Below, piece after piece: positions 1 through 64,000 of a stretch of 64,000 nt of DNA. Source of the DNA: Planctomycetota bacterium (GTDB lineage Bacteria > Planctomycetota > Phycisphaerae > Phycisphaerales > SM1A02); assembly GCA_003671055.1 (NCBI GenBank), contig QWPV01000003.1, positions 1 through 64,000 of the forward strand. The letters run 5' to 3'. The notes beneath the pieces are model-generated. The model had not been told where the DNA came from and did no database searches. It saw nothing but the letters and a program-made list of their open reading frames with translations. Position 1 is the stretch's first letter. Each line of letters begins with the position of its first letter. Both the position numbers and the translations under genes were made by a program.

Positions 1-15
1 GGCCCTTCTACTTGA

Positions 16-873
16 CCAAACTCCCCCGGAAAGACAACCCTCGCACTCCCCGGTCTGACGAATGCGCAGAAGTCCGGCGGCGTGGCAGCGTTCATCGATG
101 CGGAGCACGCGCTCGATCCTTCATGGGCGAAGCGACTTGGTGTGAGCCTCGATCAGATGTTGGTGTCGCAACCAGATACTGGCGAGCAGGCGCTTGAAAT
201 CTGTGAAATGCTTGTGCGTTCGAATGCTGTTGACATCATCGTGATCGACTCCGTTGCTGCGCTCATTCCGAAGGCTGAAATTGAAGGTGAGATGGGCGAT
301 GCGCAGATGGGCCTGCAAGCGCGGCTCATGAGTCAGGCGTTGCGCAAGCTCACAGGCGCGATCGCAAAGAGCGAGTGCATCGTGATCTTCATCAATCAGT
401 TGCGCGACAAGATCGGCGTGATGTTCGGTTCGCCGGAAACCACGACCGGCGGAAAGGCACTCAAGTTCTACGCCACTGTCCGCATCGACATTCGTCGTAT
501 CGGCGCCATCAAGGATGGCGATAAGAACATCGGCAACCGCGTGCGTGCGAAGGTCGTGAAGAACAAGGTCGCGCCACCATTCCGCGAGGCGGAGTTCGAC
601 ATCATGTTCGATGAGGGTATTTCTCTCTCGGGTGATCTCGTCGACCTCGCTGTCGAAGACAACGTGATCGAGAAGAGTGGCTCGTGGTTCAGTTACAAGG
701 GCATGAAAGTGGGTCAAGGTCGTGAGAATGCAAAGCAGTTCTTACGCGAAAACCCAGCGCTGTTCGCAGAGATCCGCCAGCGCGTGCTCGACAAGCGACT
801 TGCTGTTCCTGAAGCGGCGGCGAAGAAGTTTGCGCCGTCAGCTGATGAAACTGACGAGGGCGACGAGAACTGA
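16..873 (+). CDS. recA: RecA recombinase, 5'-truncated
   Basis: Recombinase that forms ATP-dependent filaments on single-stranded DNA for homologous recombination and the SOS response. The frame gives [20 protein letters not shown], which overlaps the end of the P-loop, then [10 protein letters not shown], the Walker B region [33 protein letters not shown] and [12 protein letters not shown]. The C-terminus is acidic (ETDEGDEN), as usual for RecA. The first ~60 residues lie outside the window. In frame upstream of the P-loop lysine there is a TGA at 13-15, and the residues around it do not match the expected GPESSGKT, so the first ~30 bases are probably poor sequence at a contig end. I start at the first codon after that stop; a GTG at 82 is not a real start because family homology continues upstream of it. 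Confidence 0.95.
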
Positions 874-1049
874 GTGAGTCCTGCGACTGCCATGAACCGC
901 GCTAGGCTCCAAAGACCTGCGATGCGTTGAACTGAACCGCGTTGATGCAAGTCGATTGCGGGTTTTAGTGGCGCAGAACGAGGTGACGGGGCGAGGTGAG
1001 GTGGCAGGCTCTCATGTTGAGCGTTGAGCGAGAAGCAGCCTTTTCCCGC

Positions 1050-1055
1050 TATACT
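1050..1055 (+). promoter_or_regulatory. -10 element of the tRNA-Leu gene
   Basis: TATACT ends 10 nt before the mature tRNA 5' end. No convincing -35 element is seen; the best match is TTGAGC at 1024-1029 with an over-long 20-nt spacer. It is useful as a calibration of what a -10 element looks like in this genome. Confidence 0.6.
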
Positions 1056-1065
1056 TTCGACCCCC

Positions 1066-1149
1066 GCGGTCGTGGCGGAATTGGCAGACGCGCTAGATTC
1101 AGGTTCTAGTGGGGTAATACCCGTGGAGGTTCGATCCCTCTCGACCGCA
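1066..1149 (+). tRNA. tRNA-Leu, anticodon CAG
   Basis: The acceptor stem GCGGTCG pairs with CGACCGC and is followed by discriminator A. The anticodon arm is CTAGA-TTCAGGT-TCTAG, giving CAG in the loop, which reads the Leu codon CUG. A long variable arm (GGGGTAATACCCG region) marks a class II tRNA, and the T arm carries GTTCGATCC. CCA is not encoded. Length is 84 nt. Confidence 0.97.
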
Positions 1150-1153
1150 ATAC

Positions 1154-1190
1154 AGACCCGACGCTCGCCAACACGAGCGTCGGGTCTTGT
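1154..1190 (+). terminator. Rho-independent-type terminator after tRNA-Leu
   Basis: Perfect 14-bp inverted repeat: AGACCCGACGCTCG (1154-1167) pairs with CGAGCGTCGGGTCT (1174-1187) around a 6-nt loop and is followed by TGTGATTT. It starts five bases after the tRNA. Confidence 0.85.
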
Positions 1191-1200
1191 GATTTGCCGC

Positions 1201-1280
1201 TGGGGCGCGCTGACATGCGCTGATGTTGGCTCGCATGCGTTGGCATGCGTTGGCGTGCGTTGGCGCGCGCTGACGCACGC
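1201..1280. repeat. 10-bp tandem repeat, about eight units
   Basis: Imperfect tandem array with consensus TGGCATGCGT, units in exact 10-bp register from 1201 to 1280 (for example TCGCATGCGT, TGGCATGCGT, TGGCGTGCGT). It lies just after the tRNA terminator. The outer units are degenerate and the three central ones nearly identical. The 1150-1509 stretch carries no gene. Confidence 0.85.
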
Positions 1281-1377
1281 GTGACTGCTTGTGCTCAGTG
1301 AGGCGCTGATCCCGGCAAATTGTGCGGTCGTTGGTTTTCCGGTCCTGGAGCGCTTCTGTGGCGTAGTGCTGACTCCA

Positions 1378-1383
1378 TACACT
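1378..1383 (+). promoter_or_regulatory. Candidate -10 upstream of cysteine desulfurase
   Basis: TACACT, the same hexamer as in front of three genes elsewhere in the window. It would start a transcript near 1390 that reads through the hairpin at 1409-1453 into the cysteine desulfurase gene. No clear -35 element. Confidence 0.35.
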
Positions 1384-1408
1384 GAGGTTGGTTCGAGTTT
1401 CGGGTTCT

Positions 1409-1453
1409 GATCCTCGCACGCGGAACGCTGTTTTTGAGCGTGAGGATCTTTTT
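1409..1453 (+). terminator. Terminator-like hairpin in the cysteine desulfurase leader
   Basis: GATCCTC..ACGC (1409-1421, 2-nt bulge) pairs with GCGTGAGGATC (1438-1448) and is followed by T5. It sits between a possible promoter at 1378 and the start codon at 1510, so it could attenuate the downstream gene or end a short transcript. Confidence 0.5.
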
Positions 1454-1509
1454 CCGCTTGTACGCCAAATGCGGCAGGCGGGTGATTTCTTTTGATGCGG
1501 AGGTTGTGT

Positions 1510-2703
1510 ATGTCGAACTTGATCAATCCTGTCAATCTCGACAACAACGCCACGACGCGTCCGCTTCTTGAGGTTGTGGATGCTGTTGGGCGGGCGCTTC
1601 GGGAAGAGTGGGGGAATCCTTCGAGTGTGCATCGGGTTGGAATCGCGGCGCGCCGAATTGTCGAACTCGCGCGTGAATCGATTGCGATGCTCGTCGGTGC
1701 GCAGCCACGGGAGCTCATTTTTACGTCAGGCGGAACCGAGGGGGCGAATATCGCGCTTCGTGGTTCTCTGGCGCATGCGATTGCCAGCGACGCTCGTCGC
1801 CGTGTTCTCGTGACTTCTCGTTTTGAGCACAGTGCGGTGCGCGAAACCGCTGAGTCGTTGGAGCGGAGCGGAGTTGCTGAGGTGATTTGGCTTGAAGGTT
1901 GTTCATTTGGAGTTCCGTCCTTCGACGCGCTTTCCGCGCTGCTCGCAGCGCGCGCGTCCGAAGTTGCGCTTGTCTCGCTCATGTGGGCGAACAACGAAAC
2001 AGGCGTCGTGACGCCGATCGCGGAGTACGGCGCGCTCTGTCGGTCGCATGGCGTTCGATTCCATTCTGATGCAACGCAATGGGTTGGCAAGATGCACACA
2101 GATCTCGCATCGATGCAAGTGGACTTGATGTCCTTTGCTGCACACAAGCTTCACGGTCCTAAAGGCGTAGGCGCACTCTATGTTCGTCGGGGTGTGCATC
2201 TTTCGCCCATGCAGTCCGGCGGCCCTCAAGAACGAGATCGCCGCGGTGGAACAGAGAACGTGCCAGGCATTGCTGGCTTTGGCGTTGCAGCAGAGTTCGC
2301 CCGAAAGTGGATTGAGCGCGGTGAGATTGATCGTCTTGCTGCACTCCGCGACGGATTTGAGCGCGCAATATGCGAAGCGACGGGCGCTCGTGCCCATGGT
2401 AGTTCCGGAGTGCGCCTCTGGAACACGTCGAACATCGCGTTCGCGCGTCTTGAAGCTGAAGCGATCTTGTTGTTGCTGTCGGAGCGTGGCGTGTATGCGT
2501 CGGCAGGGGCGGCGTGCTCCTCAGGCTCGCTTGATCCATCCCCAGTGCTGCTTGCGATGGGCGTTTCTCCCGAGGAAGCACACGGCTCCATTCGATTTAG
2601 TCTCTCGCGAGAAACGAGTTCGCTTGAACTTGACCGCGCGGTTGCGGTCATCGTGGATTCCATCTTGAAACTGCGACGATCCTCGAGCGCAGCATTGGCG
2701 TAG
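1510..2703 (+). CDS. Cysteine desulfurase, class I NifS/IscS type
   Basis: PLP enzyme that takes sulfur from cysteine (leaving alanine) for Fe-S cluster and thio-cofactor assembly in the cytoplasm. The 397-aa protein shows VNLDNNATTRP at the N-terminus, FTSGGTEGANIA, FHSDATQWVGK, the PLP lysine in SFAAHKLHGPKG (K213) and the catalytic cysteine in GAACSSGSLDPS (C336), typical of class I. ATG at 1510 is preferred because GGAGG lies at 1499-1503, six bases upstream; longer in-frame starts (TTG 1492, ATG 1495) overlap that ribosome site. No iscU or other suf/isc gene is adjacent. I cannot separate NifS from IscS from sequence alone. Confidence 0.92.
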   Translation: MSNLINPVNLDNNATTRPLLEVVDAVGRALREEWGNPSSVHRVGIAARRIVELARESIAMLVGAQPRELIFTSGGTEGANIALRGSLAHAIASDARRRVLVTSRFEHSAVRETAESLERSGVAEVIWLEGCSFGVPSFDALSALLAARASEVALVSLMWANNETGVVTPIAEYGALCRSHGVRFHSDATQWVGKMHTDLASMQVDLMSFAAHKLHGPKGVGALYVRRGVHLSPMQSGGPQERDRRGGTENVPGIAGFGVAAEFARKWIERGEIDRLAALRDGFERAICEATGARAHGSSGVRLWNTSNIAFARLEAEAILLLLSERGVYASAGAACSSGSLDPSPVLLAMGVSPEEAHGSIRFSLSRETSSLELDRAVAVIVDSILKLRRSSSAALA

Positions 2704-2725
2704 GCCTTGCTTCCACCAAGACGGG

Positions 2726-2731
2726 TAGGAT
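2726..2731 (+). promoter_or_regulatory. -10-like TAGGAT directly upstream of the DUF6600-like gene
   Basis: TAGGAT is followed by TTCACG and then the ATG at 2738, with no ribosome-binding site between. The position predicts a transcript starting at or beside the start codon. Confidence 0.4.
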
Positions 2732-2737
2732 TTCACG

Positions 2738-4051
2738 ATGCATTTCCTCCGCTCTGCTTGCGCACTCGCTCGAACCAATCTCTTTGTTGCGCTGATCGCA
2801 ACGCTCGGATTAATGTTCGCACCGACTGCGTCCTCGAACGCGCAAACCGAGCCGACTGCGAATGCAGCTTCGTCTGCCGCGCCTCTCTCGATGCAGCACC
2901 AAGAACAATTTGGCATGCAAGGCGGCACTCGCACACTCTCGATGCTCGACTTCATGCGCAGGCTTTCAAATTGGGGGACTTGGCGCGCGCATCCATCGTT
3001 CGGTTGGGTATGGCAACCGCGGCAACTTTCGCCAACATGGGAGCCGTATGTGCTCGGCGAATGGCAGGTCGTGCAAGACGGATCGCTCTATTGGAATTCG
3101 TACGAGCCATTCGGTTGGGCGACGTATCACTACGGTCGATGGTTCTACGACATCACACTCGGTTGGAATTGGCAGCCCGGTACAGAGTGGGCGCCGGCAT
3201 GGGTCGCGTGGCGTGGCAGACCAGGCATCGTTGGATGGGCTGCGCTTCCACCGCAGTCTGCAACTCCGCAACTCTGTGAACTCGGCGAAGCGACCGGCGA
3301 TCGATCGTCTCCCAATCCTCCCGACTTCAGTTGGGTGTTCGTGCGCGAAATTAATCTCCTCAGTTCGAGCGTTCAATCTCAATCGCATGACGCATGGCTG
3401 AGTGCTGACCTCTTCGGGACATGGAATCAACTTCCTCTCGCCCCTTATCGCATCGCTTCCGCGCGCAACATAAATCTTGTTCGTGTGTGCGAACTCATTG
3501 GCGTGAGTCCCTCGACGCCTCGCATGCTCCTTTCGGTCATTGCCGCAACCGGTCACTCAACCGCAGGCCGACCATTTCGTTCGGTGAGCAGTCCCAGCGC
3601 CGCGCGTGCGTTGAGTGGATCGTCTTCGATCATGGTGTACGCGCCGACCATCACAGGACAAGTACCAACCACCTCGGCGCCGCTTGCACTCATTCAGCGC
3701 GCGACGCCCGTGCCTAACGCAGCTGCTGCAGTTCCTGTTCCGCGAACGGCTCCCGCCACACGCGCGGCGCCAGCCTCACGAACAATTGCATTCGGTGTGC
3801 AAGAGACCATGCTCAATGTGGATCAATCCAATGCGATGGCGAGGCTGACCACCCAGCATGTGAATGATGAAAAAACGCCGCCCTACGAAGGGTTCGACGC
3901 CAGTTCGCTTCCCGAGTGGCAGCAGCGAGAACATGATGAGCAAGGTGCAATCAACGCGCGTCAGCAGGCCGTTCTCGCGACGCGCCATCTCGCCGCGGTC
4001 CGAGCGCCCAAAGCAACACCCGCAGCGCCTGCTGTGCGTGCAACTCCATAA
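2738..4051 (+). CDS. Exported DUF6600-like Trp/Tyr-rich protein
   Basis: A 437-aa protein with a signal peptide (hydrophobic FVALIATLGLMFAPTA, likely cleavage after SNAQ near residue 36). Residues ~75-170 carry repeats such as WQPRQLSPTWEPYVLGEW, GSLYWNSYEPFGWATYHYGR and GWNWQPGTEWAPAWVAWR. This pattern, W..Y..G.W followed by WGWATYHYGRW, is that of DUF6600/FecR-associated envelope proteins. The C-terminal third is Ala/Pro-rich with low complexity. Function unknown; probably periplasmic or outer-envelope. It is convergent with pgi, 21 bp apart. Confidence 0.75.
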   Translation: MHFLRSACALARTNLFVALIATLGLMFAPTASSNAQTEPTANAASSAAPLSMQHQEQFGMQGGTRTLSMLDFMRRLSNWGTWRAHPSFGWVWQPRQLSPTWEPYVLGEWQVVQDGSLYWNSYEPFGWATYHYGRWFYDITLGWNWQPGTEWAPAWVAWRGRPGIVGWAALPPQSATPQLCELGEATGDRSSPNPPDFSWVFVREINLLSSSVQSQSHDAWLSADLFGTWNQLPLAPYRIASARNINLVRVCELIGVSPSTPRMLLSVIAATGHSTAGRPFRSVSSPSAARALSGSSSIMVYAPTITGQVPTTSAPLALIQRATPVPNAAAAVPVPRTAPATRAAPASRTIAFGVQETMLNVDQSNAMARLTTQHVNDEKTPPYEGFDASSLPEWQQREHDEQGAINARQQAVLATRHLAAVRAPKATPAAPAVRATP

Positions 4052-4072
4052 GAGATGAGAGTGCGGATTCGT

Positions 4073-5791
4073 TCAGTTCGCTCGGCCGCGCGCTTTTCGG
4101 TAATGCCCGATCGCAGCATTCGTGGAACTATCGTGCGCAAGCTTCGGTGCCGCGCTCGATGAAACCTCTGGAATGATGCGGTTTGCGAGAACCTTCCCGA
4201 GTTCGACGCCCCACTGATCGAAACTGTTGACGTTCCAAATCGCGCCTTGCACAAAGACTTTGTGCTCATAGAGCGCGATGAGTTTGCCAAGCATTCTCGG
4301 TGAGAGCGCTGTGCACAGCAGCAAATTCGTTGGTCGGTTTCCTGGGAATGTCTTGTGCGGTGCGAGCCACGCGGGAACACCTTCCGCGAGCACTTCGCCT
4401 CGCGTCTTGCCAAAGGCGAGCGCTTCCGTTTGCGCGAGAACATTCGACGCGAGCATGTCTTGATGCGCGCCGAGATCGTGCACAGGTTTCTCAAACAGGA
4501 TGAAGTCGCACGGCACAGGCGATGTTCCTTGGTGAATCATCTGATAGAACGCATGTTGTCCGTTCGTGCCGGGCTCTCCCCAAATCGCAGGACACGTATC
4601 CCATGCAACTGGTGAACCATCGAGTTGCGTTTGCTTGCCGTTGGATTCCATTTCCAATTGCTGCAGATACGCGCTGAAGCGGTGGAGGTAGTGACAGTAG
4701 GGAAGCACTGCAACGGTTGCGTGCTGTCGGAAATTTCGATTCCAAATTCCAACCAGCGCGAGCAGCATCGGAAGATTGTGCTCTGCGGGCGTTGTTCGGA
4801 AGTGCTCATCCATCTCGTGAAAGCCAGCGAGTAATTCAGCGAAATGCTTCGGGCCCACCGCGATCATCGTGCTGAGTCCGATGGCTGAATCCATCGAGTA
4901 GCGACCGCCAACCCAATCCCAAAATCCAAACATGTTTGCCGTATCGATGCCGAACTCCGCGACCTTCTCCGCATTTGTGGACACCGCGACGAAGTGACGC
5001 GCCACACTCTTGGGATCCTTCAGCGTCTTGAGGCTCCATTCGCGTGCGGTCCTCGCGTTCGTCATGGTCTCGAGCGTCGTGAATGTCTTTGAACTCACGA
5101 CGAAGAGCGTCTCCTCAGCATTGAGGTCTTGCGTTGCTTCGAAGAAATCGTTGCCATCCACGTTGGACACGAATCGCATCGTGAGTCCGCGATCGCTGAA
5201 ACTTTTCAGGGCTTCGAACGCCATTACTGGTCCGAGATCGCTTCCGCCGATGCCGATGTTCACAATGTTCTTGATGGGCTTGCCCGTGAAGCCGAGCCAT
5301 TTGCGTGCGCGGATCTTCTTTGCGAATCCCTCCATGCGACCGAGGACTTCGTGCACTGCAGGCACCACATCAACACCATCCACCTTGATGACACTTCCCT
5401 TCGGCGCGCGCAGAGCGACATGAAGCACCGCGCGGTCTTCCATCATGTTGATTTTCTCGCCGCGAAACATCGCATCGCGCTTTGCGGTGACTTTGCGTTC
5501 CTTCGCAAGCGTGAAGAGCAACTTCAGCGTCGCGCTGTCGAACACGTTCTTCGAGTAGTCGAGGCGAATGCCAAGTGCTTCGGCGGTGAATGTTGCGCCT
5601 CGCTTTTTGTCCTTCGCGAAAAGTGTTCGAAGATCGGATGCCTTCGCAACTTTCGCGCGCGTTCCCAACGCTTTCCATGCTTTCGACTTGAGTAAGGATC
5701 CATTCCAGGACGGAAGCTTCGGTGCCGCGCTCTCGGTAGAAGCCGTGCGCGTGGTGGGGGTGGACTTTGTGCGTGCTTTTCCGGTGGGCAT
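4073..5791 (-). CDS. pgi: Glucose-6-phosphate isomerase
   Basis: Interconverts glucose-6-phosphate and fructose-6-phosphate in glycolysis/gluconeogenesis. The 572-aa protein has IGGSDLGP (181-188), SSKTFTT (233-239), [19 protein letters not shown] with the catalytic Glu (near 382), [12 protein letters not shown] with the catalytic His (near 413) and [11 protein letters not shown] with the conserved Lys near the end. An N-terminal extension of about 25 residues (Lys/Thr/Ser/Ala-rich) precedes the usual start. The ATG at 5791 has AAGGA eight bases upstream. It is divergent from tal, so pgi and tal link glycolysis and the pentose phosphate pathway. Confidence 0.97.
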
Positions 5792-5915
5792 TTATGCATT
5801 CCTTGAGCATGCGCTCGATGTTGATTCAATGTGAGGTGCGGGAATGTCGCATGAATGCGCGCATCAAACAAGGGGCTAAGGGAACGCCTGAGAAATCGGC
5901 ATGTCTTCAATCTGC

Positions 5916-5921
5916 TACCGT
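5916..5921 (+). promoter_or_regulatory. -10-like TACCGT upstream of tal
   Basis: TGCTACCGT (extended -10 form) ends 9 nt before the ATG at 5931. No Shine-Dalgarno precedes that ATG, so the transcript may be nearly leaderless. The SRP RNA promoter has a near-identical TGCTACCAT. Confidence 0.45.
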
Positions 5922-5930
5922 TCGTGCATC

Positions 5931-7007
5931 ATGACTCCCACCGCCGCGCTTGCTGCTACCGGACAATCCATTTGGCTCGACAACATCACTCGGACGCTCC
6001 TTGAGTCTGGGACACTTGCGCATTACATCGCGCAGTTCAATGTGACGGGACTCACATCGAATCCCACCATCTTCGAGAAGGCGATCGCGGGCGGAAGTGT
6101 GTATGACCCGCAAGTGCGCGACCTCGCAGCGAAGGGGCTCGGCGTCGAGGCTGCATTCTTTGAGTGCGCGATCGACGATTTGCGCCGCGCCGCTGATCAC
6201 TTCGGTCCCATTCACTCCGCAACAAACGGCATCGATGGATTCGTCTCGCTTGAAGTTTCGCCGTTGCTCGCGAATGACACGAAGGCAACGATTGAGCAGG
6301 CTGTGCAACTGCACGCGAAAGCAAATCGCCGCAATCTCTACATCAAGGTTCCAGGCACGCCCGAAGGATGCCCCGCGATTGAAGAGCTCATCTTCCGCGG
6401 TATTCCGATCAACGTGACATTGCTCTTCTCGCGAGAGCATTACATCGCCGCTGCTGAGGCATACACGCGCGGCATCGAACGACGCGTCGCTGCAGGGCTT
6501 CCCGCGTTTGTCTCGAGTGTTGCGAGCGTCTTCATTTCGCGTTGGGATCGCGCGACGAGCAAGGCATTGCCCGTGGATCTACAAAACACTGTCGGTATCG
6601 CAATGGCAGGGCGGATCCTCAAAGCATCGCTCGATCATGCAGCAACGCCGCGCTGGAAAGCACTGGCTGCGAAGGGCGCGCAAGTGCAGCGCGTGCTGTG
6701 GGCAAGTACTGGTACGAAGGATCCTGCGTTGTCGAAGTGCATGTACGTTGATGTCCTAGGCACAACCGACTCTGTCAACACGATGCCAGAAGAGACGCTC
6801 CTCGCACTAGTGAGCGGCGGCAAGCCGCAAGGGCGCATGCCTTCAGACGGCGTCGCTGCCGAAGCCGCGCTCGCTGCTGCAACAAATGCTGGAGTGGATC
6901 TTGCAAAGGTTGCGGCTGAATTGCAGATCGAAGGACGCGACTCCTTCAACAAGAGTTGGAACGATCTCATCGCGAAGATCGGCGAGAAGATGCAATCGGT
7001 TCGCTAA
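5931..7007 (+). CDS. tal: Transaldolase
   Basis: Non-oxidative pentose phosphate pathway enzyme that transfers a dihydroxyacetone unit through a Schiff base. The 358-aa protein reads GQSIWLDNITR, VTGLTSNPTIFEKAI, the Schiff-base lysine in NLYIKVPGTPEG (K139), PINVTLLFS and QRVLWASTGTKDPA, all standard for the longer Tal subfamily. An earlier in-frame ATG at 5901 exists, but the extra ten residues (SSICYRSCI) look non-family and the promoter-like element lies inside them, so 5931 is preferred. Confidence 0.95.
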   Translation: MTPTAALAATGQSIWLDNITRTLLESGTLAHYIAQFNVTGLTSNPTIFEKAIAGGSVYDPQVRDLAAKGLGVEAAFFECAIDDLRRAADHFGPIHSATNGIDGFVSLEVSPLLANDTKATIEQAVQLHAKANRRNLYIKVPGTPEGCPAIEELIFRGIPINVTLLFSREHYIAAAEAYTRGIERRVAAGLPAFVSSVASVFISRWDRATSKALPVDLQNTVGIAMAGRILKASLDHAATPRWKALAAKGAQVQRVLWASTGTKDPALSKCMYVDVLGTTDSVNTMPEETLLALVSGGKPQGRMPSDGVAAEAALAAATNAGVDLAKVAAELQIEGRDSFNKSWNDLIAKIGEKMQSVR

Positions 7008-7027
7008 GCGACTCTTGAGATTTGCAC

Positions 7028-8302
7028 ATGCTTCCATTTCTCGATGAACTTCAATGGCGTGGGCTGCTGCATCAATCGACATCGCCGCAGCTGGCTGCGC
7101 ATCTCGCGAGTGGAGTGCGTGCGGGCTACGCAGGGTTTGATCCGACCGCCGATAGTTTGACTATTGGCAACTTCATGGGAATCAAGTTGCTTGCGCACCT
7201 GCAACGCGCAGGACATCGACCGATCGTCGTCTCTGGCGGCGGTACGGGACTCATCGGTGATCCGAGTGGAAAGAGCGCTGAGCGTCAACTGCTCTCGCGC
7301 GAGCTCGTCGAGCACAACGTTTCGCAGCAACGCAGCATCTTCGAGCGGTTTCTTGACTTTTCTGGTCCTCGTGCCGCCGTGATGCGCAACAACGTCGATT
7401 GGCTCGCGGATATGAGTTTCCTCGACATGCTGCGCGATATCGGCAAGCACTTCTCTGTGAATCAGATGATCTCGCGCGACTCCGTTGCATCGCGACTCAG
7501 TGGCCGCGAGCAAGGCATCAGCTACACCGAGTTCAGTTACATGATCTTGCAAGCGTATGACTTCTTGCATCTGTATCGCGCTGATGCATGCACAATACAA
7601 CTCGGCGGCAGCGATCAGTTTGGCAACATCGTGAGCGGCATCGATCTCATTCGACGCGTCGCGCAAGGCGAGAGTTTTGGTGCGACATGTCCGCTCGTCA
7701 CCACGAGTGATGGACAGAAGATTGGCAAGACGGAGAAGGGTGCAGTCTGGCTCTCCGCCGATCGCACGAGTCCGTATCGCTTCTATCAGTATTGGCTGCA
7801 GACCGTGGATGCGGATGCGGTGAAGTTCCTGCAGTGGTTCACGTTTCTCGATGCAGACGCAGTTGGCGCGCTCGCGCAAGCACTCGCGACCGATCCAGCC
7901 AAGCGAGACGCGCAGCGAGCGCTCGCAGTCGAGATGACGCGGATCACGCATGGTGAAACGGAACTCGCGCGCGCGCGTGCGACGAGTGAAGCGATCTTCT
8001 CAGGTGATGTGAAGAGCCTCGACGCATCGCAGATCGCAGACATCGCTGCGGATCTTCCGTCAAGCGTCGTGAGTGCCGCATCACTCTCAGCGGGCTTGGG
8101 CATTGTCGATCTCATCACGGGCACATCGATCGCCGCAAGTAAGCGCGAAGCACGCGAATTCGTGCAGAATGGCGCGGTGAGCGTGAACGGTGAGAAAGTG
8201 CTGCTTGAAACCGTCATCCGAAGTAGTGATCTACTTCCGAGCGGCGTCTTGTTGCTTCGTCGCGGCAAGAAGGCGTATCACGCCGTGCGCGTCGAGCAGT
8301 GA
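7028..8302 (+). CDS. tyrS: Tyrosyl-tRNA synthetase with TIGN instead of HIGH
   Basis: Class I synthetase charging tRNA-Tyr. The 424-aa protein has the Rossmann fold start GYAGFDPTADSLTIGNFMG, then GGGTGLIGDPSGKSAERQLL, QLGGSDQFGN, the KMSKS equivalent KIGKT in GQKIGKTEKGAVW, and a C-terminal S4 RNA-binding domain (ASKREAREFVQNGAVSVNGE). The HIGH motif reads TIGN, with both histidines replaced. An upstream in-frame TTG at 7022 gives only two extra residues. tyrS follows tal by 20 bp on the same strand. Confidence 0.95.
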   Translation: MLPFLDELQWRGLLHQSTSPQLAAHLASGVRAGYAGFDPTADSLTIGNFMGIKLLAHLQRAGHRPIVVSGGGTGLIGDPSGKSAERQLLSRELVEHNVSQQRSIFERFLDFSGPRAAVMRNNVDWLADMSFLDMLRDIGKHFSVNQMISRDSVASRLSGREQGISYTEFSYMILQAYDFLHLYRADACTIQLGGSDQFGNIVSGIDLIRRVAQGESFGATCPLVTTSDGQKIGKTEKGAVWLSADRTSPYRFYQYWLQTVDADAVKFLQWFTFLDADAVGALAQALATDPAKRDAQRALAVEMTRITHGETELARARATSEAIFSGDVKSLDASQIADIAADLPSSVVSAASLSAGLGIVDLITGTSIAASKREAREFVQNGAVSVNGEKVLLETVIRSSDLLPSGVLLLRRGKKAYHAVRVEQ

Positions 8303-8308
8303 ACGCGT

Positions 8309-8755
8309 TCACGGTTGTGTGGTTGTCGCAGTTTCGCGCAACCTGATACGAATCGTTGCGGGACTCACGTTGGAAAGATCAACACCGAGTGGCGCGAGCA
8401 TCGGCGATGCGCTCATGATGTCGAGCACAGGAAGATTGTGTTCGCCAGAACTTGTTGGAACGCCATCTGCGCCTGTCACGAGACGAACTGTTCGTCCGTT
8501 GAGCACTTCAAATGCGCTGAGCACCGCTTGTCGCGATCCAACTAACTGCGCAGCAACATGGTGAGGACCGGAGTTTGAAACAATAAGACGCGAGGGGTCA
8601 TTCGAGTCAATGAGCACGTCGAAGGTCACCGTTCGTGATTGCAAAGTTTGGTTCGACGCCCACAGCCACACGAGTGCGGTGACCGCAGTCACGGTCGCAA
8701 GATCGATAAAGCGCTGTCGCCAGGTACGACCTTCAGTGCGTGTCCACGCGCTCAT
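8309..8755 (-). CDS. cdaR: YbbR-domain (CdaR-like) partner of the diadenylate cyclase
   Basis: A 148-aa protein with one N-terminal membrane helix (LATVTAVTALVWLWAS) and a single extracytoplasmic YbbR-like beta domain (VTFDVLIDSNDPSRLIVSN, AAQLVGSRQAVLSAFEVLNG). In Firmicutes CdaR has four YbbR repeats and tunes CdaA activity; here one repeat suffices for the length. The start overlaps the cdaA stop (ATGA), so the two are translationally coupled. The role is inferred from family and position. Confidence 0.72.
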   Translation of the reverse strand: MSAWTRTEGRTWRQRFIDLATVTAVTALVWLWASNQTLQSRTVTFDVLIDSNDPSRLIVSNSGPHHVAAQLVGSRQAVLSAFEVLNGRTVRLVTGADGVPTSSGEHNLPVLDIMSASPMLAPLGVDLSNVSPATIRIRLRETATTTQP

Positions 8756-9609
8756 CGGGTTCCCTCCGCGCGCTTGGTAATGCGCGGAGTATTCGCGGCC
8801 GCGTTCGCTGCCGCGCGCGCGGTTGCAACCACATCGTTGACGATGGCAGTGCTTCGCGTGAGTCGTTCTGTGAGTTCTGCTTCCACTCGCTCGCGAGCCA
8901 CAGGCTCACTGAGCTGTCCACCTTCTGCGAATCGAATGAGCCCAGACTCTTCGCTCACCACAAGTACGAGGCAATCCGCATCAAGTGTTGCGCCGACTGC
9001 GGCACGGTGGCGCGAACCGAGCGTCGTTGGCACCGCGTCTTCTTGCGCGAGCGGAAGTTGAACATTCGCAGCCCACACTCGACCATTCCGCACCACGATG
9101 GCAAGGTCATGCAGCGGGCTACTTGGCCAAAAGATGCTCTGAATCAGCGCAGCACTTGGCGTCGCGTCGAGTTTGATGCCGCTCTCCACGAGGTCACCCA
9201 TGCCGATCTGTCGCTCGAACACGATGATCGCGCCCATGCGATTCTTTGAGAGAAACTCGGCCGCTTCCGCGAATTCGCGTGCGAGCCCACCGACTTCAGC
9301 TTTGTTGCGGGTGAAGAAATTCGTCCGCCCAAGCCGGCTCATCGCCGCGCGCAGTTCCGGTTGAAACACGACGATGATGAGAATCGCGCCGAGTCCGAAG
9401 ACGCGATCGAACAGAAATCGCAGCCTCACAAGGCCATCGGTCGCATCGCCGAGCACTCGCACGAGCACCGCAACCCCGATGGCGATCACGAGGAATCCTT
9501 TGACCACGCCAGCGCCGCGCGTTCCACGCAGAAATCGGAAGACTGTGTAGACGCACACCCAAATCACCAGCAACTCGAGAAAAATCTCGAGCGGGCGATC
9601 CGGCGACAT
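8752..9609 (-). CDS. cdaA: Membrane diadenylate cyclase, CdaA type, with altered DGA motif
   Basis: CdaA family enzymes make cyclic di-AMP from two ATP at the inner face of the membrane. Three N-terminal helices (LEIFLELLVIWVCVYTVFRF and following) lead into IIVVFQPELRAAMSRLGR, then the DAC domain with GSRHRAAVG (RHR motif). The other signature, DGA, reads DLA in SPLHDLAIVV; the Asp is kept, the Gly is Leu. I prefer the ATG at 9609: a -10-like TACGAT lies 28 nt upstream on this strand, and the longer start at 9666 would overlap the divergent promoter. It is coupled to cdaR downstream. Confidence 0.88.
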   Translation of the reverse strand: MSPDRPLEIFLELLVIWVCVYTVFRFLRGTRGAGVVKGFLVIAIGVAVLVRVLGDATDGLVRLRFLFDRVFGLGAILIIVVFQPELRAAMSRLGRTNFFTRNKAEVGGLAREFAEAAEFLSKNRMGAIIVFERQIGMGDLVESGIKLDATPSAALIQSIFWPSSPLHDLAIVVRNGRVWAANVQLPLAQEDAVPTTLGSRHRAAVGATLDADCLVLVVSEESGLIRFAEGGQLSEPVARERVEAELTERLTRSTAIVNDVVATARAAANAAANTPRITKRAEGTR

Positions 9610-9637
9610 GAGTCCACTGAAAGAGTCCAAGGAAGCG

Positions 9638-9671
9638 ATCGTAGCGGGAGCATTGCCCTCTCGCATACACT
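9638..9671. promoter_or_regulatory. Divergent promoter pair, cdaA and the 9678 gene
   Basis: On the minus strand TACGAT (9643-9638) would start a cdaA transcript with a ~20-nt leader. On the plus strand TACACT (9666-9671) ends 6 nt before the ATG at 9678, with no ribosome site in between. Neither has an obvious -35. Confidence 0.4.
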
Positions 9672-9677
9672 CAAACT

Positions 9678-10205
9678 ATGTCTCGATTGACTTCAGGATG
9701 GGATGTTGGGCGCTCTCTCGGACGATGTTCGATCACGGGAGCGCAACTCGAACCAGGCGCGCGAATCGTCGCGGCTTTGGTCGACGATGCGACGAGCGCC
9801 GCAGGATTGCGTCGCGTTGAAGTTGCCGCAGAAGCATGGGATGCGGGGGGGCGACCTGAAAATCTCTTCGCGTTCTGGCGTACGGAAGTTCCCGCACTCG
9901 GCGTGAAGCGTCGAGCATTCGTGGATGATGGCGCATTGCTCGATCTCTTCGAGCGACTCGGCAATGATGAACGCCCGCACCGCGTGGGATTTCGCTTCGT
10001 GCTGATGCTTCTGCTTGTGCGCAAGCGTCTGTTGCGTGTGCTTGGACAGCGCGATGCTGCAGCGGGCGAGCGGTGGATCGTTGCGCCGAAGGGTGGACCG
10101 GAAAATGATCCTGGCGTTGAAGTCGTCAACCCAAAGCTTGACGATGCAGCGATGCAAGAGATCACTGAGCAACTCGGTGAAGTCCTCGATGGCGAGTGGT
10201 CCTGA
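9678..10205 (+). CDS. Conserved protein of unknown function, probable metal-binding N-terminus
   Basis: A 175-aa soluble protein. The N-terminus SLGRCSITGAQLEPGARIVAAL resembles the first knuckle of a zinc ribbon, but only one Cys is visible, so metal binding is doubtful. The middle ENLFAFWRTEVP and VDDGALLDLFERL and the helical FRFVLMLLLVRKRLLRVLG fit a protein that I recall only as a planctomycete-type hypothetical. It overlaps the next gene by one base (TGATG), so the two are co-translated with a lipoprotein and a membrane protein. Confidence 0.7.
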   Translation: MSRLTSGWDVGRSLGRCSITGAQLEPGARIVAALVDDATSAAGLRRVEVAAEAWDAGGRPENLFAFWRTEVPALGVKRRAFVDDGALLDLFERLGNDERPHRVGFRFVLMLLLVRKRLLRVLGQRDAAAGERWIVAPKGGPENDPGVEVVNPKLDDAAMQEITEQLGEVLDGEWS

Positions 10206-11074
10206 TGTGGGCGCGCGCATCTTGCTTATCGTTTGCGACGCTCGTGTTGTTCGCGTGCGAACCCAAACAGATGGTGGATGGAGCGAACGGGACGGGACCA
10301 AGCGTGGTTCCACCAACATTGCTTGCTTCACGCGACCAGGTGGAATCGTGGGTGAAGTCGCGCAACAGCGAACTCTCGCACCTCAAGTACCTTGAATCAC
10401 GCGGCGTCGTGGAGTTTCGCTGGCACGATGCGGAGGGCGATCACTTTGAACAAGTGGATGTCGATCTCTTTCTCGCGCTCCCCGATCGCTCTGCGATGCG
10501 ACTATCAAAACTCGGCGAGAAATATTTCTGGGCTGGTGGCGATGGCGAACGATGGTGGGTCTTCGATTTGCACGCGAAGCCTTCACGTGTCGAAGTTTTT
10601 CGTACGGAAGACGGTCCATCGCGCGGTGGATTCGGATTGCTCGAACCCGCGTGCATCCGCGCGCTTGCTGCACTCGAGGTCGTCACGGAACCGTATGCAA
10701 TCACCGCGCAAGCAGAAGTGCAATGGAAGCATGGATCAGTTCTTCGCACGATGCGTTTCGCGGACACTGGTTTGCCAGAAGCCGTCACGCTCACCGATGA
10801 GCACGGCGCACTCGTCGCCTCAAGCACGCTGAAGGACTATGTGCGAGTTTCAGTGGACGGCACTGCGATTGGCGCATGGCCACGCGTTCCACTTCGCACA
10901 AGCGCAACGACTCCAGAAGGCTCCGCAGTGAAACTCGCCTTCGATGAGCCGAGCGGACGCGCATCGCGCATGAAGCCCGCGCTCTTCGATCTCGACACGC
11001 TCTTGAAGTCGCTGCATCCAGATGAAGTGATCCTTCGATCGAAGCCGAACGCGAACACCGGACCGCAACCGTGA
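10205..11074 (+). CDS. Probable lipoprotein, LolA/LolB-like fold suspected
   Basis: A 289-aa protein with a short signal ending in a lipobox (LVLFAC), so the mature form begins at the Cys near residue 18. The body contains KYLESRGVVEFRWHDAEGDHF, VDVDLFLALPDRSAMRLSKLGEKYFWAG and GERWWVFDLHAKPSRVEVFR, which resembles the half-barrel of outer-membrane lipoprotein carriers by pattern only. The ATG overlaps the upstream stop; the 3' end overlaps the next gene by four bases (GTGA). Confidence 0.7.
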   Translation: MWARASCLSFATLVLFACEPKQMVDGANGTGPSVVPPTLLASRDQVESWVKSRNSELSHLKYLESRGVVEFRWHDAEGDHFEQVDVDLFLALPDRSAMRLSKLGEKYFWAGGDGERWWVFDLHAKPSRVEVFRTEDGPSRGGFGLLEPACIRALAALEVVTEPYAITAQAEVQWKHGSVLRTMRFADTGLPEAVTLTDEHGALVASSTLKDYVRVSVDGTAIGAWPRVPLRTSATTPEGSAVKLAFDEPSGRASRMKPALFDLDTLLKSLHPDEVILRSKPNANTGPQP

Positions 11075-12693
11075 GCAGAGCGCATTTCATTTCACGCGTG
11101 GCGCAAGGCATTTTCCTGTTGCTCGCGCTCTTGCAGTCCGCGCAAGTCGCGCACGCATCGCCTCCCGGCACGATGCCACTTGTCGCAAGTAGCGATGCAC
11201 ATGTGTGGTGGATCGGTGAGGTTGCGCCAGTCAATGGTGAAGAAACTGCGTGGGTTCTCTTCCATCGTGCGCTGAGTGATGTGCAGCCAACCACGCGTCG
11301 CGCATGGATTTTTTCGCGCGCACCTGAAGCCATCAGCGCTTACGCACGAGAAGTCTGGCTCATCTTTCCCGCCGAAGGAAATCGTGCGCGCGAAGTTTTT
11401 CAACTCGCCGCCGATCGACCGGAAGGATCGACGCACTGGCTCAATGCATCACAAACTCCATCACCGCGACCACCACTCGCGGGCGAAGGATTGCTTCGCG
11501 ACTTCACGATTGCAAAGGATGGAGCGTTCGCGCTGTTCTCCGATGCACTGCGTGAGGCGCCGAAGTTACTGCGCTGCGACGGTGCGTCATGGGAAGTAGA
11601 TGCATGGCCGACGGAGTTGCGTGATCCACTCGAGATTGCGAGTCACTTAGGTGTGATGACGGTGGATGCGGATGGCAGTGTGCTTCTCGCGCAAGTTCGT
11701 CGCGCAAGCACGCAACGCGAGTCCGCGCACGAGATTGTTCTCGCGAAGCGAACCCAAACGAACGCGACGCCGAGCGCGACACAAAGCGCATCGTGGTCAC
11801 TGCGCACACTTGCTCTGCCCGCACATGCTGCACGAAGTTTGATCGCGAATCCGCGAATTGGTGCGACGATCGTAGAAGGTCGACTCATCGTCGGCGTCGG
11901 CGAATCACCGCAACCTATCGAACTCTTCGACGTCCGCGGCGAATCGCTCCTCGCATGGACATCCCTTGACGCAAGCATGAGCGCATACGACCCTCCGATG
12001 CGCGGCAGTTGGTCCGTTGTCGGCATGCAAAGCGGTGCACGCATGATCGCATTCGAAGATACGCAAGACGGTAAAGCGCTCACTGCGCGCATCGCAGTGC
12101 TCGATGTCGCGCGCGGAACCGTCGGACCATTCACGACACTCGAAGAAGCGAAACTCTCGCCCGTCCACTTCCTCCCAATGCTGCTCGGCCTCGCAGCCGC
12201 CGCGCTCCTTCTGATCACGATGGTCGTCCGCCCATCGCCAGCTGCTGCGGCAATGCTGCCGCCTTCCACTGAAGCCGCCGCAAGTTATTCACGAAGAGCA
12301 CTCGCCTTCGCAATCGACCTCCTCCCCGGCATCGTCATCGCCGCCTTCGTCTTTGACCTCCACCCGCGCGACTGGACTGCCCTCGGAAACTTCCTCTTCC
12401 TCACAGCCGACGTCAGCACCTCAGGCCCCTCATCCCTCATGCTCGGCGCAAGTGGAATACTCACAATCCTCGTCGAAACAATCTCAGGCGCGAGCATCGG
12501 CAAATGGATCGTCGGCATCCGAGTCGCAAGCGCAACTGGCGGAGAAGCCTCCATCCCACGACGATTGGCGAGAGCAGTCCTAACTCTCTTCGCAGTCTTC
12601 TCCCCAATCCTCCTGCTCGCAACAATCTCCCATCCCCGACTGCGCGGAGTCCCCGAACTCCTGACCAACACAGAAGTTGTGACTCGGCGCTGA
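11071..12693 (+). CDS. Exported/membrane protein with C-terminal RDD domain
   Basis: A 540-aa protein beginning at a GTG that overlaps the previous stop. It has an N-terminal signal (GIFLLLALLQSAQVAHA), a ~330-residue extracytoplasmic part without a recognised domain, a membrane helix (FLPMLLGLAAAALLLITMVV) and a C-terminal RDD membrane domain: SYSRRALAFAIDLLPGIVIAAFVFD, then GASIGKWIVGIRVAS and a final helix (AVLTLFAVFSPILLLATI). RDD proteins are small multi-pass proteins, some with ion-antiport activity. The fusion to a large periplasmic region is unusual. It is the last gene of a three-gene unit. Confidence 0.8.
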   Translation: MSRAHFISRVAQGIFLLLALLQSAQVAHASPPGTMPLVASSDAHVWWIGEVAPVNGEETAWVLFHRALSDVQPTTRRAWIFSRAPEAISAYAREVWLIFPAEGNRAREVFQLAADRPEGSTHWLNASQTPSPRPPLAGEGLLRDFTIAKDGAFALFSDALREAPKLLRCDGASWEVDAWPTELRDPLEIASHLGVMTVDADGSVLLAQVRRASTQRESAHEIVLAKRTQTNATPSATQSASWSLRTLALPAHAARSLIANPRIGATIVEGRLIVGVGESPQPIELFDVRGESLLAWTSLDASMSAYDPPMRGSWSVVGMQSGARMIAFEDTQDGKALTARIAVLDVARGTVGPFTTLEEAKLSPVHFLPMLLGLAAAALLLITMVVRPSPAAAAMLPPSTEAAASYSRRALAFAIDLLPGIVIAAFVFDLHPRDWTALGNFLFLTADVSTSGPSSLMLGASGILTILVETISGASIGKWIVGIRVASATGGEASIPRRLARAVLTLFAVFSPILLLATISHPRLRGVPELLTNTEVVTRR

Positions 12694-12720
12694 GTGAAAT
12701 CCGCCGCGCGCAACCGCGTG

Positions 12721-12812
12721 CCGCCCCAAATTTGGGACAGGCACATATCCCCCCCGAGTTTGGGACAGGCACATTTGGACCTGCACATCAATAGTGGACA
12801 GGCACCTGTTTC
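12721..12812. repeat. Three copies of a GGGACAGGCAC-type motif
   Basis: TTTGGGACAGGCACAT occurs twice 30 bp apart (about 12729 and 12759) and a third form GTGGACAGGCACCTGTTTCC follows near 12793. Such motifs resemble the dispersed GTGCCTGTCCC elements often found near REP-associated transposases, but no such gene is here. The 12694-13090 gap holds these repeats, a GGGTGGG/CCCACCC inverted repeat at 12865-12888 followed by a pyrimidine run, and no gene. Confidence 0.7.
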
Positions 12813-13090
12813 CTGTTCATCGGGGTTGAACATGCCGTTCGGCGCTTCGGGCACTGGCGGCGCCGGGTGGGTCCGACCACGCCCACCCTTCCTTTTCCAC
12901 TTCCGCGCGATTCTCGCTTGGGGTGAGCAGAAACTGCCTTTGCAGGATTCTCTTCCTGCCGACCGATCTACCGAGACTCCGGTTTGTCGTGAGGGCGAAT
13001 GGATTCGCCTTCGACCGGATGATTTGGAGCCACCGTACTCTTTGAGTGCGGTCTCACCACAGGACCTCGAGAGGATCTCGAGAACGCCGC

Positions 13091-15562
13091 GTGACTACAG
13101 ACCCTGATTCGACTGCCACCTCCCCCAGCGGAACCGCAAGCGCAACTGCGCCGCCGCCATTTCGTTGGGCTGCGCTTTGGCCGCTTCCGACGATCCTTGC
13201 TGCCGGCATCGGTGTGTGGCTTGCGTTGGACTGGGGAAAGACCGCCGCGCCGCAGGATGATTTTCCCGCTGCGCTGACGCAAGTTGACGAATTGCTTGCG
13301 CGTGGTGAGACGGCAGCTGCTCGATCGATTCTCACGGATGTGGTCGCGCCTCGATTGCTCACTGCGCCAGCAGAAATTAACGCTCGGTACAACGCAACGC
13401 TCGGTGACGCGCTCATCGCAGAGCATCGCACGCAGGCGCCGCCGCGCGAAATCGATGAAGCGATCATTGGGCATTACGCCGCTGCGGAACACGCGGGCTG
13501 GACGCTTTCTCCCACGCAGTTCGAAGCGCGTGCGGAAGTGTTTGTGCGACTTGGACGACCTGACGAAGCGTTTGCATCGCTCGCGACATCTGCGGATCGA
13601 GAGGGCGCATCGAAACTTCGTCGCACCGTGCGTCGTTCGGCGCTTGAGGGTTTGCTTGCGCGCACCGGAAGTTCGCCGACATCACTGCTCGCGGCGATCG
13701 ATGAATATCGCGCAGATGCCGTGATTACAGCGGAAGAAGAAGCGTGGGCGGTGATGCGCGCTGCGGAGATTCGTCTGAGTGTGAATGATGTGATTGTCGC
13801 GCTCGACCGATTGCTTCTTGATATTCGTCGACTTGAAACTGCGCCTGAAGGCATCGAGGCGAAGACCTTTGCCGCGCTCTCTAATCTGCTCGGCGAGTGC
13901 TATCGACGTCAAGCGCGCTTCGATGATGCGCTCGTGCAGTTTGAGCATGCGCAATCACTCGCACCAGCAGGCTCACTCGAAGCGGGCGAGTCTGCGCTCG
14001 GCATCGGTCGCAGCGAGCATGAACTCGGTAACCTCGAGCATGCGCGCGACGCGTTCAGCCTCGTTGTCGGTGGATCACATAATGATCGCGTCATGAGTGC
14101 CGCGCTGTTCGGTCGCGCGAAAGCGTTCGCAGCGGAGCCCGATCACGAAGCGTCGCTCGGTGATTTCAACATGTTGCGCACTCGGTTTCATCAATCGAAG
14201 CACGGCGCGCTCAATGGCGCAGAAGTCATTGACACGATCATTGCGATTGCGGATGCGGAACTGCTCAGTGATGCGCCTGGCAACGCACTTGCGTATGCGT
14301 TGATCGCGTCGGATCTTCTTCCTGGTGTTGCGCCGACCTCGCCTGTGTTGCTGCGTCTTGCGAGCTCGAGTCGGGCTGAAGCGGATCGATTGCGCGCGAG
14401 CGCAGAGGGCGGTGATCCAGGAAAGTTGCCGCCCAATGACCGCATTCGTGTCAATCGACTGTTGAAGAACGCAGCGGATTGGTTCCTCGCGCATGGTCGG
14501 CATCCAGCCACCATCGCGCTTGCGGATGGTTCTGCATCAGCGAGTTTGTGGGCTGCTGCGGATTCATTTGACCTTGGTGGTTGGCGCGAGAATGCTGTTG
14601 AAGGATTCTCTGCGTTCCTCCGCAGCGTGCAAGAAGGCGATCTCAAGCGCGCAGAAGCAGAGTGGCGACTTGCAGGAATCCTGCATGCAGAAGGGGATTT
14701 CGAAGCAGCGGCACAGCATTACGAATCTGCCATTGCAGTTGCGCCCAATGGTCCCTTCGCAGTGCAGTCGATCGTTCCGCTTGCGCGAGCGTTGCACGCT
14801 GGTGGTCGAACTGCGGATGCTGCGGTGAAGCTTGGAAGTGTGCTCGATGGATCCTTCGGACTCGAGCCTGCTGCAGATGAATACTGGGATTCGCTTGATG
14901 TGCTCTCGCTGCTCATGGCACGCAAAGGTGATCATGCGCGCGCGGTGGAGTTACTGCGTGAAGCACTCGCGCGTCGACCCGATGCGCCGCGCGCGGGCGA
15001 ACTTGAGTTCCGTCAGGGCGAGAGTTTGCGCGAGTTAGCGAAGTCCATTCGTGCGACGACGACGGCGCAATTGCCTCCGTCAAAGGTCGAAGATGTTCGC
15101 GCACAAATCGCGACGCTCTTCACTGAATCTGAGTCGGCGTATCAGCGTGCGATCATTGCGTTTGATCTGATCGCGCCAGCGTCGCGTGACGGACTCGCGA
15201 CCGACATGCTTCGCGAAGCGCATCTGCACCGTGCGGATAGCGTGTACGAACTTGCGCGATATGAAGACGCGATTGAGCTCTACGAGGTTGTCGATCGAAA
15301 GTATTCCGATCACGCAGTCTCCATGGTGGCGCTCATTCAGATCGTGAATTCATGTGATTTACTGCAAGACGCAGAGCGCGCCATCACTGCGCATCGCCGT
15401 GCGGAATTGCGGCTGGCACAGTTGTCTGACGACGCGTTTCTTGCGAACGGTGGGATTCTCTCGCGCGAGGCATGGGATCGATGGCTGCGCAATCATCCGC
15501 CAGCGCCCCGTGCTTTCGCGACAGGCGAAACACCGCCGCCCACCGAAGGGAGCGGCGGTTGA
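13091..15562 (+). CDS. Membrane-anchored TPR protein at the head of the flagellar cluster
   Basis: An 823-aa protein with one N-terminal helix (LWPLPTILAAGIGVWLALDW) followed by many tetratricopeptide-like helical pairs, clearest around LGECYRRQARFDDALVQFEHA, EWRLAGILHAEGDFEAAAQHY, GDHARAVELLREALARRPDA and HRADSVYELARYEDAIELYE. TPR arrays scaffold protein complexes. The GTG at 13091 begins VTTDPDSTAT; an in-frame GTG at 13046 would add 15 Arg/Ser-rich residues and cannot be excluded. Its stop overlaps the next start (TTGA), tying it to the flagellar operon. No function can be named. Confidence 0.8.
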   Translation: MTTDPDSTATSPSGTASATAPPPFRWAALWPLPTILAAGIGVWLALDWGKTAAPQDDFPAALTQVDELLARGETAAARSILTDVVAPRLLTAPAEINARYNATLGDALIAEHRTQAPPREIDEAIIGHYAAAEHAGWTLSPTQFEARAEVFVRLGRPDEAFASLATSADREGASKLRRTVRRSALEGLLARTGSSPTSLLAAIDEYRADAVITAEEEAWAVMRAAEIRLSVNDVIVALDRLLLDIRRLETAPEGIEAKTFAALSNLLGECYRRQARFDDALVQFEHAQSLAPAGSLEAGESALGIGRSEHELGNLEHARDAFSLVVGGSHNDRVMSAALFGRAKAFAAEPDHEASLGDFNMLRTRFHQSKHGALNGAEVIDTIIAIADAELLSDAPGNALAYALIASDLLPGVAPTSPVLLRLASSSRAEADRLRASAEGGDPGKLPPNDRIRVNRLLKNAADWFLAHGRHPATIALADGSASASLWAAADSFDLGGWRENAVEGFSAFLRSVQEGDLKRAEAEWRLAGILHAEGDFEAAAQHYESAIAVAPNGPFAVQSIVPLARALHAGGRTADAAVKLGSVLDGSFGLEPAADEYWDSLDVLSLLMARKGDHARAVELLREALARRPDAPRAGELEFRQGESLRELAKSIRATTTAQLPPSKVEDVRAQIATLFTESESAYQRAIIAFDLIAPASRDGLATDMLREAHLHRADSVYELARYEDAIELYEVVDRKYSDHAVSMVALIQIVNSCDLLQDAERAITAHRRAELRLAQLSDDAFLANGGILSREAWDRWLRNHPPAPRAFATGETPPPTEGSGG

Positions 15563-16023
15563 GCGCGACACTTTCCACATTGACCATCGAACGCATCGAA
15601 GCCGCGCGCGCGCTGCTCAAGGCTGCACGCATGCAGGACGCGATCATCGCGCGACTTGACGCTGCGCAGGCGGATTCCACCGAAGCGGAAGTTGCGACCG
15701 AGGAACTCGAGCATCTTGTGAGCGTGCGTGGAAGTTTCGTCGACCGTCTCACAGCAGGCGCGCCGTACTGGGCCGAGTGCATTGCCAGTGCAACGCGCGT
15801 TGAACTTGAGTGCGTGCGCGCGTTTGCAAGCGAAGCCGAGAGCATCCTGCAAGAGATTCATTCGATCGATCAACGGACCGAGTCACTGCTTGTGGCGCGG
15901 CGCATCGATGTGTCTGACGCGATTCGAAAGTCAGGAAACGCAGCACTCGCGCTCCGTGCGTACGGACCAGCAACGCCGCACCCAGCGGATGTCGCATCGC
16001 AGTTCACCGATACGCAGGTGTAG
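15559..16023 (+). CDS. FlgN-like helical protein, candidate flagellar export chaperone
   Basis: A 154-aa all-helical, acidic protein starting at a TTG that overlaps the upstream stop. The central ATEELEHLVSVRGSFVDRL and the C-terminal RKSGNAALALRAYG resemble the pattern of FlgN proteins, which hold hook-filament junction subunits before export. The position between a TPR protein and the flagellar kinase supports this, but similarity is at the level of pattern and length only. Confidence 0.5.
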   Translation: MSATLSTLTIERIEAARALLKAARMQDAIIARLDAAQADSTEAEVATEELEHLVSVRGSFVDRLTAGAPYWAECIASATRVELECVRAFASEAESILQEIHSIDQRTESLLVARRIDVSDAIRKSGNAALALRAYGPATPHPADVASQFTDTQV

Positions 16024-16057
16024 TCAACATCTTCCGCAACATTCACGAGCATTCACT

Positions 16058-17020
16058 TTGTCAGCACTTCCACTCACAACTTTGCATCCGGATGACGCGA
16101 GCATCAGCGCGCCGAATCTTTCGCTTGCGGGCGTGAGTGACTTTGCGGAACTCGTTGCAGCATTCAACGAGGCGACACAACGATTGCAGTTGACGCATGC
16201 AGCGCTCCAGTCCGAAGTTTCGTCGTTGAAGGCAGACCTTGCGGAGTCTAATGAGCGTCTGCGCCGCTCGCGATCACTTGCAGCACTCGGCGAAATGGCA
16301 GCAGGCATCGCGCACGAGATTCGAAATCCGCTCGGTGCGATCGTGCTGCATGCGGAGATGCTCTGTGAGGATCTGCAAGGGAAGAGCGGATCACTTGCGA
16401 GCGCTGAGAAGATCACGCGCGCGGCAGAGCGGTTGAATCGCATCGTTGGCGATGTGCTCTCTTTCGCTCGCGACACGCGCCTCTCGCCGGTTGCGATTGA
16501 CGCTGGTGATCTTTTCAATATGACGATCGCGGACTGTGAAGAAGTCCTTCTTTCAAGCGACACGACGCTCGAGCGAACCGGCGAAAGCGTCGTCTTCGCT
16601 GCGGATGCTGCGCTCCTTGCGCAAGCGATGTCCAATCTCGTGCGCAATGCGACGGAGGCGATGCGGAACTGTTCGACGCGCGTGGTGCGAATTGCGGCGT
16701 GCCGCGAGAAGCGACGCTGGTCGGATGGTGTTCGACGCGAAACCGTTGTGCTCAGCGTCGAAGACACCGGACCTGGCATTCCGCTCGCGTTGCGTGATTC
16801 GATTTTCAATCCCTTCTTCACTACGCGTGAAGAAGGAACGGGTCTTGGACTCGCCATTGTGCATCGGATCGCCGATGCACATGGCGGTCAAGTGTGTGTG
16901 ACAGACGCACCAGGCGGTGGTGCACGAATTGAATTGTTGCTGCTTCCGAACACGCAAGCGCGTGCGGTTGCGGAAGGTGTTTCGCTCGATGCGGCGGTGC
17001 AGCGCCGTATCAGTCAGTAG
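16058..17020 (+). CDS. Soluble NtrB/FlrB-type sensor histidine kinase
   Basis: A 320-aa cytoplasmic kinase with no membrane segment. A coiled coil (ALQSEVSSLKADLAESNERL) leads into the H-box LAALGEMAAGIAHEIRNPLG, N-box NLVRNATEAM, G1 DTGPGIP, F-box FNPFFTTREEGT and G2 GTGLGLAIVHRI. Gene order and domain type match FlrB/FleS, which phosphorylate the sigma-54 activator of class III flagellar genes. The start is a TTG without a clear ribosome site and is uncertain by some codons. Confidence 0.88.
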   Translation: MSALPLTTLHPDDASISAPNLSLAGVSDFAELVAAFNEATQRLQLTHAALQSEVSSLKADLAESNERLRRSRSLAALGEMAAGIAHEIRNPLGAIVLHAEMLCEDLQGKSGSLASAEKITRAAERLNRIVGDVLSFARDTRLSPVAIDAGDLFNMTIADCEEVLLSSDTTLERTGESVVFAADAALLAQAMSNLVRNATEAMRNCSTRVVRIAACREKRRWSDGVRRETVVLSVEDTGPGIPLALRDSIFNPFFTTREEGTGLGLAIVHRIADAHGGQVCVTDAPGGGARIELLLLPNTQARAVAEGVSLDAAVQRRISQ

Positions 17021-17061
17021 CTATGTTTCCTGCAAGTTCAGCACGTTTAAGGGCAATCACT

Positions 17062-18591
17062 ATGGCCAGAATTCTCGTGGTCGACGACAAAGAACTCATG
17101 CGCGACGGCGTCGCGACGATGCTTTCACGCAAGGGACATTCCGTTGTTGCAGCCTCTGATGCGCGAATGGCGCTGTCTCGCATCGCGGAGAAGCGACCAG
17201 ACTGCGTCGTGACGGATTTACAGATGCCCACGATGAGTGGTCTTGAGTTGCTTGAAGAGATTCGCAAGTTCGACCCCGAGCTTCCGATCGTCCTCATGAC
17301 CGCATTCGGCACCGTTGCAACTGCGGTCGAGGCGATGCGCAAGGGCGCGTTCGACTACGTGACGAAGCCTTTCTCTGGTGACGAACTTACGATGAGCGTG
17401 GAGAAGGCGCTTGAACACGGCGCGCTCGCGAAAGAGAACGCGGTGTTGAAAGCGTCGCTGCCTCGCGAAGGTTCCAAAGCGCCCGTGCATCGCATGGTTG
17501 GTTCAGGTCCTGCGATGCAAACGCTTCGCAGTCTACTCAAGCCCATTGCGGAGAGCCATGGCACCGTGATGGTGACCGGTGAGTCGGGCACTGGTAAGGA
17601 AGTTGCCGCGCGCGCGCTGCATGAGGCGAGCCCTCGATCGACGCAGCCATTTCTCGCACTCAACTGCGCCGCGCTTAGCGCTACGTTGCTGGAAAGCGAA
17701 CTGTTCGGTCACGAGAAGGGCGCCTTCACTGGAGCGGATCGACTGCGCAAGGGACGGTTCGAACTTGCGGACGGTGGCACGCTGTTGTTGGACGAGATCA
17801 GCGAGATTCCTACTGAATTGCAGGCAAAACTGCTGCGCGTGCTGCAAGAGAAGAGTTTCGAACGCGTCGGTAGTTCAACGCCGCAGAAGGTAGATGTGCG
17901 CATCGTCGCAACCACCAATCGCGACCTCGCGAAAGAAGTGGACGCTGGACGTTTCCGCGGCGACTTGTACTTCCGCCTCAACGTGCTTCCTTTGCGCATG
18001 CCTGCGCTTCGCGAGCACACTGAAGACATCGCGGAACTCGCGGAGCACTTCCTCAAACTCGTCGCGAGTCGCGAGGGTGGAAAGGTCAAGCGACTGAGTG
18101 CGGATGCGCTGGCTCTGTTCGCGCAATATCCGTGGCCAGGCAATGTCCGCGAGTTGCAGAATCTTTGCGAGCGCGCGGCGGTGTTGTCGAGCGGCGAAGC
18201 GATCTCCGGCGAACTTGTTGAGCCATGGCTCACGCTTCCAGCATTCGTGTCGAATACATTTTCGGGAACTGTCGCACCAAGTGGCGGGCTCGGGCTTCCA
18301 CTCGCGTCTAACGTGGGACGCAGCGAGACGCTCGTCGAAACGATGCCGATTCGATTGCATGCGCCCGCTTCACAGAATGGTCACGGTGCGTCAAGTGAAC
18401 CAAACACACTCATCGTGTGCGACGGTCGTCTCACGCTCGACGAGATTGAACGTCGGGCCATCGTCGCAACGCTCGAGAAACACCGTGGACATCGCCAGCG
18501 CAGCGCTGTTGCGCTCGGCATTGGAGTGCGCACGCTCGGACTGAAACTCAAGAAGTGGAAGGAGGAAGAGCTCGTTCCGCAGTCACTCTAA
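17062..18591 (+). CDS. NtrC-family sigma-54 activator, FlrC/FleR type
   Basis: A 509-aa response regulator: receiver domain with [11 protein letters not shown], phospho-acceptor Asp in [12 protein letters not shown] and Lys in VTKPF; AAA+ domain with Walker A GESGTGKE, the sigma-54 contact loop [21 protein letters not shown] (Walker B) and ATTNRDL; and a C-terminal Fis-like helix-turn-helix ([20 protein letters not shown]). The ATG at 17062 has AAGGG eight bases upstream. It probably activates the sigma-54 promoters listed in front of flgC, fliE, fliK and flgE after phosphorylation by the adjacent kinase. Confidence 0.92.
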
Positions 18592-18614
18592 GACTGCAAC
18601 GGGTTCCATTACCT

Positions 18615-19040
18615 ATGTCATCGCGACTCTTCGCAGATTCCCCGATCCCCGCACTCGCACGAACTGTCCAGTTCGCTGCAGCGCGACAGAAGCTGATCGC
18701 AAGCAACATTGCGAACATCGAGACGCCAGGGTTTCGTCCGAGCGACGTGAATCCGAGGGAGTTTCAGGCGTCACTCGCTGAATCGATCGAGCAGCAGCGG
18801 GTTGCGCCCGATGGTGGACTCGCTTTCGATGAAGGCGCGCCCATTTCGTTCGGTCCACAAGGTGTGACGCTCGAACCGGAACCGCTCGGAGACAACGTAC
18901 TTTTCCACGACGGTAACGATCGAAGTGCAGAGCATCTCATGCAGATGCTGAACGAGAACTTCTACGCGTTCCGCGCCGCGACGCAGTTGGTGCGATTCAA
19001 TTTCGGAATGATCGACGCAGCGATTCGAGAACGACCGTAA
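18615..19040 (+). CDS. flgB: Flagellar basal-body proximal rod protein FlgB
   Basis: A 141-aa rod subunit exported by the flagellar type III system. It has the N-terminal axial signature ARQKLIASNIANIETPGFRP and the C-terminal helix NENFYAFRAATQLVRFNFGMI. Its ATG follows the regulator stop by 23 bp. Rod assembly partners flgC and fliE follow directly. Confidence 0.93.
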   Translation: MSSRLFADSPIPALARTVQFAAARQKLIASNIANIETPGFRPSDVNPREFQASLAESIEQQRVAPDGGLAFDEGAPISFGPQGVTLEPEPLGDNVLFHDGNDRSAEHLMQMLNENFYAFRAATQLVRFNFGMIDAAIRERP

Positions 19041-19058
19041 GCAGACCGTTCGGATGAC

Positions 19059-19074
19059 TGGCACATTGTGTGCA
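19059..19074 (+). promoter_or_regulatory. Candidate sigma-54 promoter upstream of flgC
   Basis: TGGCAC-ATTGT-GTGCA, with GG (19060-61) and GC (19072-73) separated by exactly 10 nt. It matches TGGCAC-N5-TTGCA at all but one position. The predicted start near 19085 gives only a 6-nt leader before the flgC ATG, which would drop its ribosome site; this is the main doubt. Confidence 0.6.
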
Positions 19075-19090
19075 GTGAATGGAGCCCCTC

Positions 19091-19489
19091 ATGTTCAGCT
19101 CACTTGCTATCTCAAGTTCCGGCCTCTACGCGCAGCGTGTTCGCATGGACGCGATCGCAGCCAATATCGCGAACGCGGATGTTGCTGTGGACCCAAAGAG
19201 CAGGGAGGAGCCGTTCTCCGAGCGACTCGTGCTGCTTGCGGCAGGTGGTTCGGATGGCTCGCCGCTCGGGGTGCATGTCGCGGGAGTCGAATCGCGTCAA
19301 GCGTTTATTCTTCGAAACGAACCGTGGCATCCCTATGCTGATGCGGACGGTTTCGTGAAGTACGCTGATATTGATCCTGTTGTCCAGCAAGCCAACGCAT
19401 TGCTCGCAGCGCGCAACTACGATGCAAACCTCGCCGCAGCACAGGCGTCCAAGGCGATGATTGAAGCGGCGATTTCCCTGCTCGCCTGA
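19091..19489 (+). CDS. flgC: Flagellar basal-body rod protein FlgC
   Basis: A 132-aa proximal rod subunit. N-terminus MFSSLAISSSGLYAQRVRMD with AANIANADVA; C-terminus YADIDPVVQQANALLAARNY, the FlgC/FlgG-type helical end. The ATG at 19091 has GGAG six bases upstream; an in-frame ATG at 19079 overlaps that site. Slightly shorter than the usual ~135-150 residues. Confidence 0.92.
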   Translation: MFSSLAISSSGLYAQRVRMDAIAANIANADVAVDPKSREEPFSERLVLLAAGGSDGSPLGVHVAGVESRQAFILRNEPWHPYADADGFVKYADIDPVVQQANALLAARNYDANLAAAQASKAMIEAAISLLA

Positions 19490-19514
19490 ACAATTTTCCT
19501 CGAGCCCTCCTCCT

Positions 19515-19530
19515 TGGCACGCCACGTGCC
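19515..19530 (+). promoter_or_regulatory. Candidate sigma-54 promoter upstream of fliE
   Basis: TTGGCAC-GCCAC-GTGCC, GG (19516-17) and GC (19528-29) exactly 10 nt apart. The predicted start near 19541 gives a 24-nt leader to the fliE ATG. It lies in the 75-bp non-coding gap between flgC and fliE, so coding constraint does not explain it. Confidence 0.68.
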
Positions 19531-19564
19531 GATGGAAGGGAGCAAGACTGACTGAGAAATTGCC

Positions 19565-19870
19565 ATGACTGACCCACTCGGACTCATTTCACGCGCTGGC
19601 GCAACCTCGCCAAGCATGCCTCGCTCTCCTGGCGCGGGCGGTGTTGGAGGCTCGGACTTCAAAGATGAGTTGATGAAGCAGATTCAGCAGGTGAATGATG
19701 CACAGAAGGACGCGACGAGCGCGACCAATGACCTTCTCACAGGCAAGCGCGATGACCTTGAAGGGGTGATGCTTGCGACGCAGGAAGCGGATTCCGCGTT
19801 CCGCGCGTTGCTGGCCGTCCGAAACAAGGTTGTTGCGGCCTACGACGAAATCCGACAAATCCGCGTGTGA
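19565..19870 (+). CDS. fliE: Flagellar hook-basal body protein FliE
   Basis: A 101-aa protein joining the MS ring to the proximal rod. The C-terminal half VMLATQEADSAFRALLAVRN followed by KVVAAYDEIRQIRV is the family signature. The N-terminal 40 residues are Gly/Ser/Ala-rich and variable. It sits in its usual place after flgC; a 411-bp gap with repeats then separates it from fliF. Confidence 0.92.
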   Translation: MTDPLGLISRAGATSPSMPRSPGAGGVGGSDFKDELMKQIQQVNDAQKDATSATNDLLTGKRDDLEGVMLATQEADSAFRALLAVRNKVVAAYDEIRQIRV

Positions 19871-19918
19871 TCATGTTTAAGCGTGTTTGAGCATGTTTGA
19901 GCGGTCGCGACTGACCGC
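19871..19918 (+). terminator. 10-bp tandem repeat and hairpin after fliE
   Basis: Three copies of a GCATGTTTGA-type decamer (19871-19903) lead into the inverted repeat GCGGTC-GCGACT-GACCGC (19901-19918). No T-run follows, so termination is only possible. Together with the repeats at 19973-20100 it fills the 19871-20281 gap, which shows no gene. Confidence 0.45.
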
Positions 19919-19972
19919 GCGATGACTTCATCTCGACTTCCGGAATTGATGGCGCGCGGTTTCGCTTCCTCC

Positions 19973-20100
19973 GGTACGGCTTGGTGGCAGAGCCACCTTC
20001 GCCTGAGGCGTAGTTGAGCGCTTCTGATGATTTCTGCCCCAAGCGGCAAAATCATCACGCGCTGTGGTACGGCTCGGTGGCAGAGCCACCTTCGCCTGAG
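19973..20100. repeat. REP-like palindromic repeat, one full and one half unit
   Basis: The full unit (20014-20100, 87 bp) begins TTGAGCGCTTC and contains hairpin 1, TGATGATTT..GCC..GGC..AAATCATCA, and hairpin 2, GGTGGC-AGA-GCCACC. A half unit (19973-20007) with hairpin 2 only precedes it. The same 87-bp unit occurs twice in tandem after flgE (31217-31390), where hairpin 2 reads GGCGA-GTGAA-TCGCC, so the sequence changed but pairing was kept. Confidence 0.9.
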
Positions 20101-20281
20101 CTACGGGTTTCAGGACGCGCGCAGAAATTGCTTCAAAAACCTTTGCAGGTAGTTCCTGCAGGCTGAAACGGCACGATGCCGATGAGCCTTCTCTGACAGT
20201 GTTCCTTTGTTGGGTCACACGTGCTTCAGGATGAAGCGCGGTCGGAAACATCCGGCAGTCACGGCATGGAGGCCGTCGCTC

Positions 20282-21940
20282 TTGCAGGCTATACGCAACA
20301 TCATCGATTTCATCCGCACGAAGTTGAGCGGACTCACCTCCGCGTCCAAGCTTCTTGTCGGCGCATTGGTTGTCATCATTGCGATGACATTCTTCCTTGT
20401 CGCTCAATACTCCTCCACCAAATCCATGGTGGTGTTTGAGGTGCTGCCCACTGGTCGCGACGAGGCGAAGCGTTTTCTCGGCGAGCGAGCGGTTGTGTAC
20501 GAAGAAACGGGAGGACAGATCCTCGTTCCCGTCGAGCAACACGCAGCACTCGTGAGTGGATTCACGGAAGCGCACGGCGGCGCGTCGGACTTACTCGACT
20601 TCAACAAACTCTTTGAGAGTGACAACCCATTCGAAACCGGTCGGCGCAGTGAAGACAAGAAGCACTTCGCGTTACAGAATGTCCTCAGTCGCACGATCAC
20701 TGGATTCAAAGGTGTGAAGAGTGCGACAGTCGTGATCTCACAGAAGCCCGCACTCACATTCGGCGCGTCGCGACCAGTGCAGACCGCGATGGTGAACGTG
20801 GTGATGAAGTCTGGCGAGCTCTCGCAAGATCAAGTGGAAGCGATCGCAGCGATGGTTGCAGGAACGCAATCTGGATTGAAGCCCGAGAGCGTTTCGGTGA
20901 CGGATCAAGCGCGTCGCTACAAAGTTTCGCGCAGCGGCAGTAACGCAACGGGCGAGAATCTCGAGTACTCACTCAAGGTCGCCGAAGCGGTGCACACGCG
21001 CATCGCGGCGTTGCTTGCGAATATTCCTGGCGTGTTCATCAGCGTCAATCCGCAAGTTGTGACGACTGCAGTCACGCGCACGAAAACGGAGTACGGCGAA
21101 GGCATCGCAATGCCGCTCTCTGAGTCTTCATCGAGCACCGCATCGCAAGGCGCAGTGGCAGGCCGCGAACCTGGTGTCGTCCCGAATACAGGAATCTCGG
21201 TTGGGAACAGTGCGGGCGGCGGGTCGCATCAATCCACCGAGCGTTCCGACAATCGCTATCTGCCAGCGGTTCCTTCGACGCAAGAGACATCGATCGATCC
21301 AACGGGTTACGCCGCGAAGATTGATGTCGGCGTCGCACTTCCGTACACCTATTTCCGAGGTGTGTGGAAGCTCAAGAATCCAACTGCAACCGCGGAGCCC
21401 GACGAAGCCGCGCTCGCCATCATTCGCGATGAAGAGATCTTGAAGCTTCGCAAACTCCTTGAAACACAGATCACCACCGACGCCTACGAGAAATCGAAGA
21501 AGGGTGTTGTTGAAGTGAGCTGGTACTACGACGTCAACACCGTGATCGGAACAGGCGTTGAACCAACTGCGACAGCGGGTCTCGGTATTGCCGAGATCGT
21601 GTCGAGCGATGGCATCGGCGGCACCCTCATCAAGCCCGCGCTGCTTGGATTGCTTGCGGTCGGCAGTTTGCTCTTCATGTTCAACATGGTGAAGAAGGCT
21701 GCTGTTCCGGAGCAACTGCCAAGCGCGGGCGAACTCGCGGGTATTCCACCAGCGCTCGAGGGTGATGATGCAGACATCGTGGGCGAAGCGGACGAAGCAA
21801 CGCCAGCACTCGAAGGCATGGAGCTCGATGATGAGAGCCTTCGTCGTCAACAGATGCTCAAGCAACTTAACGACATTGCCAATCATGACGCGACTGATCT
21901 CGCGGGCATCCTCAAGCGCTGGATGCGCACTTCTGCCTGA
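20282..21940 (+). CDS. fliF: Flagellar MS-ring protein FliF
   Basis: A 552-aa inner-membrane ring subunit. N-terminal helix LLVGALVVIIAMTFFLVAQY, periplasmic ring-building part with GTQSGLKPESVSVTDQ-like region, C-terminal helix ALLGLLAVGSLLFMFNMV and a FliG-binding tail (LRRQQMLKQLNDIANHDATD). I choose the TTG at 20282: it gives the usual start MQAIRNIIDFI and has GGAGG nine bases upstream; in-frame starts at 20207 and 20231 add a basic segment unlike the family. It begins a fliF-G-H-I-J run after the repeat-filled gap. Confidence 0.92.
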   Translation: MQAIRNIIDFIRTKLSGLTSASKLLVGALVVIIAMTFFLVAQYSSTKSMVVFEVLPTGRDEAKRFLGERAVVYEETGGQILVPVEQHAALVSGFTEAHGGASDLLDFNKLFESDNPFETGRRSEDKKHFALQNVLSRTITGFKGVKSATVVISQKPALTFGASRPVQTAMVNVVMKSGELSQDQVEAIAAMVAGTQSGLKPESVSVTDQARRYKVSRSGSNATGENLEYSLKVAEAVHTRIAALLANIPGVFISVNPQVVTTAVTRTKTEYGEGIAMPLSESSSSTASQGAVAGREPGVVPNTGISVGNSAGGGSHQSTERSDNRYLPAVPSTQETSIDPTGYAAKIDVGVALPYTYFRGVWKLKNPTATAEPDEAALAIIRDEEILKLRKLLETQITTDAYEKSKKGVVEVSWYYDVNTVIGTGVEPTATAGLGIAEIVSSDGIGGTLIKPALLGLLAVGSLLFMFNMVKKAAVPEQLPSAGELAGIPPALEGDDADIVGEADEATPALEGMELDDESLRRQQMLKQLNDIANHDATDLAGILKRWMRTSA

Positions 21941-21961
21941 TCCATCAGCGAGCAACCACCC

Positions 21962-23002
21962 ATGGCACGAAGTAGCACCGTGAAGCAAACGAAGAGCATC
22001 GAAGAACTCGATGGCACGACGAAGTGCGCGATTCTCTTACTCATGCTCGACGAGGGCTCGGCGCAATCCATTCTGCGCGAGATGCCGCAAGAGCAGGTCG
22101 AAGAAGTCATGCGCACGCTTGCGAGTCTCGGCGATGTTCCGCGCGAACTCGGTCAACTTGTCATTAGCGAGTTCTATTCACTTGCGATGGCGCAAGGTTA
22201 CTTACGCGAAGGAGGTCTCGATTATGCAAAGACGCTTCTCAAAAACTCGCTCGATCCTAAGCTCGCTGATAAGGTCATTCAGCAAATCCAAACCCAAGTG
22301 CAGCGCACGCCGTTCTCCTTCCTGCAGCGCGCGGAGAGCGGCAATCTCCTCACCTTTATTCAGGAAGAGCACCCGCAGACAATCGCGTTGATCGTGAGCC
22401 ATCTTCCGCATCACAAAGCGAGTGAGATCCTGGTTGGTCTTCCGCCGCAGAAGCAAGTGGAAGTGGTGCGTCGCGTCGCGAACATGCAGCAGACGAATCC
22501 AGAGGTTGTGCGCGAAGTAGAGGCTGCACTCGAGAGTCGATTGTCAAACATGATTTCGTCGTCGATGGAAAAAGTTGGCGGCGTCGAGACCGTTGCGGAG
22601 ATTCTCAATCTCGTGGATCGCGCAACAGAGCGCACGATCATGCAAGGCGTAGAGAGCGAAGACCCTGATCTTGTGGAAGACATTCGTCGACTCATGTTTG
22701 TGTTCGAAGACATTCTTAATGTCAACGACAAGGGCATTCAGACCGTGCTCAAAGAGGTCGACAATGCCGATCTATGCTTGGCACTTAAGACTGCGAGTGA
22801 GGAACTCAAGTCGAAGATCTTCACGAATATGTCGAGCCGTGCAGCCGAAGCCGTGCGTGACGACATGGAGTTCATGGGTCCCGTGCGTATGTCCGATGTT
22901 GAAGCCGCGCAGCAGCGCATCGTGGACATCGTGCGTCGTCTTGAAGACGCAGGGGAGATCATCATCTCTGGTCGTGGTGGTGAAGGGGATGCCGTCGTCT
23001 AA
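21962..23002 (+). CDS. fliG: Flagellar motor switch protein FliG
   Basis: A 346-aa C-ring subunit that binds FliF and takes torque from the stators. It shows KCAILLLMLDEGSAQSILRE, EEHPQTIALIVSHL, ASEILVGLPPQKQVEVVRR, and the charged C-terminal region DIRRLMFVFEDILNVNDKGI. An N-terminal stretch of ~15 residues is variable. It directly follows fliF. Confidence 0.95.
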   Translation: MARSSTVKQTKSIEELDGTTKCAILLLMLDEGSAQSILREMPQEQVEEVMRTLASLGDVPRELGQLVISEFYSLAMAQGYLREGGLDYAKTLLKNSLDPKLADKVIQQIQTQVQRTPFSFLQRAESGNLLTFIQEEHPQTIALIVSHLPHHKASEILVGLPPQKQVEVVRRVANMQQTNPEVVREVEAALESRLSNMISSSMEKVGGVETVAEILNLVDRATERTIMQGVESEDPDLVEDIRRLMFVFEDILNVNDKGIQTVLKEVDNADLCLALKTASEELKSKIFTNMSSRAAEAVRDDMEFMGPVRMSDVEAAQQRIVDIVRRLEDAGEIIISGRGGEGDAVV

Positions 23003-23037
23003 TTGAAGTACTCGCGCCTCGCGCGAGGGAGTCGCTC

Positions 23038-23808
23038 GTGTCTGTCATCAAGCAACATTCCACGCGCATCAGCACGCCTTGCGGCGCGTTTGATCTCACA
23101 GATCTTCGTCGCGGCGCGGAAGACACGCTTCGCACTGCGCGCACGGAAGCGGATCACATCATCGCGCAAGCGAAAATGGATGCCGTGCAGATTGTCGAAG
23201 TGGAGCGTAAGCGCGCGCAGACTGAGGGATTTGCGCTCGGGCTTGCGAAGGGTGAGGCAGAAGGGCGCACTGCGGGCGTGACTGCGGGTCAAGACGCCGC
23301 GCATAAAGATTGGGCAGTGCGATTCGAAGCGCTCGCAACCTCGTACGTCGCAGAACTCGTGCGTTGGCAAGCGGTGCGTGAAGAACGCATCCACGAAGCG
23401 GAGCGTGATCTCGCTGCGCTCGCTGTCATGATCGCGGAAAAAGCGGCGCGCACTGCTGTGGCGGTCGACAACACCGCGGTGGTGCGACAAGCGGAAGCAG
23501 CGATCGCGCTCGTCTCGCATGCGACAACGCTGCTCGTGCGTTGTCATCCCGATGACTACGTGATTCTCGAGCGTGAACTTCCAGCGCTCGTGGCCATCGT
23601 GCGTGGAAATCCTTCCGTGCGACTTGAGCAAGTGGAATCCGTCGGTCGCGGTGGTGTGATTCTTATGACGCCTGAAGGAAGTGTCGACGCTTCACTCGCA
23701 ACGCAGTTCCGACGCATTCAAGAAGCGATTGTCGGCGACCTTCCACGACAATCAACACCTGATCGACGCGCAGTTGGTGAATCTTCGGACGAAGGTCACA
23801 CCTCATGA
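23038..23808 (+). CDS. fliH: Flagellar export regulator FliH
   Basis: A 256-aa stator-like protein that controls the FliI ATPase. A long helical part has Gly-spaced GFALGLAKGEAEGRTAGVTAG (GxxxG repeats typical of FliH) followed by the conserved C-terminal domain (HPDDYVILERELPALVAI, GRGGVILMTPEGSVDASL). GTG start at 23038. Its stop overlaps the fliI start (ATGA). Confidence 0.88.
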   Translation: MSVIKQHSTRISTPCGAFDLTDLRRGAEDTLRTARTEADHIIAQAKMDAVQIVEVERKRAQTEGFALGLAKGEAEGRTAGVTAGQDAAHKDWAVRFEALATSYVAELVRWQAVREERIHEAERDLAALAVMIAEKAARTAVAVDNTAVVRQAEAAIALVSHATTLLVRCHPDDYVILERELPALVAIVRGNPSVRLEQVESVGRGGVILMTPEGSVDASLATQFRRIQEAIVGDLPRQSTPDRRAVGESSDEGHTS

Positions 23809-25196
23809 ATCTCGCAGCCATCCGTGCAGCGATGCCCTCGGTTGAACCACGCGAAATTGTGGGAACAGTGATCGCTGTGAAGGGGCTCGTGGTGGTGGTC
23901 GACAGTTTGCCGCTGCCTGTTGGTTCACTCGTGCGGGTTGCGGTGACGACGCGTCGTGAGCATCCTCGCGGCGAGGTCGTTGGATTCGATGGGCCACGCG
24001 CGTTGGTGATGTTGCTCAGCGAAGCGGATGGCATCGGCAGTGGAGTGAAGGTCATCGGCGAGCGTCCGATCGCGTCGATTCCAGTCTCGCGTCAACTTCT
24101 CGGTCGCGTGGTGGATGCACTTGGTCGACCGCTTGATGGCAAGGGTCCGATCCTGACAGGAACGCCGCAGCCGTTGTGGCCTGCGCGCACTGGCCCGCTT
24201 GAACGCGGTGTGATTCGTGAACCATTGCCGACTGGTGTGCGAGCGATTGATGCATTTCTCACGATCGGCAAAGGACAACGCATCGGCATCTTCGCCGGAC
24301 CTGGTGTTGGCAAGAGCACGCTCTTGGGTTCGATCGCGCGCGGGACTGCCGCGGATGTCAACGTGATTGGATTGATCGGTGAACGAGGTCGTGAAGTGCC
24401 GGAGTTTCTCGAGAATGTGCTCGGACCCGAGGGACTTGCGCGAAGTATCGTCGTTGTCGCAACTGGTGACGAGACACCGCTCATGCGAGTGCGAGCTGCG
24501 CTTGCCGCATGCTCCATCGCCGAGCATTTTCGTGGCGAAGGGCAAGATGTCTTGCTCATGCTTGATTCGATCACGCGATTCGCGCAAGCGCAGCGACAGA
24601 TCGGCCTCTCCGCGGGCGAAGCGCCAGCGACGAAGGGATTTACGCCGAGCGTGTTCGCGTTGCTCCCTCGTGTGCTCGAGCGCGCAGGACGATTAGCAGT
24701 GGGCGGATCGATCACAGGTTTCTACACGGTGCTTGTGGAAGGCGATGATCTCACCGAACCCATCGCAGATGCCGCGAAGGGAATTCTCGACGGTCACATC
24801 GTGCTGAGTCGTAAGTTTGCCGAACGATCGCACTTTCCTGCGATCGATCCATTGCAATCCATCTCTCGCGTCGCGGATCAAGTCTCCGACACCGCGCACA
24901 CGCAAGCACGGCGGCATGTCATTCGGCTGCTCTCCGCGCATCGCGAAGCAGAAGAGTTGCTCGCGATCGGTGCGTATCAGAAGGGCGCGAACCCCGATGT
25001 TGATGCAGCGGTGTTGATGAAGCCGCACATCGATCAGTTCTTGAAGCAAGATCGCGACGAGCGCGCCGACTATCCGCGCACGCTGCGAAGTCTCATCGAA
25101 CTTTCCATCGCAGCAGATGCATTGCGTCCCGCTGCAGCGCAAGGAACCGCGACTGTCTCGGGTCCCACTACCGGAGGAACGCGACCTCGTCGCTAA
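23805..25196 (+). CDS. fliI: Flagellum-specific ATPase FliI
   Basis: A 463-aa F1-beta-like ATPase energising flagellar type III export. Walker A in FAGPGVGKSTLLG, GERGREVPEF, Walker B LLMLDSITRFAQAQRQIGLS, and ADAAKGILDGHIVLSR, all characteristic of FliI/type III ATPases. Start overlaps the fliH stop. The C-terminus carries a short low-complexity tail (GTATVSGPTTGGTRPRR). Confidence 0.96.
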   Translation: MNLAAIRAAMPSVEPREIVGTVIAVKGLVVVVDSLPLPVGSLVRVAVTTRREHPRGEVVGFDGPRALVMLLSEADGIGSGVKVIGERPIASIPVSRQLLGRVVDALGRPLDGKGPILTGTPQPLWPARTGPLERGVIREPLPTGVRAIDAFLTIGKGQRIGIFAGPGVGKSTLLGSIARGTAADVNVIGLIGERGREVPEFLENVLGPEGLARSIVVVATGDETPLMRVRAALAACSIAEHFRGEGQDVLLMLDSITRFAQAQRQIGLSAGEAPATKGFTPSVFALLPRVLERAGRLAVGGSITGFYTVLVEGDDLTEPIADAAKGILDGHIVLSRKFAERSHFPAIDPLQSISRVADQVSDTAHTQARRHVIRLLSAHREAEELLAIGAYQKGANPDVDAAVLMKPHIDQFLKQDRDERADYPRTLRSLIELSIAADALRPAAAQGTATVSGPTTGGTRPRR

Positions 25197-25202
25197 TCAC
25201 GC

Positions 25203-25661
25203 ATGGCACGATTCATATTCAAACTCCAACGCGCGCTCGATCGCCGCTTGCAAATCGAGGAAGAGAAGCGTGCCGTGTTCGCGCGCATTGATGCGATGCG
25301 CGTGAAACTCGAAGAGGGGCTTCGCACGCGACAAGCGGAGATTCAGCAGAGTCGCGAAGCCTGGCGCGGCGGCATGGTGGGCGCGATTGATCCAGTGGCA
25401 TTGCGTCAACACGCGAACGCAGGCTTAGGGTTGTTCCGCAAAGCGCAGCGAACCGTGATTGAACTTTCAGGACTCGATCGAGGACTGCAAGCGGCGCGCG
25501 CTGCGATGGTTTCAGCTGCGCAAGATCGTCGAGCGCTCGAGATCTTGCGCGAGTCACGGTTTGCGGAGTTCAAAGGTACGGAAGATCGCAAAGAGCGCGA
25601 TCAACTCGATGAGTTTGGTGCAGACCTTGCAGAGCGACGACGACAAGAGGAACAACGATGA
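25203..25661 (+). CDS. fliJ: Flagellar export protein FliJ
   Basis: A 152-aa coiled-coil protein: FKLQRALDRRLQIEEEKRAV at the start, EIQQSREAWRGGMVG in the middle, and a charged end (RKERDQLDEFGADLAERRRQ). FliJ is the central stalk of the FliI ring. Position, size and pattern agree; its stop overlaps the next start (ATGA). Confidence 0.85.
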   Translation: MARFIFKLQRALDRRLQIEEEKRAVFARIDAMRVKLEEGLRTRQAEIQQSREAWRGGMVGAIDPVALRQHANAGLGLFRKAQRTVIELSGLDRGLQAARAAMVSAAQDRRALEILRESRFAEFKGTEDRKERDQLDEFGADLAERRRQEEQR

Positions 25662-26464
25662 AGACACTCTGGCGATTACTTTCGATCCTCGCAGTCGCGA
25701 ACCTGTTGGCGTTGAGCGCGTTCGTCGGATGGCTCTGGCAAACAGGTCGCATGAATGAGCAGCGCTTCGAGTTGCTGAAGTCGATTCTTGCGTCAACCAC
25801 CGATGAAGATGCTGCTCGGCTCGAAGAGGAGAAAGTCATCGGCGCAGAAGCGATGCGCGTTGCTGCTGAAGAGCGCAAACTTCTCGAAGCACCGTTTACG
25901 CGTGAAGAGCAAATCGCAGCGGCAGAGCGATTTGAAGAGCGCGCGCAGTTAGCGATGAAGACGCTCAACGATGAGCAGGCGAGGCTCGCAGGAAAGATCG
26001 ACGAACGCGAAGGCGCTGTTGCCGAACGCGAAGGCGCGCTCGACGCTCGTCGCGAGGCATGGGAGCAAGCAATCGCAGATGAGAAGCAACGCGAGACGAG
26101 TGAACAATTCAAGAAGGCAGTGAAGTTGCTCGAAGGCCTGCCGCCTAAACAAGCAAAGGACTGGATTCTCGAACTCGTCGGAAGCGGAAAGATCGAGCAA
26201 GCAGTGAAGTACCTTGATGCGATGAGCGCGACGAAGAGCGCGAATCTCTTGAAGTCCTTCAAAACCGCCGCAGAAACAAAGTCCGCCACCGATCTCGTCG
26301 AGCGCCTTCGTGTGTTAGGCCTCGAGAGCGAAACGCAAGCGGCCGCGAAGCCAACCGCGCAACCAAAGCCACGCACACCGCCGAAAGAAGTCGCGCCCGC
26401 CGCCGCAACTCCCGCTGCGCCAGCGCCATCACCCGCCGCTAACGCACCAGTCAGTGTGAAGTGA
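25658..26464 (+). CDS. MotE-like membrane coiled-coil protein
   Basis: A 268-aa protein with one N-terminal helix (LLSILAVANLLALSAFVGWLW), a long coiled coil (residues ~60-150, EREGAVAEREGALDARREAW) and then an MgtE_N-like helical domain (FKKAVKLLEGLPPKQAKDWI and LVGSGKIEQAVKYLDAMSAT). This architecture is that of MotE/FliJ-neighbour proteins, periplasmic chaperones of the stator protein MotC in rhizobia. The Ala/Pro tail is low complexity. Last gene of the fliF-fliJ run. Confidence 0.68.
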   Translation: MKTLWRLLSILAVANLLALSAFVGWLWQTGRMNEQRFELLKSILASTTDEDAARLEEEKVIGAEAMRVAAEERKLLEAPFTREEQIAAAERFEERAQLAMKTLNDEQARLAGKIDEREGAVAEREGALDARREAWEQAIADEKQRETSEQFKKAVKLLEGLPPKQAKDWILELVGSGKIEQAVKYLDAMSATKSANLLKSFKTAAETKSATDLVERLRVLGLESETQAAAKPTAQPKPRTPPKEVAPAAATPAAPAPSPAANAPVSVK

Positions 26465-26493
26465 CGCGAGAAGTGATTTGATCAAGAGATCGA

Positions 26494-26594
26494 GCGAGAC
26501 CCCGACGCGGCTTCGGGTTCTCGTGTGAGTTGCACAGATTGCTTCGATCTCTACGGGCAGATGTATCTGGTTTTGTGTGCACATCTGCCCGTAG
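26494..26594. other. Two inverted repeats in the gap before fliK
   Basis: GAGACCCCG..CGGGTTCTC (about 26494-26523, one mismatch) may end the fliF-fliJ transcript. A perfect 14-bp inverted repeat CTACGGGCAGATGT (26551-26564) / ACATCTGCCCGTAG (26581-26594) with a 16-nt loop follows; no T-run. These lie upstream of the candidate sigma-54 promoter of fliK and are too far apart from known terminators to assign with certainty. Confidence 0.6.
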
Positions 26595-26660
26595 CGGGGG
26601 TAGACACATTCGCCGCGAAACCTTGACCCTTCCAAAGTTCTTGCTCCGCGCTTCGATACG

Positions 26661-26676
26661 AGGCATCCCCTTTGCA
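26661..26676 (+). promoter_or_regulatory. Candidate sigma-54 promoter upstream of fliK
   Basis: AGGCAT-CCCCT-TTGCA: GG (26662-63) and GC (26674-75) exactly 10 nt apart, with an intact TTTGCA -12 box and a weaker -24 box. Predicted start near 26687, 33 nt before the fliK ATG, in a non-coding gap. Confidence 0.5.
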
Positions 26677-26720
26677 ATTGTGTTGGGTCTGAGCCCCTTC
26701 GTGGGCTTTGGGTACTTGCC

Positions 26721-28343
26721 ATGGTTGATTTTTCGCCAACTTCACCGTTCCCGGCTGCAGCTTCCGCTCGAAGTGGGGCAGTTTCTGCGCCTTCGAACTC
26801 TTCTGCAGCCGCGTCGACGGATGCGCCGCGTTCGAGTGCAGATTTTCGTGATCAGCTTCGTGGGGCTTCGGTGGATCGTCGTCCGAGTGCGCTTCGAAAG
26901 ACGGCGCGTGAAGATGGCGCGGATGGCGCGGTGGCTCCAGTGGCTGCCGCAGCGCCGGTCGAGCAGTCTGAGGCGACCGCCACTGCGAATGCGGGTGCAG
27001 CGTCTTCCTCAGCCACTGCGAGCGCGACTAGCGTCACGATCGATTCGAGTTCCACCACTGTCGCGTTGCTACCGATGGAACTTCCTGCCGGCACGAGCGT
27101 CGGGGTCGACACAGAGTTTCCTGAAATGATCCATGAGGTCGCGCCAAGCGCAGGCGCGCAGCTCATTCAAGCGCAAGAGTCTGCGTCGGCGAATGCTTCC
27201 GCGCTGACTCTTACCGAAACCGTGCCACAAAGTACGTCGCCGGTGTCCGCGGCACGGCTTTCATCGAAAGAACTCGCGCAACTGCTCGGTGCTTCCTTCG
27301 CGCCAACGAATGCGAAGCCTGCAGTTCGAACAGATGCGCAACAGCTGGCTTCTGCAACTTCAACCGTTAGCGCTGAATCGATCGCGCGCTCCACGACACC
27401 AGACGCGGCGTCGCGCACCGTTGCGCTGGGAATTCCCGCGGAAATCACGCGAAACACGTTTGTGCGCACGAGGGCTGTGCATGTCGAAGCAGTCCCCACG
27501 GAGCAACCAGCCGCGGTGGGTTCGGATGCGAGTGCCCATGTGATCGCTTCGCAGCTTGCAGCGGTCGAGCGTGAAATCGCAGCGCACGCGAATGTAGTAG
27601 CACGCGTCGTCACTGACGCAGTGAACAAGGATACGAATGCGCCGCCGACCGCGCAGCCGGCACACGCCGCGTCGATGCAATCAAGCAGCGCGATCTCGAT
27701 GAGCAACGCAGCAGTGTCTTCTTCGATCCCATTGAGTGTTGACTCTGGCGCGACACGTATCGCGCCGGAGTTCGCCTCACTGACGCCCGAGACTTCCGCG
27801 CTTGCGAACCAGTCCAATGGCAAGCTCATGACTCGCGGGCTCTCTGCGCTCACGCAGCAGCGCGGCGGCACGCTGACGATTCGACTTGATCCACCCGAAC
27901 TCGGCGCAGTGCAAGTGAAGATGGTGATGTCGCAGGGAAGTGTGAGTGTTGACTTCCGCGCGCAAACGCCTGAATCACAGGCGATTTTGGAACTTCATAT
28001 GGGTGCACTTCGCACCGCACTTGAAGCACAGGGTCTCCATGTCGATCGACTGCGTGTCGAAAGCATGCCGCAAAGCAATGCATCGACTGCGCGCAACGCG
28101 GCGAGTGAGCATGCATCGAACACGCTCCTTGCTGCGGACCAACGCAACGCGCCCACAAGCACTTCGCAGAGCGAGACGTCTGGTGATCGCGCGATGCGCC
28201 AAGACAATCCGCAAGGCGAGTCACGCGGTCGTCAAGACGGTCATGCGTCGCGCGATCGATCCGACCTCCACCAAATCAACTCTCAGTCCACTGACACTTT
28301 CGATTCCTTTGTGCATGCACTCTCTGAAGGAGCACACTCATGA
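26721..28343 (+). CDS. fliK: Flagellar hook-length control protein FliK
   Basis: A 540-aa Ala/Ser/Thr-rich protein of low complexity up to residue ~370, then the conserved C-terminal Flg_hook domain: GGTLTIRLDPPELGAVQVKM, VSVDFRAQTPESQAILELHM, LRTALEAQGLHVDRLRVESM. FliK is the secreted ruler that stops hook growth and switches export to filament substrates. Overlaps flgD by four bases (ATGA). Confidence 0.9.
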   Translation: MVDFSPTSPFPAAASARSGAVSAPSNSSAAASTDAPRSSADFRDQLRGASVDRRPSALRKTAREDGADGAVAPVAAAAPVEQSEATATANAGAASSSATASATSVTIDSSSTTVALLPMELPAGTSVGVDTEFPEMIHEVAPSAGAQLIQAQESASANASALTLTETVPQSTSPVSAARLSSKELAQLLGASFAPTNAKPAVRTDAQQLASATSTVSAESIARSTTPDAASRTVALGIPAEITRNTFVRTRAVHVEAVPTEQPAAVGSDASAHVIASQLAAVEREIAAHANVVARVVTDAVNKDTNAPPTAQPAHAASMQSSSAISMSNAAVSSSIPLSVDSGATRIAPEFASLTPETSALANQSNGKLMTRGLSALTQQRGGTLTIRLDPPELGAVQVKMVMSQGSVSVDFRAQTPESQAILELHMGALRTALEAQGLHVDRLRVESMPQSNASTARNAASEHASNTLLAADQRNAPTSTSQSETSGDRAMRQDNPQGESRGRQDGHASRDRSDLHQINSQSTDTFDSFVHALSEGAHS

Positions 28344-28855
28344 GCGCGATTAACGCCAACGCAGCAGCAGCGACCGCCGGAAATTCCTCCACGCCAAGTC
28401 GGTTCAACGAACTGAGCAGCGAGGATTTCATGCGCATCATCTTCACTGAATTGTCGAACCAGGATCCATTCAAGCCGAGCGACTCGTCTGCGCTGCTTGA
28501 GCAATTGAATTCGATCCGCTCGATCGAGACCGACATTCAGATGCAAGAGCGTCTGAGTTCGATCGTCTTCCAGAATCAACTTTCGAGCGCGGGCAATCTC
28601 ATCGGTAAGCGCGTGAGTGGTCTCAACCAAGATTCGATTCGTGTCGGTGGCACAGTGCAGAGTGTCATTCGCGAAGGCGACTCAGTGGGCCTCGTGCTCA
28701 ACACCGGTTGGGTGCTGCCCATGGACAACGTTGAGTTCATCGACTCGCCACTTCCGCCAGCCACTCCAGCAGGAAATGGCTCAAATACAGGCGGTTCGAC
28801 GACTGGCGGTACAACGGGCGGTGGCGCAGGTGGTGGCTCGGGCGGCGGCGGCTAA
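28340..28855 (+). CDS. flgD: Flagellar hook capping protein FlgD, short form with Gly-rich tail
   Basis: A 171-aa hook cap. The family signature is FMRIIFTELSNQDPFKPSDS followed by ALLEQLNSIRSIE and a single small domain (LIGKRVSGLNQDSIRVGGTV..VLPMDNVEFI). The usual second beta domain of FlgD is absent; instead the protein ends in ~30 residues of Gly/Thr/Ser. Located between fliK and the hook gene as expected. Confidence 0.88.
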   Translation: MSAINANAAAATAGNSSTPSRFNELSSEDFMRIIFTELSNQDPFKPSDSSALLEQLNSIRSIETDIQMQERLSSIVFQNQLSSAGNLIGKRVSGLNQDSIRVGGTVQSVIREGDSVGLVLNTGWVLPMDNVEFIDSPLPPATPAGNGSNTGGSTTGGTTGGGAGGGSGGGG

Positions 28856-28870
28856 TCGCGAATTGCCACT

Positions 28871-29425
28871 ATGACGATCGACCCGCGCCAACTTCTTCGA
28901 CGACTCGAACCCGCAGTTCGACCGACATCGACAGGGAAGTCTCGCGCCACACGGGTTTCCGTTGCAGATGGAGAGTTTGGCGATCTGCTTGAACTCGCGC
29001 GTGATGGCGGCGTGCGGTCTGATCGTGACGTTGACACACGCGGCGCGGCGGACTTGTCGCGCAGCGAACGCGAAGAACTCGCCCTTGTGCTTGATCAAGC
29101 AGAGGCTCGCGGATTCAAACGCGCACTCATCGTCACGCACGAAGGTCCATTCGTTGCGGATGTTGTGACCCGCAGTCTTGAGCGTCCACTTGGCGCCGCG
29201 CTTGAAGCGATTGATTGCGCCGTGCGCATCGGCGCGAGTGATGAGGCGCAGGCGGCGCGCGTACTGGTGCTTCACGCACTTCCACCGCTGGCTATCCAGG
29301 AGCAGATCATTCTTGCGCGCGGCGCGGCAACGGCTGCCGATTCCGTCACTGGCACACAAATTGCAGATCAGGTTGCGGAGCCCGTTTCGTTGGGCTCTCC
29401 TTTGCGCAGCGCGTCCGCGGCGTAA
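28871..29425 (+). CDS. Unrecognised protein between flgD and flgE
   Basis: A 184-aa protein with no family I can name. The N-terminal third is basic/mixed; the middle has LELARDGGVRSDRD and SRSEREELALVLDQAEARGF, then a possible Rossmann-like beta strand RALIVTHEGPFVADVVTRSL; the end is Ala-rich. Many flagellar operons carry a small unannotated gene exactly here (the FlgD-FlgE interval), but this protein shows no match to those I know. Two candidate sigma-54 promoters for flgE lie inside its 3' end. Confidence 0.7.
   Translation: MTIDPRQLLRRLEPAVRPTSTGKSRATRVSVADGEFGDLLELARDGGVRSDRDVDTRGAADLSRSEREELALVLDQAEARGFKRALIVTHEGPFVADVVTRSLERPLGAALEAIDCAVRIGASDEAQAARVLVLHALPPLAIQEQIILARGAATAADSVTGTQIADQVAEPVSLGSPLRSASAA
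29350..29365 (+). promoter_or_regulatory. Candidate sigma-54 promoter P1 for flgE (perfect consensus)
   Basis: TGGCAC-ACAAA-TTGCA is an exact match to the sigma-54 consensus TGGCAC-N5-TTGCA. GG and GC are 10 nt apart. Predicted start near 29376, 80 nt before the flgE ATG. It is within the coding sequence of the preceding gene. Confidence 0.7.
29391..29406 (+). promoter_or_regulatory. Candidate sigma-54 promoter P2 for flgE
   Basis: TTGGGC-TCTCC-TTTGC: GG (29392-93) and GC (29404-05) 10 nt apart, strong -12 box, weaker -24 box. It lies 41 bp after P1. Predicted start near 29417, inside the 3' end of the preceding gene. Confidence 0.5.
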
Positions 29426-29455
29426 ACAGTTCGCAGATCACAGGAGGTTTTTCCT

Positions 29456-31216
29456 ATGGCATCAACAACCGCACTCTTCACTGGTCTCTCGGGACTCATT
29501 TCGAACTCCCGTCGACTCGATGTGATTGGTAACAACATCTCGAACGTCAACACGACGGCGTTCAAGTCCAACCGCATTCAGTTTACGCCTACTTTTAGCC
29601 GCAATTTCTCGCTCGGCAGCGCGCCGAGTGGGAGCACGGGTGGAACGAATCCAGGCCAAATCGGTCTCGGCGTCACCATCGCAGGCACGCAGCGCAACTT
29701 CAACAACGGCGCCATCGGTGCGACCGGTGTCGCGACTGACGTTGCGATCGAAGGCGATGGCTTCTTCATCGTGGATGTTGCAGGCTCGCGCGCATTCACG
29801 CGTTCGGGCAACTTTGTCCGCAATCCGCAGAACGAGCTCGTCACACAGTCTGGTGCTCGCGTGATGGGATTCTCTGTCGATGAGCAATTCAATGTCATTG
29901 AAGGCGATCTCGTCGCGTTGTCAGTACCAGTTGGCACGCTGACGCTCGCGGAAGCAAGTCGCAATGTGATTTTCAACGGCAATCTCAACGCATCGGGAAC
30001 TGTGGGATCGACTGGCTCGGTTCATCAGGGCCGCGCGTGGTTCACCGATGCTGCGATGACGATCCCTGCCACATCCGCGACTGATCTCACGACAGAAGAT
30101 GTGTGGATGTCCGACGGCGCGGGCGGTTCGGTCCTTGCGTTTGATAGTTCCACGAATCCGAAGACCCTCACACTCAGCGGCGTTGAGAAGGGCGGCAAGG
30201 ATCTTGAAACACATGCTTTCGCGTTCAGCGCTTCTGCAGTTGCTGGTACCGATGGCTTCGGCACAACCCTCGGCGACTTCACTGCATACCTCGAAGATAT
30301 TCTCGGCGTTGACAATTCCGCAGTAGGTGTAAGTTCAAACCTCGGCGGCAGCGTGACGATCAATGCTGGCGGTCAGCTCGTGATCCAAGGCAACGAAGGT
30401 ACGGTGCAGGAACTTGGGCTTGAAACAGCAGATTTCGTAGTGACTGCAGCGGGCGGCGGCAGTGGGCAACCACTCGTGTTGACCAAGACCGGTTCGGCAA
30501 CAGGCGAAAGCGTGCGCACGAGTTTCGTTGTTTACGACTCACTCGGCACACCACTCACCATCGATCTCACCTTCGTGCTTCAAGCAACCGCTGCGAGCGG
30601 TGGTACGACGTGGCAATTCGTTGCGGAGAGCAATGACAACGATGCTGCAGCGCGCCTCATCGGTTTGGGCGAAGTGAAGTTTGACGCGAGCGGTCGATTC
30701 TTGGGTGCGACCAATCAAGCATTCTCCATCACGCGCACGAATGGTGCAGTGTCGCCATTGACTGTCAACATGGACTTCAACTCGGGTGCCGATGCGGTAT
30801 CGAGTTTGACTGACTCCGCGTCGAATCTCGCAGCCGTCTATCAAGATGGATCTTCCATCGGTACGCTCGCGAACTTCTCCATCGGCGAAGACGGCACGAT
30901 CGCTGGTTCGTTCACGAACGGTCTCACTCGCGCCATCGGTCAGATCGCGCTTGCGAAGTTCTCGAATCCAGAAGGTCTCGTCGACGGCGGCGACAACGTC
31001 TTCCGCACGGGACCAAACTCCGGTACGCCACTCGTCGCGAAGCCACGCGACTTCGGTACTGGTCGACTCGTGGGCGGTGCGTTGGAACTTTCCAATGTCG
31101 ATCTTTCGCAAGAGTTCATCAACATGATTCTCGCAAGCACCGGTTACTCCGCTGCAAGTCGCGTGATCACGACGACTGATGAACTCATCAACCAGCTCCT
31201 CGCGCTCGGTCGCTAG
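29456..31216 (+). CDS. flgE: Flagellar hook protein FlgE
   Basis: A 586-aa hook subunit. N-terminus ALFTGLSGLISNSRRLDVIG with NNISNVNTTAFKSNR; FlgE/F/G-type DVAIEGDGFFIVDVAGSRAF and TRSGNFVRN; C-terminus LELSNVDLSQEFINMILAST with GYSAASRVITTTDELINQLL. The ATG has AGGAGG nearby upstream. Longer than enteric FlgE owing to an expanded middle domain, common outside enterics. Followed at once by two REP-like units. Confidence 0.95.
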   Translation: MASTTALFTGLSGLISNSRRLDVIGNNISNVNTTAFKSNRIQFTPTFSRNFSLGSAPSGSTGGTNPGQIGLGVTIAGTQRNFNNGAIGATGVATDVAIEGDGFFIVDVAGSRAFTRSGNFVRNPQNELVTQSGARVMGFSVDEQFNVIEGDLVALSVPVGTLTLAEASRNVIFNGNLNASGTVGSTGSVHQGRAWFTDAAMTIPATSATDLTTEDVWMSDGAGGSVLAFDSSTNPKTLTLSGVEKGGKDLETHAFAFSASAVAGTDGFGTTLGDFTAYLEDILGVDNSAVGVSSNLGGSVTINAGGQLVIQGNEGTVQELGLETADFVVTAAGGGSGQPLVLTKTGSATGESVRTSFVVYDSLGTPLTIDLTFVLQATAASGGTTWQFVAESNDNDAAARLIGLGEVKFDASGRFLGATNQAFSITRTNGAVSPLTVNMDFNSGADAVSSLTDSASNLAAVYQDGSSIGTLANFSIGEDGTIAGSFTNGLTRAIGQIALAKFSNPEGLVDGGDNVFRTGPNSGTPLVAKPRDFGTGRLVGGALELSNVDLSQEFINMILASTGYSAASRVITTTDELINQLLALGR

Positions 31217-31390
31217 TTGAGCGCTTCTGATGATTTCTGCCCCAAGCGGCAAAATCATCACGCGCTGTGGTACGGCTCGGCGAGTGAATCGCCTTCGCCT
31301 TGTTTGAGCGCTTCTGATGATTTCTGCCCCAAGCGGCAAAATCATCACGCGCTGTGGTACGGCTCGGCGAGTGAATCGCCTTCGCCTGAG
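31217..31390. repeat. Two tandem REP-like 87-bp units after flgE
   Basis: Units at 31217-31303 and 31304-31390, nearly identical to each other and to 20014-20100 over the first ~60 bp. Hairpin 2 here is GGCGA-GTGAA-TCGCC rather than GGTGGC-AGA-GCCACC. The first unit begins one base after the flgE stop. They fill the gap between the convergent flgE and PIN/TRAM genes. Confidence 0.92.
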
Positions 31391-31411
31391 CGCGAGGTTG
31401 AGCGCTCGCGT

Positions 31412-32683
31412 TCAACGCCGAGGATTGCGATCACTTGCGGAGCGCGGCGCGGGCGGTGGACCTTTCCACTTTGGTTGCTCGGTCGCGAGGCGTGTGACGC
31501 TCGCAGTGCTGCCTGGCTCTGGATGCTCTTGCAGGAGTTTCGCGAAGATGATGCGGCCAGCTGCGGTCGTCACGCAGTTGGTGGTGCTCACGCGAACCAC
31601 AGAACCGATCGCGCGCTCGCCGTTCTCGATGACCACCATCGTTCCATCGTCGAGGTATCCAACGCCTTGCGCAGCAGCGTCGCCTGTGCGAAGGACTTCG
31701 ACCTCGAGCACATCGCCAGGAATCGCAGCGACGCGCAAGCCTGCAGCGAGTGCATTGAGATTGATCACGCCAACGCCGCCGATGGACGCAATCTTTTCGA
31801 GGTTCGCATCAGTGGTGAGGATTCGGTAGCCGTCCTTCTGCGCGAGTTCAACGAGAAGTCGATCCACGCCGCGTCCGCCGACATCCATGTCGAACTCTTC
31901 GATGCTTAAGTCAACAAGCGCGTTTGCTTGAAGTTTCTGCACGACTTCAAGGCCGCGTCGACCACGCGCGCGCTTGCCTCGTTCATTGCTATCCGCCAAT
32001 TTCTGCAGTTCATCGAGCACGAATGAAGGAATCGACAACGGCGCGTCGATCACGCCCGCGAGTCCAAGTTCTTGCACGCGTCCATCGACGAGCGCGCTGG
32101 TGTCCACGAGAATCGGCAGCGCGCCGCGGCGTTGACGCTTGAATTCAACATAGGGAATGATGAAGCGGAAATCGTTGCGCGTGGTGAGCACGATGGAAAC
32201 CGCGATGTAGGAGAGCGTGATCGCAAGCATCGCCTTCACAACCGGAATCCACACGGGCTGCTGCGCGCTTGACCCTGTTGGAACGAGTTCCCACGCGTCC
32301 ACAACAGTTTCAAGCAACGCGCCGAGGGCGAGCGCGCCGATGAGTCCGAAGCAGACGCCGAGGTATGTGCCGAAAAGCGCAGCGAGCCGCTTGTTCGGCG
32401 TCATGATGTCGATGACGAGCACGATGACACCGACAGAAATCGCACTTCCCGCAATCACCACGAGGTTGAGATAGGAGAAGCCTTCGTTGGCACTTGCGCG
32501 ACTTGCGATCAAGAGCACTGCGGTGGTGACGAGCAGAACAAAGAATAGAAGACGAACGACGAGCAGCACGACGCGGCGAGATTGTTCCTCGCGCAAATAG
32601 CGCTCGCTCGAGAGGCGCGCACGCGAAGCGGATTGCGCGGGCGATACGTCGGAGTTCGTTGAATCGTCGGCGGCAACACCCAT
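31412..32683 (-). CDS. PIN/TRAM-domain membrane protein (YacL-like)
   Basis: A 423-aa protein with four to five N-terminal membrane helices (VVLLVVRLLFFVLLVTTAVL and following), then a PIN nuclease-like domain (PILVDTSALVDGRVQEL, SFVLDELQKLAD, RRGLEVVQKLQ, DVGGRGVDRLLVELAQ, ILTTDANLEKIA) and a C-terminal TRAM domain (GVGYLDDGTMVVIENGERAI). Acidic PIN residues are present. The family is conserved but its substrate is unknown. No ribosome site; TACACT lies six bases before the ATG. Confidence 0.88.
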   Translation of the reverse strand: MGVAADDSTNSDVSPAQSASRARLSSERYLREEQSRRVVLLVVRLLFFVLLVTTAVLLIASRASANEGFSYLNLVVIAGSAISVGVIVLVIDIMTPNKRLAALFGTYLGVCFGLIGALALGALLETVVDAWELVPTGSSAQQPVWIPVVKAMLAITLSYIAVSIVLTTRNDFRFIIPYVEFKRQRRGALPILVDTSALVDGRVQELGLAGVIDAPLSIPSFVLDELQKLADSNERGKRARGRRGLEVVQKLQANALVDLSIEEFDMDVGGRGVDRLLVELAQKDGYRILTTDANLEKIASIGGVGVINLNALAAGLRVAAIPGDVLEVEVLRTGDAAAQGVGYLDDGTMVVIENGERAIGSVVRVSTTNCVTTAAGRIIFAKLLQEHPEPGSTASVTRLATEQPKWKGPPPAPRSASDRNPRR

Positions 32684-32689
32684 GAACTG

Positions 32690-32695
32690 AGTGTA
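32690..32695 (-). promoter_or_regulatory. -10-like TACACT of the PIN/TRAM gene
   Basis: On the minus strand TACACT is followed by six bases and then the ATG at 32683. The hexamer and spacing are identical to those of the 9678 gene; lptB has the same hexamer with one extra base of spacing. Confidence 0.45.
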
Positions 32696-32726
32696 CCGAA
32701 GGCTGCGCAGATACCTTCGGTCGTGC

Positions 32727-32732
32727 TACCAT
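32727..32732 (+). promoter_or_regulatory. -10 element of the SRP RNA gene
   Basis: TGCTACCAT; TACCAT ends 8 nt before the inferred 5' end of the SRP RNA helix at 32741. It gives an RNA-gene calibration for the TACCnT-type -10 also seen at tal. Confidence 0.55.
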
Positions 32733-32740
32733 CTTCGCCC

Positions 32741-32869
32741 GTCGGAGTTTCTGAAGATGGTCAGGCGCGACAGTCGGGCGGACCGTGAACCTGGTCAGGG
32801 CTTGACCGCAGCAGCCATAAGCGTCGTCGTCCGAGCAGCCGTTGCCTGGCCGTCTTCAGTGACTCCGAG
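32741..32869 (+). ncRNA. ffs: Signal recognition particle 4.5S RNA
   Basis: The conserved Ffh-binding internal loops are present: GGTCAGG (32793 region) on the 5' side and AGCAGCC on the 3' side of a short apical hairpin. The flanks form a long imperfect helix: TCGGAG..TGAAGATGG near 32742-32760 pairs with GCCGTCTTCA..CTCCGA near 32849-32868, with G-U pairs. Location immediately upstream of dnaX-ybaB-recR is the classical ffs neighbourhood. About 130 nt, the small bacterial form without an Alu domain. Ends are inferred from the helix. Confidence 0.88.
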
Positions 32870-32927
32870 TGTGGAGCGTGTGGATTCATTAGTTCTTGAG
32901 CTGCGTTGAATGTTGATGCGAGAGTCG

Positions 32928-34697
32928 ATGGCGAAGAAGTCCGACCGTTCTTCTGAAGCACCGCCGCTCGCGATTGAACCCGCTGAGCATCGACCCTACA
33001 CCGTCCTCGCGCGGCGCTATCGATCACGCGAATTCGATGATCTCATCGGGCAAGAACCGATCTCGCGCACGCTGAAGAATGCAATGCTCACGGGGAGAAC
33101 CGCGCATGCGTATCTGTTTTGTGGCACGCGCGGGGTTGGAAAGACTTCGCTCGCTCGCATCTTTGCTCGCGCGTTGAATGCTGGCACTGGTGGCTCAGAA
33201 CATGTGGCGGTGGGCGAAGCAATTCTTCGTGGCGAAGATCTTGATGTGACGGAGATTGATGGCGCATCCAATCGCGGCATCGATGATGCGCGCGACCTCA
33301 TCGCGGGCGCAGGCCTCGCACCCACACGTGGGAAGTATCGCATCTACATCATCGATGAAGTGCACATGCTCACCACGCCCGCCTTCAACGCGTTGTTGAA
33401 GACGATGGAAGAGCCACCGTCGCACGTGAAGTTCATCCTGTGCACCACCGAGCCGCACAAAGTTCCGCAGACGATTCAATCGCGATGCCAGCGCTTCGAC
33501 TTCCGCAATATTCCAGCGAGTGAGATCGCGCGTCACCTCGGCGCAGTCGCGACGAAGGAAGGCATGGACGCGAGTGCGGATGCGTTGCTTGCAGTGGCGC
33601 GCATGGCGAATGGTTCGATGCGCGATGGACTGAGTTTGCTCGATCGACTCTTTGCAGCTTCGCTCGATCAACGCGTCGACGCGGCATTGCTTGAGCAAGT
33701 CTTCGGACTTCCACAGGACGCATTGCTGTTAGACCTTGTTGCTGCAATTGTCGAAGAACGCTGCGCGGATGCGTTGAAGCTCGGCGCACAATTGCTCGAA
33801 GGTGGAACTGCTGTCGAGCACGCGCTCGACTTACTCGCCGAACGATTCCGCTGGCTCCTCGTTGCGAGCGCGTGCGGCGGTGCGAGTGAACTGCTTGAGT
33901 GTGCGAGTGCATCGCGCGAGCGTCTCACGATACTCGCCAAGCATGTCGATCTCGCGCATTGCGTGCATGCGATCGCTGCGTGTGATGCGATTAGCCGAAG
34001 CGTGCGATCTTCAAGTGCGCCGCGTGCGCTCTTTGATGCGTGCCTTGTTCGTCTCGCGCTTGCGTCGAGATTCGCGTCAGGCGCAGCACTGCTTGCGGGC
34101 GCCTCGCAGGTTTCCCCACCTGGGGTCGACGCAAAAAAAGCCGTTGACCCCCGAGTGACAAACGCCGGGGGTCGAGTACCACCGGTCGTAGCACCGTCTT
34201 CATCGCCCTCACCGCAGATCGCACCTGCGACAGTGCTGCCGCCATCCGTCGAAGGAGCCCGCATCGATTCGAAAGATGCACTCGTGGAATCTCTCGCGCA
34301 GCACGCGGTGCAGAGTTCCGCAGACAAAAGTGTTGTCGATGAGATCGCCGTCTTAGAATTCACTCGCACTCGCGATGGTGCGAAGGCAATCATCGATGCG
34401 GATCCGTCCACGAGCCAAGGTCGCTACGTCCTCGATCATCCAGAGCGAGTGCGGACACTCCTGCGCAAAGTGCTCGGCGGACCTGTGGAACTCGACTTGC
34501 GTCCACGAAGTGGCCGTGAGGCGCCGCGCGCGGTTGACAAAGGCGTTGCAGACGCGGTCGCTCGCGAAGATCCACTAGTGAAAAGCGTGATGGAGTTGTT
34601 CGACGCGACTATCGTGGAGATCACGGCTCGCGTCGCGCGTGAAGACTCGCTTGAAGCGTCAAGCGCATCGTCGGATGAATCTGTCGACCAGCACTAA
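32928..34697 (+). CDS. dnaX: DNA polymerase III tau/gamma subunit
   Basis: Clamp-loader AAA+ subunit; tau also links polymerases and helicase. The 589-aa tau form has YRSREFDDLIGQ, Walker A CGTRGVGKTS (~66-73), IIDEVHMLT (143-149), LCTTEPHKVPQTIQSRCQRF (arginine finger region) and ANGSMRDGLSLLDR. The four zinc-binding cysteines expected after ARALN are missing: the segment reads NAGTGGSEHVAVGEAI. A -1 frameshift signal at 34133-34173 would give a 406-aa gamma form. ATG at 32928 gives MAKKSD; in-frame ATGs at 32910 and 32916 are alternatives. Confidence 0.94.
   Translation: MAKKSDRSSEAPPLAIEPAEHRPYTVLARRYRSREFDDLIGQEPISRTLKNAMLTGRTAHAYLFCGTRGVGKTSLARIFARALNAGTGGSEHVAVGEAILRGEDLDVTEIDGASNRGIDDARDLIAGAGLAPTRGKYRIYIIDEVHMLTTPAFNALLKTMEEPPSHVKFILCTTEPHKVPQTIQSRCQRFDFRNIPASEIARHLGAVATKEGMDASADALLAVARMANGSMRDGLSLLDRLFAASLDQRVDAALLEQVFGLPQDALLLDLVAAIVEERCADALKLGAQLLEGGTAVEHALDLLAERFRWLLVASACGGASELLECASASRERLTILAKHVDLAHCVHAIAACDAISRSVRSSSAPRALFDACLVRLALASRFASGAALLAGASQVSPPGVDAKKAVDPRVTNAGGRVPPVVAPSSSPSPQIAPATVLPPSVEGARIDSKDALVESLAQHAVQSSADKSVVDEIAVLEFTRTRDGAKAIIDADPSTSQGRYVLDHPERVRTLLRKVLGGPVELDLRPRSGREAPRAVDKGVADAVAREDPLVKSVMELFDATIVEITARVAREDSLEASSASSDESVDQH
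34133..34173 (+). promoter_or_regulatory. Programmed -1 frameshift signal in dnaX
   Basis: Slippery heptamer A AAA AAA (34133-34139) in the correct zero-frame phase (GCA AAA AAA GCC), 6-nt spacer, then an 8-bp stem GACCCCCG (34146-34153) / CGGGGGTC (34166-34173). In the -1 frame the next codons are AGC CGT TGA, so a shifted ribosome stops at 34145-34147. Layout matches the E. coli dnaX gamma signal. A Shine-Dalgarno-like stimulator upstream is weak (CTGGGG at about 34121). Confidence 0.85.
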
Positions 34698-34706
34698 GGA
34701 CTCTCG

Positions 34707-35081
34707 ATGTTTGAAAAACTCAAATTGGCTGGACAACTCGGCGGCATGATGAAAGATCTGCCGAAACTTCGCGCGCGCGTCGACGAAATTAAGGCGCGTC
34801 TCGCGACGACGGAAGTGGTTGCGGAAGTTGGCGGAGGCGCGGTCCGTGTGCGCGCGACTTGCGATTTGCACATCACACATGTGGAACTCGCGCCGAGCAC
34901 GCTGCGCGGACTTGCGTCCGGAAGCGACGCGGATCTTCAATACGCCAATCGCCTCATCGCCGAGTGCGTGAATGCGGCGCTTGATTTAGCGCGCGCGCGT
35001 CTTGCGACCGAACTTTCCTCTGCGGCAGGGGAGATGGACATTCCACTCTCGCCCGAACTGGTGAAGGGGATGATCGGATGA
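34707..35081 (+). CDS. ybaB: Nucleoid-associated protein YbaB/EbfC
   Basis: A 124-aa dimeric DNA-binding protein. N-terminal helix with GGMMKDLPKLRARVDEIKAR, then VVAEVGGGAVRVRATCDLHI and a C-terminal helix ending LSPELVKGMIG. Lies between dnaX and recR, its usual place, and overlaps recR by four bases (ATGA). Confidence 0.92.
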   Translation: MFEKLKLAGQLGGMMKDLPKLRARVDEIKARLATTEVVAEVGGGAVRVRATCDLHITHVELAPSTLRGLASGSDADLQYANRLIAECVNAALDLARARLATELSSAAGEMDIPLSPELVKGMIG

Positions 35082-35698
35082 AGGGCTATCCCGAATCAGT
35101 CTCTCGTCTCATCGATGCGTTCGCGCGCCTTCCCGGTATCGGTCGGCGCAGCGCGGAGCGACTTGCTTTTCACGTGCTCCGCGAAAGCTCGCAAGAAGCG
35201 ATGTCGCTCGCGCAGGCGATCACGGATGCGAAGACCCGCATCGTGCATTGCCCCACATGCTGGAATATCTGCGACGACCTCCACTGCGAGATTTGCTCGG
35301 ATCCTCGGCGCGAGGCGTCGATCGTGCTTGTCGTTGAGCAACCCAAAGATGTACTTGCCATTGAGAAGACCGGTTCCTTTCGTGGGATTTATCACGTGTT
35401 GCTCGGCAGACTCGATCCGCTTGCAGGTGTCGGTCCTGAGGGCATCGTGCTTGAGCCGCTGCTCGCGCGTATCGATGATCCAAGCAAGAACGCGCAACAG
35501 GTCAAGATCGAAGAGCTTGTGCTCGGCATGAACCCAGATCTCGAGGGTGACACGACTGCGCTGTGGATCGCGCGAGAGGCGACGAAGCGCGGTGTTCGAG
35601 TGACGAGGCTCGCGCGCGGGCTTGCAAGTGGAAGTCAGCTCGATTTGGCGAATCCAGGCGTCATCGCGGACGCGATTGCGGGTCGAACTGGCATTTGA
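35078..35698 (+). CDS. recR: Recombination mediator RecR
   Basis: A 206-aa RecFOR-pathway protein. Helix-hairpin-helix LPGIGRRSAERLAFHVL, the C4 zinc motif CPTCWNICDDLHCEIC, and a Toprim domain (IVLVVEQPKDVLAIEKTG, YHVLLGRLDPLAGVGPE, GMNPDLEGDTTALWIAR). Completes the ffs-dnaX-ybaB-recR unit. Confidence 0.97.
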   Translation: MKGYPESVSRLIDAFARLPGIGRRSAERLAFHVLRESSQEAMSLAQAITDAKTRIVHCPTCWNICDDLHCEICSDPRREASIVLVVEQPKDVLAIEKTGSFRGIYHVLLGRLDPLAGVGPEGIVLEPLLARIDDPSKNAQQVKIEELVLGMNPDLEGDTTALWIAREATKRGVRVTRLARGLASGSQLDLANPGVIADAIAGRTGI

Positions 35699-35866
35699 GA
35701 GGGATTTTCCCTGATTTCCGTTGCGGGAGAACTTGCACGAACTTCGAAACGGCTGCGATGGGAGAAGACTTCTCTTCACGCCTTTCTCGCGAATTGATAG
35801 TGAGCATTGCGAAGGGTGTGTCATGCTTCCCGTACGATTGACTGCGTTCATTCGAACTGAGTACAT

Positions 35867-37390
35867 ATGAGCGGAATGCGATTTGAAACTTCTCAGGGAC
35901 TCCGCCAAGGGCAACACCTTGCGCTGACACCGAAGCTCATTCAAGCCGCGGAAATTCTCGAACTTCCGTTGCTTGCGTTGCGTGAACGACTCGATCGCGA
36001 ATTGGAAACAAATGTCGCGCTTGAAATCGTGGAGCCTGGCGACGATCGACCTCTGAAGCGCGATCTCAGTAATGCGCGCACGTCTGATTCTCGTGAAGAT
36101 GCACCACAAGGCGGCGGCTCAACCGAGTTCGAACGGCTTCGTCGCATGGAGCGCACCTACGGCGATCAGTGGTCGGGTGATCGTGACTATCGACCAACAC
36201 GCAGCGGTGGCGATTCCGATGAAGATCCGAAACTCGCTGCGATGAACAACACCGCGGGCAATGGTGCATCGCTCACGGAACAGTTGCTTGAGCAGTGGTC
36301 GTTCTCCGATATTCATGACCCTGAACTTCGTGCCGCGGGCGCACGCATCATCGAATACATCTCGCCTGAAGGCATGCTCAACGCAGATCTCGAAACGATC
36401 GCGCAGCAATCGATCTCGATACCAGGCTGCGATTGGTCTCCCGCAATTCTCGAACGCGCGCTGCTCCGGTTGCAACATGAACTGAGTCCTCCAGGGATCG
36501 CAGCGAGTTCAGTGCGCGAGTGCCTGCGCCTCCAAGCAGAAGCATTGCTTGAAGAGTCGCACACGGAAGCCACTGCATTAGTGTGGAGTGACGCGCTGCT
36601 GCTGCTTGAAACCTATTACGACGACTTCCTCGCGAATCGATTGCCGAAGATCTGCGAAGCGAGCGGTATGGACTACGCGCGCATCGACGCAGCGAAGTCA
36701 GTGATGCGTCGGCTGACCACCGCGCCTGGCTTCGCGCTTGTTCCACCGTCGAACGAACCCATCATTCCCGATGTCGTGGTTGAACTCGACATCGACGCGA
36801 ATGAATACACCGTGCGATTGCCCGACGAACTCATTCCGCGCCTGCGCGTGTCGCGTGAGTATCAAGAGCTCGCAGATGACAAGACCGCAGATAAGGCCGC
36901 ACGAACTTTTGCTGGTGACAGCGTCCGCGCAGCGAAGACCTTGCTCGAAGCGATCGAGCAACGCAAGACAACACTCGCGCGCGTGACGAGAGCCGTGGTC
37001 GCTCGACAGCGCGAGTGGTTTGAGCACGGACCAAATTTTCTTCGTCCAATGCCGATGACGGAACTCGCCGAGCAACTCGGTATTCATGTGAGCACCGTGA
37101 GCCGCGCCGTTGCAGAGAAGTGGATGGCATCACCGCGAGGACTCGTACGACTCCGCGACTTCTTCGCAGGTGGCACAGAAAACAGTGACGGCGAAGATGT
37201 TTCGTGGAACGCGATCAAGGCGATGCTCAAGCAAGTCGTCGACGCCGAAGATCGAAAGCACCCACTCTCCGACCGCGAGATCGCAGAGCAACTCAAAGCT
37301 CGCGGCGTAGAAATCGCACGACGCACCGTGGTGAAATACCGCGAGCAACTGAGTATTCCCGCCGCAACCGTCCGCAAAGTGCATGCGTGA
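35867..37390 (+). CDS. rpoN: RNA polymerase sigma-54 factor
   Basis: A 507-aa sigma factor needed for -24/-12 promoters. Region I is LRQGQHLALTPKLIQAAEIL with LRERLDRELETNVALEI; the core-binding region follows a charged linker; the HTH reads TELAEQLGIHVSTVSRAVAE; the RpoN box ARRTVVKYRE spans 484-493. Its last seven codons are one copy of a 22-bp direct repeat whose other copy is at 41533-41554. A -10-like TACGAT lies 28 bp before the ATG. It probably serves the flagellar promoters upstream. Confidence 0.95.
   Translation: MSGMRFETSQGLRQGQHLALTPKLIQAAEILELPLLALRERLDRELETNVALEIVEPGDDRPLKRDLSNARTSDSREDAPQGGGSTEFERLRRMERTYGDQWSGDRDYRPTRSGGDSDEDPKLAAMNNTAGNGASLTEQLLEQWSFSDIHDPELRAAGARIIEYISPEGMLNADLETIAQQSISIPGCDWSPAILERALLRLQHELSPPGIAASSVRECLRLQAEALLEESHTEATALVWSDALLLLETYYDDFLANRLPKICEASGMDYARIDAAKSVMRRLTTAPGFALVPPSNEPIIPDVVVELDIDANEYTVRLPDELIPRLRVSREYQELADDKTADKAARTFAGDSVRAAKTLLEAIEQRKTTLARVTRAVVARQREWFEHGPNFLRPMPMTELAEQLGIHVSTVSRAVAEKWMASPRGLVRLRDFFAGGTENSDGEDVSWNAIKAMLKQVVDAEDRKHPLSDREIAEQLKARGVEIARRTVVKYREQLSIPAATVRKVHA
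37369..37390 (+). repeat. 22-bp direct repeat, left copy (att-like, rpoN 3' end)
   Basis: Begins CGTCCGCAAAGTGCATGCGT and ends with the rpoN stop TGA. A perfect copy lies at 41533-41554. Insertion at the 3' end of a conserved gene, keeping it intact, is the classical pattern for site-specific integration. Confidence 0.9.
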
Positions 37391-37448
37391 TGGGGTAGCA
37401 GGTTGTCGTTCGGTGCTGACGGAATTTTTTGAATTGCGCAGAGGGGAC

Positions 37449-37476
37449 TTGCTTTTTTTTTTGGGGGGGGTAGGCT
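37449..37476 (+). promoter_or_regulatory. Homopolymer-spaced promoter of the island (phase-variable candidate)
   Basis: TTGCTT (37449-37454) and TAGGCT (37471-37476) are separated by 16 bp made only of T8 then G8; the full tracts are T10 and G8. The hexamer TAGGCT ends six bases before the ATG at 37483, like the leaderless genes elsewhere. Slippage in either tract would change the -35/-10 spacing. No stem precedes the T-run, so it is not an rpoN terminator. Confidence 0.5.
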
Positions 37477-37482
37477 TCCTTT

Positions 37483-38934
37483 ATGCGCATGGGGTTGCAA
37501 ACGTGGAGGTTCAGGGATTTTTGGAATTGCCCTTCGGTTGGCAGCGTTTTCGCATTGATCGCGTTGGCGTCTGCCGTCGTGGTGCTGGATGTAGCTAGCT
37601 CCGCCGAAGGAGCATGTAGCGCGGAGGAGCGCGAATGGCTCCAAGATGCAGAGCAGAAGGAGGGTGCGCCGCGGATCTCCGTTGCATCCGCGCAGATGCT
37701 TCCGAGCCTTGCGCATGAGTTGATGGTGTTCGTCATGGATGAGCCATCATTCCGAGAGCTTTGCGCAAAATTGAAGTTGTCCTTGGCGCAGCAGAGCGAT
37801 GCCGACGCGCTCTTCCTCGCGTACCAGATTCGCGTGCAGGCCATTGAAACGAGCATCGCGAAGACACTCGAGCCGGTCGTCCCGCTATTCACCTCGCTCG
37901 AATTGATTCCTAGGGAGGAACGAAATGGGCAGACTTCCATTCACCTTGCGCTTGCGGATTGTTTCGGAAAGGCGTTTCACGAAGCGGAATCTGCGATGCG
38001 GTCGGCGATGGGAAACTTCGAATCGTCGTTGTTGGCGAGTTTGACAGAAGCGCAGGCACTTCTCGCGTCGTGCGCCACGCGTGATTGGCGGCGAAGCGTC
38101 ATGCTCAACCGAGGAAACGACCACACGCGCGGCGTGTTCGATCTCGCAGCGCATGTCGACGTCGGGCGCGTTCTTGATGCGAGCGAGTGCGAGGGACGCG
38201 CAGTGTCGGCGTGGATTGCGGAGAGTGATGGGGAACCTGCATCAAATGCACAGGAGCGAGCGGATCGTCGGAAGACTGTTGCTCTCGTCGTCGAGCAGTA
38301 CCATCTTAAGCTTGACGCACAACTCACTCGTCGGTTTTGGTCTGACATCGAGGATCACGATCGTGCGCGCATAGCAGCGATGCGTGGGGATGGCGAACGT
38401 CGAACCCAATTGTGGAACAAGATCAGTCAGCGTTGGATGGAGGTTTTCCGAGTGAACGAGCGATTCGCGCGCGTGCTCGAAGACTTGATGAAGCGGAGCG
38501 GCGATCTGTCTGCTGCATCTGAGTGGCGGCAGCGTTTTTCCGCGGAGTATTTTCCCTTCACCTACGCCTCGAAGAGCGCGGACGCAGCGTACGACTGGAT
38601 AGTCCGGAGCAACCCAGAGATGACTTCGCTCGCGGAAGTACACCGCATATATTCAGCGCATTGCGCCCAACGAGAAGAGCTCCGAACCGTATTGATGCAG
38701 CGACTGATCGAGAGATGCGGAACATCCGCCGATGCGCACGGTGAGGCGATATCGCTTCGAAACTCAGGAGACCTCGATTGCATCAGGTCAACATTGGATC
38801 GGCTCCGAGTCATGAATGACAGCATGGTGCATGCACTCGGGTGCTGTCTCGACATTGAGCATGCGACAGAGTTCGACCGCGTGCTTGCGGCAGCGAAGGT
38901 CTCGAGCATCGCGGGCGAGCGAATGGAGTATTGA
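37483..38934 (+). CDS. Island gene 1: secreted protein of unknown function
   Basis: A 483-aa protein with an N-terminal signal (VGSVFALIALASAVVVLDVA, probable cleavage after SSAEGA). The mature part is mainly helical and charged, e.g. ALFLAYQIRVQAIETSIAKT and EDLMKRSGDLSAASEWRQRF, with a few scattered cysteines. No domain recognised. An in-frame ATG at 37489 is an alternative start. First gene of the island, so it is the most exposed to the variable promoter. Confidence 0.75.
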   Translation: MRMGLQTWRFRDFWNCPSVGSVFALIALASAVVVLDVASSAEGACSAEEREWLQDAEQKEGAPRISVASAQMLPSLAHELMVFVMDEPSFRELCAKLKLSLAQQSDADALFLAYQIRVQAIETSIAKTLEPVVPLFTSLELIPREERNGQTSIHLALADCFGKAFHEAESAMRSAMGNFESSLLASLTEAQALLASCATRDWRRSVMLNRGNDHTRGVFDLAAHVDVGRVLDASECEGRAVSAWIAESDGEPASNAQERADRRKTVALVVEQYHLKLDAQLTRRFWSDIEDHDRARIAAMRGDGERRTQLWNKISQRWMEVFRVNERFARVLEDLMKRSGDLSAASEWRQRFSAEYFPFTYASKSADAAYDWIVRSNPEMTSLAEVHRIYSAHCAQREELRTVLMQRLIERCGTSADAHGEAISLRNSGDLDCIRSTLDRLRVMNDSMVHALGCCLDIEHATEFDRVLAAAKVSSIAGERMEY

Positions 38935-39023
38935 CAGAGTATGGAGAGCCTTGTAGTCGGCTTCGTATCGATGGGATTGAATTCTGAAGGACTAGGAAAA
39001 ATTTCACACAAGGAATCGGATCT

Positions 39024-39419
39024 ATGTCTCATCGCATCAGTTGCAAGCGTTTGCTGTTCACATTTGGTGGCGTCGCACTCGTGCTCGCTGGAATCGTGCA
39101 TGGATTGCACGCAGCGCCGCCTTGGCCGGGGATTCCCGAGAAGTGGTTTACCCAATGCGTGAGCACCAGCCCATGCTCAACAACCGCATCGTGTACTGGT
39201 CAAGTTCCGGGGAGCATGTGCTCCAAATGTCAGTTTCCATACTCTCGCAGCGTGTGCTTCGAGTGGGATTGGGGAGATTGTCAGGAGCGACAGAATCCAG
39301 TTACGAATTGTGGACTTCAGTGGAACGGGTATTGCGAGGCGCTCCCGGGCGGCGCGACGACCTGTGTTGATTTGCAGGTGGGCAACTATTGCTTCCGTGC
39401 GCAATGCCAATCCACTTAA
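39024..39419 (+). CDS. Island gene 2: small secreted protein with 12 cysteines
   Basis: A 131-aa protein: signal peptide (LLFTFGGVALVLAGIVHGLHA, cleavage near residue 30) followed by ~100 residues containing twelve cysteines, e.g. CVSTSPCSTTASC, MCSKC, DWGDC, YCFRAQC. An even number of cysteines in an exported protein suggests disulfide bonding. AAGGA lies ~10 bases before the ATG. No family recognised; resembles small Cys-rich exported proteins seen in planctomycetes only in general style. Confidence 0.78.
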   Translation: MSHRISCKRLLFTFGGVALVLAGIVHGLHAAPPWPGIPEKWFTQCVSTSPCSTTASCTGQVPGSMCSKCQFPYSRSVCFEWDWGDCQERQNPVTNCGLQWNGYCEALPGGATTCVDLQVGNYCFRAQCQST

Positions 39420-39438
39420 CGAGAGGGAGTGAGTTCCG

Positions 39439-40710
39439 ATGTTTCACGCTTCTCGCGCGTTTTTGATTCTCGCCTTCGCAATGTCTGTGCGGCAATCGTT
39501 GTCGGACAGCACGAGCGAGCCTCCGAACTTCACCGCAGCCGCACTCGCAGACTTGGTAGCGCAATCGAAGGGACTCCTTGTCGGCGACGTAGATACCACC
39601 ATCGAAGTGCGTTCATTCGGGCGACGTCCGGCAGACAGTGCGCCTCCAAGTGTTGATGCAGTTACTGCGAGTGATGAATGGGACACGTCAAGGGTTGACT
39701 ACTGGCAGTCCACCCGATTCCTCATCGCTCGGGACGAGATGTACGTTGTGTCCCGCGACTGTTTGCATCCTGATCCGACGTTGTGCTTCGAACAATACAA
39801 CGTTTGGTCAAACGGCACGTGGAGTCAACGTGTGCGTGGCGATGGAGCCGTCACGCTCTTTGGTGAGATCGCGGCACCTGATCTCTTCGGATACAGCCTG
39901 GTGTTCAATGAAATGGATGGCCGGTTCGGCTCTGCTCGGCGCATTGATCAAGAGATCAGGAGTGGAAAATGTATTGATCAATCGTTGGACAAAGGCGTCT
40001 TGCGATATCGGTTCGAGTCGCCAGATGCTGCGGGTCGGGGCACGCGAGTCGAAGTGCGGGCTGAGTTGTCCCCACAGTTTCGATTGATGTCCTACACAAT
40101 TGAGGGGTTCTTCGAAGGCGACCGCGCCCGCCCTCGTGTCCGAGAGACGTACCGCGTCGTCGAGTGGCAAGCGTGGGGAGAAGGCGTCATTCCCGTCGAA
40201 GCAGAACTTGTGGGTTGGAGTGCGGCCGATCCATCTCGCGAGCGGCCGACGGCAACCCAGGCGATGAAGACGTATCGGCGCACAGCGATTTGCGAGATTG
40301 AAAACATGGATGCGGTCAATCATCTCTTTGTGACGCCGATGCCTGCTGGAACAGCCGTCTACGATGATCGTCTGCGCTTGAGTTATGAAATCGGGAAGCC
40401 GATGCTCGCCGTCGAAGGCGTTCTCTATGAATTGCATGCGCCGCTTATGGAGCCACCGGGTGACAACCTCTCGGAGCTGATTCGTTCGGCTGTTCGACAC
40501 ACGGCCATCCCGACTGATACGCAGCGCGAGTCCTCTTCGCGTCTCGTAACGGATGATGTCGCCTCGGATGGGCGCAATGACGGGCGAGCACCGCGGAGTT
40601 GGTGGCCAAGCACCTGCGGCGTGTGGATAGTTCTCGGTGGCGCCGTCGTGATGGGAACCGCCGCAGTATTCGTCGTGGCGCGTTGCGTGAGGAAATCAAA
40701 CGCATGTTGA
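39439..40710 (+). CDS. Island gene 3: exported protein with C-terminal membrane anchor
   Basis: A 423-aa protein with an N-terminal signal (SRAFLILAFAMSVRQSLS), a ~350-residue beta-rich extracytoplasmic part (e.g. STRFLIARDEMYVVSRDC, YRFESPDAAGRGTRVEVRAE) and a C-terminal helix (GVWIVLGGAVVMGTAAVFVV) followed by a basic tail. GAGGGAG lies before the ATG. Overlaps gene 4 by seven bases. The strand pattern loosely recalls lipoprotein-carrier folds, but no motif supports a function. Confidence 0.75.
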   Translation: MFHASRAFLILAFAMSVRQSLSDSTSEPPNFTAAALADLVAQSKGLLVGDVDTTIEVRSFGRRPADSAPPSVDAVTASDEWDTSRVDYWQSTRFLIARDEMYVVSRDCLHPDPTLCFEQYNVWSNGTWSQRVRGDGAVTLFGEIAAPDLFGYSLVFNEMDGRFGSARRIDQEIRSGKCIDQSLDKGVLRYRFESPDAAGRGTRVEVRAELSPQFRLMSYTIEGFFEGDRARPRVRETYRVVEWQAWGEGVIPVEAELVGWSAADPSRERPTATQAMKTYRRTAICEIENMDAVNHLFVTPMPAGTAVYDDRLRLSYEIGKPMLAVEGVLYELHAPLMEPPGDNLSELIRSAVRHTAIPTDTQRESSSRLVTDDVASDGRNDGRAPRSWWPSTCGVWIVLGGAVVMGTAAVFVVARCVRKSNAC

Positions 40711-41510
40711 AGTCGCACTTGCGCCCGCATCTTTCATTGCTCGGTGTCGTTGGTGGAATTTTGGGAGCGTTCGTGCTGCTCTGGAGCGCCCTTCGACCCA
40801 ACCTAACAACGCTTGCAGGCGCATCGGAGGAGCGGTCGGTTGGAGCACTTGAACTCGTTGGCGGAAGTGCAAAGTATGACTTCGGAGCTGTCGACATCGA
40901 GCACGCGCAATCCGAATTGCGTTGCGTGTTTCGGCTGAAGAACATCAGCGACGTTCCTCTACGCATCCTGCCTATATCGACAACCTGCGGGTGTACGGCG
41001 GCACGCGTAGAGCGCGAGGTGATCGCGCCCGGCGAAATCGCCGAAGTGAGCGCCGTGCTCCACATCCTCGACGTCGGAGCAAAATCTGCGCAGATTTTCG
41101 TTCGACATGATTTGGATCCCGAACATCGAGTGGTGCTTACGGTTGCGGGAACTGGATGGCGTGCCCGCCAACTTCTCTGTGCGCGAGTGCATGTCGACGT
41201 GCGAGAAAAATCTGACGCGCGCGTGGACTTGCATCTCACGGATTACAACTCTTCAAGTCCGTTGCCTCCCGTGGAGATCGAAGTCTCCGAGGGGATTGTT
41301 GCGCGCTGCTCTCCATGGCGTTGCGTTCAGCCGCTGCAGCGGGAGGGTGGATTGCCGGCGCGTTGGGAGAGCACGCTTGTGATCGGTGTTGATCACAGTT
41401 TCCATAGTCCGTCGAGCGCAGTAGAGGCGACAGTTGGAGTGCATGTCGCAGGAATCCCGCACCGAGTGATTCATGCGCGGATTCTTCGTGAGGAAGAATC
41501 CGTTCGCTGA
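40704..41510 (+). CDS. Island gene 4: membrane-anchored DUF1573 protein
   Basis: A 268-aa protein with an N-terminal anchor (LLGVVGGILGAFVLLWSAL) and a DUF1573 domain: KYDFGAVDIEHAQSELRCVF, RLKNISDVPLRILPISTTCG then CTAARVE and IAPGEIAEVSAVL. DUF1573 proteins are extracytoplasmic Ig-like domains with a conserved CGC; function not established. A second beta domain without a name follows. ATG overlaps the upstream gene, so the pair is coupled. Confidence 0.85.
   Translation: MLKSHLRPHLSLLGVVGGILGAFVLLWSALRPNLTTLAGASEERSVGALELVGGSAKYDFGAVDIEHAQSELRCVFRLKNISDVPLRILPISTTCGCTAARVEREVIAPGEIAEVSAVLHILDVGAKSAQIFVRHDLDPEHRVVLTVAGTGWRARQLLCARVHVDVREKSDARVDLHLTDYNSSSPLPPVEIEVSEGIVARCSPWRCVQPLQREGGLPARWESTLVIGVDHSFHSPSSAVEATVGVHVAGIPHRVIHARILREEESVR
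41479..41501 (+). terminator. Hairpin at the 3' end of the island operon
   Basis: Perfect 9-bp stem GGATTCTTC-GTGAG-GAAGAATCC across the last codons of gene 4. No T-run follows, so it may be an RNA-stability or Rho-assisted element. Confidence 0.45.
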
Positions 41511-41532
41511 ACGATCCGAGGACCGAGAGTGT

Positions 41533-41554
41533 CGTCCGCAAAGTGCATGCGTGA
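41533..41554 (+). repeat. 22-bp direct repeat, right copy
   Basis: Perfect copy of 37369-37390 (rpoN 3' end). It is not in a gene here; about 50 bp beyond it begins the epimerase gene, which would have followed rpoN directly before insertion. Confidence 0.9.
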
Positions 41555-41606
41555 GTGGATGCGTTAGTCTGCGTGCGTTCGTCGCTTTCTTTCGAGTTGT
41601 TATCGC

Positions 41607-43460
41607 ATGCGGATCTTTATCACCGGTGCTACTGGAACGATTGGTCGTCGTCTCGTTGCGGACCGTGCGCATCGGGGTGATCGTGTCATTGCGTTGAGTC
41701 GGCATCCTGCGCGGGCGCGTGAGTTGTTTGCGCCGATTGGTCGTTCGGTGGAAGTGGTGGCGGGGGATGCGCGCTTCTCTGGGATCTGGCAGCAAAAGCT
41801 CGAAGCGTGTGATGCGATTGTGCATCTTGCGGGGCACAACACTTCGCATGAGCGTTGGACTGTGCGCATTCGTCGCGAGATTCGCGTCTCTCGGCTTGAG
41901 AGTGCGAAGCGGCTCATCGAAGGCGTGCGGAGTGCGAGTGTGCCGCCGAAGTCTTTCGTTGTGGCTTCGAGTGTGGCGGCGTTTGGTGATCGTGGATCGG
42001 AAGTGCTCGATGATCGCGCGTCGTACGGATCTGGATTTCTCGCGGGACTTGCTGCGGAGTTTGAGAGCGAGTGCGCGCGTGGTGAAACGCTTGGTATGCG
42101 CGTGGTGACGCTGAGGCTCGGCGCGGTGCTTGATCCTTTCGGCGGCATGCTCGCGCGGCTTGCGCCGTGGTTTCGTCGCGGTTGTGGCGTGATTCCTGGC
42201 AAAGGTACGCAGGCTGTGCCGTGGATTCATTGGCGCGATGCGGTCGGAATGTTTGACTGGGCGATCGCGAGTCGCGGCATTCTCGGTTCGGTGAATGCAG
42301 TTGCCCCTGAGCTTGTGCAGTGGTCGCGGCTCTCGAATGAATTCGCGACGCGCTGCGGTGCGGGTGGGATGGCTGCGCCTGTGCATGCAGTTCCAGCGAT
42401 CGTCATGCGCATCCTCCTCGGTCAGGGTGCGTCGGAATATCTCGCGTCGCGTCATGCTGTTGCGAGCCGTGCAACCATGCATGGATTTCGCTTTGAATTC
42501 CCGCAACTTGCGGGTGCGCTCGATGAATGCTGCGCGGAATGGAGTCCTTCGCCGCGCAGTTCGTTGCTTGCGAAGTCAAATGGTCAGGTGCTTGTGGAGG
42601 TGGATGCGAAACCGCGTGTTGATGCGGTTCCTTTGGAGGGCATCGCATTCGACACACTCGTCAGCGCGCGAGTCGATGCGCCGTTGAGCGCAGTCGAACC
42701 GCCGCAACGGACCGACGGCGTGCTCATTGATCTCGATCACGGATTGAGCGCGAGCAACGGTCGATTGCTTCCCGAAGCGCGCGAGATCCTTGAGATCATT
42801 GCGCGACATGATCGCGCGCATTTCGGGCTCTTCTCGCAGCGACCATCGTGGGAATTGCCCGACCTCGCTGTCGGTCCACTCGCAACGCGCGCGCAACTGC
42901 TTTCCGGCGGGACATTGCTTCGCACCACGCGGCAGGTTGGAAACTTGACAGCAGCACACAAGATCGAATGCTCGCGCATTCCAGTCGAAACCGTGGTTGA
43001 GTTGTTGAAACGGCTCGGCGCATTCGCACCGCGCATCGGGCTTGTGTTCGAACATCCCGACGGCTTTGACACGCCCGAACCAAATCGTTTGCGCCATCCG
43101 CAGCACGGACATCCGATCTTCATCACACGCGTTTGTGCCATTTCCGAACTTGAGGTTGCCGAGACGATGCGCATTCATCTTGTGGGTGGTGCAGAAGAAC
43201 GCGGCACGGTTGTCGAGTGGATCATGCGTGAGTTTGTCGCCAATGGCACGCTCTCGCTTGAAGCGAAATCGCCGTGGATCGTGTCGATGTGGGCGACAGT
43301 TCCCACGCGAGCGCTCGCGCATGAATTCGCGATGGTTGCTGGATTAGATGAGCATGCGCACGCGATTCCGATCCGCAGCATCACTGAACTTCGGCGCGGA
43401 TTTCGGCACATTCTCGAGCCACCCGCGAAGGTCATCACGACTGAGCCGACGCGCGACTGA
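41607..43460 (+). CDS. TIGR01777-family epimerase fused to a degenerate HAD-like domain
   Basis: A 617-aa two-domain protein. Residues 1-~300 are an SDR/epimerase of the YfcH/TIGR01777 type: MRIFITGATGTIGRRLVADR, VHLAGHNTSHERWT, LRLGAVLDPFGGMLARLAPW, IPGKGTQAVPWIHWRDA. Residues ~370-610 start with VLIDLDHGLSASNGRLLPEA and run as a HAD-phosphatase-like fold (AREILEIIARHDRAHFGLFS, later KIECSRIPVETVVELLKRLG), but the catalytic DxDGT motif is DLDHG. The second domain is probably not an active phosphatase. Substrates unknown. Confidence 0.82.
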   Translation: MRIFITGATGTIGRRLVADRAHRGDRVIALSRHPARARELFAPIGRSVEVVAGDARFSGIWQQKLEACDAIVHLAGHNTSHERWTVRIRREIRVSRLESAKRLIEGVRSASVPPKSFVVASSVAAFGDRGSEVLDDRASYGSGFLAGLAAEFESECARGETLGMRVVTLRLGAVLDPFGGMLARLAPWFRRGCGVIPGKGTQAVPWIHWRDAVGMFDWAIASRGILGSVNAVAPELVQWSRLSNEFATRCGAGGMAAPVHAVPAIVMRILLGQGASEYLASRHAVASRATMHGFRFEFPQLAGALDECCAEWSPSPRSSLLAKSNGQVLVEVDAKPRVDAVPLEGIAFDTLVSARVDAPLSAVEPPQRTDGVLIDLDHGLSASNGRLLPEAREILEIIARHDRAHFGLFSQRPSWELPDLAVGPLATRAQLLSGGTLLRTTRQVGNLTAAHKIECSRIPVETVVELLKRLGAFAPRIGLVFEHPDGFDTPEPNRLRHPQHGHPIFITRVCAISELEVAETMRIHLVGGAEERGTVVEWIMREFVANGTLSLEAKSPWIVSMWATVPTRALAHEFAMVAGLDEHAHAIPIRSITELRRGFRHILEPPAKVITTEPTRD

Positions 43461-43491
43461 TCGCTCCAACCTCTGCTGCGCGAACAACCGT

Positions 43492-43497
43492 TACAAT
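43492..43497 (+). promoter_or_regulatory. -10 element upstream of ilvE
   Basis: TTACAAT; start near 43504 gives a ~29-nt leader containing GGAGG (43524-43528). A conventional leadered arrangement, in contrast with the leaderless pattern elsewhere. Confidence 0.5.
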
Positions 43498-43532
43498 GCC
43501 GCGCCGCAGTTTCGCTGTCCTTTGGAGGTTGC

Positions 43533-44402
43533 ATGAAGGTTTGGATTGATGGAGCACTCGTCGACAAGTCGCAGGCAACAGTCTCGGTCTTTGACCACGG
43601 GCTGTTGTACGGCGATGGCGTGTTCGAAGGCATTCGTGCCTACAACGGCCGCATCTTCAAACTACAAACGCATCTCGATCGACTGCTCGCGAGTGCGAAG
43701 TCGATTCGCCTCACGATGCACTACACCGAGCGCGAACTTGAGCAGGCTGTGCGTGAGACTGTCGCGGCGAATGGTTCGCCCGATGGGTACATCCGTCTGG
43801 TCGTGACTCGAGGCGTTGGTCCACTCGGGCTCTCGCCGTTCACCTGTCCGCGCCCTTGCACGATCGTGATCGCCGATCGCATTCAGCTCTACCCACAGGA
43901 GATGTATGACAACGGTATGCCTGTCATCATCGCGCAACGCCCGAGGATTCCGGTCGAGTGCCTTGACCCTTCGGTGAAGAGTTTGAATTACCTCAACAAC
44001 ATTCTCGCGAAGATTGAAGCGATCGACGCAGGCGTGCATGAGGCGATCATGCTCAACACCGACGGCGAAGTGTGTGAGTGCACAGGCGACAACATCTTCT
44101 TGGTTGCGGGCGGTCGATTGTTGACGCCACCCACCAGCGCGGGATTGCTCGACGGCGTCACGCGCCGATACGTCATGCAGACACTCGCGCCAGCATTGGG
44201 GCTTTCGGTGGAGGAGCGGCGATTCCGCATCGAAGATCTTTTCACTGCGGATGAAGTGTTTCTCACAGGCACCGCTGCGGAAGTCATCGGCGTCACGCGC
44301 ATTGATGGCGAGCAGTTCGGTGATGGAACAGTCGGACCGATCACGCAGAAGTTGATGGCAGAGTTCCGTCGGCGTGTGTCGAAAGACGCGCCGGAAGATT
44401 GA
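43533..44402 (+). CDS. ilvE: Branched-chain amino acid aminotransferase
   Basis: Fold-type IV PLP aminotransferase for Leu/Ile/Val synthesis. The 289-aa protein has VFDHGLLYGDGVFEGIRAYN, IRLVVTRGVGPLGL, the PLP lysine in SVKSLNYLNNILAK (K150), ECTGDNIFLV and EVFLTGTAAEVIGV. GGAGG lies five bases before the ATG. D-amino acid transaminases are related, but the EGIRAYN segment and length favour IlvE. Confidence 0.92.
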   Translation: MKVWIDGALVDKSQATVSVFDHGLLYGDGVFEGIRAYNGRIFKLQTHLDRLLASAKSIRLTMHYTERELEQAVRETVAANGSPDGYIRLVVTRGVGPLGLSPFTCPRPCTIVIADRIQLYPQEMYDNGMPVIIAQRPRIPVECLDPSVKSLNYLNNILAKIEAIDAGVHEAIMLNTDGEVCECTGDNIFLVAGGRLLTPPTSAGLLDGVTRRYVMQTLAPALGLSVEERRFRIEDLFTADEVFLTGTAAEVIGVTRIDGEQFGDGTVGPITQKLMAEFRRRVSKDAPED

Positions 44403-44430
44403 GCGCGAACGATCGAAGGAGTAAAGAACG

Positions 44431-45543
44431 ATGCGTTGCAAAGGTTGCAGTCACTCACTTTGGAATCTGACTGGCAACATCTGCCCCGAGTGCGGGAAAG
44501 AGTTCACGCGCGCAGAGTTTGAATTTCAGCCGTATTCGGTGATGTTCAAATGCCCATCGTGCGCGCAGCCTTATTACGGTGCAGGCGAGAAGGGGCATCT
44601 CGTGCCGACTGCGTTTGAATGCACATCGTGCCACCACGCGATCGACATGGAATCATGCGTGCTCGTACCCGCGAAAGGCAGAGAAGAAGACGCTGTTGCA
44701 GTGGGTGCGCCGGTGCCGTGGACAACGGAGGCAAGTTTCTTCCGCAGATTGTGGGAGACCTCGATTGCTGCACTCGTCAAACCGCGCAGCCTCGGGATTG
44801 CTATCGCCGCACACGAACCACGATTGAAAAGCGCGATGGCATTCTTCGGTGTCGTGATGGGAATATTGTTGGTGATCTCACTCGTGTGCGCCGTCGCGCA
44901 GGGCGGATTCATGATGCTCATGATGGGCGGATTGGGTGGGCTCGGTGGTGGTGGCGGCGGGGCTCCCGTAGTTCCGGGCACTTTCCTGCTCGCATCACAG
45001 ATGGGACCAGGTTTGATCCTTTCCGTTGGCATGCCGCTTTTCTACGGCATTTACATTCCCATCAGCGCGGCAGTCGCAGTCGTACTGTGGCGGATACTCG
45101 GCGGCGAGTCGACGCGAGAGTCGCATCAACCTCCAACACTAACATTCGTGCGTGCGGTTGAAATCTTGCTCTGGTCGAGCGGATCATTGCTCGTCACGCT
45201 CGTGCCATGCGTCGGAAGTTTCGCATCTGTCTGGTGGATCGTGAGTGCTGCAATAGTGACGAGCGCGTTCGTGGGTGCGCGACTCGGTGCAGCATCAACA
45301 GGCAAATCCGCATGGTCAATGGTCCTCGGCATGCTCGCGCCACTGCTCTTGATTTGCGGAGGAGTGATTGCCTTCGCGATGGTGATCGCAGGGATGGGGA
45401 TGTCGAGCGCGCGGGCGAGTGCGCGGGCCAACCTGTCGGGCGCGCAGGCTCCGGCACCTATGGTCGCGCCTGCATCAGCGCCTGAACCTGAGCCCGTCGC
45501 CGAGCCTGCTCTCGTGGAAGACGCCGTTCCAACGCCGAATTGA
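44431..45543 (+). CDS. Double zinc-ribbon multi-pass membrane protein
   Basis: A 370-aa protein. The N-terminus has two Cys4-type ribbons: MRCKGCSHSLWNLTGNICPE followed by CGKEF, and FKCPSCAQPYY with FECTSCHHAI. The rest has five or more membrane helices (AFFGVVMGILLVISLVCAVA, LILSVGMPLFYGIYIPISAA, LLWSSGSLLVTLVPCVGSFA) with a Gly-rich loop, Yip1-like in layout. The C-terminus is Pro/Glu/Ala low complexity. AAGGAG precedes the ATG. Function unknown; style common in planctomycetes. Confidence 0.75.
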   Translation: MRCKGCSHSLWNLTGNICPECGKEFTRAEFEFQPYSVMFKCPSCAQPYYGAGEKGHLVPTAFECTSCHHAIDMESCVLVPAKGREEDAVAVGAPVPWTTEASFFRRLWETSIAALVKPRSLGIAIAAHEPRLKSAMAFFGVVMGILLVISLVCAVAQGGFMMLMMGGLGGLGGGGGGAPVVPGTFLLASQMGPGLILSVGMPLFYGIYIPISAAVAVVLWRILGGESTRESHQPPTLTFVRAVEILLWSSGSLLVTLVPCVGSFASVWWIVSAAIVTSAFVGARLGAASTGKSAWSMVLGMLAPLLLICGGVIAFAMVIAGMGMSSARASARANLSGAQAPAPMVAPASAPEPEPVAEPALVEDAVPTPN

Positions 45544-47100
45544 TCACACCCGCAGTTTTTCCCATGCGCCGTAGCGGAATCTGGCGAGGAAGAGCATGCC
45601 GCGGACGGCGATTTCGAGCATGAGTGCCCACCAGATGCCGACGAGTCCACAGCTGAGCGAGATGCCGAAGTACCACGCGAGTGGGAGTCGAATCGCGTAG
45701 CAACCGAACACCGTGATGCCGAGGATCCACTTGGTGTCGCCGACGCCGCGCAAGCCGTTGCGCACCACCATCGCGAGTGCGAAGAACACTTGGAGTGCGC
45801 CGCTTGCGAAGAGGCACTGTGGGACGAGTGCGAGATGAATCGGATCATCGGAGATCACGCTGCATAACGCGCGGCCGAAGAGCATGAAGATGACGCCTGC
45901 GCTCACCATGATCGCCATGCCAATGAATGTGCAGCGCCAGATTGCTTCGCGTGCGAGGCGTGCGTTGCCTGCGCCGAGATATTGACCAGCGAGCGCGCCT
46001 GCGGCTGTGCCCATCGCGAAGCCTGGAAGAAACGAAAACGCTTCCCACTGCACCGTGATGATGTGTGCGCCGACGAGACCATCCTTTGCTTCCGTCCCGA
46101 TCCCGCGACTCGCAACTTCGCCAATGATGCCGAGGATGAAGAGATTCACCGACCACATCGCGAGGCCTTCGAAGAAATTCGGTATGCCCACGATCGCGAT
46201 GCGCTTCGTCATCACTGGATCAAACCGCAATGCACTCGCATGGAGTTTGAGATCCTGCACGCCACGTCGCAGCACGCGAATCGTCATCCATGCGCCGAAT
46301 GCGTAGCTGATCACGCTGCCGAGTGCGATGCCGAACACGCCCCAGGTGTATGGATCTGTGGGCGAAGGATTCGGGATCTCAGCACCGAGCGCGGAAATCG
46401 TCACGCCCGAAAGCAGCCACGCTGCGATGCAGTTGACGACATTCACCCACACTGCGATTTGAAACGGCTTGTGTGTTTCACCCGCGCCATGCAAACACAT
46501 CGCGCCCACCATCATCACGCCGCTGAAGGGGATGCCCCACGCGAGTGTTTGCACATAGGTCACGCACGCGGCGGAGCCTTCGGGACTGAGATTTGAAAAA
46601 CGCGCGAGTGGTTCGGCGATGAGTGCCATCACGAGCGCAACCAACACACCCCACGCGAGCGAGAGCAGCATCGATTGACCGAGCGCGCGCTCGCCTTCGC
46701 CACGTTCACCACTGCCCATCGAACGCGCGATGATCACTTGACCGCCGACACCGAGACCTGCCATCGCGATGCCGATGAACCATCCGACGAAACTGCCGAG
46801 TCCGACACCGTCCATCGCGCTGCGTGCAATCTCGTGCGGAAGATTTCCCGCGATGAGTTTGTCGACGAAGCCCACGCCAGCCGCCATGGTTTGTTGCAGC
46901 AGGATCGGAATCGCGAGGATCCAAATCGCTTCTTGCATCGTCTTGCCGGCGAGTCTTCCCGCTCTGATCTGTCCCGCTTCTTGGGCGGGCGCATCGACAA
47001 TCTCCGTCGCACCCAATGCAGACATGGGGTCTTCGGGTGAGAGTCCAGCGGCGATGAATTTCTCGGCGCGTGCGGTGTTATCAGAGGGAGACGCGCGCAT
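45544..47100 (-). CDS. MATE-family multidrug/Na+ efflux transporter
   Basis: A 518-aa protein with twelve predicted helices and an N-terminal cytoplasmic extension of ~55 residues. MATE features include the first-half segment WILAIPILLQQTMAAGVGFV with DKLIAGNLP, and the second-half segments IAIVGIPNFFEGLAMWSVNL and FSFLPGFAMGTAAGALAGQY. MATE exporters expel cationic drugs or metabolites by proton or sodium antiport. A -10-like TATGAT lies 13 bp upstream within the end of the HEAT gene. Its stop abuts the stop of the zinc-ribbon gene. Confidence 0.9.
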   Translation of the reverse strand: MRASPSDNTARAEKFIAAGLSPEDPMSALGATEIVDAPAQEAGQIRAGRLAGKTMQEAIWILAIPILLQQTMAAGVGFVDKLIAGNLPHEIARSAMDGVGLGSFVGWFIGIAMAGLGVGGQVIIARSMGSGERGEGERALGQSMLLSLAWGVLVALVMALIAEPLARFSNLSPEGSAACVTYVQTLAWGIPFSGVMMVGAMCLHGAGETHKPFQIAVWVNVVNCIAAWLLSGVTISALGAEIPNPSPTDPYTWGVFGIALGSVISYAFGAWMTIRVLRRGVQDLKLHASALRFDPVMTKRIAIVGIPNFFEGLAMWSVNLFILGIIGEVASRGIGTEAKDGLVGAHIITVQWEAFSFLPGFAMGTAAGALAGQYLGAGNARLAREAIWRCTFIGMAIMVSAGVIFMLFGRALCSVISDDPIHLALVPQCLFASGALQVFFALAMVVRNGLRGVGDTKWILGITVFGCYAIRLPLAWYFGISLSCGLVGIWWALMLEIAVRGMLFLARFRYGAWEKLRV

Positions 47101-47103
47101 GCC

Positions 47104-47949
47104 TTAGGGCGCGATCATAGGCGGCGTTGCTTCGAGCAAGTTGCCTGGAGTCCATTCCATTCCTGCGGGAAAATCAGGTCTCTCAAAGACAACTGGATTC
47201 CAGAACATCATGTAGTCCCACGCGTCTTTGTCGCGCAGGAAGACTGGATATGCGTACACAAGATCTTGCTTGAAGATTTCAGGCACCGAGCGCGACCATT
47301 CGAGCCAGTCTGTGCGATTGCCACCGAAATCCATCGCGGTCATTGTCGTGAGGCTGTCACTCGCTGCGACGTTGACAGCGAGTTCAGGATGATCAAGTGC
47401 AGAAACAAGCGCTTGAAACACGCTCGCAGTGCGATATTGCGCAAGTGCAATTGCGAGTTCAACGCGAACATCTGAATCTTCCGTCTCGCGAATGAGGATG
47501 GGCCAGATGTCGTCGGCAACGGCGGGCGCGTGCAATCGCTGCAGCGCTTTTGCGCTTGCGAGTTTCACTTGACGAAACGGACTCGCGAGTTGCTTCGCGA
47601 TAAGCGCGGCATCTGCAGCATCACCGTGACGACCGAGCGCATCAATTGCTGCAGCGCGCACGAGTGGATCTTGCGCTTCTTGCACATAGAGACGATAGAG
47701 ATCGAGGTAGACGCTGCTGCCACCCCACGGCGCACTCGCGAGAAGGAGCGTGCCTCGTCGCTGATTTTCAGGATCGGTGGAATCTGCGGCCCATGTTGCT
47801 GCTTCAGCGGGAGTGGGCGGCATGAACGATGCGCTGAAGGCGGAGAAGTCGGAACCCATCGTGTCGCAGCCGCCTACGCACAGCGCAACGACGGCGCACA
47901 TGGTCGAAGCAAGGCTGCTCTGGATGTGCTGACGCAGCGTCATTCGCAT
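47104..47949 (-). CDS. HEAT-repeat lipoprotein
   Basis: A 281-aa protein with a signal and lipobox (TMCAVVALCVGGC), then HEAT/PBS-like repeats (DPLVRAAAIDALGRHGDAAD, SPFRQVKLASAKALQRLHAP, DSDVRVELAIALAQYRTASV, HPELAVNVAASDSLTTMTAM) and a unique C-terminus rich in Trp/Pro/Asp. HEAT repeats bind proteins. A much longer upstream open frame exists but reads through the divergent neighbour. The start at 47949 is supported by TACGCT seven bases upstream and the signal peptide. Confidence 0.8.
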   Translation of the reverse strand: MRMTLRQHIQSSLASTMCAVVALCVGGCDTMGSDFSAFSASFMPPTPAEAATWAADSTDPENQRRGTLLLASAPWGGSSVYLDLYRLYVQEAQDPLVRAAAIDALGRHGDAADAALIAKQLASPFRQVKLASAKALQRLHAPAVADDIWPILIRETEDSDVRVELAIALAQYRTASVFQALVSALDHPELAVNVAASDSLTTMTAMDFGGNRTDWLEWSRSVPEIFKQDLVYAYPVFLRDKDAWDYMMFWNPVVFERPDFPAGMEWTPGNLLEATPPMIAP

Positions 47950-47956
47950 GGATCGG

Positions 47957-47999
47957 AGCGTACCTCTCTTGCGCAATGTCTGCACGGTGAAGCTACCCT
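47957..47999. promoter_or_regulatory. Compact divergent promoters without leaders
   Basis: In the 57-bp gap, minus-strand TACGCT (47962-47957) ends 7 nt before the HEAT-gene ATG and plus-strand TACCCT (47994-47999) ends 7 nt before the ATG at 48007. A TTGCGC at 47969-47974 could be the plus -35 with a 19-bp spacer. Neither gene has a ribosome-binding site. Confidence 0.5.
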
Positions 48000-48006
48000 T
48001 CACGCG

Positions 48007-48675
48007 ATGACTTTGACCCCGTCCCTCCATGTGAAGAGCTTTGAACTCGGTGACTTCGCGACCAATGGCTTTGTCGTGTTTGACTCGAGTGATGCAGGGA
48101 AGTCCTGTTGGATCGTGGACTGTCCGTACGAGCCGGGTGCGATGATTGACTTCATCCTTCACGAAGGATTGAAGCCCGAACTCTGCATCCTCACGCATTG
48201 CCATTGCGATCACATCGCCGGCCTTGGAGAGATGCGTCTCAAACTCGGGCCCGTGCCTGTGCTGTGTCATGTGCTTGAGAAGGACTTCAATCAAGATCCC
48301 CATCTCAATCTCTCCGCGTTCATTCCGCCGGGCATTCGTGCGCCTGAAGTCGAGGGTTACCTTGTGCATGGTCAGCTCATGCAATTGCCAGGACTCGGCG
48401 CGTACACATTTCAAATGGTGCATGTGCCAGGGCATAGTCCGGGGATGCTCACGCTTTGGTGTGCGGATGCGGCGATCGCGATTGTGGGGGACACTTTGTT
48501 CGAAGGATCCATCGGGCGCACGGATTTTCCAACGAGTGATCCTGACGCGATGACCCGTTCGCTTCAACTCTTGATGACCTTGCCGGACGCGACGCGGATT
48601 TATCCAGGACACGGTCGCGAGACGACAATTTTGCAGGAACGCCAAACGAATCCGTACCTCCGCGGACTCGTCTGA
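48007..48675 (+). CDS. Metallo-beta-lactamase-fold hydrolase (glyoxalase II-like)
   Basis: A 222-aa protein with the metal motif THCHCDHIAG (HxHxDH, residues 64-69), a later VHVPGHSPGMLTLW, the bridging Asp in IVGDTLFEGSIGRTDFP and the last His in IYPGHGRET. GRTDFP and PGHG are typical of the hydroxyacylglutathione-hydrolase-like/rhodanese-linked group. A thiol ester substrate is likely but not proven. Divergent from the HEAT lipoprotein. Confidence 0.88.
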   Translation: MTLTPSLHVKSFELGDFATNGFVVFDSSDAGKSCWIVDCPYEPGAMIDFILHEGLKPELCILTHCHCDHIAGLGEMRLKLGPVPVLCHVLEKDFNQDPHLNLSAFIPPGIRAPEVEGYLVHGQLMQLPGLGAYTFQMVHVPGHSPGMLTLWCADAAIAIVGDTLFEGSIGRTDFPTSDPDAMTRSLQLLMTLPDATRIYPGHGRETTILQERQTNPYLRGLV

Positions 48676-48714
48676 ACAAGCCACCGTGCATGCCGCTGAC
48701 GCTGCGACTGCCGA

Positions 48715-48720
48715 TATACT
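48715..48720 (+). promoter_or_regulatory. -10 element upstream of nuoD
   Basis: TATACT, as at tRNA-Leu, 13 nt before the ATG at 48734. Predicted leader of about six bases; no ribosome site. Confidence 0.45.
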
Positions 48721-48733
48721 CACCCTCCTAGTT

Positions 48734-50023
48734 ATGCCGTACACATTGCAACCAGACCAGGGCTACGGGCTCGATATTGAGTCGACCGATTACCTGAAAG
48801 ACCACGTCCAATCGCCCGACCGTTGGGTACTGAACTTTGGTCCTCAGCATCCCGCGACGCACACCACCATTCGCTTGGTGCTCGAGCTCGATGGCGAGCG
48901 CATTGCCCGATGCACGCCGCACATCGGCTACCTCCATTCGGGCTTCGAGAAGCTCGGCGAGCATCACGATTACAACCAGTATGTCGCCACGATTAGTCGG
49001 ATGGATTACTCCTCTCCGATCGTGAATGACATTGCGTGGCATCATGCGGTCGAGAAACTTCTCGATGTGCAACTCACGCCGCGCGCGACTGTCTTGCGCA
49101 CGATTCTCTGTGAACTCGGTCGCATTCAGAATCACCTTCTGACGGTCGGTGCAGCAGCACTCGACCTCGGTGCGTTCACCGGATTCCTCTACGGCTTCAA
49201 CGAACGCGAGTTCATCTACGACATCCTTGATTATGTGTCCGGGCAACGCTTCCATCCCGATTGGACTCGCGTGGGTGGTGCGTGGCGCGATGTGCCAGAT
49301 GACGAAGTCTTCATCCGCATGGTGCGCGAGTTCATCGACGTGCGCATGCCCAAGGCGATCAAAGATGTGGAGATGCTCTGCTCGCGCAACCGCATCTTTG
49401 TCGATCGACTTGACGGCGTGGGCGTGCTCTCGAAGGAAGACGCGATTCGCTGGAGCGCGACGGGACCGATGGCGCGCGCGTCCGGTGTTGCACGTGATTT
49501 GCGCAAGGATCAGCCGTATCTCTGCTACGCGGACAACTGGGATGGCGCGGGTGCTGAGCGCGTGAAGTTCACCGTGCCGATTGCAACCGGCGGTTGCTGC
49601 CTTTCGCGATACTTAGTGCGCGTTGAAGAACTCAAGCAGTCGATGCGCATCATCGATCAACTCATCAACAAGATTCCAAAGGGTCCGCTGAATGCGGTCG
49701 CTGATGCGAAGTTCATCATCCCTGAGAAGGGCGATGTCTACGGCAGTATCGAAGGGACCATTCAACTCTTCCAGTTGAACATGCACAACCGCGGGTTCAC
49801 GTCTCCCGTCGGCGAATGCTACGGCGCGATTGAAGGGGCGAATGGCGAACTCGGGTACTACATCGTTTCCAACGGCACGAAGTTTCCGTGGCGCGTGCGC
49901 GTGCGCCCTCCGATTTTTATCAACTTCCAAGTCTTCCCGAAGATGATGGAAGGGCACCAACTTGCGGACATCGTCGCGGTGTTGGGCAGTGTTAACGTGA
50001 TTGCCGCCGAACTTGATCGCTGA
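48734..50023 (+). CDS. nuoD: NADH-quinone oxidoreductase subunit D
   Basis: 49-kDa-type subunit at the quinone site of complex I. The 429-aa protein reads WVLNFGPQHPATHTTIRLVL, HIGYLHSGFEKLGE, YVATISRMDYSSPI, DLGAFTGFLYGFNERE and ends FPKMMEGHQLADIVAVLGSV with NVIAAELDR. The ATG at 48734 gives MPYTLQPDQ; longer frames run across the promoter. No nuoA-C precede it, so complex I genes are split in this genome. Confidence 0.96.
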   Translation: MPYTLQPDQGYGLDIESTDYLKDHVQSPDRWVLNFGPQHPATHTTIRLVLELDGERIARCTPHIGYLHSGFEKLGEHHDYNQYVATISRMDYSSPIVNDIAWHHAVEKLLDVQLTPRATVLRTILCELGRIQNHLLTVGAAALDLGAFTGFLYGFNEREFIYDILDYVSGQRFHPDWTRVGGAWRDVPDDEVFIRMVREFIDVRMPKAIKDVEMLCSRNRIFVDRLDGVGVLSKEDAIRWSATGPMARASGVARDLRKDQPYLCYADNWDGAGAERVKFTVPIATGGCCLSRYLVRVEELKQSMRIIDQLINKIPKGPLNAVADAKFIIPEKGDVYGSIEGTIQLFQLNMHNRGFTSPVGECYGAIEGANGELGYYIVSNGTKFPWRVRVRPPIFINFQVFPKMMEGHQLADIVAVLGSVNVIAAELDR

Positions 50024-50032
50024 GATTTTCTT

Positions 50033-50578
50033 ATGAGCTGGCACACAAAGCCTTCTGCCACAACCCGAGTTCCGAAGAGCACCACGCCTTTCGTCACTGC
50101 CGCGCATGCTGCGCGTTGGACGACGGAGATTCTGCCGAAGTACGCAGTGAAGCACGGCGCGCTCATGCCCATCTTGCATGAAGTGCAACATGAGCATCGC
50201 CACATTCCGCTCCAAGCGATGGTGGAGATCGCGGCGTTTCTGGAGATTCATCCTTCACAAGTCTTCGACACCGTGAGTTTCTACGAAGAGTTTCACACGG
50301 AGAAAGTCGGGAAGTGCGTCATCGGCGTCTGCCAATCGATTGCGTGCGAAGTGTGCAATCACAAGGAGATTCTCGATCGTGTGCGCACTCGACTTGGCAT
50401 CGAGCCACACGAGACGACTGCGGATGGCAAGTTCACATTGCTCACGATGGAGTGCCTTGGCAGTTGCGACACCGCGCCTGTTGCGCTGTTTGGTGAGACG
50501 CTGCATGAGAATCTCACGGTTGCGAAACTCGATGCGCTGCTTGACGAAGCAGTAGCGAATGTCAGCGGATCCCACTAG
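50033..50578 (+). CDS. nuoE: NADH-quinone oxidoreductase subunit E
   Basis: 24-kDa-type [2Fe-2S] subunit. The 181-aa protein shows PSQVFDTVSFYEEF and cluster ligands in VCQSIACEVC and CLGSCDTAP. An N-terminal extension of ~20 residues (Ser/Thr/Lys) precedes the fold. Follows nuoD by nine bases. Confidence 0.94.
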   Translation: MSWHTKPSATTRVPKSTTPFVTAAHAARWTTEILPKYAVKHGALMPILHEVQHEHRHIPLQAMVEIAAFLEIHPSQVFDTVSFYEEFHTEKVGKCVIGVCQSIACEVCNHKEILDRVRTRLGIEPHETTADGKFTLLTMECLGSCDTAPVALFGETLHENLTVAKLDALLDEAVANVSGSH

Positions 50579-50604
50579 ATGAGCGTTGCGAAGGAGCGCG
50601 CGCG

Positions 50605-50868
50605 ATGAGCGATGAGAACTCTCTCTTCCGCAACATAGGACAGTTCTTTGGTCACGTGGTAAACGCGATCAAGCATGATCCAACAGTTCCGACTGAGCCT
50701 AGCGCGTCAGCAACAGTGCCGACAGAAGTGAACCGAGAGGTTCAAGAAGCGAGACAGGGTGAGTTCATCCTGCGACGCACAACGATTGATGAGGTCTTGC
50801 GCGCGCCGCAAGTTCCTCAAGATGAAGCAACTTCGACTTCGAAGCACGAGACCGACCAATGCCAATGA
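50605..50868 (+). CDS. Small unrecognised protein between nuoE and nuoF
   Basis: An 87-aa hydrophilic protein (FRNIGQFFGHVVNAIKHDPT, then EFILRRTTIDEVLRAPQVPQ). GAAGGAG lies upstream of the ATG, and its end overlaps the nuoF start by ten bases, so it is very probably translated in the nuo operon. It has no cysteines suited to a cluster except one at the end. No family recognised. Confidence 0.7.
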   Translation: MSDENSLFRNIGQFFGHVVNAIKHDPTVPTEPSASATVPTEVNREVQEARQGEFILRRTTIDEVLRAPQVPQDEATSTSKHETDQCQ

Positions 50869-52208
50869 CCGAACCCGTCCTCACAAAGCGTATTCCGAGT
50901 TGGCCGTGGAGCGATCCCAAGGGTCGACACATCGTTGGCTACGACGAGTTCGTCAACACGGGCGGCTATAACGCGCTCGACAAAGCCCTGAGCATGCAGC
51001 CGAGCGAGATCGTGTCGCTCGTGAAGGATGCGAATCTTCGTGGTCGTGGTGGTGCGGGCTTTTCTGCAGGATTAAAGTGGACATTCCTTCCACCAGTCGA
51101 TGGTGGTCGACGCTATCTCTGCATCAACTGCGATGAAGCGGAGCCTGGAACATTCAAGGATCGATTGCTCGTGGACTTCGATCCGCATCAGGTGCTTGAA
51201 GGCATCGCAATCGCATGCTTCGCGTGTCAACTCGACACTGCGTACTTCTTCATTCGCGGTGAGTATCACCATCAAGCGAAGGTGATGGAGCGCGCGATTC
51301 AAGAGGCGTATGCGAAGGGGATCTTCGGCAAGCAGGGTTTGATGAACGGGAAGTCGAAGTTCGCTGTCGATTGCCATATGCATCGCAGCGCAGGCGCGTA
51401 CATCTGCGGCGAAGAAACTGGATTGCTTGAGGCGATCGAAGGCAAGCGTGGTTGGCCGCGCATCAAGCCGCCATTTCCTGCGGTCAAAGGCCTGTTTGGT
51501 CGACCAACGATCATCAACAATGTCGAAACGCTCGCTGCGGTTTCGCCGATTGTTGAGCACGGTCTCGCATGGTGGAAGAGTCTCGGATGCGAGAGCAACA
51601 TCGGTGGCGCACCCAGTTACGGTCCCAAACTCATGGGCGTGAGCGGTCACGTGACGCGACCTGGTACCTACGAATGCGACCTCGGTACTCCGCTCTCAAC
51701 GCTCGTGAACACGCATTGTCTCGGCATGCGCAATGGAAAGAAGTTCAAGGGCGCGATCGCTGGCGGTGTCTCGATGGGCATCCTCGGACCAGATCAGTTT
51801 GATGCGCCAATGGACTTTGACATCGGCCGCCGATGTGATGTGCTCGGCCTTGGTACCGCGTGCCCCACGGTGTTCGACGAGGACACTGACATGGTCGCCG
51901 TCGCACGCAACATCGCGCGCTTCTTCAAGAACGAGTCGTGTGGGCAGTGCACACCGTGCCGCGAAGGTGCAGGGTGGATCTTCAAGCTCATCACGCGCAT
52001 CGAACGCTACGACGCGACCACGCGCGACCTCGACATGCTCGTGGAGATTGCAACATCGATGGGACTCACGCCAGGCACCACCATCTGCGGACTCGCAGAC
52101 GGCAACAACTGGGCGATCCGCACGATTGTCAGCAAGTACCGTTCGGAGTTCGAAGCACGCGTGAAGCGTGTGAGCATTCCTGTGACGCTCTCCGCGTCGC
52201 GCGCGTAA
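50859..52208 (+). CDS. nuoF: NADH-quinone oxidoreductase subunit F
   Basis: 51-kDa-type NADH/FMN subunit. The 449-aa protein has GRGGAGFSAGLKW (NADH site), CINCDEAEPGTFKDR (FMN region), GAYICGEETGLLEAIEGKRG and the [4Fe-4S] ligands SCGQCTPCREG plus TTICGLADG. ATG at 50859 or 50865. Together with nuoD/E it forms a peripheral-arm subset of complex I. Confidence 0.96.
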   Translation: MPMTEPVLTKRIPSWPWSDPKGRHIVGYDEFVNTGGYNALDKALSMQPSEIVSLVKDANLRGRGGAGFSAGLKWTFLPPVDGGRRYLCINCDEAEPGTFKDRLLVDFDPHQVLEGIAIACFACQLDTAYFFIRGEYHHQAKVMERAIQEAYAKGIFGKQGLMNGKSKFAVDCHMHRSAGAYICGEETGLLEAIEGKRGWPRIKPPFPAVKGLFGRPTIINNVETLAAVSPIVEHGLAWWKSLGCESNIGGAPSYGPKLMGVSGHVTRPGTYECDLGTPLSTLVNTHCLGMRNGKKFKGAIAGGVSMGILGPDQFDAPMDFDIGRRCDVLGLGTACPTVFDEDTDMVAVARNIARFFKNESCGQCTPCREGAGWIFKLITRIERYDATTRDLDMLVEIATSMGLTPGTTICGLADGNNWAIRTIVSKYRSEFEARVKRVSIPVTLSASRA

Positions 52209-52228
52209 GTGTTCGCAACAGGATTTTC

Positions 52229-52747
52229 ATGGATGAGTCCGCCGAACTTCCACCGCGTCCTTCCTTCGAACTAACCGTTCGCTGTGAACGCGCGGTGGTG
52301 GGAATGCTTGGCGCAGCGGCATGCGCCACGCTCGAACACGGGCTCACTCATTCACTCGTGCGTGCTTGCGGACAACTCGCTTATCCGATCCACGCGATTC
52401 ACATCAAAGTGATCGACGATACGCAAATGTCCTCGCTGCACGAGCAGTTTTCTCGCGTTGCAGGCACGACCGATGTGCTGACATTTCCTTCCAACGAGTG
52501 CGGCGCGCCAGTGGATGCGAGTATCGCGATCTGCTGCGATGTCGCGGCGCGCGCAGCAATCGAGCGCGGGCACTCGCTCGAACGCGAATTGCTGCTCTAC
52601 GCGCTGCACGGAGTTCTGCACTGCGCAGGCTACGATGATCACGACGACGAGGCGCACACGCGCATGCACGCAGAAGAGGATCGCATCCTCGAAGCGATTG
52701 GAGTTGGGCGAACCTTTCGCGCCGACACCTCAAGTGAGAACGCCTAA
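52229..52747 (+). CDS. ybeY: rRNA maturation endoribonuclease YbeY
   Basis: A 172-aa metalloprotein for 16S rRNA 3'-end maturation and ribosome quality control. The zinc motif is LHGVLHCAGYDDHDDEAHTR (HGxLHxxGYDH type); TTDVLTFPSNE precedes it. CAGGA lies before the ATG. The next gene, a CorC-type protein, is its usual partner. Confidence 0.93.
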   Translation: MDESAELPPRPSFELTVRCERAVVGMLGAAACATLEHGLTHSLVRACGQLAYPIHAIHIKVIDDTQMSSLHEQFSRVAGTTDVLTFPSNECGAPVDASIAICCDVAARAAIERGHSLERELLLYALHGVLHCAGYDDHDDEAHTRMHAEEDRILEAIGVGRTFRADTSSENA

Positions 52748-54028
52748 ATGCCCGCACAAGACCTTCAACCTTGGATCCTGCTCGCGATCCTGCTGGTCAC
52801 CGTGTGCACGACCTACTTCTCTGCACTCAACCTCGCACTCACCCGCGCATCGCGCAGCGGGCTTGAGCGCGAGTTTGCGGAGCGTGGTCGCAGCGTTCCT
52901 GGTAGTTGGCTGTTGCGTCGAACGATTGAAGGTGCGCATGCAGCGAGTTTGCTGCGCACGATTGGGCGCGTCACGATTTCAGGCTTACTGCTCATAGCCT
53001 TCACCGGTGTCGGCGAAGGCGCGCATCTCGCAGTCGACACGCTGCTCTACACCGCACTTTGCGCGATCAGCATCATCTGGGTCATTACGAGTGTGCTCGC
53101 CGCGTCCATCGCGCGTCACGCTGCTTATCCACTCATCACAGGCAGTCTCGGCTTCATTCGATTCTGCGTGCTGCTCTTCAGCCCATTCCTCGCAGCGGTG
53201 AGTGTGCTCGACGAAGCAGTGCATCGATTGACTGGCGCGAACCTTCGCGACGATGAGAGCGATGAAGAACTTCTCGATTCGATTCAGGACTTACGGCAGG
53301 ATGGCGACATCGATCCTGTAGCAGCGACGCTGCTTGAGAATGCGGTTGCGTTTGGCGACCTCGAAGTCGGCAGCGTCATGACGCCGCGCACGGACATCGA
53401 AGGCATGCCGCTCACCGATGACCTTGCGGAGATCCGCGCGTTTCTCGGCGATGTTCGACACTCGCGCATTCCAGTGTTCGATGAAAGTCTCGATGAGATC
53501 ATCGGCATCTTGTATGTGCGCGATCTGGTGCGGTACTTCGGTGAAGCGCCGCAGAACTTCACCCTCCGACCCTTGCTGCGCGAACCGATTCGCGTGCCGG
53601 AGTCGAAGTTAGTGGGGGAGTTGCTGCGTGATTTTCAACGACATGAAGTGCATCTCGCAGTTGTGGTCGACGAGTACGGCGGCACCGCAGGAATCTGCAC
53701 GATTGAAGATGTTCTCGAAGAACTCGTGGGCGAGATTCACGATGAGCACGAGCACGAAGGGGAAGTTGCCGCCGCGATCTTCTCGCGTCCAGACGGCATC
53801 TACGAGGCGCATGGCCGCGTGACAGTTGCGGAAGTCAACGATCGACTCGGTCTCGAAATCCCCGACGATGGCGACTACGCAACCATCGCTGGATTCCTCC
53901 TCGACCGCTTCGGTCGCGTTCCGCAAGTCGGTGACCGTGAGGAGACTGCGGGCGCCGCGTTTGTCATTCTCGCCGCGACGCCGACAACAATCGTGAGCCT
54001 GTCGATCGAGCCTCGCGCATCCGCGTAG
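52748..54028 (+). CDS. CNNM/CorC-type transmembrane protein with CBS pair
   Basis: A 426-aa protein: DUF21/CNNM membrane domain of about four helices (PWILLAILLVTVCTTYFSAL and following), a CBS pair (VGSVMTPRTDIEGMPL, RHSRIPVFDESLDEIIGILY, HLAVVVDEYGGTAGICTIED) and a C-terminal CorC_HlyC domain (GDYATIAGFLLDRFGRVPQV). Relatives act in Mg2+/Co2+ efflux. Begins on the base after the ybeY stop. Confidence 0.9.
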   Translation: MPAQDLQPWILLAILLVTVCTTYFSALNLALTRASRSGLEREFAERGRSVPGSWLLRRTIEGAHAASLLRTIGRVTISGLLLIAFTGVGEGAHLAVDTLLYTALCAISIIWVITSVLAASIARHAAYPLITGSLGFIRFCVLLFSPFLAAVSVLDEAVHRLTGANLRDDESDEELLDSIQDLRQDGDIDPVAATLLENAVAFGDLEVGSVMTPRTDIEGMPLTDDLAEIRAFLGDVRHSRIPVFDESLDEIIGILYVRDLVRYFGEAPQNFTLRPLLREPIRVPESKLVGELLRDFQRHEVHLAVVVDEYGGTAGICTIEDVLEELVGEIHDEHEHEGEVAAAIFSRPDGIYEAHGRVTVAEVNDRLGLEIPDDGDYATIAGFLLDRFGRVPQVGDREETAGAAFVILAATPTTIVSLSIEPRASA

Positions 54029-54042
54029 CCGCAAGATTCCCG

Positions 54043-54048
54043 TACACT
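54043..54048 (+). promoter_or_regulatory. -10-like TACACT of lptB
   Basis: TACACT ends 7 nt before the GTG start at 54056, no ribosome-binding site between. Confidence 0.42.
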
Positions 54049-54055
54049 CACGCGC

Positions 54056-54790
54056 GTGACGTTGCTTGCTGCGCATGGACTTGTCAAGAGTTACAACGGT
54101 CGACGAGTGGTCGACGGTGTGGGCTTTCACGTTGAAGCGGGTGAAGTCGTTGGCATCCTCGGTCGTAATGGCGCGGGCAAGACGACTTCGTTTCGCATGA
54201 CGATCGGCATGATCACGCCCGAAGCTGGACGCGTGGAGTTTGCCGGTCGTGATGTCACCTTTGAACCGATGTATCGCCACGCACTCGCGGGCATGGGCTA
54301 TCTCTCGCAAGAGCCGAGCGTGTTTCAGCGACTGACATGCGAAGAAAATTTGCTCGCGATCCTTGAGACGATTGGACTGCCGCGCGGTGAACGCCGACGA
54401 CGCTGCGACGCGCTGCTGTTGCAGTTTGGACTGCGTCACAAAGCGAAGGATGAGGCGCGGACATGTTCGGGTGGTGAGCGCCGTCGCTTAGAAATCGCGC
54501 GCGCTCTCGTGACTGAGCCCAAACTCATGCTGCTCGATGAGCCGTTTGCTGCGGTTGATCCGCACACTGTCGAAGAGTTGCAAGCCGAAGTGCGTCGACT
54601 CGCGGATGACGGCATCGCGATGCTCGTTACCGATCACAACGTGCAACAAACGCTACGAATCTGCGATCGCGCGTACATCATTCACGAAGGCAAGAATCTT
54701 CGCGAGGGGACGCCTAAAGCGATCATCAACGATCCAGTGGTTCGCGAGGCGTACCTCGCGTCAAGCTTCCGAGGAGATGAATTCGATTGA
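54056..54790 (+). CDS. lptB: LPS export ABC transporter ATPase LptB
   Basis: A 244-aa ATPase driving lipopolysaccharide extraction with LptFG. Walker A GRNGAGKTT, LptB-type MGYLSQEPSVFQRLTCEENL, signature SGGERRRLEIARAL, Walker B LMLLDEPFAAVDP and switch His in VTDHNVQQTL. GTG start. It implies an LPS-bearing outer membrane; lptA/C are not adjacent. Confidence 0.94.
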   Translation: MTLLAAHGLVKSYNGRRVVDGVGFHVEAGEVVGILGRNGAGKTTSFRMTIGMITPEAGRVEFAGRDVTFEPMYRHALAGMGYLSQEPSVFQRLTCEENLLAILETIGLPRGERRRRCDALLLQFGLRHKAKDEARTCSGGERRRLEIARALVTEPKLMLLDEPFAAVDPHTVEELQAEVRRLADDGIAMLVTDHNVQQTLRICDRAYIIHEGKNLREGTPKAIINDPVVREAYLASSFRGDEFD

Positions 54791-55281
54791 ACCGCATGCA
54801 CGCAGCCATCGCTTCTCTCGCACTTGCAGCGACGCTCGCTTCGACGAGTGGTTGCGTGGAGCGCAAGATCTCCTTCACAAGCACTCCACCTGGGGCACTT
54901 GTCTGGCTCAATGAACGCGAGATCGGTCGCACGCCTTGCGAGACTGAGATCGTGTACTTCGGTGAATACGATGTGCGCGTGGAACTCGATGGCTTCGAGC
55001 CGATCGTCACTCATCGCGCTGCTGATGGTGGTGCGTGGGAGAATCCGCCGCTCGACTTCTTCGCAGAGATCTGGCCAGGCAAAGTGCTCAGCGAGACGCT
55101 GTTTCACTTCGACCTCGTCACGCGCGATGATTCCGAGCCCGCGTTACTTGATCGAGCGACGATGCTTCGTGATCGCATTGAAGCCGAGCATGCGGCGCAG
55201 CCAGAGACAGGGCAAGAGATTCTGGATGATCTCAAGAACGAGGTGGAAGATCGTCCCGCGCAGACTCCAGCGCAGTTCTAA
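54787..55281 (+). CDS. PEGA-domain lipoprotein
   Basis: A 164-aa protein with signal and lipobox (LAATLASTSGC) and a PEGA domain: ISFTSTPPGALVWLNEREIG followed by RTPCETEIVYFGEYDVRVEL. PEGA domains are surface beta-sandwiches. The TTG overlaps the lptB stop; ATG at 54796 is an alternative. Its last 50 bases overlap the opposite-strand Nudix gene. Confidence 0.82.
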   Translation: MNRMHAAIASLALAATLASTSGCVERKISFTSTPPGALVWLNEREIGRTPCETEIVYFGEYDVRVELDGFEPIVTHRAADGGAWENPPLDFFAEIWPGKVLSETLFHFDLVTRDDSEPALLDRATMLRDRIEAEHAAQPETGQEILDDLKNEVEDRPAQTPAQF

Positions 55282-55708
55282 GCATGGGAATGACCTTCGC
55301 GTTTGCGGCTGGCCATGCAAACTCATGCATTTGAGCAATCGGGATCCATCGAATCTCAGCGCTTCCAATCGGTGATGGAACGCACGCATTCGTCGCGCGT
55401 GCCATATGCACAATCAATCGCACCGATCGCTCGCTTTGCAACTCGTGATCGGTGTGTTCAACAACACCAAGCATCTGCGTCGATTTCATGTCGAATGCAT
55501 TCGATGCAAGTCCCGTCTCCTCACGCAGTTCGCGCACCGCTGCATCGAGTGGAAGTTCTCCAGAATTCACTTTGCCGCCAGGGAACTCCCAGAGGCCTCC
55601 GCGGATCGCGTTCTCGTGTCGGCGGGAGCAAAGGAACTCAACTGCGCCCTGTGGAGAAGTGCGCCATAACGCGAGAATGGCGACCTCTGTCGGAGCGGTC
55701 AAATCCAT
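55232..55708 (-). CDS. MutT-type Nudix hydrolase
   Basis: A 158-aa Nudix protein with box GGKVNSGELPLDAAVRELRE followed by ETGL, the complete GX5EX7REUXEEXGU pattern, and LWEFPGGK before it, as in 8-oxo-dGTP diphosphatases. The ATG at 55708 has GGAGG five bases upstream. The 3' end overlaps the PEGA gene tail-to-tail. Confidence 0.88.
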   Translation of the reverse strand: MDLTAPTEVAILALWRTSPQGAVEFLCSRRHENAIRGGLWEFPGGKVNSGELPLDAAVRELREETGLASNAFDMKSTQMLGVVEHTDHELQSERSVRLIVHMARATNACVPSPIGSAEIRWIPIAQMHEFAWPAANAKVIPMLRTALESARDDLPPRS

Positions 55709-55761
55709 AAACTCCTCCAAAAACGAGACTTAAGATTTCTTCGGAATCTTGATTCCATGCA

Positions 55762-55791
55762 TTGACCCATCCGCATTCGAGCGCGTACCGT
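55762..55791 (+). promoter_or_regulatory. Strong promoter of an orphan transcript
   Basis: TTGACC (55762-55767), 18-bp spacer, TACCGT (55786-55791). It has one of the better -35 matches in the window. No plus-strand protein gene lies downstream. Confidence 0.55.
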
Positions 55792-55797
55792 GGAACG

Positions 55798-55949
55798 CAG
55801 CACAGGTGAAGCGCGGAGAGCAGTTCTCGCAATCAACGCTTCATTCGTGTTCACCACATCATCTTCTTTGCATGCGCGCCTCTTCTGGAGACGCAACTGT
55901 GAAAACCGTCGTCTAGCCGTGTCGGAGCGTGCTGGACGACGTTTTTTTT
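55798..55949 (+). ncRNA. Candidate small RNA of about 150 nt
   Basis: Bounded by the promoter at 55762-55791 and by a terminator at 55907-55949. Internal pairing is possible: GAAGCG/CGCTTC encloses GAGA/TCTC, with GGTGAA/TTCACC as an alternative pairing. The only open frame across it (55790-55993) runs through the terminator and begins before the predicted start. The region lies between two minus-strand genes. No known RNA family recognised. Confidence 0.45.
55907..55949. terminator. Strong, possibly bidirectional terminator
   Basis: CGTCGTCTAGC pairs with GCTGGACGACG (11 bp, one G-T), loop 13 nt, followed by T8 on the plus strand and by GTTTTC on the minus strand. A second palindrome GCGCAAA-TTT-TTTGCGC lies at about 55951-55968. 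It can end the plus transcript and the minus-strand barrel gene. Confidence 0.8.
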
Positions 55950-55976
55950 GGCGCAAATTTTTTGCGCGCAAGAATC

Positions 55977-56648
55977 TCAGAATCCAAAGCTGAGCCCAAC
56001 GTAACACGCGAGCGAATCAATCGCGGGATTCGTCTCACCTAGTTGCGCGTTGGAGATGTGAAACCAACCGATCGCCGTAAGCAGTCGTGTGTCCTCAGCG
56101 ATCTCGAACGACGCACCAAAGAACGCGCGCGGTGTGAAGTTGATGCTGGTGCCACCATTGGGAAGGTCATCGCTCGTCGCAAGCACGCCAACGCCGAACT
56201 CCGCGTAGAGGGACCATGTCTCTTCACGAAGGAAGTGCCAGCGAAGGGTTGTTGAAATGCCGCCGCCGCCAACGTCACCACCGGAGTCGCCCGGATCTGG
56301 TTCTGGCTGCGACGCGTAGAGTCCTTCTGCAGCGAGTGAAATAGAGAACCCGTCGGCAACAAACCAACTCGCCGCAACTGAACCGAGACCGAGCGTTGTT
56401 TGATTGAGATTACTCGCAAGCATCGCGGTGGTGTCGAGGCGGAAACTTCCCGCGCTTCCAAATGCCTGTGGAATTGGCGCACTCGTAGGTTCAGTCGTGG
56501 CCGCTGCAGTCGTCGACTCCTCTTGCACCGGATTGAAGTTGAGTCGAAACGGTTCCGCTGCATGCGCGATCGAAGTATGTGCGAACGCGAGTGCAGTCGA
56601 TGCAAGTGCGAGTCGAAGGAGCGAGGTCTGCGCGGTGGAGTGCTTCAT
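55977..56648 (-). CDS. Outer-membrane barrel, PagL-like (acyloxyacyl hydrolase family)
   Basis: A 223-aa protein with signal (LLRLALASTALAFAHTSIAH) and alternating beta-strand pattern. The C-terminus GWFHISNAQLGETNPAIDSL followed by ACYVGLSFGF matches the PagL end with the H-x-S-N catalytic area and terminal Phe. PagL removes the 3-O-acyl chain from lipid A. Start overlaps the galE stop (ATGA), consistent with an envelope-sugar context. Confidence 0.7.
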   Translation of the reverse strand: MKHSTAQTSLLRLALASTALAFAHTSIAHAAEPFRLNFNPVQEESTTAAATTEPTSAPIPQAFGSAGSFRLDTTAMLASNLNQTTLGLGSVAASWFVADGFSISLAAEGLYASQPEPDPGDSGGDVGGGGISTTLRWHFLREETWSLYAEFGVGVLATSDDLPNGGTSINFTPRAFFGASFEIAEDTRLLTAIGWFHISNAQLGETNPAIDSLACYVGLSFGF

Positions 56649-57658
56649 GCAGTGGGAACGCTACCACGGTTCATCCACTTCCATGCGCTCGCGGTGATCG
56701 CATCGAGAGAACTGAACTTCGCGTGCCAACCAAGGTCACGCTTGATGGCAGAGGGATCCGCGTAGAGCACCGCAGGATCTCCAGCGCGGCGCGGCGCAAA
56801 CTGCACATCAATTCGGCGCGCTGAAACTCGACGGCAACTTTCCACCACATCACGCACAGAGTGGCCACAGCCCAGACCCACATTCCACGCCTTGCATTGC
56901 CCGATTTCAAGCGCAGCGAGTGCAGCGAGATGCGCGTCGACAAGGTCACTCACATGCACATAGTCGCGAATGCATGTGCCGTCCTGCGTGGGGTAGTCAT
57001 CGCCAAAGATCGTCAGCGCACTGCGCCGACCAAGCGCGACCTCGAGCGTGATGGGAATAAGATGCGTCTCCGGTTGATGCTGCTCGCCAATGCGACACTG
57101 CGCATCCGCCCCCGCAACATTGAAGTAGCGCAGCGCCGCAGCAGCAAGAGGCGTCCCACTTGCGCACGCGCTGCGAAGCAATCCTTCCATCACTAACTTC
57201 GTGTCGCCGTAAGGGTTGACCGGTACCTGCGGGGCATCCTCACGCAGCGGAAGTTGCGCAGCAGTCGGCGCACCATACGTTGCACAACTCGAACTAAAGA
57301 TGATCCGTGAAATCTTCGCGTCCACCATCGCACGCAACAGAGAAATGCCGCCGCCAACATTGCAGTCGTAGTAGCGCAGCGGTTCCGTCACGCTTTCCCC
57401 AACATACGCAAGCGCCGCAAAGTGCAGCACCGCATCAATCGCATGATCGCGCAACACCGAAGTCAGTTTCGCAGTCTCACGCACATCCATCTCTTCAAAG
57501 TGAAAGCGGCCACCACCGAGCGAGCCCAACGTCGCAATCGACGCACGACACCCACGCTCAAGCGAATCAACCACAACCACCGTGTGTCCCGCCTCAAGCA
57601 GCGCAAGCGCCGCATGACTCCCGATGTACCCGGCTCCGCCTGTGACCAGTAGACGCAT
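56645..57658 (-). CDS. galE: UDP-glucose 4-epimerase
   Basis: A 337-aa extended SDR enzyme making UDP-galactose. NAD motif VTGGAGYIGSH, SSSCATYG with the catalytic Ser, NPYGDTKLVME with the YxxxK pair, RYFNVAGAD and DGTCIRDYVHVSDLVDAH. The ATG at 57658 gives MRLLVTGG. It opens the minus-strand galE-barrel unit. Confidence 0.94.
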   Translation of the reverse strand: MRLLVTGGAGYIGSHAALALLEAGHTVVVVDSLERGCRASIATLGSLGGGRFHFEEMDVRETAKLTSVLRDHAIDAVLHFAALAYVGESVTEPLRYYDCNVGGGISLLRAMVDAKISRIIFSSSCATYGAPTAAQLPLREDAPQVPVNPYGDTKLVMEGLLRSACASGTPLAAAALRYFNVAGADAQCRIGEQHQPETHLIPITLEVALGRRSALTIFGDDYPTQDGTCIRDYVHVSDLVDAHLAALAALEIGQCKAWNVGLGCGHSVRDVVESCRRVSARRIDVQFAPRRAGDPAVLYADPSAIKRDLGWHAKFSSLDAITASAWKWMNRGSVPTA

Positions 57659-57867
57659 CCGAGCATTGTGATCGCTTTTGTGAGCGTGCGGGGTGACTGG
57701 GGGTGCAGCAGCGACTTTGCGACGCGTGAAATGGGCGGTTTCTGAAGGACGACGGTCGCGAGCGGGTTGTCCCTTAGACGAGGTCCGGATTCCCTTGATG
57801 GAAGGCTGCTCGGAAGCCGATATCGAAGAGCGCAGCGAACGCAGTTTCCTTTCCCTTTGGTGACTCA

Positions 57868-59352
57868 ATGAAGACCGCGATTCTTGTTGGAACTCCTGCA
57901 GCTTGCGATCAACTTGAGCGGCAACTCGGCGCGCTCGCAGCGGCACCTGTGATTCTTGGGCGCGTGCATTGCGGGCCGGATGGCGGGGGCAGTGGATCGC
58001 CTGTGCTCGGCACACTGCCAGATCTCGAACTTGTGTGCGCGCGCCGTCATCCGCAAGGCGTGTTGATCGCACTTCCCTCCGTGATGAAGGATCTCATCGC
58101 GAGCATTCGCACGCGTGTTCGTCGAATGGGGATTCCTGATCGGTTCCTCCCGACGCTTGAAGATCAACTCGCTGGTGTTGGACCGCGTACGGAATTCGAA
58201 GTCGATCTCACCGAACTTGTTGGTCGACCGCAACGACATCTTGATGAAGCGCTCGTGCGGAGTGCAGTCGAAGGTCGTCGCGTACTTGTCACTGGCGCGG
58301 GCGGTTCCATCGGCGGCGAACTCTGTCGAATACTCGCGAACTTCTCGCCCGCGAAACTCATTCTTGTGGAGCGCAGTGAAAACGCGCTGTTCGAAATCGA
58401 TCGTCAGATCGCACGACGATCTCCAACGCTTGCACGCCGTGCATGCTTGCATGATGTTGTTGACGCAGACGCGACGCATGATCTCTGGCAAGAAGAATGT
58501 CCTGATCTCGTCATTCACGCCGCAGCGCACAAGCATGTGCCGATGATGGAAGATCATCCAGGTCTCGCTGTCGACAACAATTTGTTCGGTACGAAATCTG
58601 CGCTGGATGCGAGTCTCGCGTGCAACGCGGAACGCTTCGTGATGGTGTCGACGGATAAGGCGGTGAATCCAACATCGATCATGGGGATGACGAAGCGACT
58701 TGCGGAGTTGTATGTGCAACATCGCAATCGAAGCGCGTCGACCGCGTGCTCCGTCGTGCGCTTCGGCAATGTGCTCGGGAGTTCTGGATCGGTGCTTGAA
58801 ACATGGAAGAAGCAGATCGCCGATGGCGGTCCGCTGACGGTCACAGATCCGCGCATGACGCGCTATTTCATGTCGATTCCGGAAGCTGCATCACTCGTCA
58901 TTCAAGCCGCGGCGTTGACTGCGCGCGATGCGAAATCGGGCGAAGTCTTCGTGCTCGACATGGGTGCACCGTTTCGGATCGTTGATCTCGCAGAACGATT
59001 CGTGCGCATGCATGGACTCGATCCAGTGCTTGAAGATCTGCACGGCGAGCGCATGTCAGCGCATCGAGGCGGTTCGCGCGCGGGCGAGATGTCGATTGTG
59101 TGCACAGGTGCACGACCAGGCGAGAAGCTCTTCGAAGAACTCGCGCTCGATGCGGAGACGATTCACGAAACGCGCCATCCAGACATTCGCATTTGGGGTC
59201 TTCCAACGCCGCAATCGAGTTTCATCGAACGCATGCTGACCACGCTCGCGCCACAGCGTCGATCGCGTGACGGTGCGCAAGTCGCCCGAGTGGTGCGAGA
59301 ACTCGTGCCCGAAGCGCCTGTCGGTGCGGCGAACCTACCTCTCGTCGCGTGA
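57868..59352 (+). CDS. CapD/FlaA1-like nucleotide-sugar 4,6-dehydratase, soluble form
   Basis: A 494-aa protein. After ~125 residues resembling the CoA-binding-like linker of PglF/WbpM proteins comes the SDR domain: RRVLVTGAGGSIGGELCRIL, HAAAHKHVPMMEDHPGLAVD, VSTDKAVNPTSIMGMTKRLA, CSVVRFGNVLGSSGSVLETW and GARPGEKLFEEL. The family makes keto-deoxy sugars for surface glycans. The N-terminal membrane helices of classical WbpM are missing. The 57659-57867 gap holds no recognisable feature. Confidence 0.88.
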   Translation: MKTAILVGTPAACDQLERQLGALAAAPVILGRVHCGPDGGGSGSPVLGTLPDLELVCARRHPQGVLIALPSVMKDLIASIRTRVRRMGIPDRFLPTLEDQLAGVGPRTEFEVDLTELVGRPQRHLDEALVRSAVEGRRVLVTGAGGSIGGELCRILANFSPAKLILVERSENALFEIDRQIARRSPTLARRACLHDVVDADATHDLWQEECPDLVIHAAAHKHVPMMEDHPGLAVDNNLFGTKSALDASLACNAERFVMVSTDKAVNPTSIMGMTKRLAELYVQHRNRSASTACSVVRFGNVLGSSGSVLETWKKQIADGGPLTVTDPRMTRYFMSIPEAASLVIQAAALTARDAKSGEVFVLDMGAPFRIVDLAERFVRMHGLDPVLEDLHGERMSAHRGGSRAGEMSIVCTGARPGEKLFEELALDAETIHETRHPDIRIWGLPTPQSSFIERMLTTLAPQRRSRDGAQVARVVRELVPEAPVGAANLPLVA

Positions 59353-59408
59353 GGCGTCATTTTCTCGACCCTCGCCCACGAGCGCAGGCGCGAACTTGCC
59401 CGATCTTG

Positions 59409-59741
59409 ATGTCCGTGCGATCATCTGCACCCATGGCTTCGTTCGAACGCACCAAGCAGGCGAGTGGATTTACGGCAACGGAGCCGAAGTCCTTGCTCGG
59501 CTCAGCGCATGGAGAGGCTGCTTTCATCGATCCCACGCACGCACACAACATGCTGACTGAGGCCAAGGCTGTGCTTGTGGAGCTCGAAGCCGGGCGCCGC
59601 GTGATCGAGAGCAAGCTCGAAGAGGAACGCCGTGGCGACGCGATGAAGGGTGTTCGCGGGGCTTCAAGCCTTGACGAAGCGATTCGTTCGACGGAAGAAC
59701 TCATTGCGGTGCTTGAGCAGCAGATGCAGCGCCAAGCCTGA
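59409..59741 (+). CDS. Small coiled-coil protein of unknown function
   Basis: A 110-aa protein (ATG 59409, alternative ATG 59433). The C-terminal two thirds form a helix: EAKAVLVELEAGRRVIESKL followed by EEERRGDAMKG and SLDEAIRSTEELIAVLEQQM. No family recognised. Follows the dehydratase by 56 bp; no clear ribosome site. Confidence 0.6.
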   Translation: MSVRSSAPMASFERTKQASGFTATEPKSLLGSAHGEAAFIDPTHAHNMLTEAKAVLVELEAGRRVIESKLEEERRGDAMKGVRGASSLDEAIRSTEELIAVLEQQMQRQA

Positions 59742-59760
59742 TGATGGATCGATTGATCCT

Positions 59761-59823
59761 GCGTCCGCTCACGAGATAGGGAAATCGCGTCCGCTCACGA
59801 GATAGGAAAATCGCGTCCGCTCA
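59761..59823. repeat. 26-bp tandem duplication at a gene 3' end
   Basis: Two full units (59761-59786 and 59787-59812, one base different) beginning GCGTCCGCTCACGAGATAGG, plus a partial third (11 bp). The second unit contains the last codons and stop of the minus-strand gene at 59795. It looks like a local slippage duplication. Confidence 0.88.
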
Positions 59824-60109
59824 GGGGATCCTGCAACCGCCAACCCGTGCGCTTCGCGAGTCGATTGAGTACGCCATCGCGGCCCCAAGAAATCTCGTCA
59901 TCCGTGATCGACAGCAGCATCTGCGTCACAGGCTCGTCGCCCTCGGGCATCTCAATCATGATGCCAGGACCATAGAGAATCGTTCCACCCACCGACTCAG
60001 GGCCAGTGTTCAACGCCGCGAGTGCGTGCAGAATCTCTGCGCGCGTTGCGATGATCGCAAGCTTTCCAGGATCTGTTTGTTCGGGTGAAAGAATGACGAG
60101 CGAACGCAT
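59795..60109 (-). CDS. Small conserved-looking protein of unknown function
   Basis: A 104-aa protein (MRSLVILSPEQTDPGKLAII, then TGPESVGGTILYGPGIMIEM and EISWGRDGVLNRLAKRTGWR). No motif recognised. A TTG at 60133 would add eight residues. Lies 20 bp after a receiver-domain protein on the same strand and may be co-transcribed. Confidence 0.65.
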   Translation of the reverse strand: MRSLVILSPEQTDPGKLAIIATRAEILHALAALNTGPESVGGTILYGPGIMIEMPEGDEPVTQMLLSITDDEISWGRDGVLNRLAKRTGWRLQDPLSGRDFPIS

Positions 60110-60129
60110 GGGAGAAGTCTCTAGCCCTC

Positions 60130-60519
60130 TCAACTCTTGAGAGGTGGGGGCACAAGCATACCTGCAGCAAGTTCGAGAAGACGAGGCAGCGAAACAGGCT
60201 TGAAAAGATAGGCGCGCGCGCCAAGTGCGAGGGCGAAATCGCGATGTCGCTTTCCTTGATTGGCGGTCACCATGATGATGCTGAAGGTGTGGCCATCTTG
60301 CTGCAGTTTCTCGAGAACGAAGAGACCAGAACTTCGCGGAAGCATCATGTCGAGCACCATCAGATCTGGCGCACGTTCGCGGATGCTGACGAGTGCGCTT
60401 ACGCCATCGACGGCAGTGCGCACGTTCGCGCCTTCGTGTCGGAATGCAAGTTCGAACGCGGCGAGGATGTCGGGATCATCGTCGACGATCAGAATATCTT
60501 TGGCGTCAAACTTTGACAT
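60130..60519 (-). CDS. Stand-alone receiver-domain response regulator
   Basis: A 129-aa CheY-like protein: ILIVDDDPDILAAFELAF, phospho-acceptor Asp in LMVLDMMLPRSSGLFVLE, Thr in IIMVTANQGK and Lys in YLFKPVSLPRLLEL. No output domain. The ATG at 60519 gives MSKFDAKD; the longer frame overlaps the acyltransferase gene. Partner kinase unknown. Confidence 0.88.
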   Translation of the reverse strand: MSKFDAKDILIVDDDPDILAAFELAFRHEGANVRTAVDGVSALVSIRERAPDLMVLDMMLPRSSGLFVLEKLQQDGHTFSIIMVTANQGKRHRDFALALGARAYLFKPVSLPRLLELAAGMLVPPPLKS

Positions 60520-60535
60520 GGTGGCAGTGCGCACT

Positions 60536-61582
60536 CTACGCGAGAGGCGCGACCGGAATCGAATGCGGTTGCAGCGGTTGCGCAAGTTCCACGAGCAGTG
60601 CATCTGTCATCCACGGCAGCGCCGCGAGTTTGGCGCGCAGTCGCTCGGGTAGTGGCTTTCCTTCACGCTCGAACTTCGGGCGACTCTTCCAACGACGATG
60701 CACCCACAGATTTTGTTCGGGTGATTCGCGCACCATGTTTTCGATCGCGCGATTGAAGCGTGCTGCGACGTAAAACACCGGATCTTCCTGTCCTTCCCAC
60801 TCAGAGGGGAGGATCACATCCGTGGTGCAGAGTTCGTAGCGAAACTGTCCTCCAACACGGCGCGCATAGCCGCAGATCACGGGGATCGATTGATGCACCG
60901 CGAGCAGCGGAATCGACTTGTACGTCGACGCGAGCCGCCCAAAGGACGGCACGTAGAGTCCATCATCACCAGCATTCTGATCCGCGATGAAACCAACCTT
61001 GCCGCCGTCGGCAAGCACACGTTGCAACTCTTCGGTTGCGCCCCATTTCGTGAGGATCTTCAGACCGCTCTTCTCGCGAATGTTGAAGAGCCAATCAGAG
61101 ATGTAGGGGTTGTCAAGCGGTCGCGCGAGCGCGGTCATCTTCACGCCGACAAGCGCAAGCACGTAGCCAAGGATCTCCCAATTGCCCACATGGCCCGTGA
61201 CGAAAAGGCAGGGTTTCTCACTCTGTAGATACGGCAAGGCGCGTTCAAAGCCTGGCGCGAGTGTGACGCGTTGAGTCCATGTTCGTCGCGTAATCAGGCG
61301 GGGCATGACGAGCGCGTCCACCATGAACAAGCCGAGCATGTGCTCGATCGATCGCATCGCAGTCGTCTGATGAAACGCAGCATCGCGTTCGGGGAATGCA
61401 AGCGCGACATGTTGCACCGCGCGAGCGAGTCGCTTCGGACTCAGGAAAATCGAGAGACGCGCAACAAGTTTCGCGGTGACGAGATTCTGCTCCGGAGGGA
61501 ACGCGGAAAGCAGAGCGGCGGCCGTTCGGGCCGCCGCGTACTGCGCATACAACTTGAGTGTGGTCTTGAAGTCACGCTCCAT
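60536..61582 (-). CDS. LpxL/HtrB-like lipid A acyltransferase
   Basis: A 348-aa membrane-associated acyltransferase with the H-x4-D/E motif HVGNWE, FIADQNAGDDGLYVPSFGRL, and WVHRRWK near the end, all typical of the LpxL/M family that adds secondary acyl chains to lipid A. N-terminal hydrophobic helix is weak. With lptB and the PagL-like protein it supports an LPS outer membrane. Confidence 0.88.
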   Translation of the reverse strand: MERDFKTTLKLYAQYAAARTAAALLSAFPPEQNLVTAKLVARLSIFLSPKRLARAVQHVALAFPERDAAFHQTTAMRSIEHMLGLFMVDALVMPRLITRRTWTQRVTLAPGFERALPYLQSEKPCLFVTGHVGNWEILGYVLALVGVKMTALARPLDNPYISDWLFNIREKSGLKILTKWGATEELQRVLADGGKVGFIADQNAGDDGLYVPSFGRLASTYKSIPLLAVHQSIPVICGYARRVGGQFRYELCTTDVILPSEWEGQEDPVFYVAARFNRAIENMVRESPEQNLWVHRRWKSRPKFEREGKPLPERLRAKLAALPWMTDALLVELAQPLQPHSIPVAPLA

Positions 61583-61587
61583 CGCGT

Positions 61588-62949
61588 TTAGCCGACGCCG
61601 CCGCCGGTGAGCGTAGAGAATCGATTCCAGTTCAGAACTGGGATCTGTGCGTCGCGCGCTTCCTTGAAGAGCGTCTCGTACTTCTCACGTGCTTCACGCG
61701 CCGCGACATACGCAGTGGTTTGTGATTCAGTCGCATCCGCTGGAAGCGGTGCAGGAAGTGCGGGCTCGCTACCGAGCACGATGAAATCGAGATCGCCAGT
61801 GAGGTCACTGCCATCGATAACTTCGCCGCCCCATGAGCGAATGCGCTCGCGGAGGAAGTCTGATTCGGCTGGCGTTGCACGACCATCTTTGTTCACATCA
61901 AATGCGCCGTGTACGAGGAACTTGAATCGGTAGTTTGGATCAAACACGGCGTTGGCGACGACGTCACCCTTGATGACAGGCTGACCCTTCGTCGAGCGCA
62001 GGACGCGGCAGGTTGAGGTGCGGTCGCCAACTTTGAGAATCTGAATGCTCGCCTTGCCACCGCTTCCTTGCTCTGCGCTTGCGACGATGCTTGCTGCATT
62101 GTCGAACACTTCGAAGGTCATGCCCGGCGTCACGCGGCTCTGGCTGCCGATCGAGATGAAGATGTTGCCGCTGGTTGGATCGATGCCTGCGACGGAGGCG
62201 TCGACGAGATCTGCTGGATTTGTTGCGCGTCCTGATGCAAGTTCAACCTTGCTCTGGAGTGCAGCGACTTTCTCGCTGAGTACAGAAACTTCTTCGCGCG
62301 ACTCATTGAGTTCGCGATCTTTCTCTGCAAGCGTGTTGCGCTGTGATTCTTCGAGTTCAACGCGGAATGTTTCGAATGCGGTGATCGCGGCGTTGAGCCG
62401 ATTCTGTGCGTCTTCTACAGCCGCGCGGAAATCACCAATCGTGCCGTCAACCTTTGCGAGTGCTGCCTGATGTTGCTTGTCCGATGCTGCACCCGATGCG
62501 CGAAGTGCTTCGGCTTGTTTGGTCGCATCCGCGAGGCGTGTGCGCAGCGAGCCCGCTTCATCGCTTCGTGCCTTCACTTGCTGGCGAAGATCACTCAGCG
62601 CGCCGCGCACGGTGTCGGTCTCTGTGAGATTGAGTGCAGTGCGTGTCGCTGCAAGATCAGCGTCATCCGAACCCATGAACTGCTGCACTGCTTGCGCGCG
62701 CTCAGCCATTTCGCCAAACACGCTGCGTTGATTGCCTGTGGCTGCTTCTTCAAGAACTTTCGCGTTGTCGCGGCCGCGCTCTTCGCTGCGAATGAAGGTC
62801 GCGAGTGCCTGCTCTGCCGCAACTGCCTTCTCGTGCTCATTCGTTTTGCCAACGAAGAAGATGATGGTGAGTGCGAGGAAAACGACACTCATCAGCACAA
62901 AGACGACGAGTCCGACGAGCATGCCAGTAGGGGCGGAGCGAGAAGCCAT
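61588..62949 (-). CDS. Membrane-anchored coiled-coil protein
   Basis: A 453-aa protein: one N-terminal helix (LVGLVVFVLMSVVFLALTII), a long coiled coil (residues ~40-240, e.g. ELEESQRNTLAEKDRELNES), then a C-terminal globular part (GNIFISIGSQSRVTPGMTFE, KGDVVANAVFDPNYRFKFLV). The ATG at 62949 has AGGAG ten bases upstream. Its stop is five bases before the acyltransferase start, so they are probably co-transcribed. No function known. Confidence 0.78.
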   Translation of the reverse strand: MASRSAPTGMLVGLVVFVLMSVVFLALTIIFFVGKTNEHEKAVAAEQALATFIRSEERGRDNAKVLEEAATGNQRSVFGEMAERAQAVQQFMGSDDADLAATRTALNLTETDTVRGALSDLRQQVKARSDEAGSLRTRLADATKQAEALRASGAASDKQHQAALAKVDGTIGDFRAAVEDAQNRLNAAITAFETFRVELEESQRNTLAEKDRELNESREEVSVLSEKVAALQSKVELASGRATNPADLVDASVAGIDPTSGNIFISIGSQSRVTPGMTFEVFDNAASIVASAEQGSGGKASIQILKVGDRTSTCRVLRSTKGQPVIKGDVVANAVFDPNYRFKFLVHGAFDVNKDGRATPAESDFLRERIRSWGGEVIDGSDLTGDLDFIVLGSEPALPAPLPADATESQTTAYVAAREAREKYETLFKEARDAQIPVLNWNRFSTLTGGGVG

Positions 62950-63107
62950 TGCAGAGAAACTCCTGTGCGGCGTTGGACCGGGTCCAAGCCAGTGGACGAG
63001 AGACGGATAACTAGACAACAAACTCTGAGCGGGGGAGTATCGCGCAAGACGCAGATTCCGTCAACGGCGGTGCATGAAGCGCGTTCGACCCTCGAATCGA
63101 GAGACGC

Positions 63108-64000
63108 TCACAGTCTGATCGACGCGAGCGCTTCGCTCGGCGTGGTGATCTGCGAACGCACGAGTTCGAGGGCAGCCGCTCGCAGGCTCAGCAGCGCGCC
63201 TTCAGATTGCGCGACTTTAGCGAGAGAACTTGCACTCGATCGACGCATGATTTCGTCGCGCGCGGCATCCGTCATCATCATGAGTTCATACGCGCCGATG
63301 CGACCGGAGTAGCCAGTCCCGCGACATTCACGGCATCCCACAGCTTCCGCGACGAACGCAAGTGGAGCGACGCCGTCGCTGCCGTTAATCCAGTCTGGAG
63401 GACATTCGCCGTGCAGCGGCTCGCGGACGATCATGCACGCACGACAGGTCCGACGCAGCAACCGCTGCGCGATGATGCCTTCGAGCGTACTCGTGATGAG
63501 GAACGGTTCGATCCCCATGTCGAGTAATCGCGTCGCAGCGCCCGCGGCATCGTTGGTGTGCAAGGTGGAGAACACGAGGTGGCCCGTGAGCGACGCTTGC
63601 ACCGCAGCTTCGGCGGTCTCTCGATCGCGAATTTCACCGATCATGATGATGTCAGGATCGTGGCGAAGAATTGCGCGAAGCCCAGCGGCGAAATCCAAAC
63701 CAACGCTGTGGTTCACTTGAATCTGATTCACGCCAGGGACGTTGTATTCCACCGGATCTTCAACCGTGATCGCCTTCGTGTCGCCCTTCACGATGCGGCG
63801 CAGTGATGCGTACAGCGTGGTCGATTTTCCACTTCCCGTCGGTCCCGTGACGAGCAGGATCCCGTGCGGACGCTGCACCAATGTGTCCCAGCGCGAGAGT
63901 AACTCGGGCGGCATGCCTAGTTCATCGAGACCCACAAGCACAGCCTTTTTCGAGAGCACGCGAAGCACCACGCCCTCGCCGTGCAGCATCGGAATGACGC
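63108..64000 (-). CDS. Type II secretion / type IV pilus ATPase (GspE/PilB), truncated at window edge
   Basis: The visible 297 residues cover the ATPase core: [10 protein letters not shown], Walker [13 protein letters not shown], Asp box TVEDPVEY, Walker [21 protein letters not shown], His box [16 protein letters not shown] and the zinc motif CRAC...CREC. These assign it to the GspE/PilB group and exclude PilT, which lacks the zinc cysteines. The frame continues upstream (VIPMLHGEG) beyond 64000, so the start lies outside. Confidence 0.93.

Follow-up and report, generated by a model that had tools for sequence, protein, structure and literature searches.

The role of gamma, the short product of the clamp-loader gene dnaX, has long been disputed, and the case has been argued mostly from E. 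coli. A dnaX gene of the E. coli type would be expected to make the short protein at about 50% in vivo. The E. coli gene encodes tau in the zero frame and carries its slip site past domain III, with an SD-like element upstream, a stem 6 nt downstream and a -1 stop within 2-3 codons. Its heptamer, A_AAA_AAG, works because the single tRNA-Lys of E. coli pairs weakly with AAG, and A_AAA_AAA is far less shifty in that host (PMC5009743). The dnaX gene of Thermus thermophilus reaches the same outcome through transcriptional slippage on an A9 run, a type marked by at least nine A and by kept stops in both non-zero frames. In a third, inverted layout, zero-frame reading stops at the slip site, and it is tau that requires the frameshift; this has already been described (Antonov et al. 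2013, PMC3711429; Atkins et al. 2016, PMC5009743), as rare and present in "many fewer bacteria" (PMC5009743).

The dnaX gene considered here lies in a 64,000-nt stretch of DNA (the window) from a genome of 2.85 Mb; the named genomes nearest to it are metagenome-assembled ones from Phycisphaerales and Planctomycetota. Judged by its sequence, it belongs to the already known E. coli-type dnaX -1 frameshifting, although it comes from a different phylum. The open reading frame matches TIGR02397 dnaX_nterm (E 1.3e-108), contains the Pfam domains DNA_pol3_delta2, DNAX_ATPase_lid and DNA_pol3_gamma3, and is followed by ybaB, recR and rpoN. Two T runs occur elsewhere in the window, T10 at 37453-37462, about 60 nt past the rpoN stop codon, and T8 at 55942-55949. 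From the ATG at 32928, the zero-frame product has 589 aa (62.7 kDa), and a start at the alternative ATG upstream (32910) would lengthen both products by 6 aa. The first-pass annotation proposed a programmed -1 frameshift yielding a short product of 406 residues ending KKSR, and the translation agrees: 404 aa are read in the zero frame up to the slip site, followed by S-R-stop in the -1 frame (43.4 kDa). The slip falls at residue 404, past the end of Pfam domain III at residue 382, and the zero frame runs 185 more codons rather than ending there, as it does in inverted genes.

The region beyond the slip site is modelled by AF2 as an alpha-alpha-beta-beta-alpha-alpha-beta domain with a core pLDDT of about 96. 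The corresponding tails of relatives match DnaX_C / DUF3646 weakly; the tail of the window gene alone gave no match against Pfam, and a foldseek search with it gave none with E <1e-3. Weak fold matches link the model to DnaA domain I (Z 7.4) and to chain 5fku_E of the E. coli pol III complex (Z 5.8), values that can reflect merely a common arrangement. This C-terminal domain is most likely the tau tail, which the short product lacks.

The slip site itself contains every element that the first-pass annotation had listed, and Table 1 gives their positions. The A7 run occupies the codons GCA AAA AAA and is read as A_AAA_AAA in the X_XXY_YYZ phase. It is followed by the 6-nt spacer and by an uninterrupted 8-bp GC stem with a 12-nt loop. 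The last base of the -1 UGA lies 8 nt past the heptamer and overlaps the base of the stem. An SD-like GGGG, overlooked in that annotation, stands upstream, and its best anti-SD pairing is a modest -5.4 kcal/mol. The further claim that the E. coli dnaX arrangement is reproduced holds for the layout and fails for the heptamer: the A-site codon is AAG in E. coli and AAA here. The E. coli stem is also longer, at 11 bp. The exact A_AAA_AAG is a trait of the E. coli gene, not of programmed -1 ribosomal frameshifting as a kind. With a phased heptamer, a stem at about 6 nt, an SD-like element, a -1 stop and tau in the zero frame, the site is very probably an E. coli-type three-part signal for programmed -1 ribosomal frameshifting.

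Table 1. Features of the dnaX gene and its putative frameshift signal, in window coordinates
Feature	Position	Strand	Remark
dnaX, clamp-loader gamma/tau gene	32910..34697	+	zero frame = tau, 589-595 aa
Predicted gamma-like -1 frameshift product	32928..34147	+	406 aa, domains I-III
SD-like GGGG, putative upstream stimulator	34122..34125	+	7-nt gap to heptamer
Slippery heptamer A_AAA_AAA	34133..34139	+	-1-shift phase
6-nt spacer GCCGTT	34140..34145	+	gap-free alignment in all 12 close relatives
-1 frame stop UGA, closing the short product (...KKSR)	34145..34147	+	UGA/UAA there in 12/12 aligned sequences
Stimulatory stem, 5' arm	34146..34153	+	GACCCCCG
Stimulatory stem, 3' arm	34166..34173	+	CGGGGGTC
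Tau-specific C-terminal region	34260..34694	+	absent from short product

Conservation of the heptamer and stem in relatives had been proposed as a check, and no synonymous loss of the heptamer was found in close relatives. The heptamer, the 6-nt spacer, the -1 stop (UGA or UAA) and the GC stem are kept in all four sequences of the genus and in all eight sampled from the sister genus g45. Over domains I-III, these relatives share 83-90% (genus) and about 70-75% (g45) identity with the window gene, and the linker surrounding the signal diverges among them. Within the genus, invariance is highest at the slip site, reaching 79% over 24 nt counted from there, and drops to 0-17% at 48-120 nt downstream. 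The A7 run of L007, from the same clade, is likewise in phase, and in some relatives G_GGA_AAA, another classical heptamer, replaces A7 at the same place.

The stem shows its own marks of selection. The 42-nt stem region folds with z = -4.0, and none of 200 shuffles is equally stable. RNAalifold recovers the stem from the 12 sequences of the genus and g45 with compensatory changes, and five pairs show such changes. The covariation score of the named stem is 0.331, against 0.125 for shuffled alignments (0/500) and at most 0.168 for slid versions, with one N inserted in the loop of four sequences so that the arms are in register; the unaltered, ungapped alignment yields the inner stem unaided. 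An inverted-repeat search returned nothing, its 9-base seed and 12-base minimum being longer than the 8-bp arms. Over 96 nt, the predicted fold favours a rival hairpin that pairs upstream GGGGTCGACGC with downstream GTTGACCCC (within 34122-34153). According to this model, the hairpin can compete with the stimulatory stem when the ribosome is absent, and a translating ribosome would have to melt it. A GC stem beside a T run on the opposite strand might also act as an intrinsic terminator or belong to some other RNA element, and the minus strand does carry T7 6 nt after the stem. This reading is highly improbable: a terminator and promoter search found no match at the stem site, including none for a minus-strand terminator, an Rfam search of the site gave no match even at E 1, a terminator would not have a 6-nt gap, and the elements keep a constant spacing with respect to the coding phase.

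Codon usage and an order-wide survey place the heptamer in a broader context. The survey covers 165 distinct Phycisphaerales dnaX genes and sorts them according to which A run, if any, the linker past domain III contains. That linker is poorly conserved and probably disordered, and Lys codons occur in it, so the A7 run and stem could be a functionless accident of Lys codons in low-complexity sequence. There is very little chance of this, since AAA is the rarer Lys codon (140 AAA vs 317 AAG), the stem covaries and the -1 stop is kept. Given Ala-Lys-Lys, local codon use produces GCA AAA AAA with a probability of about 0.026, and the A7 at the slip site is the sole run of at least seven A in the 47.8 kb of coding sequence in the window. 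Across the survey, such runs number 154 in 19,800 linker codons and 3 in 57,314 codons of domains I-III, a roughly 150-fold difference in density, and those of length 7 are always phased.

The same survey separates two classes of genes. An A7 run is present in 77 genes from 39 genera, in the shift phase in 77/77, and an A9/A10 run occurs at the same place in 71 genes, divided over the three phases as 22/26/23. This is the pattern predicted if ribosomal frameshifting depends on phase and transcriptional slippage is blind to it. In direct A7 genes, the -1 stop lies close to the site (median 1 codon) and +1 stops are not enriched, with 33% within 16 codons, equal to the control. Where A9/A10 genes encode tau in the zero frame, the nearest stops lie within 24 codons (-1) and 14 codons (+1) in 68/68 cases. 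A downstream stem above threshold accompanies 88% of A7 genes and 15% of A9/A10 genes; for an SD-like element above threshold 7-14 nt upstream, the figures are 90% and 25%. The A7 stems are stronger than those of A9/A10 genes (p 7e-5 for direct and 1e-8 for inverted genes, with shared ancestry ignored). SD-like pairing is -6.7 in direct A7 genes vs -3.5 after codon shuffling, and -3.3 vs -3.1 in A9/A10 genes; a class-wide minimum of anti-SD energy appears in A7 genes only, for 9-mers whose last base is 5-7 nt upstream of the slip site. A test of independent pairs for mechanism against stem and SD-like element yields three well-supported independent switches, too few for significance.

These classes bear on whether the short product could arise from RNA polymerase slipping on the A run, as in Thermus, rather than from ribosomes. 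Relatives in the same family carry A9/A10 runs in any phase, with stops in both other frames and mostly without stem or SD-like element; since they look Thermus-type, the ancestor may have used slippage, and shorter runs might slip too (Antonov 2013, PMC3711429). Slippage at this gene is nevertheless improbable. The run here is just 7 A, and the A7 class is phase-locked, has the stem and SD-like element, and shows no enrichment of +1 stops, which slippage would require. The window gene has a +1 stop at 5 codons, which is not kept nearby in the genus, where the relatives have theirs at 28, 37 and 34 codons. In addition, slippage on a homopolymer cannot explain the relatives in which G_GGA_AAA takes the place of A7. 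The conserved elements, the phase lock of A7, and the SD-like element with its stem support programmed ribosomal frameshifting; the shift by ribosomes, its efficiency, the short protein, and the presence of both proteins in the replisome are predictions from sequence.

The lysine tRNAs may explain why the A-site codon differs from that of E. coli. Unlike E. coli, the window genome has a second species, tRNA-Lys(CUU), alongside tRNA-Lys(UUU). The presence of both fits AAA at the A site, because the CUU tRNA would be expected to read AAG and pairs poorly with AAA. In the proposed mechanism, the SD-like element and the downstream GC stem would pause the ribosome on A_AAA_AAA while tRNA-Lys(UUU) occupies both its P and A sites. 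Part of the ribosomes would then slip back by one base, re-pair and terminate two codons further on, releasing the 406-aa gamma-like subunit, and the remaining ribosomes would continue to produce tau with its C-terminal domain. Two lysine tRNAs have been suggested to steer Thermus toward transcriptional slippage (PMC5009743). The survey bears on this suggestion, as the CUU tRNA occurs with both types and the ribosomal type uses AAA at the A site: the tRNA-Lys(CUU) pattern is near-universal in the order (205/244 good genomes, where a variant T arm may account for the missing matches), in ribosomal-frameshift and slippage genomes alike. Loss of tRNA-Lys(CUU) as the feature dividing the two groups of genomes is therefore not supported.

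Polarity varies within the order as well. About 60 of the A7 genes are inverted, as are 7 with G_GGA_AAA: a zero-frame stop closely follows the site, and reading in the -1 frame can continue. With an HMM of the tau tail that was trained on direct genes, the tau domain is detected (E<1e-3) in the -1 frame of 64/73 inverted genes and almost never in others. The inverted layout is the rule in family f2, where nearly all sampled loci show it (among L272-L322, e.g. L272, L274, L297 and L306), including genomes in very few contigs; further examples are L094, L096, L104-L108, L142, L157, L159 and L160. Since the zero-frame stop comes just past A_AAA_AAA, automated annotation probably calls these genes as a truncated DnaX of about 400 aa. 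Two species of genus g26 differ in heptamer as well as in polarity: one of L262 (G026) and L263 (G059) has an inverted A7, and the other a direct G_GGA_AAA, whose -1 UGA comes six codons downstream. The window gene, which is direct, sits near inverted genes of genus g25 in the tree of domains I-III. That tree was built quickly and has many weak branches, so its counts of at least 8 changes of mechanism and at least 11 polarity flips are parsimony estimates.

Collectively, about 160 of the 165 sampled genes keep a recoding signal, with at least three site types and both polarities, which is evidence that the making of both products is itself under selection. This suggests that the two-product output matters more than its means. 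Across the order, it is likely that this output is under strong selection while the means drifts: A_AAA_AAA or G_GGA_AAA frameshifting and A9/A10 slippage would interchange, polarity would flip, and the stem and SD-like element would come and go with the ribosomal type. Other Planctomycetota (L020, L027, L028, L030, L035, L037 and L071) carry A9/A10 with tau in the zero frame, which suggests that transcriptional slippage may have come before the ribosomal type. Such repeated exchange of mechanism and polarity within one order would go beyond known frameshifting and is the more interesting result; if true, it turns the Phycisphaerales into a natural experiment on the question of whether gamma is needed by cells, and why.

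Exceptions are few. A long A run is missing from 12 genes, and 8/12 have an in-phase G_GGA_AAA with a near stop; no A_AAA_AAG site was seen in any classified gene of the order. Two genes were set aside as unclear: L273 has A6 only, and L141 has GGGAAAG but lacks a nearby -1 stop. In genus g34, three genes (L153, L166 and L147) have no slip signal of any kind in the dnaX linker and may have lost the second product naturally. L164, a close relative of these genes, has A10.

What the first reader, a model, noticed from the sequence alone, without database searches (positions are those of the whole stretch)
37369..41554. Four-gene exported-protein island inserted at the 3' end of rpoN, bounded by a perfect 22-bp direct repeat
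The last 22 bp of rpoN recur exactly at 41533-41554 with four genes between: a secreted 483-aa protein, a 12-Cys secreted protein, a C-terminally anchored exported protein and a DUF1573 membrane protein. Insertion at a conserved gene's 3' end with att-like repeats is typical of integrative elements, yet no integrase is visible. All four products act outside the cytoplasm and genes 3 and 4 overlap, so they look like one functional module, perhaps a disulfide-rich surface or antagonism system. A chance 22-bp match in 64 kb is very unlikely (order of 10^-4 for equal base use).
Basis: partly seen in the sequence, partly recalled or inferred. Interest (0 to 1): 0.86.

Follow-up and report, generated by a model that had tools for sequence, protein, structure and literature searches.

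The report
Wandering four-gene module beside rpoN
A recently inserted block of four genes for exported proteins sits after the bacterium's rpoN gene; related blocks turn up at many other places in related planctomycetes, several of them bracketed, like this one, by a duplicated end of the neighbouring gene and none seen to carry an integrase of its own, so it looks like an undescribed mobile gene module.

Summary
The 22-bp perfect repeat is the only repeat of its kind in the window and occurs exactly twice in the genome. Three same-genus genomes, and genomes of other genera, have rpoN followed directly by the epimerase gene, so the 4164-bp block is an insertion. The four genes (A helical exported; B 12-Cys exported; C anchored; D DUF1573; C and D fused in some relatives) form a recurrent, patchy, very divergent module: four copies in this genome, four at other loci in one congener, none in two others. 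The closest relative of this copy is in another genus, not among its own paralogs. Other copies show the same anatomy: target gene, module, duplicated 3' end of that gene (sucB twice in tandem, DUF1501, an EF-hand gene, C itself; 65 to about 310 bp). The duplicated ends share no core motif, no module examined carries an integrase, and the only tyrosine recombinases found in the genome are XerC/XerD. I therefore favour insertion by general recombination or template switching, which leaves the target gene whole, over one site-specific integrase; an integrase-less relic (CIME) remains the main rival. The function is unproven; a variable surface or antagonism system is the best guess.

The parts
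35867..37390 (+). rpoN (sigma-54), target gene, left intact
   Evidence: Pfam Sigma54 domains E 6.8e-55; orthologs in 60 of 61 relatives
37369..37390 (+). repeat copy 1 = last 22 bp of rpoN with stop codon
37391..41554 (+). inserted segment, 4164 bp (module plus repeat copy 2)
   Evidence: absent from G001, G002, G003; in other genera the epimerase gene also lies close to rpoN
37483..38934 (+). gene A: exported all-helical protein, 483 aa
   Evidence: no Pfam/NCBIfam/PADLOC family; helical model, pLDDT 60; family of 47 non-redundant members
39024..39419 (+). gene B: exported small protein, 12 conserved Cys in the mature part, 131 aa
   Evidence: alignment of 21 relatives: Cys pattern kept, loops hypervariable
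39439..40710 (+). gene C: exported, C-terminal transmembrane anchor, beta-rich, 423 aa
   Evidence: profile family of 24 non-redundant members; low-confidence model, pLDDT 48
40704..41510 (+). gene D: N-terminal membrane anchor plus DUF1573 with TCGC motif, 268 aa; overlaps C by 7 bp
   Evidence: Pfam DUF1573 E 1.6e-13; invariant CGC; fused to C in L116 and L121
41533..41554 (+). repeat copy 2 (duplicated rpoN 3' end)
41607..43460 (+). NAD-dependent epimerase/DUF1731 gene, ancestral right neighbour of rpoN
   Evidence: Pfam; next to rpoN in same-genus genomes

Best explanation
The island is one copy of a mobile four-gene module (A-B-C-D) for exported, cell-envelope proteins that spreads among planctomycetes of this family and settles beside conserved genes. 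Shown: it was inserted between rpoN and the epimerase gene in this lineage; it carries no recombinase; the insertion left rpoN intact with a second copy of its 3' end on the far side; other module copies show the same gene / module / gene-end-copy anatomy at unrelated genes. Inferred: DNA bearing the module is joined to the chromosome by the host's general recombination or replication restart (single crossover of a circle carrying a gene end, or template switching that resumes a short way upstream), which duplicates the stretch between leaving and rejoining; [quoted passage not shown] Inferred function: B is the variable, disulfide-rich secreted product; C and D form a membrane-anchored partner complex; A is an exported helical helper. 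The whole is probably a diversifying surface or antagonism system.
For: Empty sites. The module recurs in many genera with A-B-C-D order. C copy numbers within the genus are 4, 0, 0, 4; the best-matching pairs between G000 and G003 (C35 with C76, C55 with C80) share no flanking genes. Nearest relative of the window copy is in another genus (C 46%, A 38%), not its own paralogs. Same anatomy elsewhere: G114 sucB intact, module, sucB 3' end 276 bp at 96%, second island, sucB 3' end 65 bp; own contig C4 about 310 bp from the DUF1501 3' end into DUF418 (C48 suffix of 137 bp and C4 prefix of 127 bp), while congeners have DUF1501-DUF418 without a module; G111 EF-hand gene 3' end; G028 last 141 bp of C1 repeated at the end of C2 at 99% although the bodies are only 34% identical in protein. 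Five of about 30 modules are straddled by repeats of 50 bp or more, against 1.7% of control positions (p about 1e-4). No shared core motif; only XerC/XerD.
Against: Most module copies show no flanking repeat now. The 22-bp repeat is short for RecA-mediated crossover. At C55 the order is reversed (gene-end fragment, module, whole gene). The C4 repeat is inferred from contig ends, not read through, and an ISL3-like transposase remnant adjoins its left copy. No circular intermediate was seen. The function is inference only.
Confidence: 0.5

Rival explanations
1. Integrase-less relic of a site-specific integrative element (CIME-like): a tyrosine or serine integrase, now lost or acting in trans, inserted the island at an attB in the rpoN 3' end; the 22 bp are attL/attR.
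For: Gene / island / gene-3'-end architecture is the textbook form; the second island and third sucB end in G114 look like tandem accretion. Integrase-less islands with direct repeats of a gene 3' end are known (Dehalococcoides ssrA islands, PMC3146451; CIME definition, PMC5704250).
Against: Different target genes with no common core; repeats reach about 310 bp and run past the gene end; none of the modules examined carries an integrase; the only two tyrosine recombinases found in this 96%-complete genome are XerC/XerD; the rpoN ends of 40 relatives show no such use.
Confidence: 0.3
2. Transposition by an IS-type transposase in trans, with a 22-bp target-site duplication.
For: IS remnants lie beside two modules (ISL3-like on C4, IS4-like in G114).
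Against: No terminal inverted repeats at the island ends (sequence); repeats vary from 22 to about 310 bp, unlike a fixed target duplication.
Confidence: 0.06
3. Ancestral gene block lost in relatives, with a chance repeat.
For: Base composition equals the host's.
Against: All three congeners and other genera lack it while keeping rpoN-epimerase linkage; expected number of such repeats about 5e-5.
Confidence: 0.03
4. Function other than antagonism (compatible with any of the insertion routes): an envelope-structural or ligand-binding complex whose B subunit varies with its ligand.
For: DUF1573 and a possible LolA/LprG-like fold for C (weak matches E 0.03-0.1) fit periplasmic binding or trafficking roles.
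Against: Patchy, multi-copy, very divergent distribution is unusual for a housekeeping envelope complex.
Confidence: 0.4

Closest known systems
CIMEs (cis-mobilizable elements) and integrase-less ssrA islands of Dehalococcoides
   Same: No recombinase; flanked by a direct repeat of the target gene's 3' end; tandem accretion at one gene
   Different: Here many unrelated protein-coding targets, repeat length 22 to about 310 bp, no common core, and a conserved four-gene cargo instead of a conserved site
e14-type integration at the icd 3' end (from own knowledge, not tested)
   Same: The element supplies a replacement gene 3' end of one to two hundred bp
   Different: e14 carries its own integrase and uses one site; these modules do neither
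DUF1573 (PF07610) / NCBIfam OS_HP2 proteins
   Same: D is a member of DUF1573 by Pfam score
   Different: Here DUF1573 is tied to, and sometimes fused with, the undescribed C protein in a fixed gene order
LolA / LprG / VioE fold
   Same: Weak structural resemblance of the beta-rich part of C
   Different: Not significant, model of low confidence; C has a C-terminal membrane anchor

Membership tests
Site-specific integrative element / CIME | Insertion at a gene 3' end with direct repeat and empty site in relatives | tested here: met
Site-specific integrative element / CIME | Same attachment core in independent insertions | tested here: not met
   no shared k-mer among five duplicated ends; this weighs against one integrase for the whole family, not against an integrase at rpoN alone
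Site-specific integrative element / CIME | Integrase encoded by the element, or recognisably in the genome (a CIME by definition has lost it) | tested here: not met
   only XerC/XerD among tyrosine recombinases; serine recombinases not searched
Site-specific integrative element / CIME | Excision and circularisation | not testable with these tools
   needs reads or DNA
DUF1573 (gene D) | Pfam PF07610 above gathering cut-off | tested here: met
   50.9 bits against 26.1
Known anti-phage defence system | Match to PADLOC models | tested here: not met
   no match for any of the four genes
Phage or plasmid cargo | Relatives in phage, viral or plasmid records | tested here: not met
   C: none in viral contigs, phages, plasmids; A: none in plasmids; no PHROG below E 0.05
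LolA/LprG-like fold (gene C) | Significant structural match | tested here: inconclusive
   LprG E 0.029, LolA E 0.10, model pLDDT 48

The most novel reading that the evidence does not exclude
A class of recombinase-free mobile gene modules that spreads by general recombination at the ends of conserved genes, each insertion duplicating the 3' end of its target so that the gene survives, and carrying a diversifying exported antagonism system built around a 12-cysteine effector.
Probability: 0.2. Interest if true: 0.8.

Novelty: new variant of a known kind. Interest (0 to 1): 0.6.

Why it matters
A, B and C have no Pfam or NCBIfam family and a text search for DUF1573 with planctomycetes found no paper, so this is probably an undescribed, recurrent and fast-moving exported module. 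The repeated gene-end duplications offer a set of natural events with which to ask how small islands without any recombinase enter bacterial genomes, a question that is usually answered by assuming a lost integrase.

Tried and rejected
att site for XerC/XerD (dif): no dif-like site found in the own genome by pattern, and the 22 bp has no XerD-like half-site by eye; not pursued. Homology of the left island end to the ancestral intergenic region: not significant. tRNA or tmRNA at the duplicated ends: none. RNA families in the island: none. Foreign base composition: none. The 127-bp repeat at the start of contig C4 first looked like a pure k-mer artefact; contig C48 ending in the DUF1501 3' end showed that it is the visible part of a longer repeat. 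The 39-bp repeats around the module of G169 (L115) are a dispersed hairpin, not a flanking duplication. A common motif TGCGTGA at rpoN and sucB ends is not shared by the other ends.

Full report
What was checked. The 22-bp sequence CGTCCGCAAAGTGCATGCGTGA occurs at 37369-37390, where it is the end of rpoN with its stop codon, and at 41533-41554. With up to three mismatches it has no other copy in the whole genome and none is expected in shuffles of the window. It is the only exact repeat of at least 22 bp spaced 1-9 kb in the window. The rpoN 3' ends of 40 relatives show no downstream repeat longer than 15 bp.

It is an insertion. In the three same-genus genomes G001, G002 and G003, rpoN is followed after 92-114 bp by the same epimerase gene, with nothing between. 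The same linkage is seen near rpoN in G028, G014, G030, G029 and G009, other genera of the family. The right flank of the island keeps a piece of the ancestral spacer (GTTAGTCTGCG) shared with G003, about 45 bp closer to the repeat than expected, so a little spacer may have been lost (modest statistics). Base composition does not set the island apart.

The four genes are a module. A, B and C match no Pfam or NCBIfam family above its cut-off and no PADLOC model; D has DUF1573. Searches of 181 genomes of the family found relatives of A, B and C in a minority of genomes, repeatedly side by side. Iterated profiles gave 47 A, 18 B, 24 C and 19 D non-redundant members, and the order A-B-C-D recurs across genera, with C and D fused in the own-genome copy on contig C4, in G111 and in others. 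B keeps twelve cysteines while the loops between them vary freely. Some copies lack B, D or both, or have D cut short (G112, G028). A class-wide search found C in 13 of 397 genomes. The closest relatives named by record title are Planctomycetota MAGs ZH-13MAY13-plancto44 and B63T3L11. No relatives of C were found in viral contigs, phages or plasmids, and none of A in plasmids.

The module moves. With a C profile the own genome has four copies (contigs C24, C4, C35, C55), G003 has four on contigs C33, C14, C76 and C80, G001 and G002 have none. The window copy is closest to G112 of another genus, not to its own paralogs; the G003 C14 copy is closest to G111 of that same other genus. The best pairs between G000 and G003 share no flanking genes. 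Two conserved neighbourhoods were hit twice by different modules: the ketosynthase locus in G112 and G003, and the esterase-DUF4097-rlmE-EF-hand locus in G000 and G111.

The same junction anatomy recurs. In G114 an intact sucB is followed by a module, then by the last 276 bp of sucB (96% identical), then by a second island with an IS4-like transposase and an exported orphan, then by the last 65 bp of sucB. On own contig C4 the module lies between DUF1501 and DUF418. Contig C48 ends with 137 bp of the DUF1501 3' end that recur at C4:5489-5625, and C4 begins with the 127 bp found at C4:5672-5798, which together imply a direct repeat of about 310 bp around an ISL3-like remnant plus module; G001, G002 and G003 have DUF1501 and DUF418 adjacent with no module. 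In G111 the 3' end of an EF-hand/dockerin gene is copied to the far side of the module (158 bp at 97% plus 76 bp at 84%). In G028 a second A-C unit follows the first, and the last 141 bp of C1 recur at the end of C2 at 99% while the rest of the two proteins is 34% identical. On own contig C55 a 318-bp end of a DUF4097 gene lies on the other side of the module from the whole gene, 80% identical in DNA and nearly identical in protein; here the order is reversed, so it fits less well. Across 673 kb of control sequence three repeat pairs of comparable size were found, none of them a gene end around an island, covering 1.7% of positions; 5 of about 30 modules are straddled, p about 1e-4. The count of 30 is approximate because some flanks are cut by contig ends and because related modules are not fully independent.

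How it probably works. The duplicated ends share no core, differ in length from 22 to about 310 bp and can extend past the gene end. No module examined carries an integrase, and the only tyrosine recombinases found are XerC and XerD; serine recombinases were not searched. One site-specific integrase is therefore an unlikely cause for the family as a whole, though a lost or trans-acting integrase remains possible for a single case such as the 22-bp one at rpoN. General recombination of a circle carrying a gene end, or template switching during repair, explains variable repeat lengths, unrelated targets and survival of the target gene. Which of the two is not resolved here. For function, C gave only a low-confidence model with weak matches to LprG, LolA and VioE and A a helical model. 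Rapid turnover, divergence and a cysteine scaffold with variable loops suggest a surface or antagonism role, but no test was possible.

Comparison with what is known. Integrase-less islands bounded by a repeat of a gene 3' end are known as CIMEs, formed when an integrative element loses its integration genes but keeps attL and attR (PMC5704250); Dehalococcoides ssrA islands give 15 examples without an integration module and a 20-bp repeat (PMC3146451). The anatomy here is the same; the unrelated targets, lack of a common core and shared four-gene cargo differ.

Noticed in passing
L168 10803-14071: A second, unrelated island (IS4-like transposase plus a 404-aa exported orphan) inserted at the same sucB end in G114, with its own sucB 3' end copy: tandem accretion.
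   Followed up: partly
L116 5190-5480; L220 9212-9709 and 12387; L194 5126 and 8906: Dispersed short repeats with core GGACAGGCA/TGCCTGTCC cluster at the 3' ends of modules in the own genome; on C35 a 26-bp pair brackets the module.
   Followed up: no
L115 507-8131: A roughly 40-bp hairpin (CCACAGCACCTCCGTATTCACGGGGGTGTTGTTGTTGAG) occurs in several copies around the module of G169, probably a terminator-like dispersed repeat.
   Followed up: no
L222 11808-12491 and 16479-17165: A 687-bp repeat, 81% identical, of a paralogous gene region next to a module in G003.
   Followed up: no
L220 5138-5455 and 10155-10472: Gene-end copies 80% identical in DNA but nearly identical in protein: both were long under selection, or one came from another species.
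   Followed up: partly
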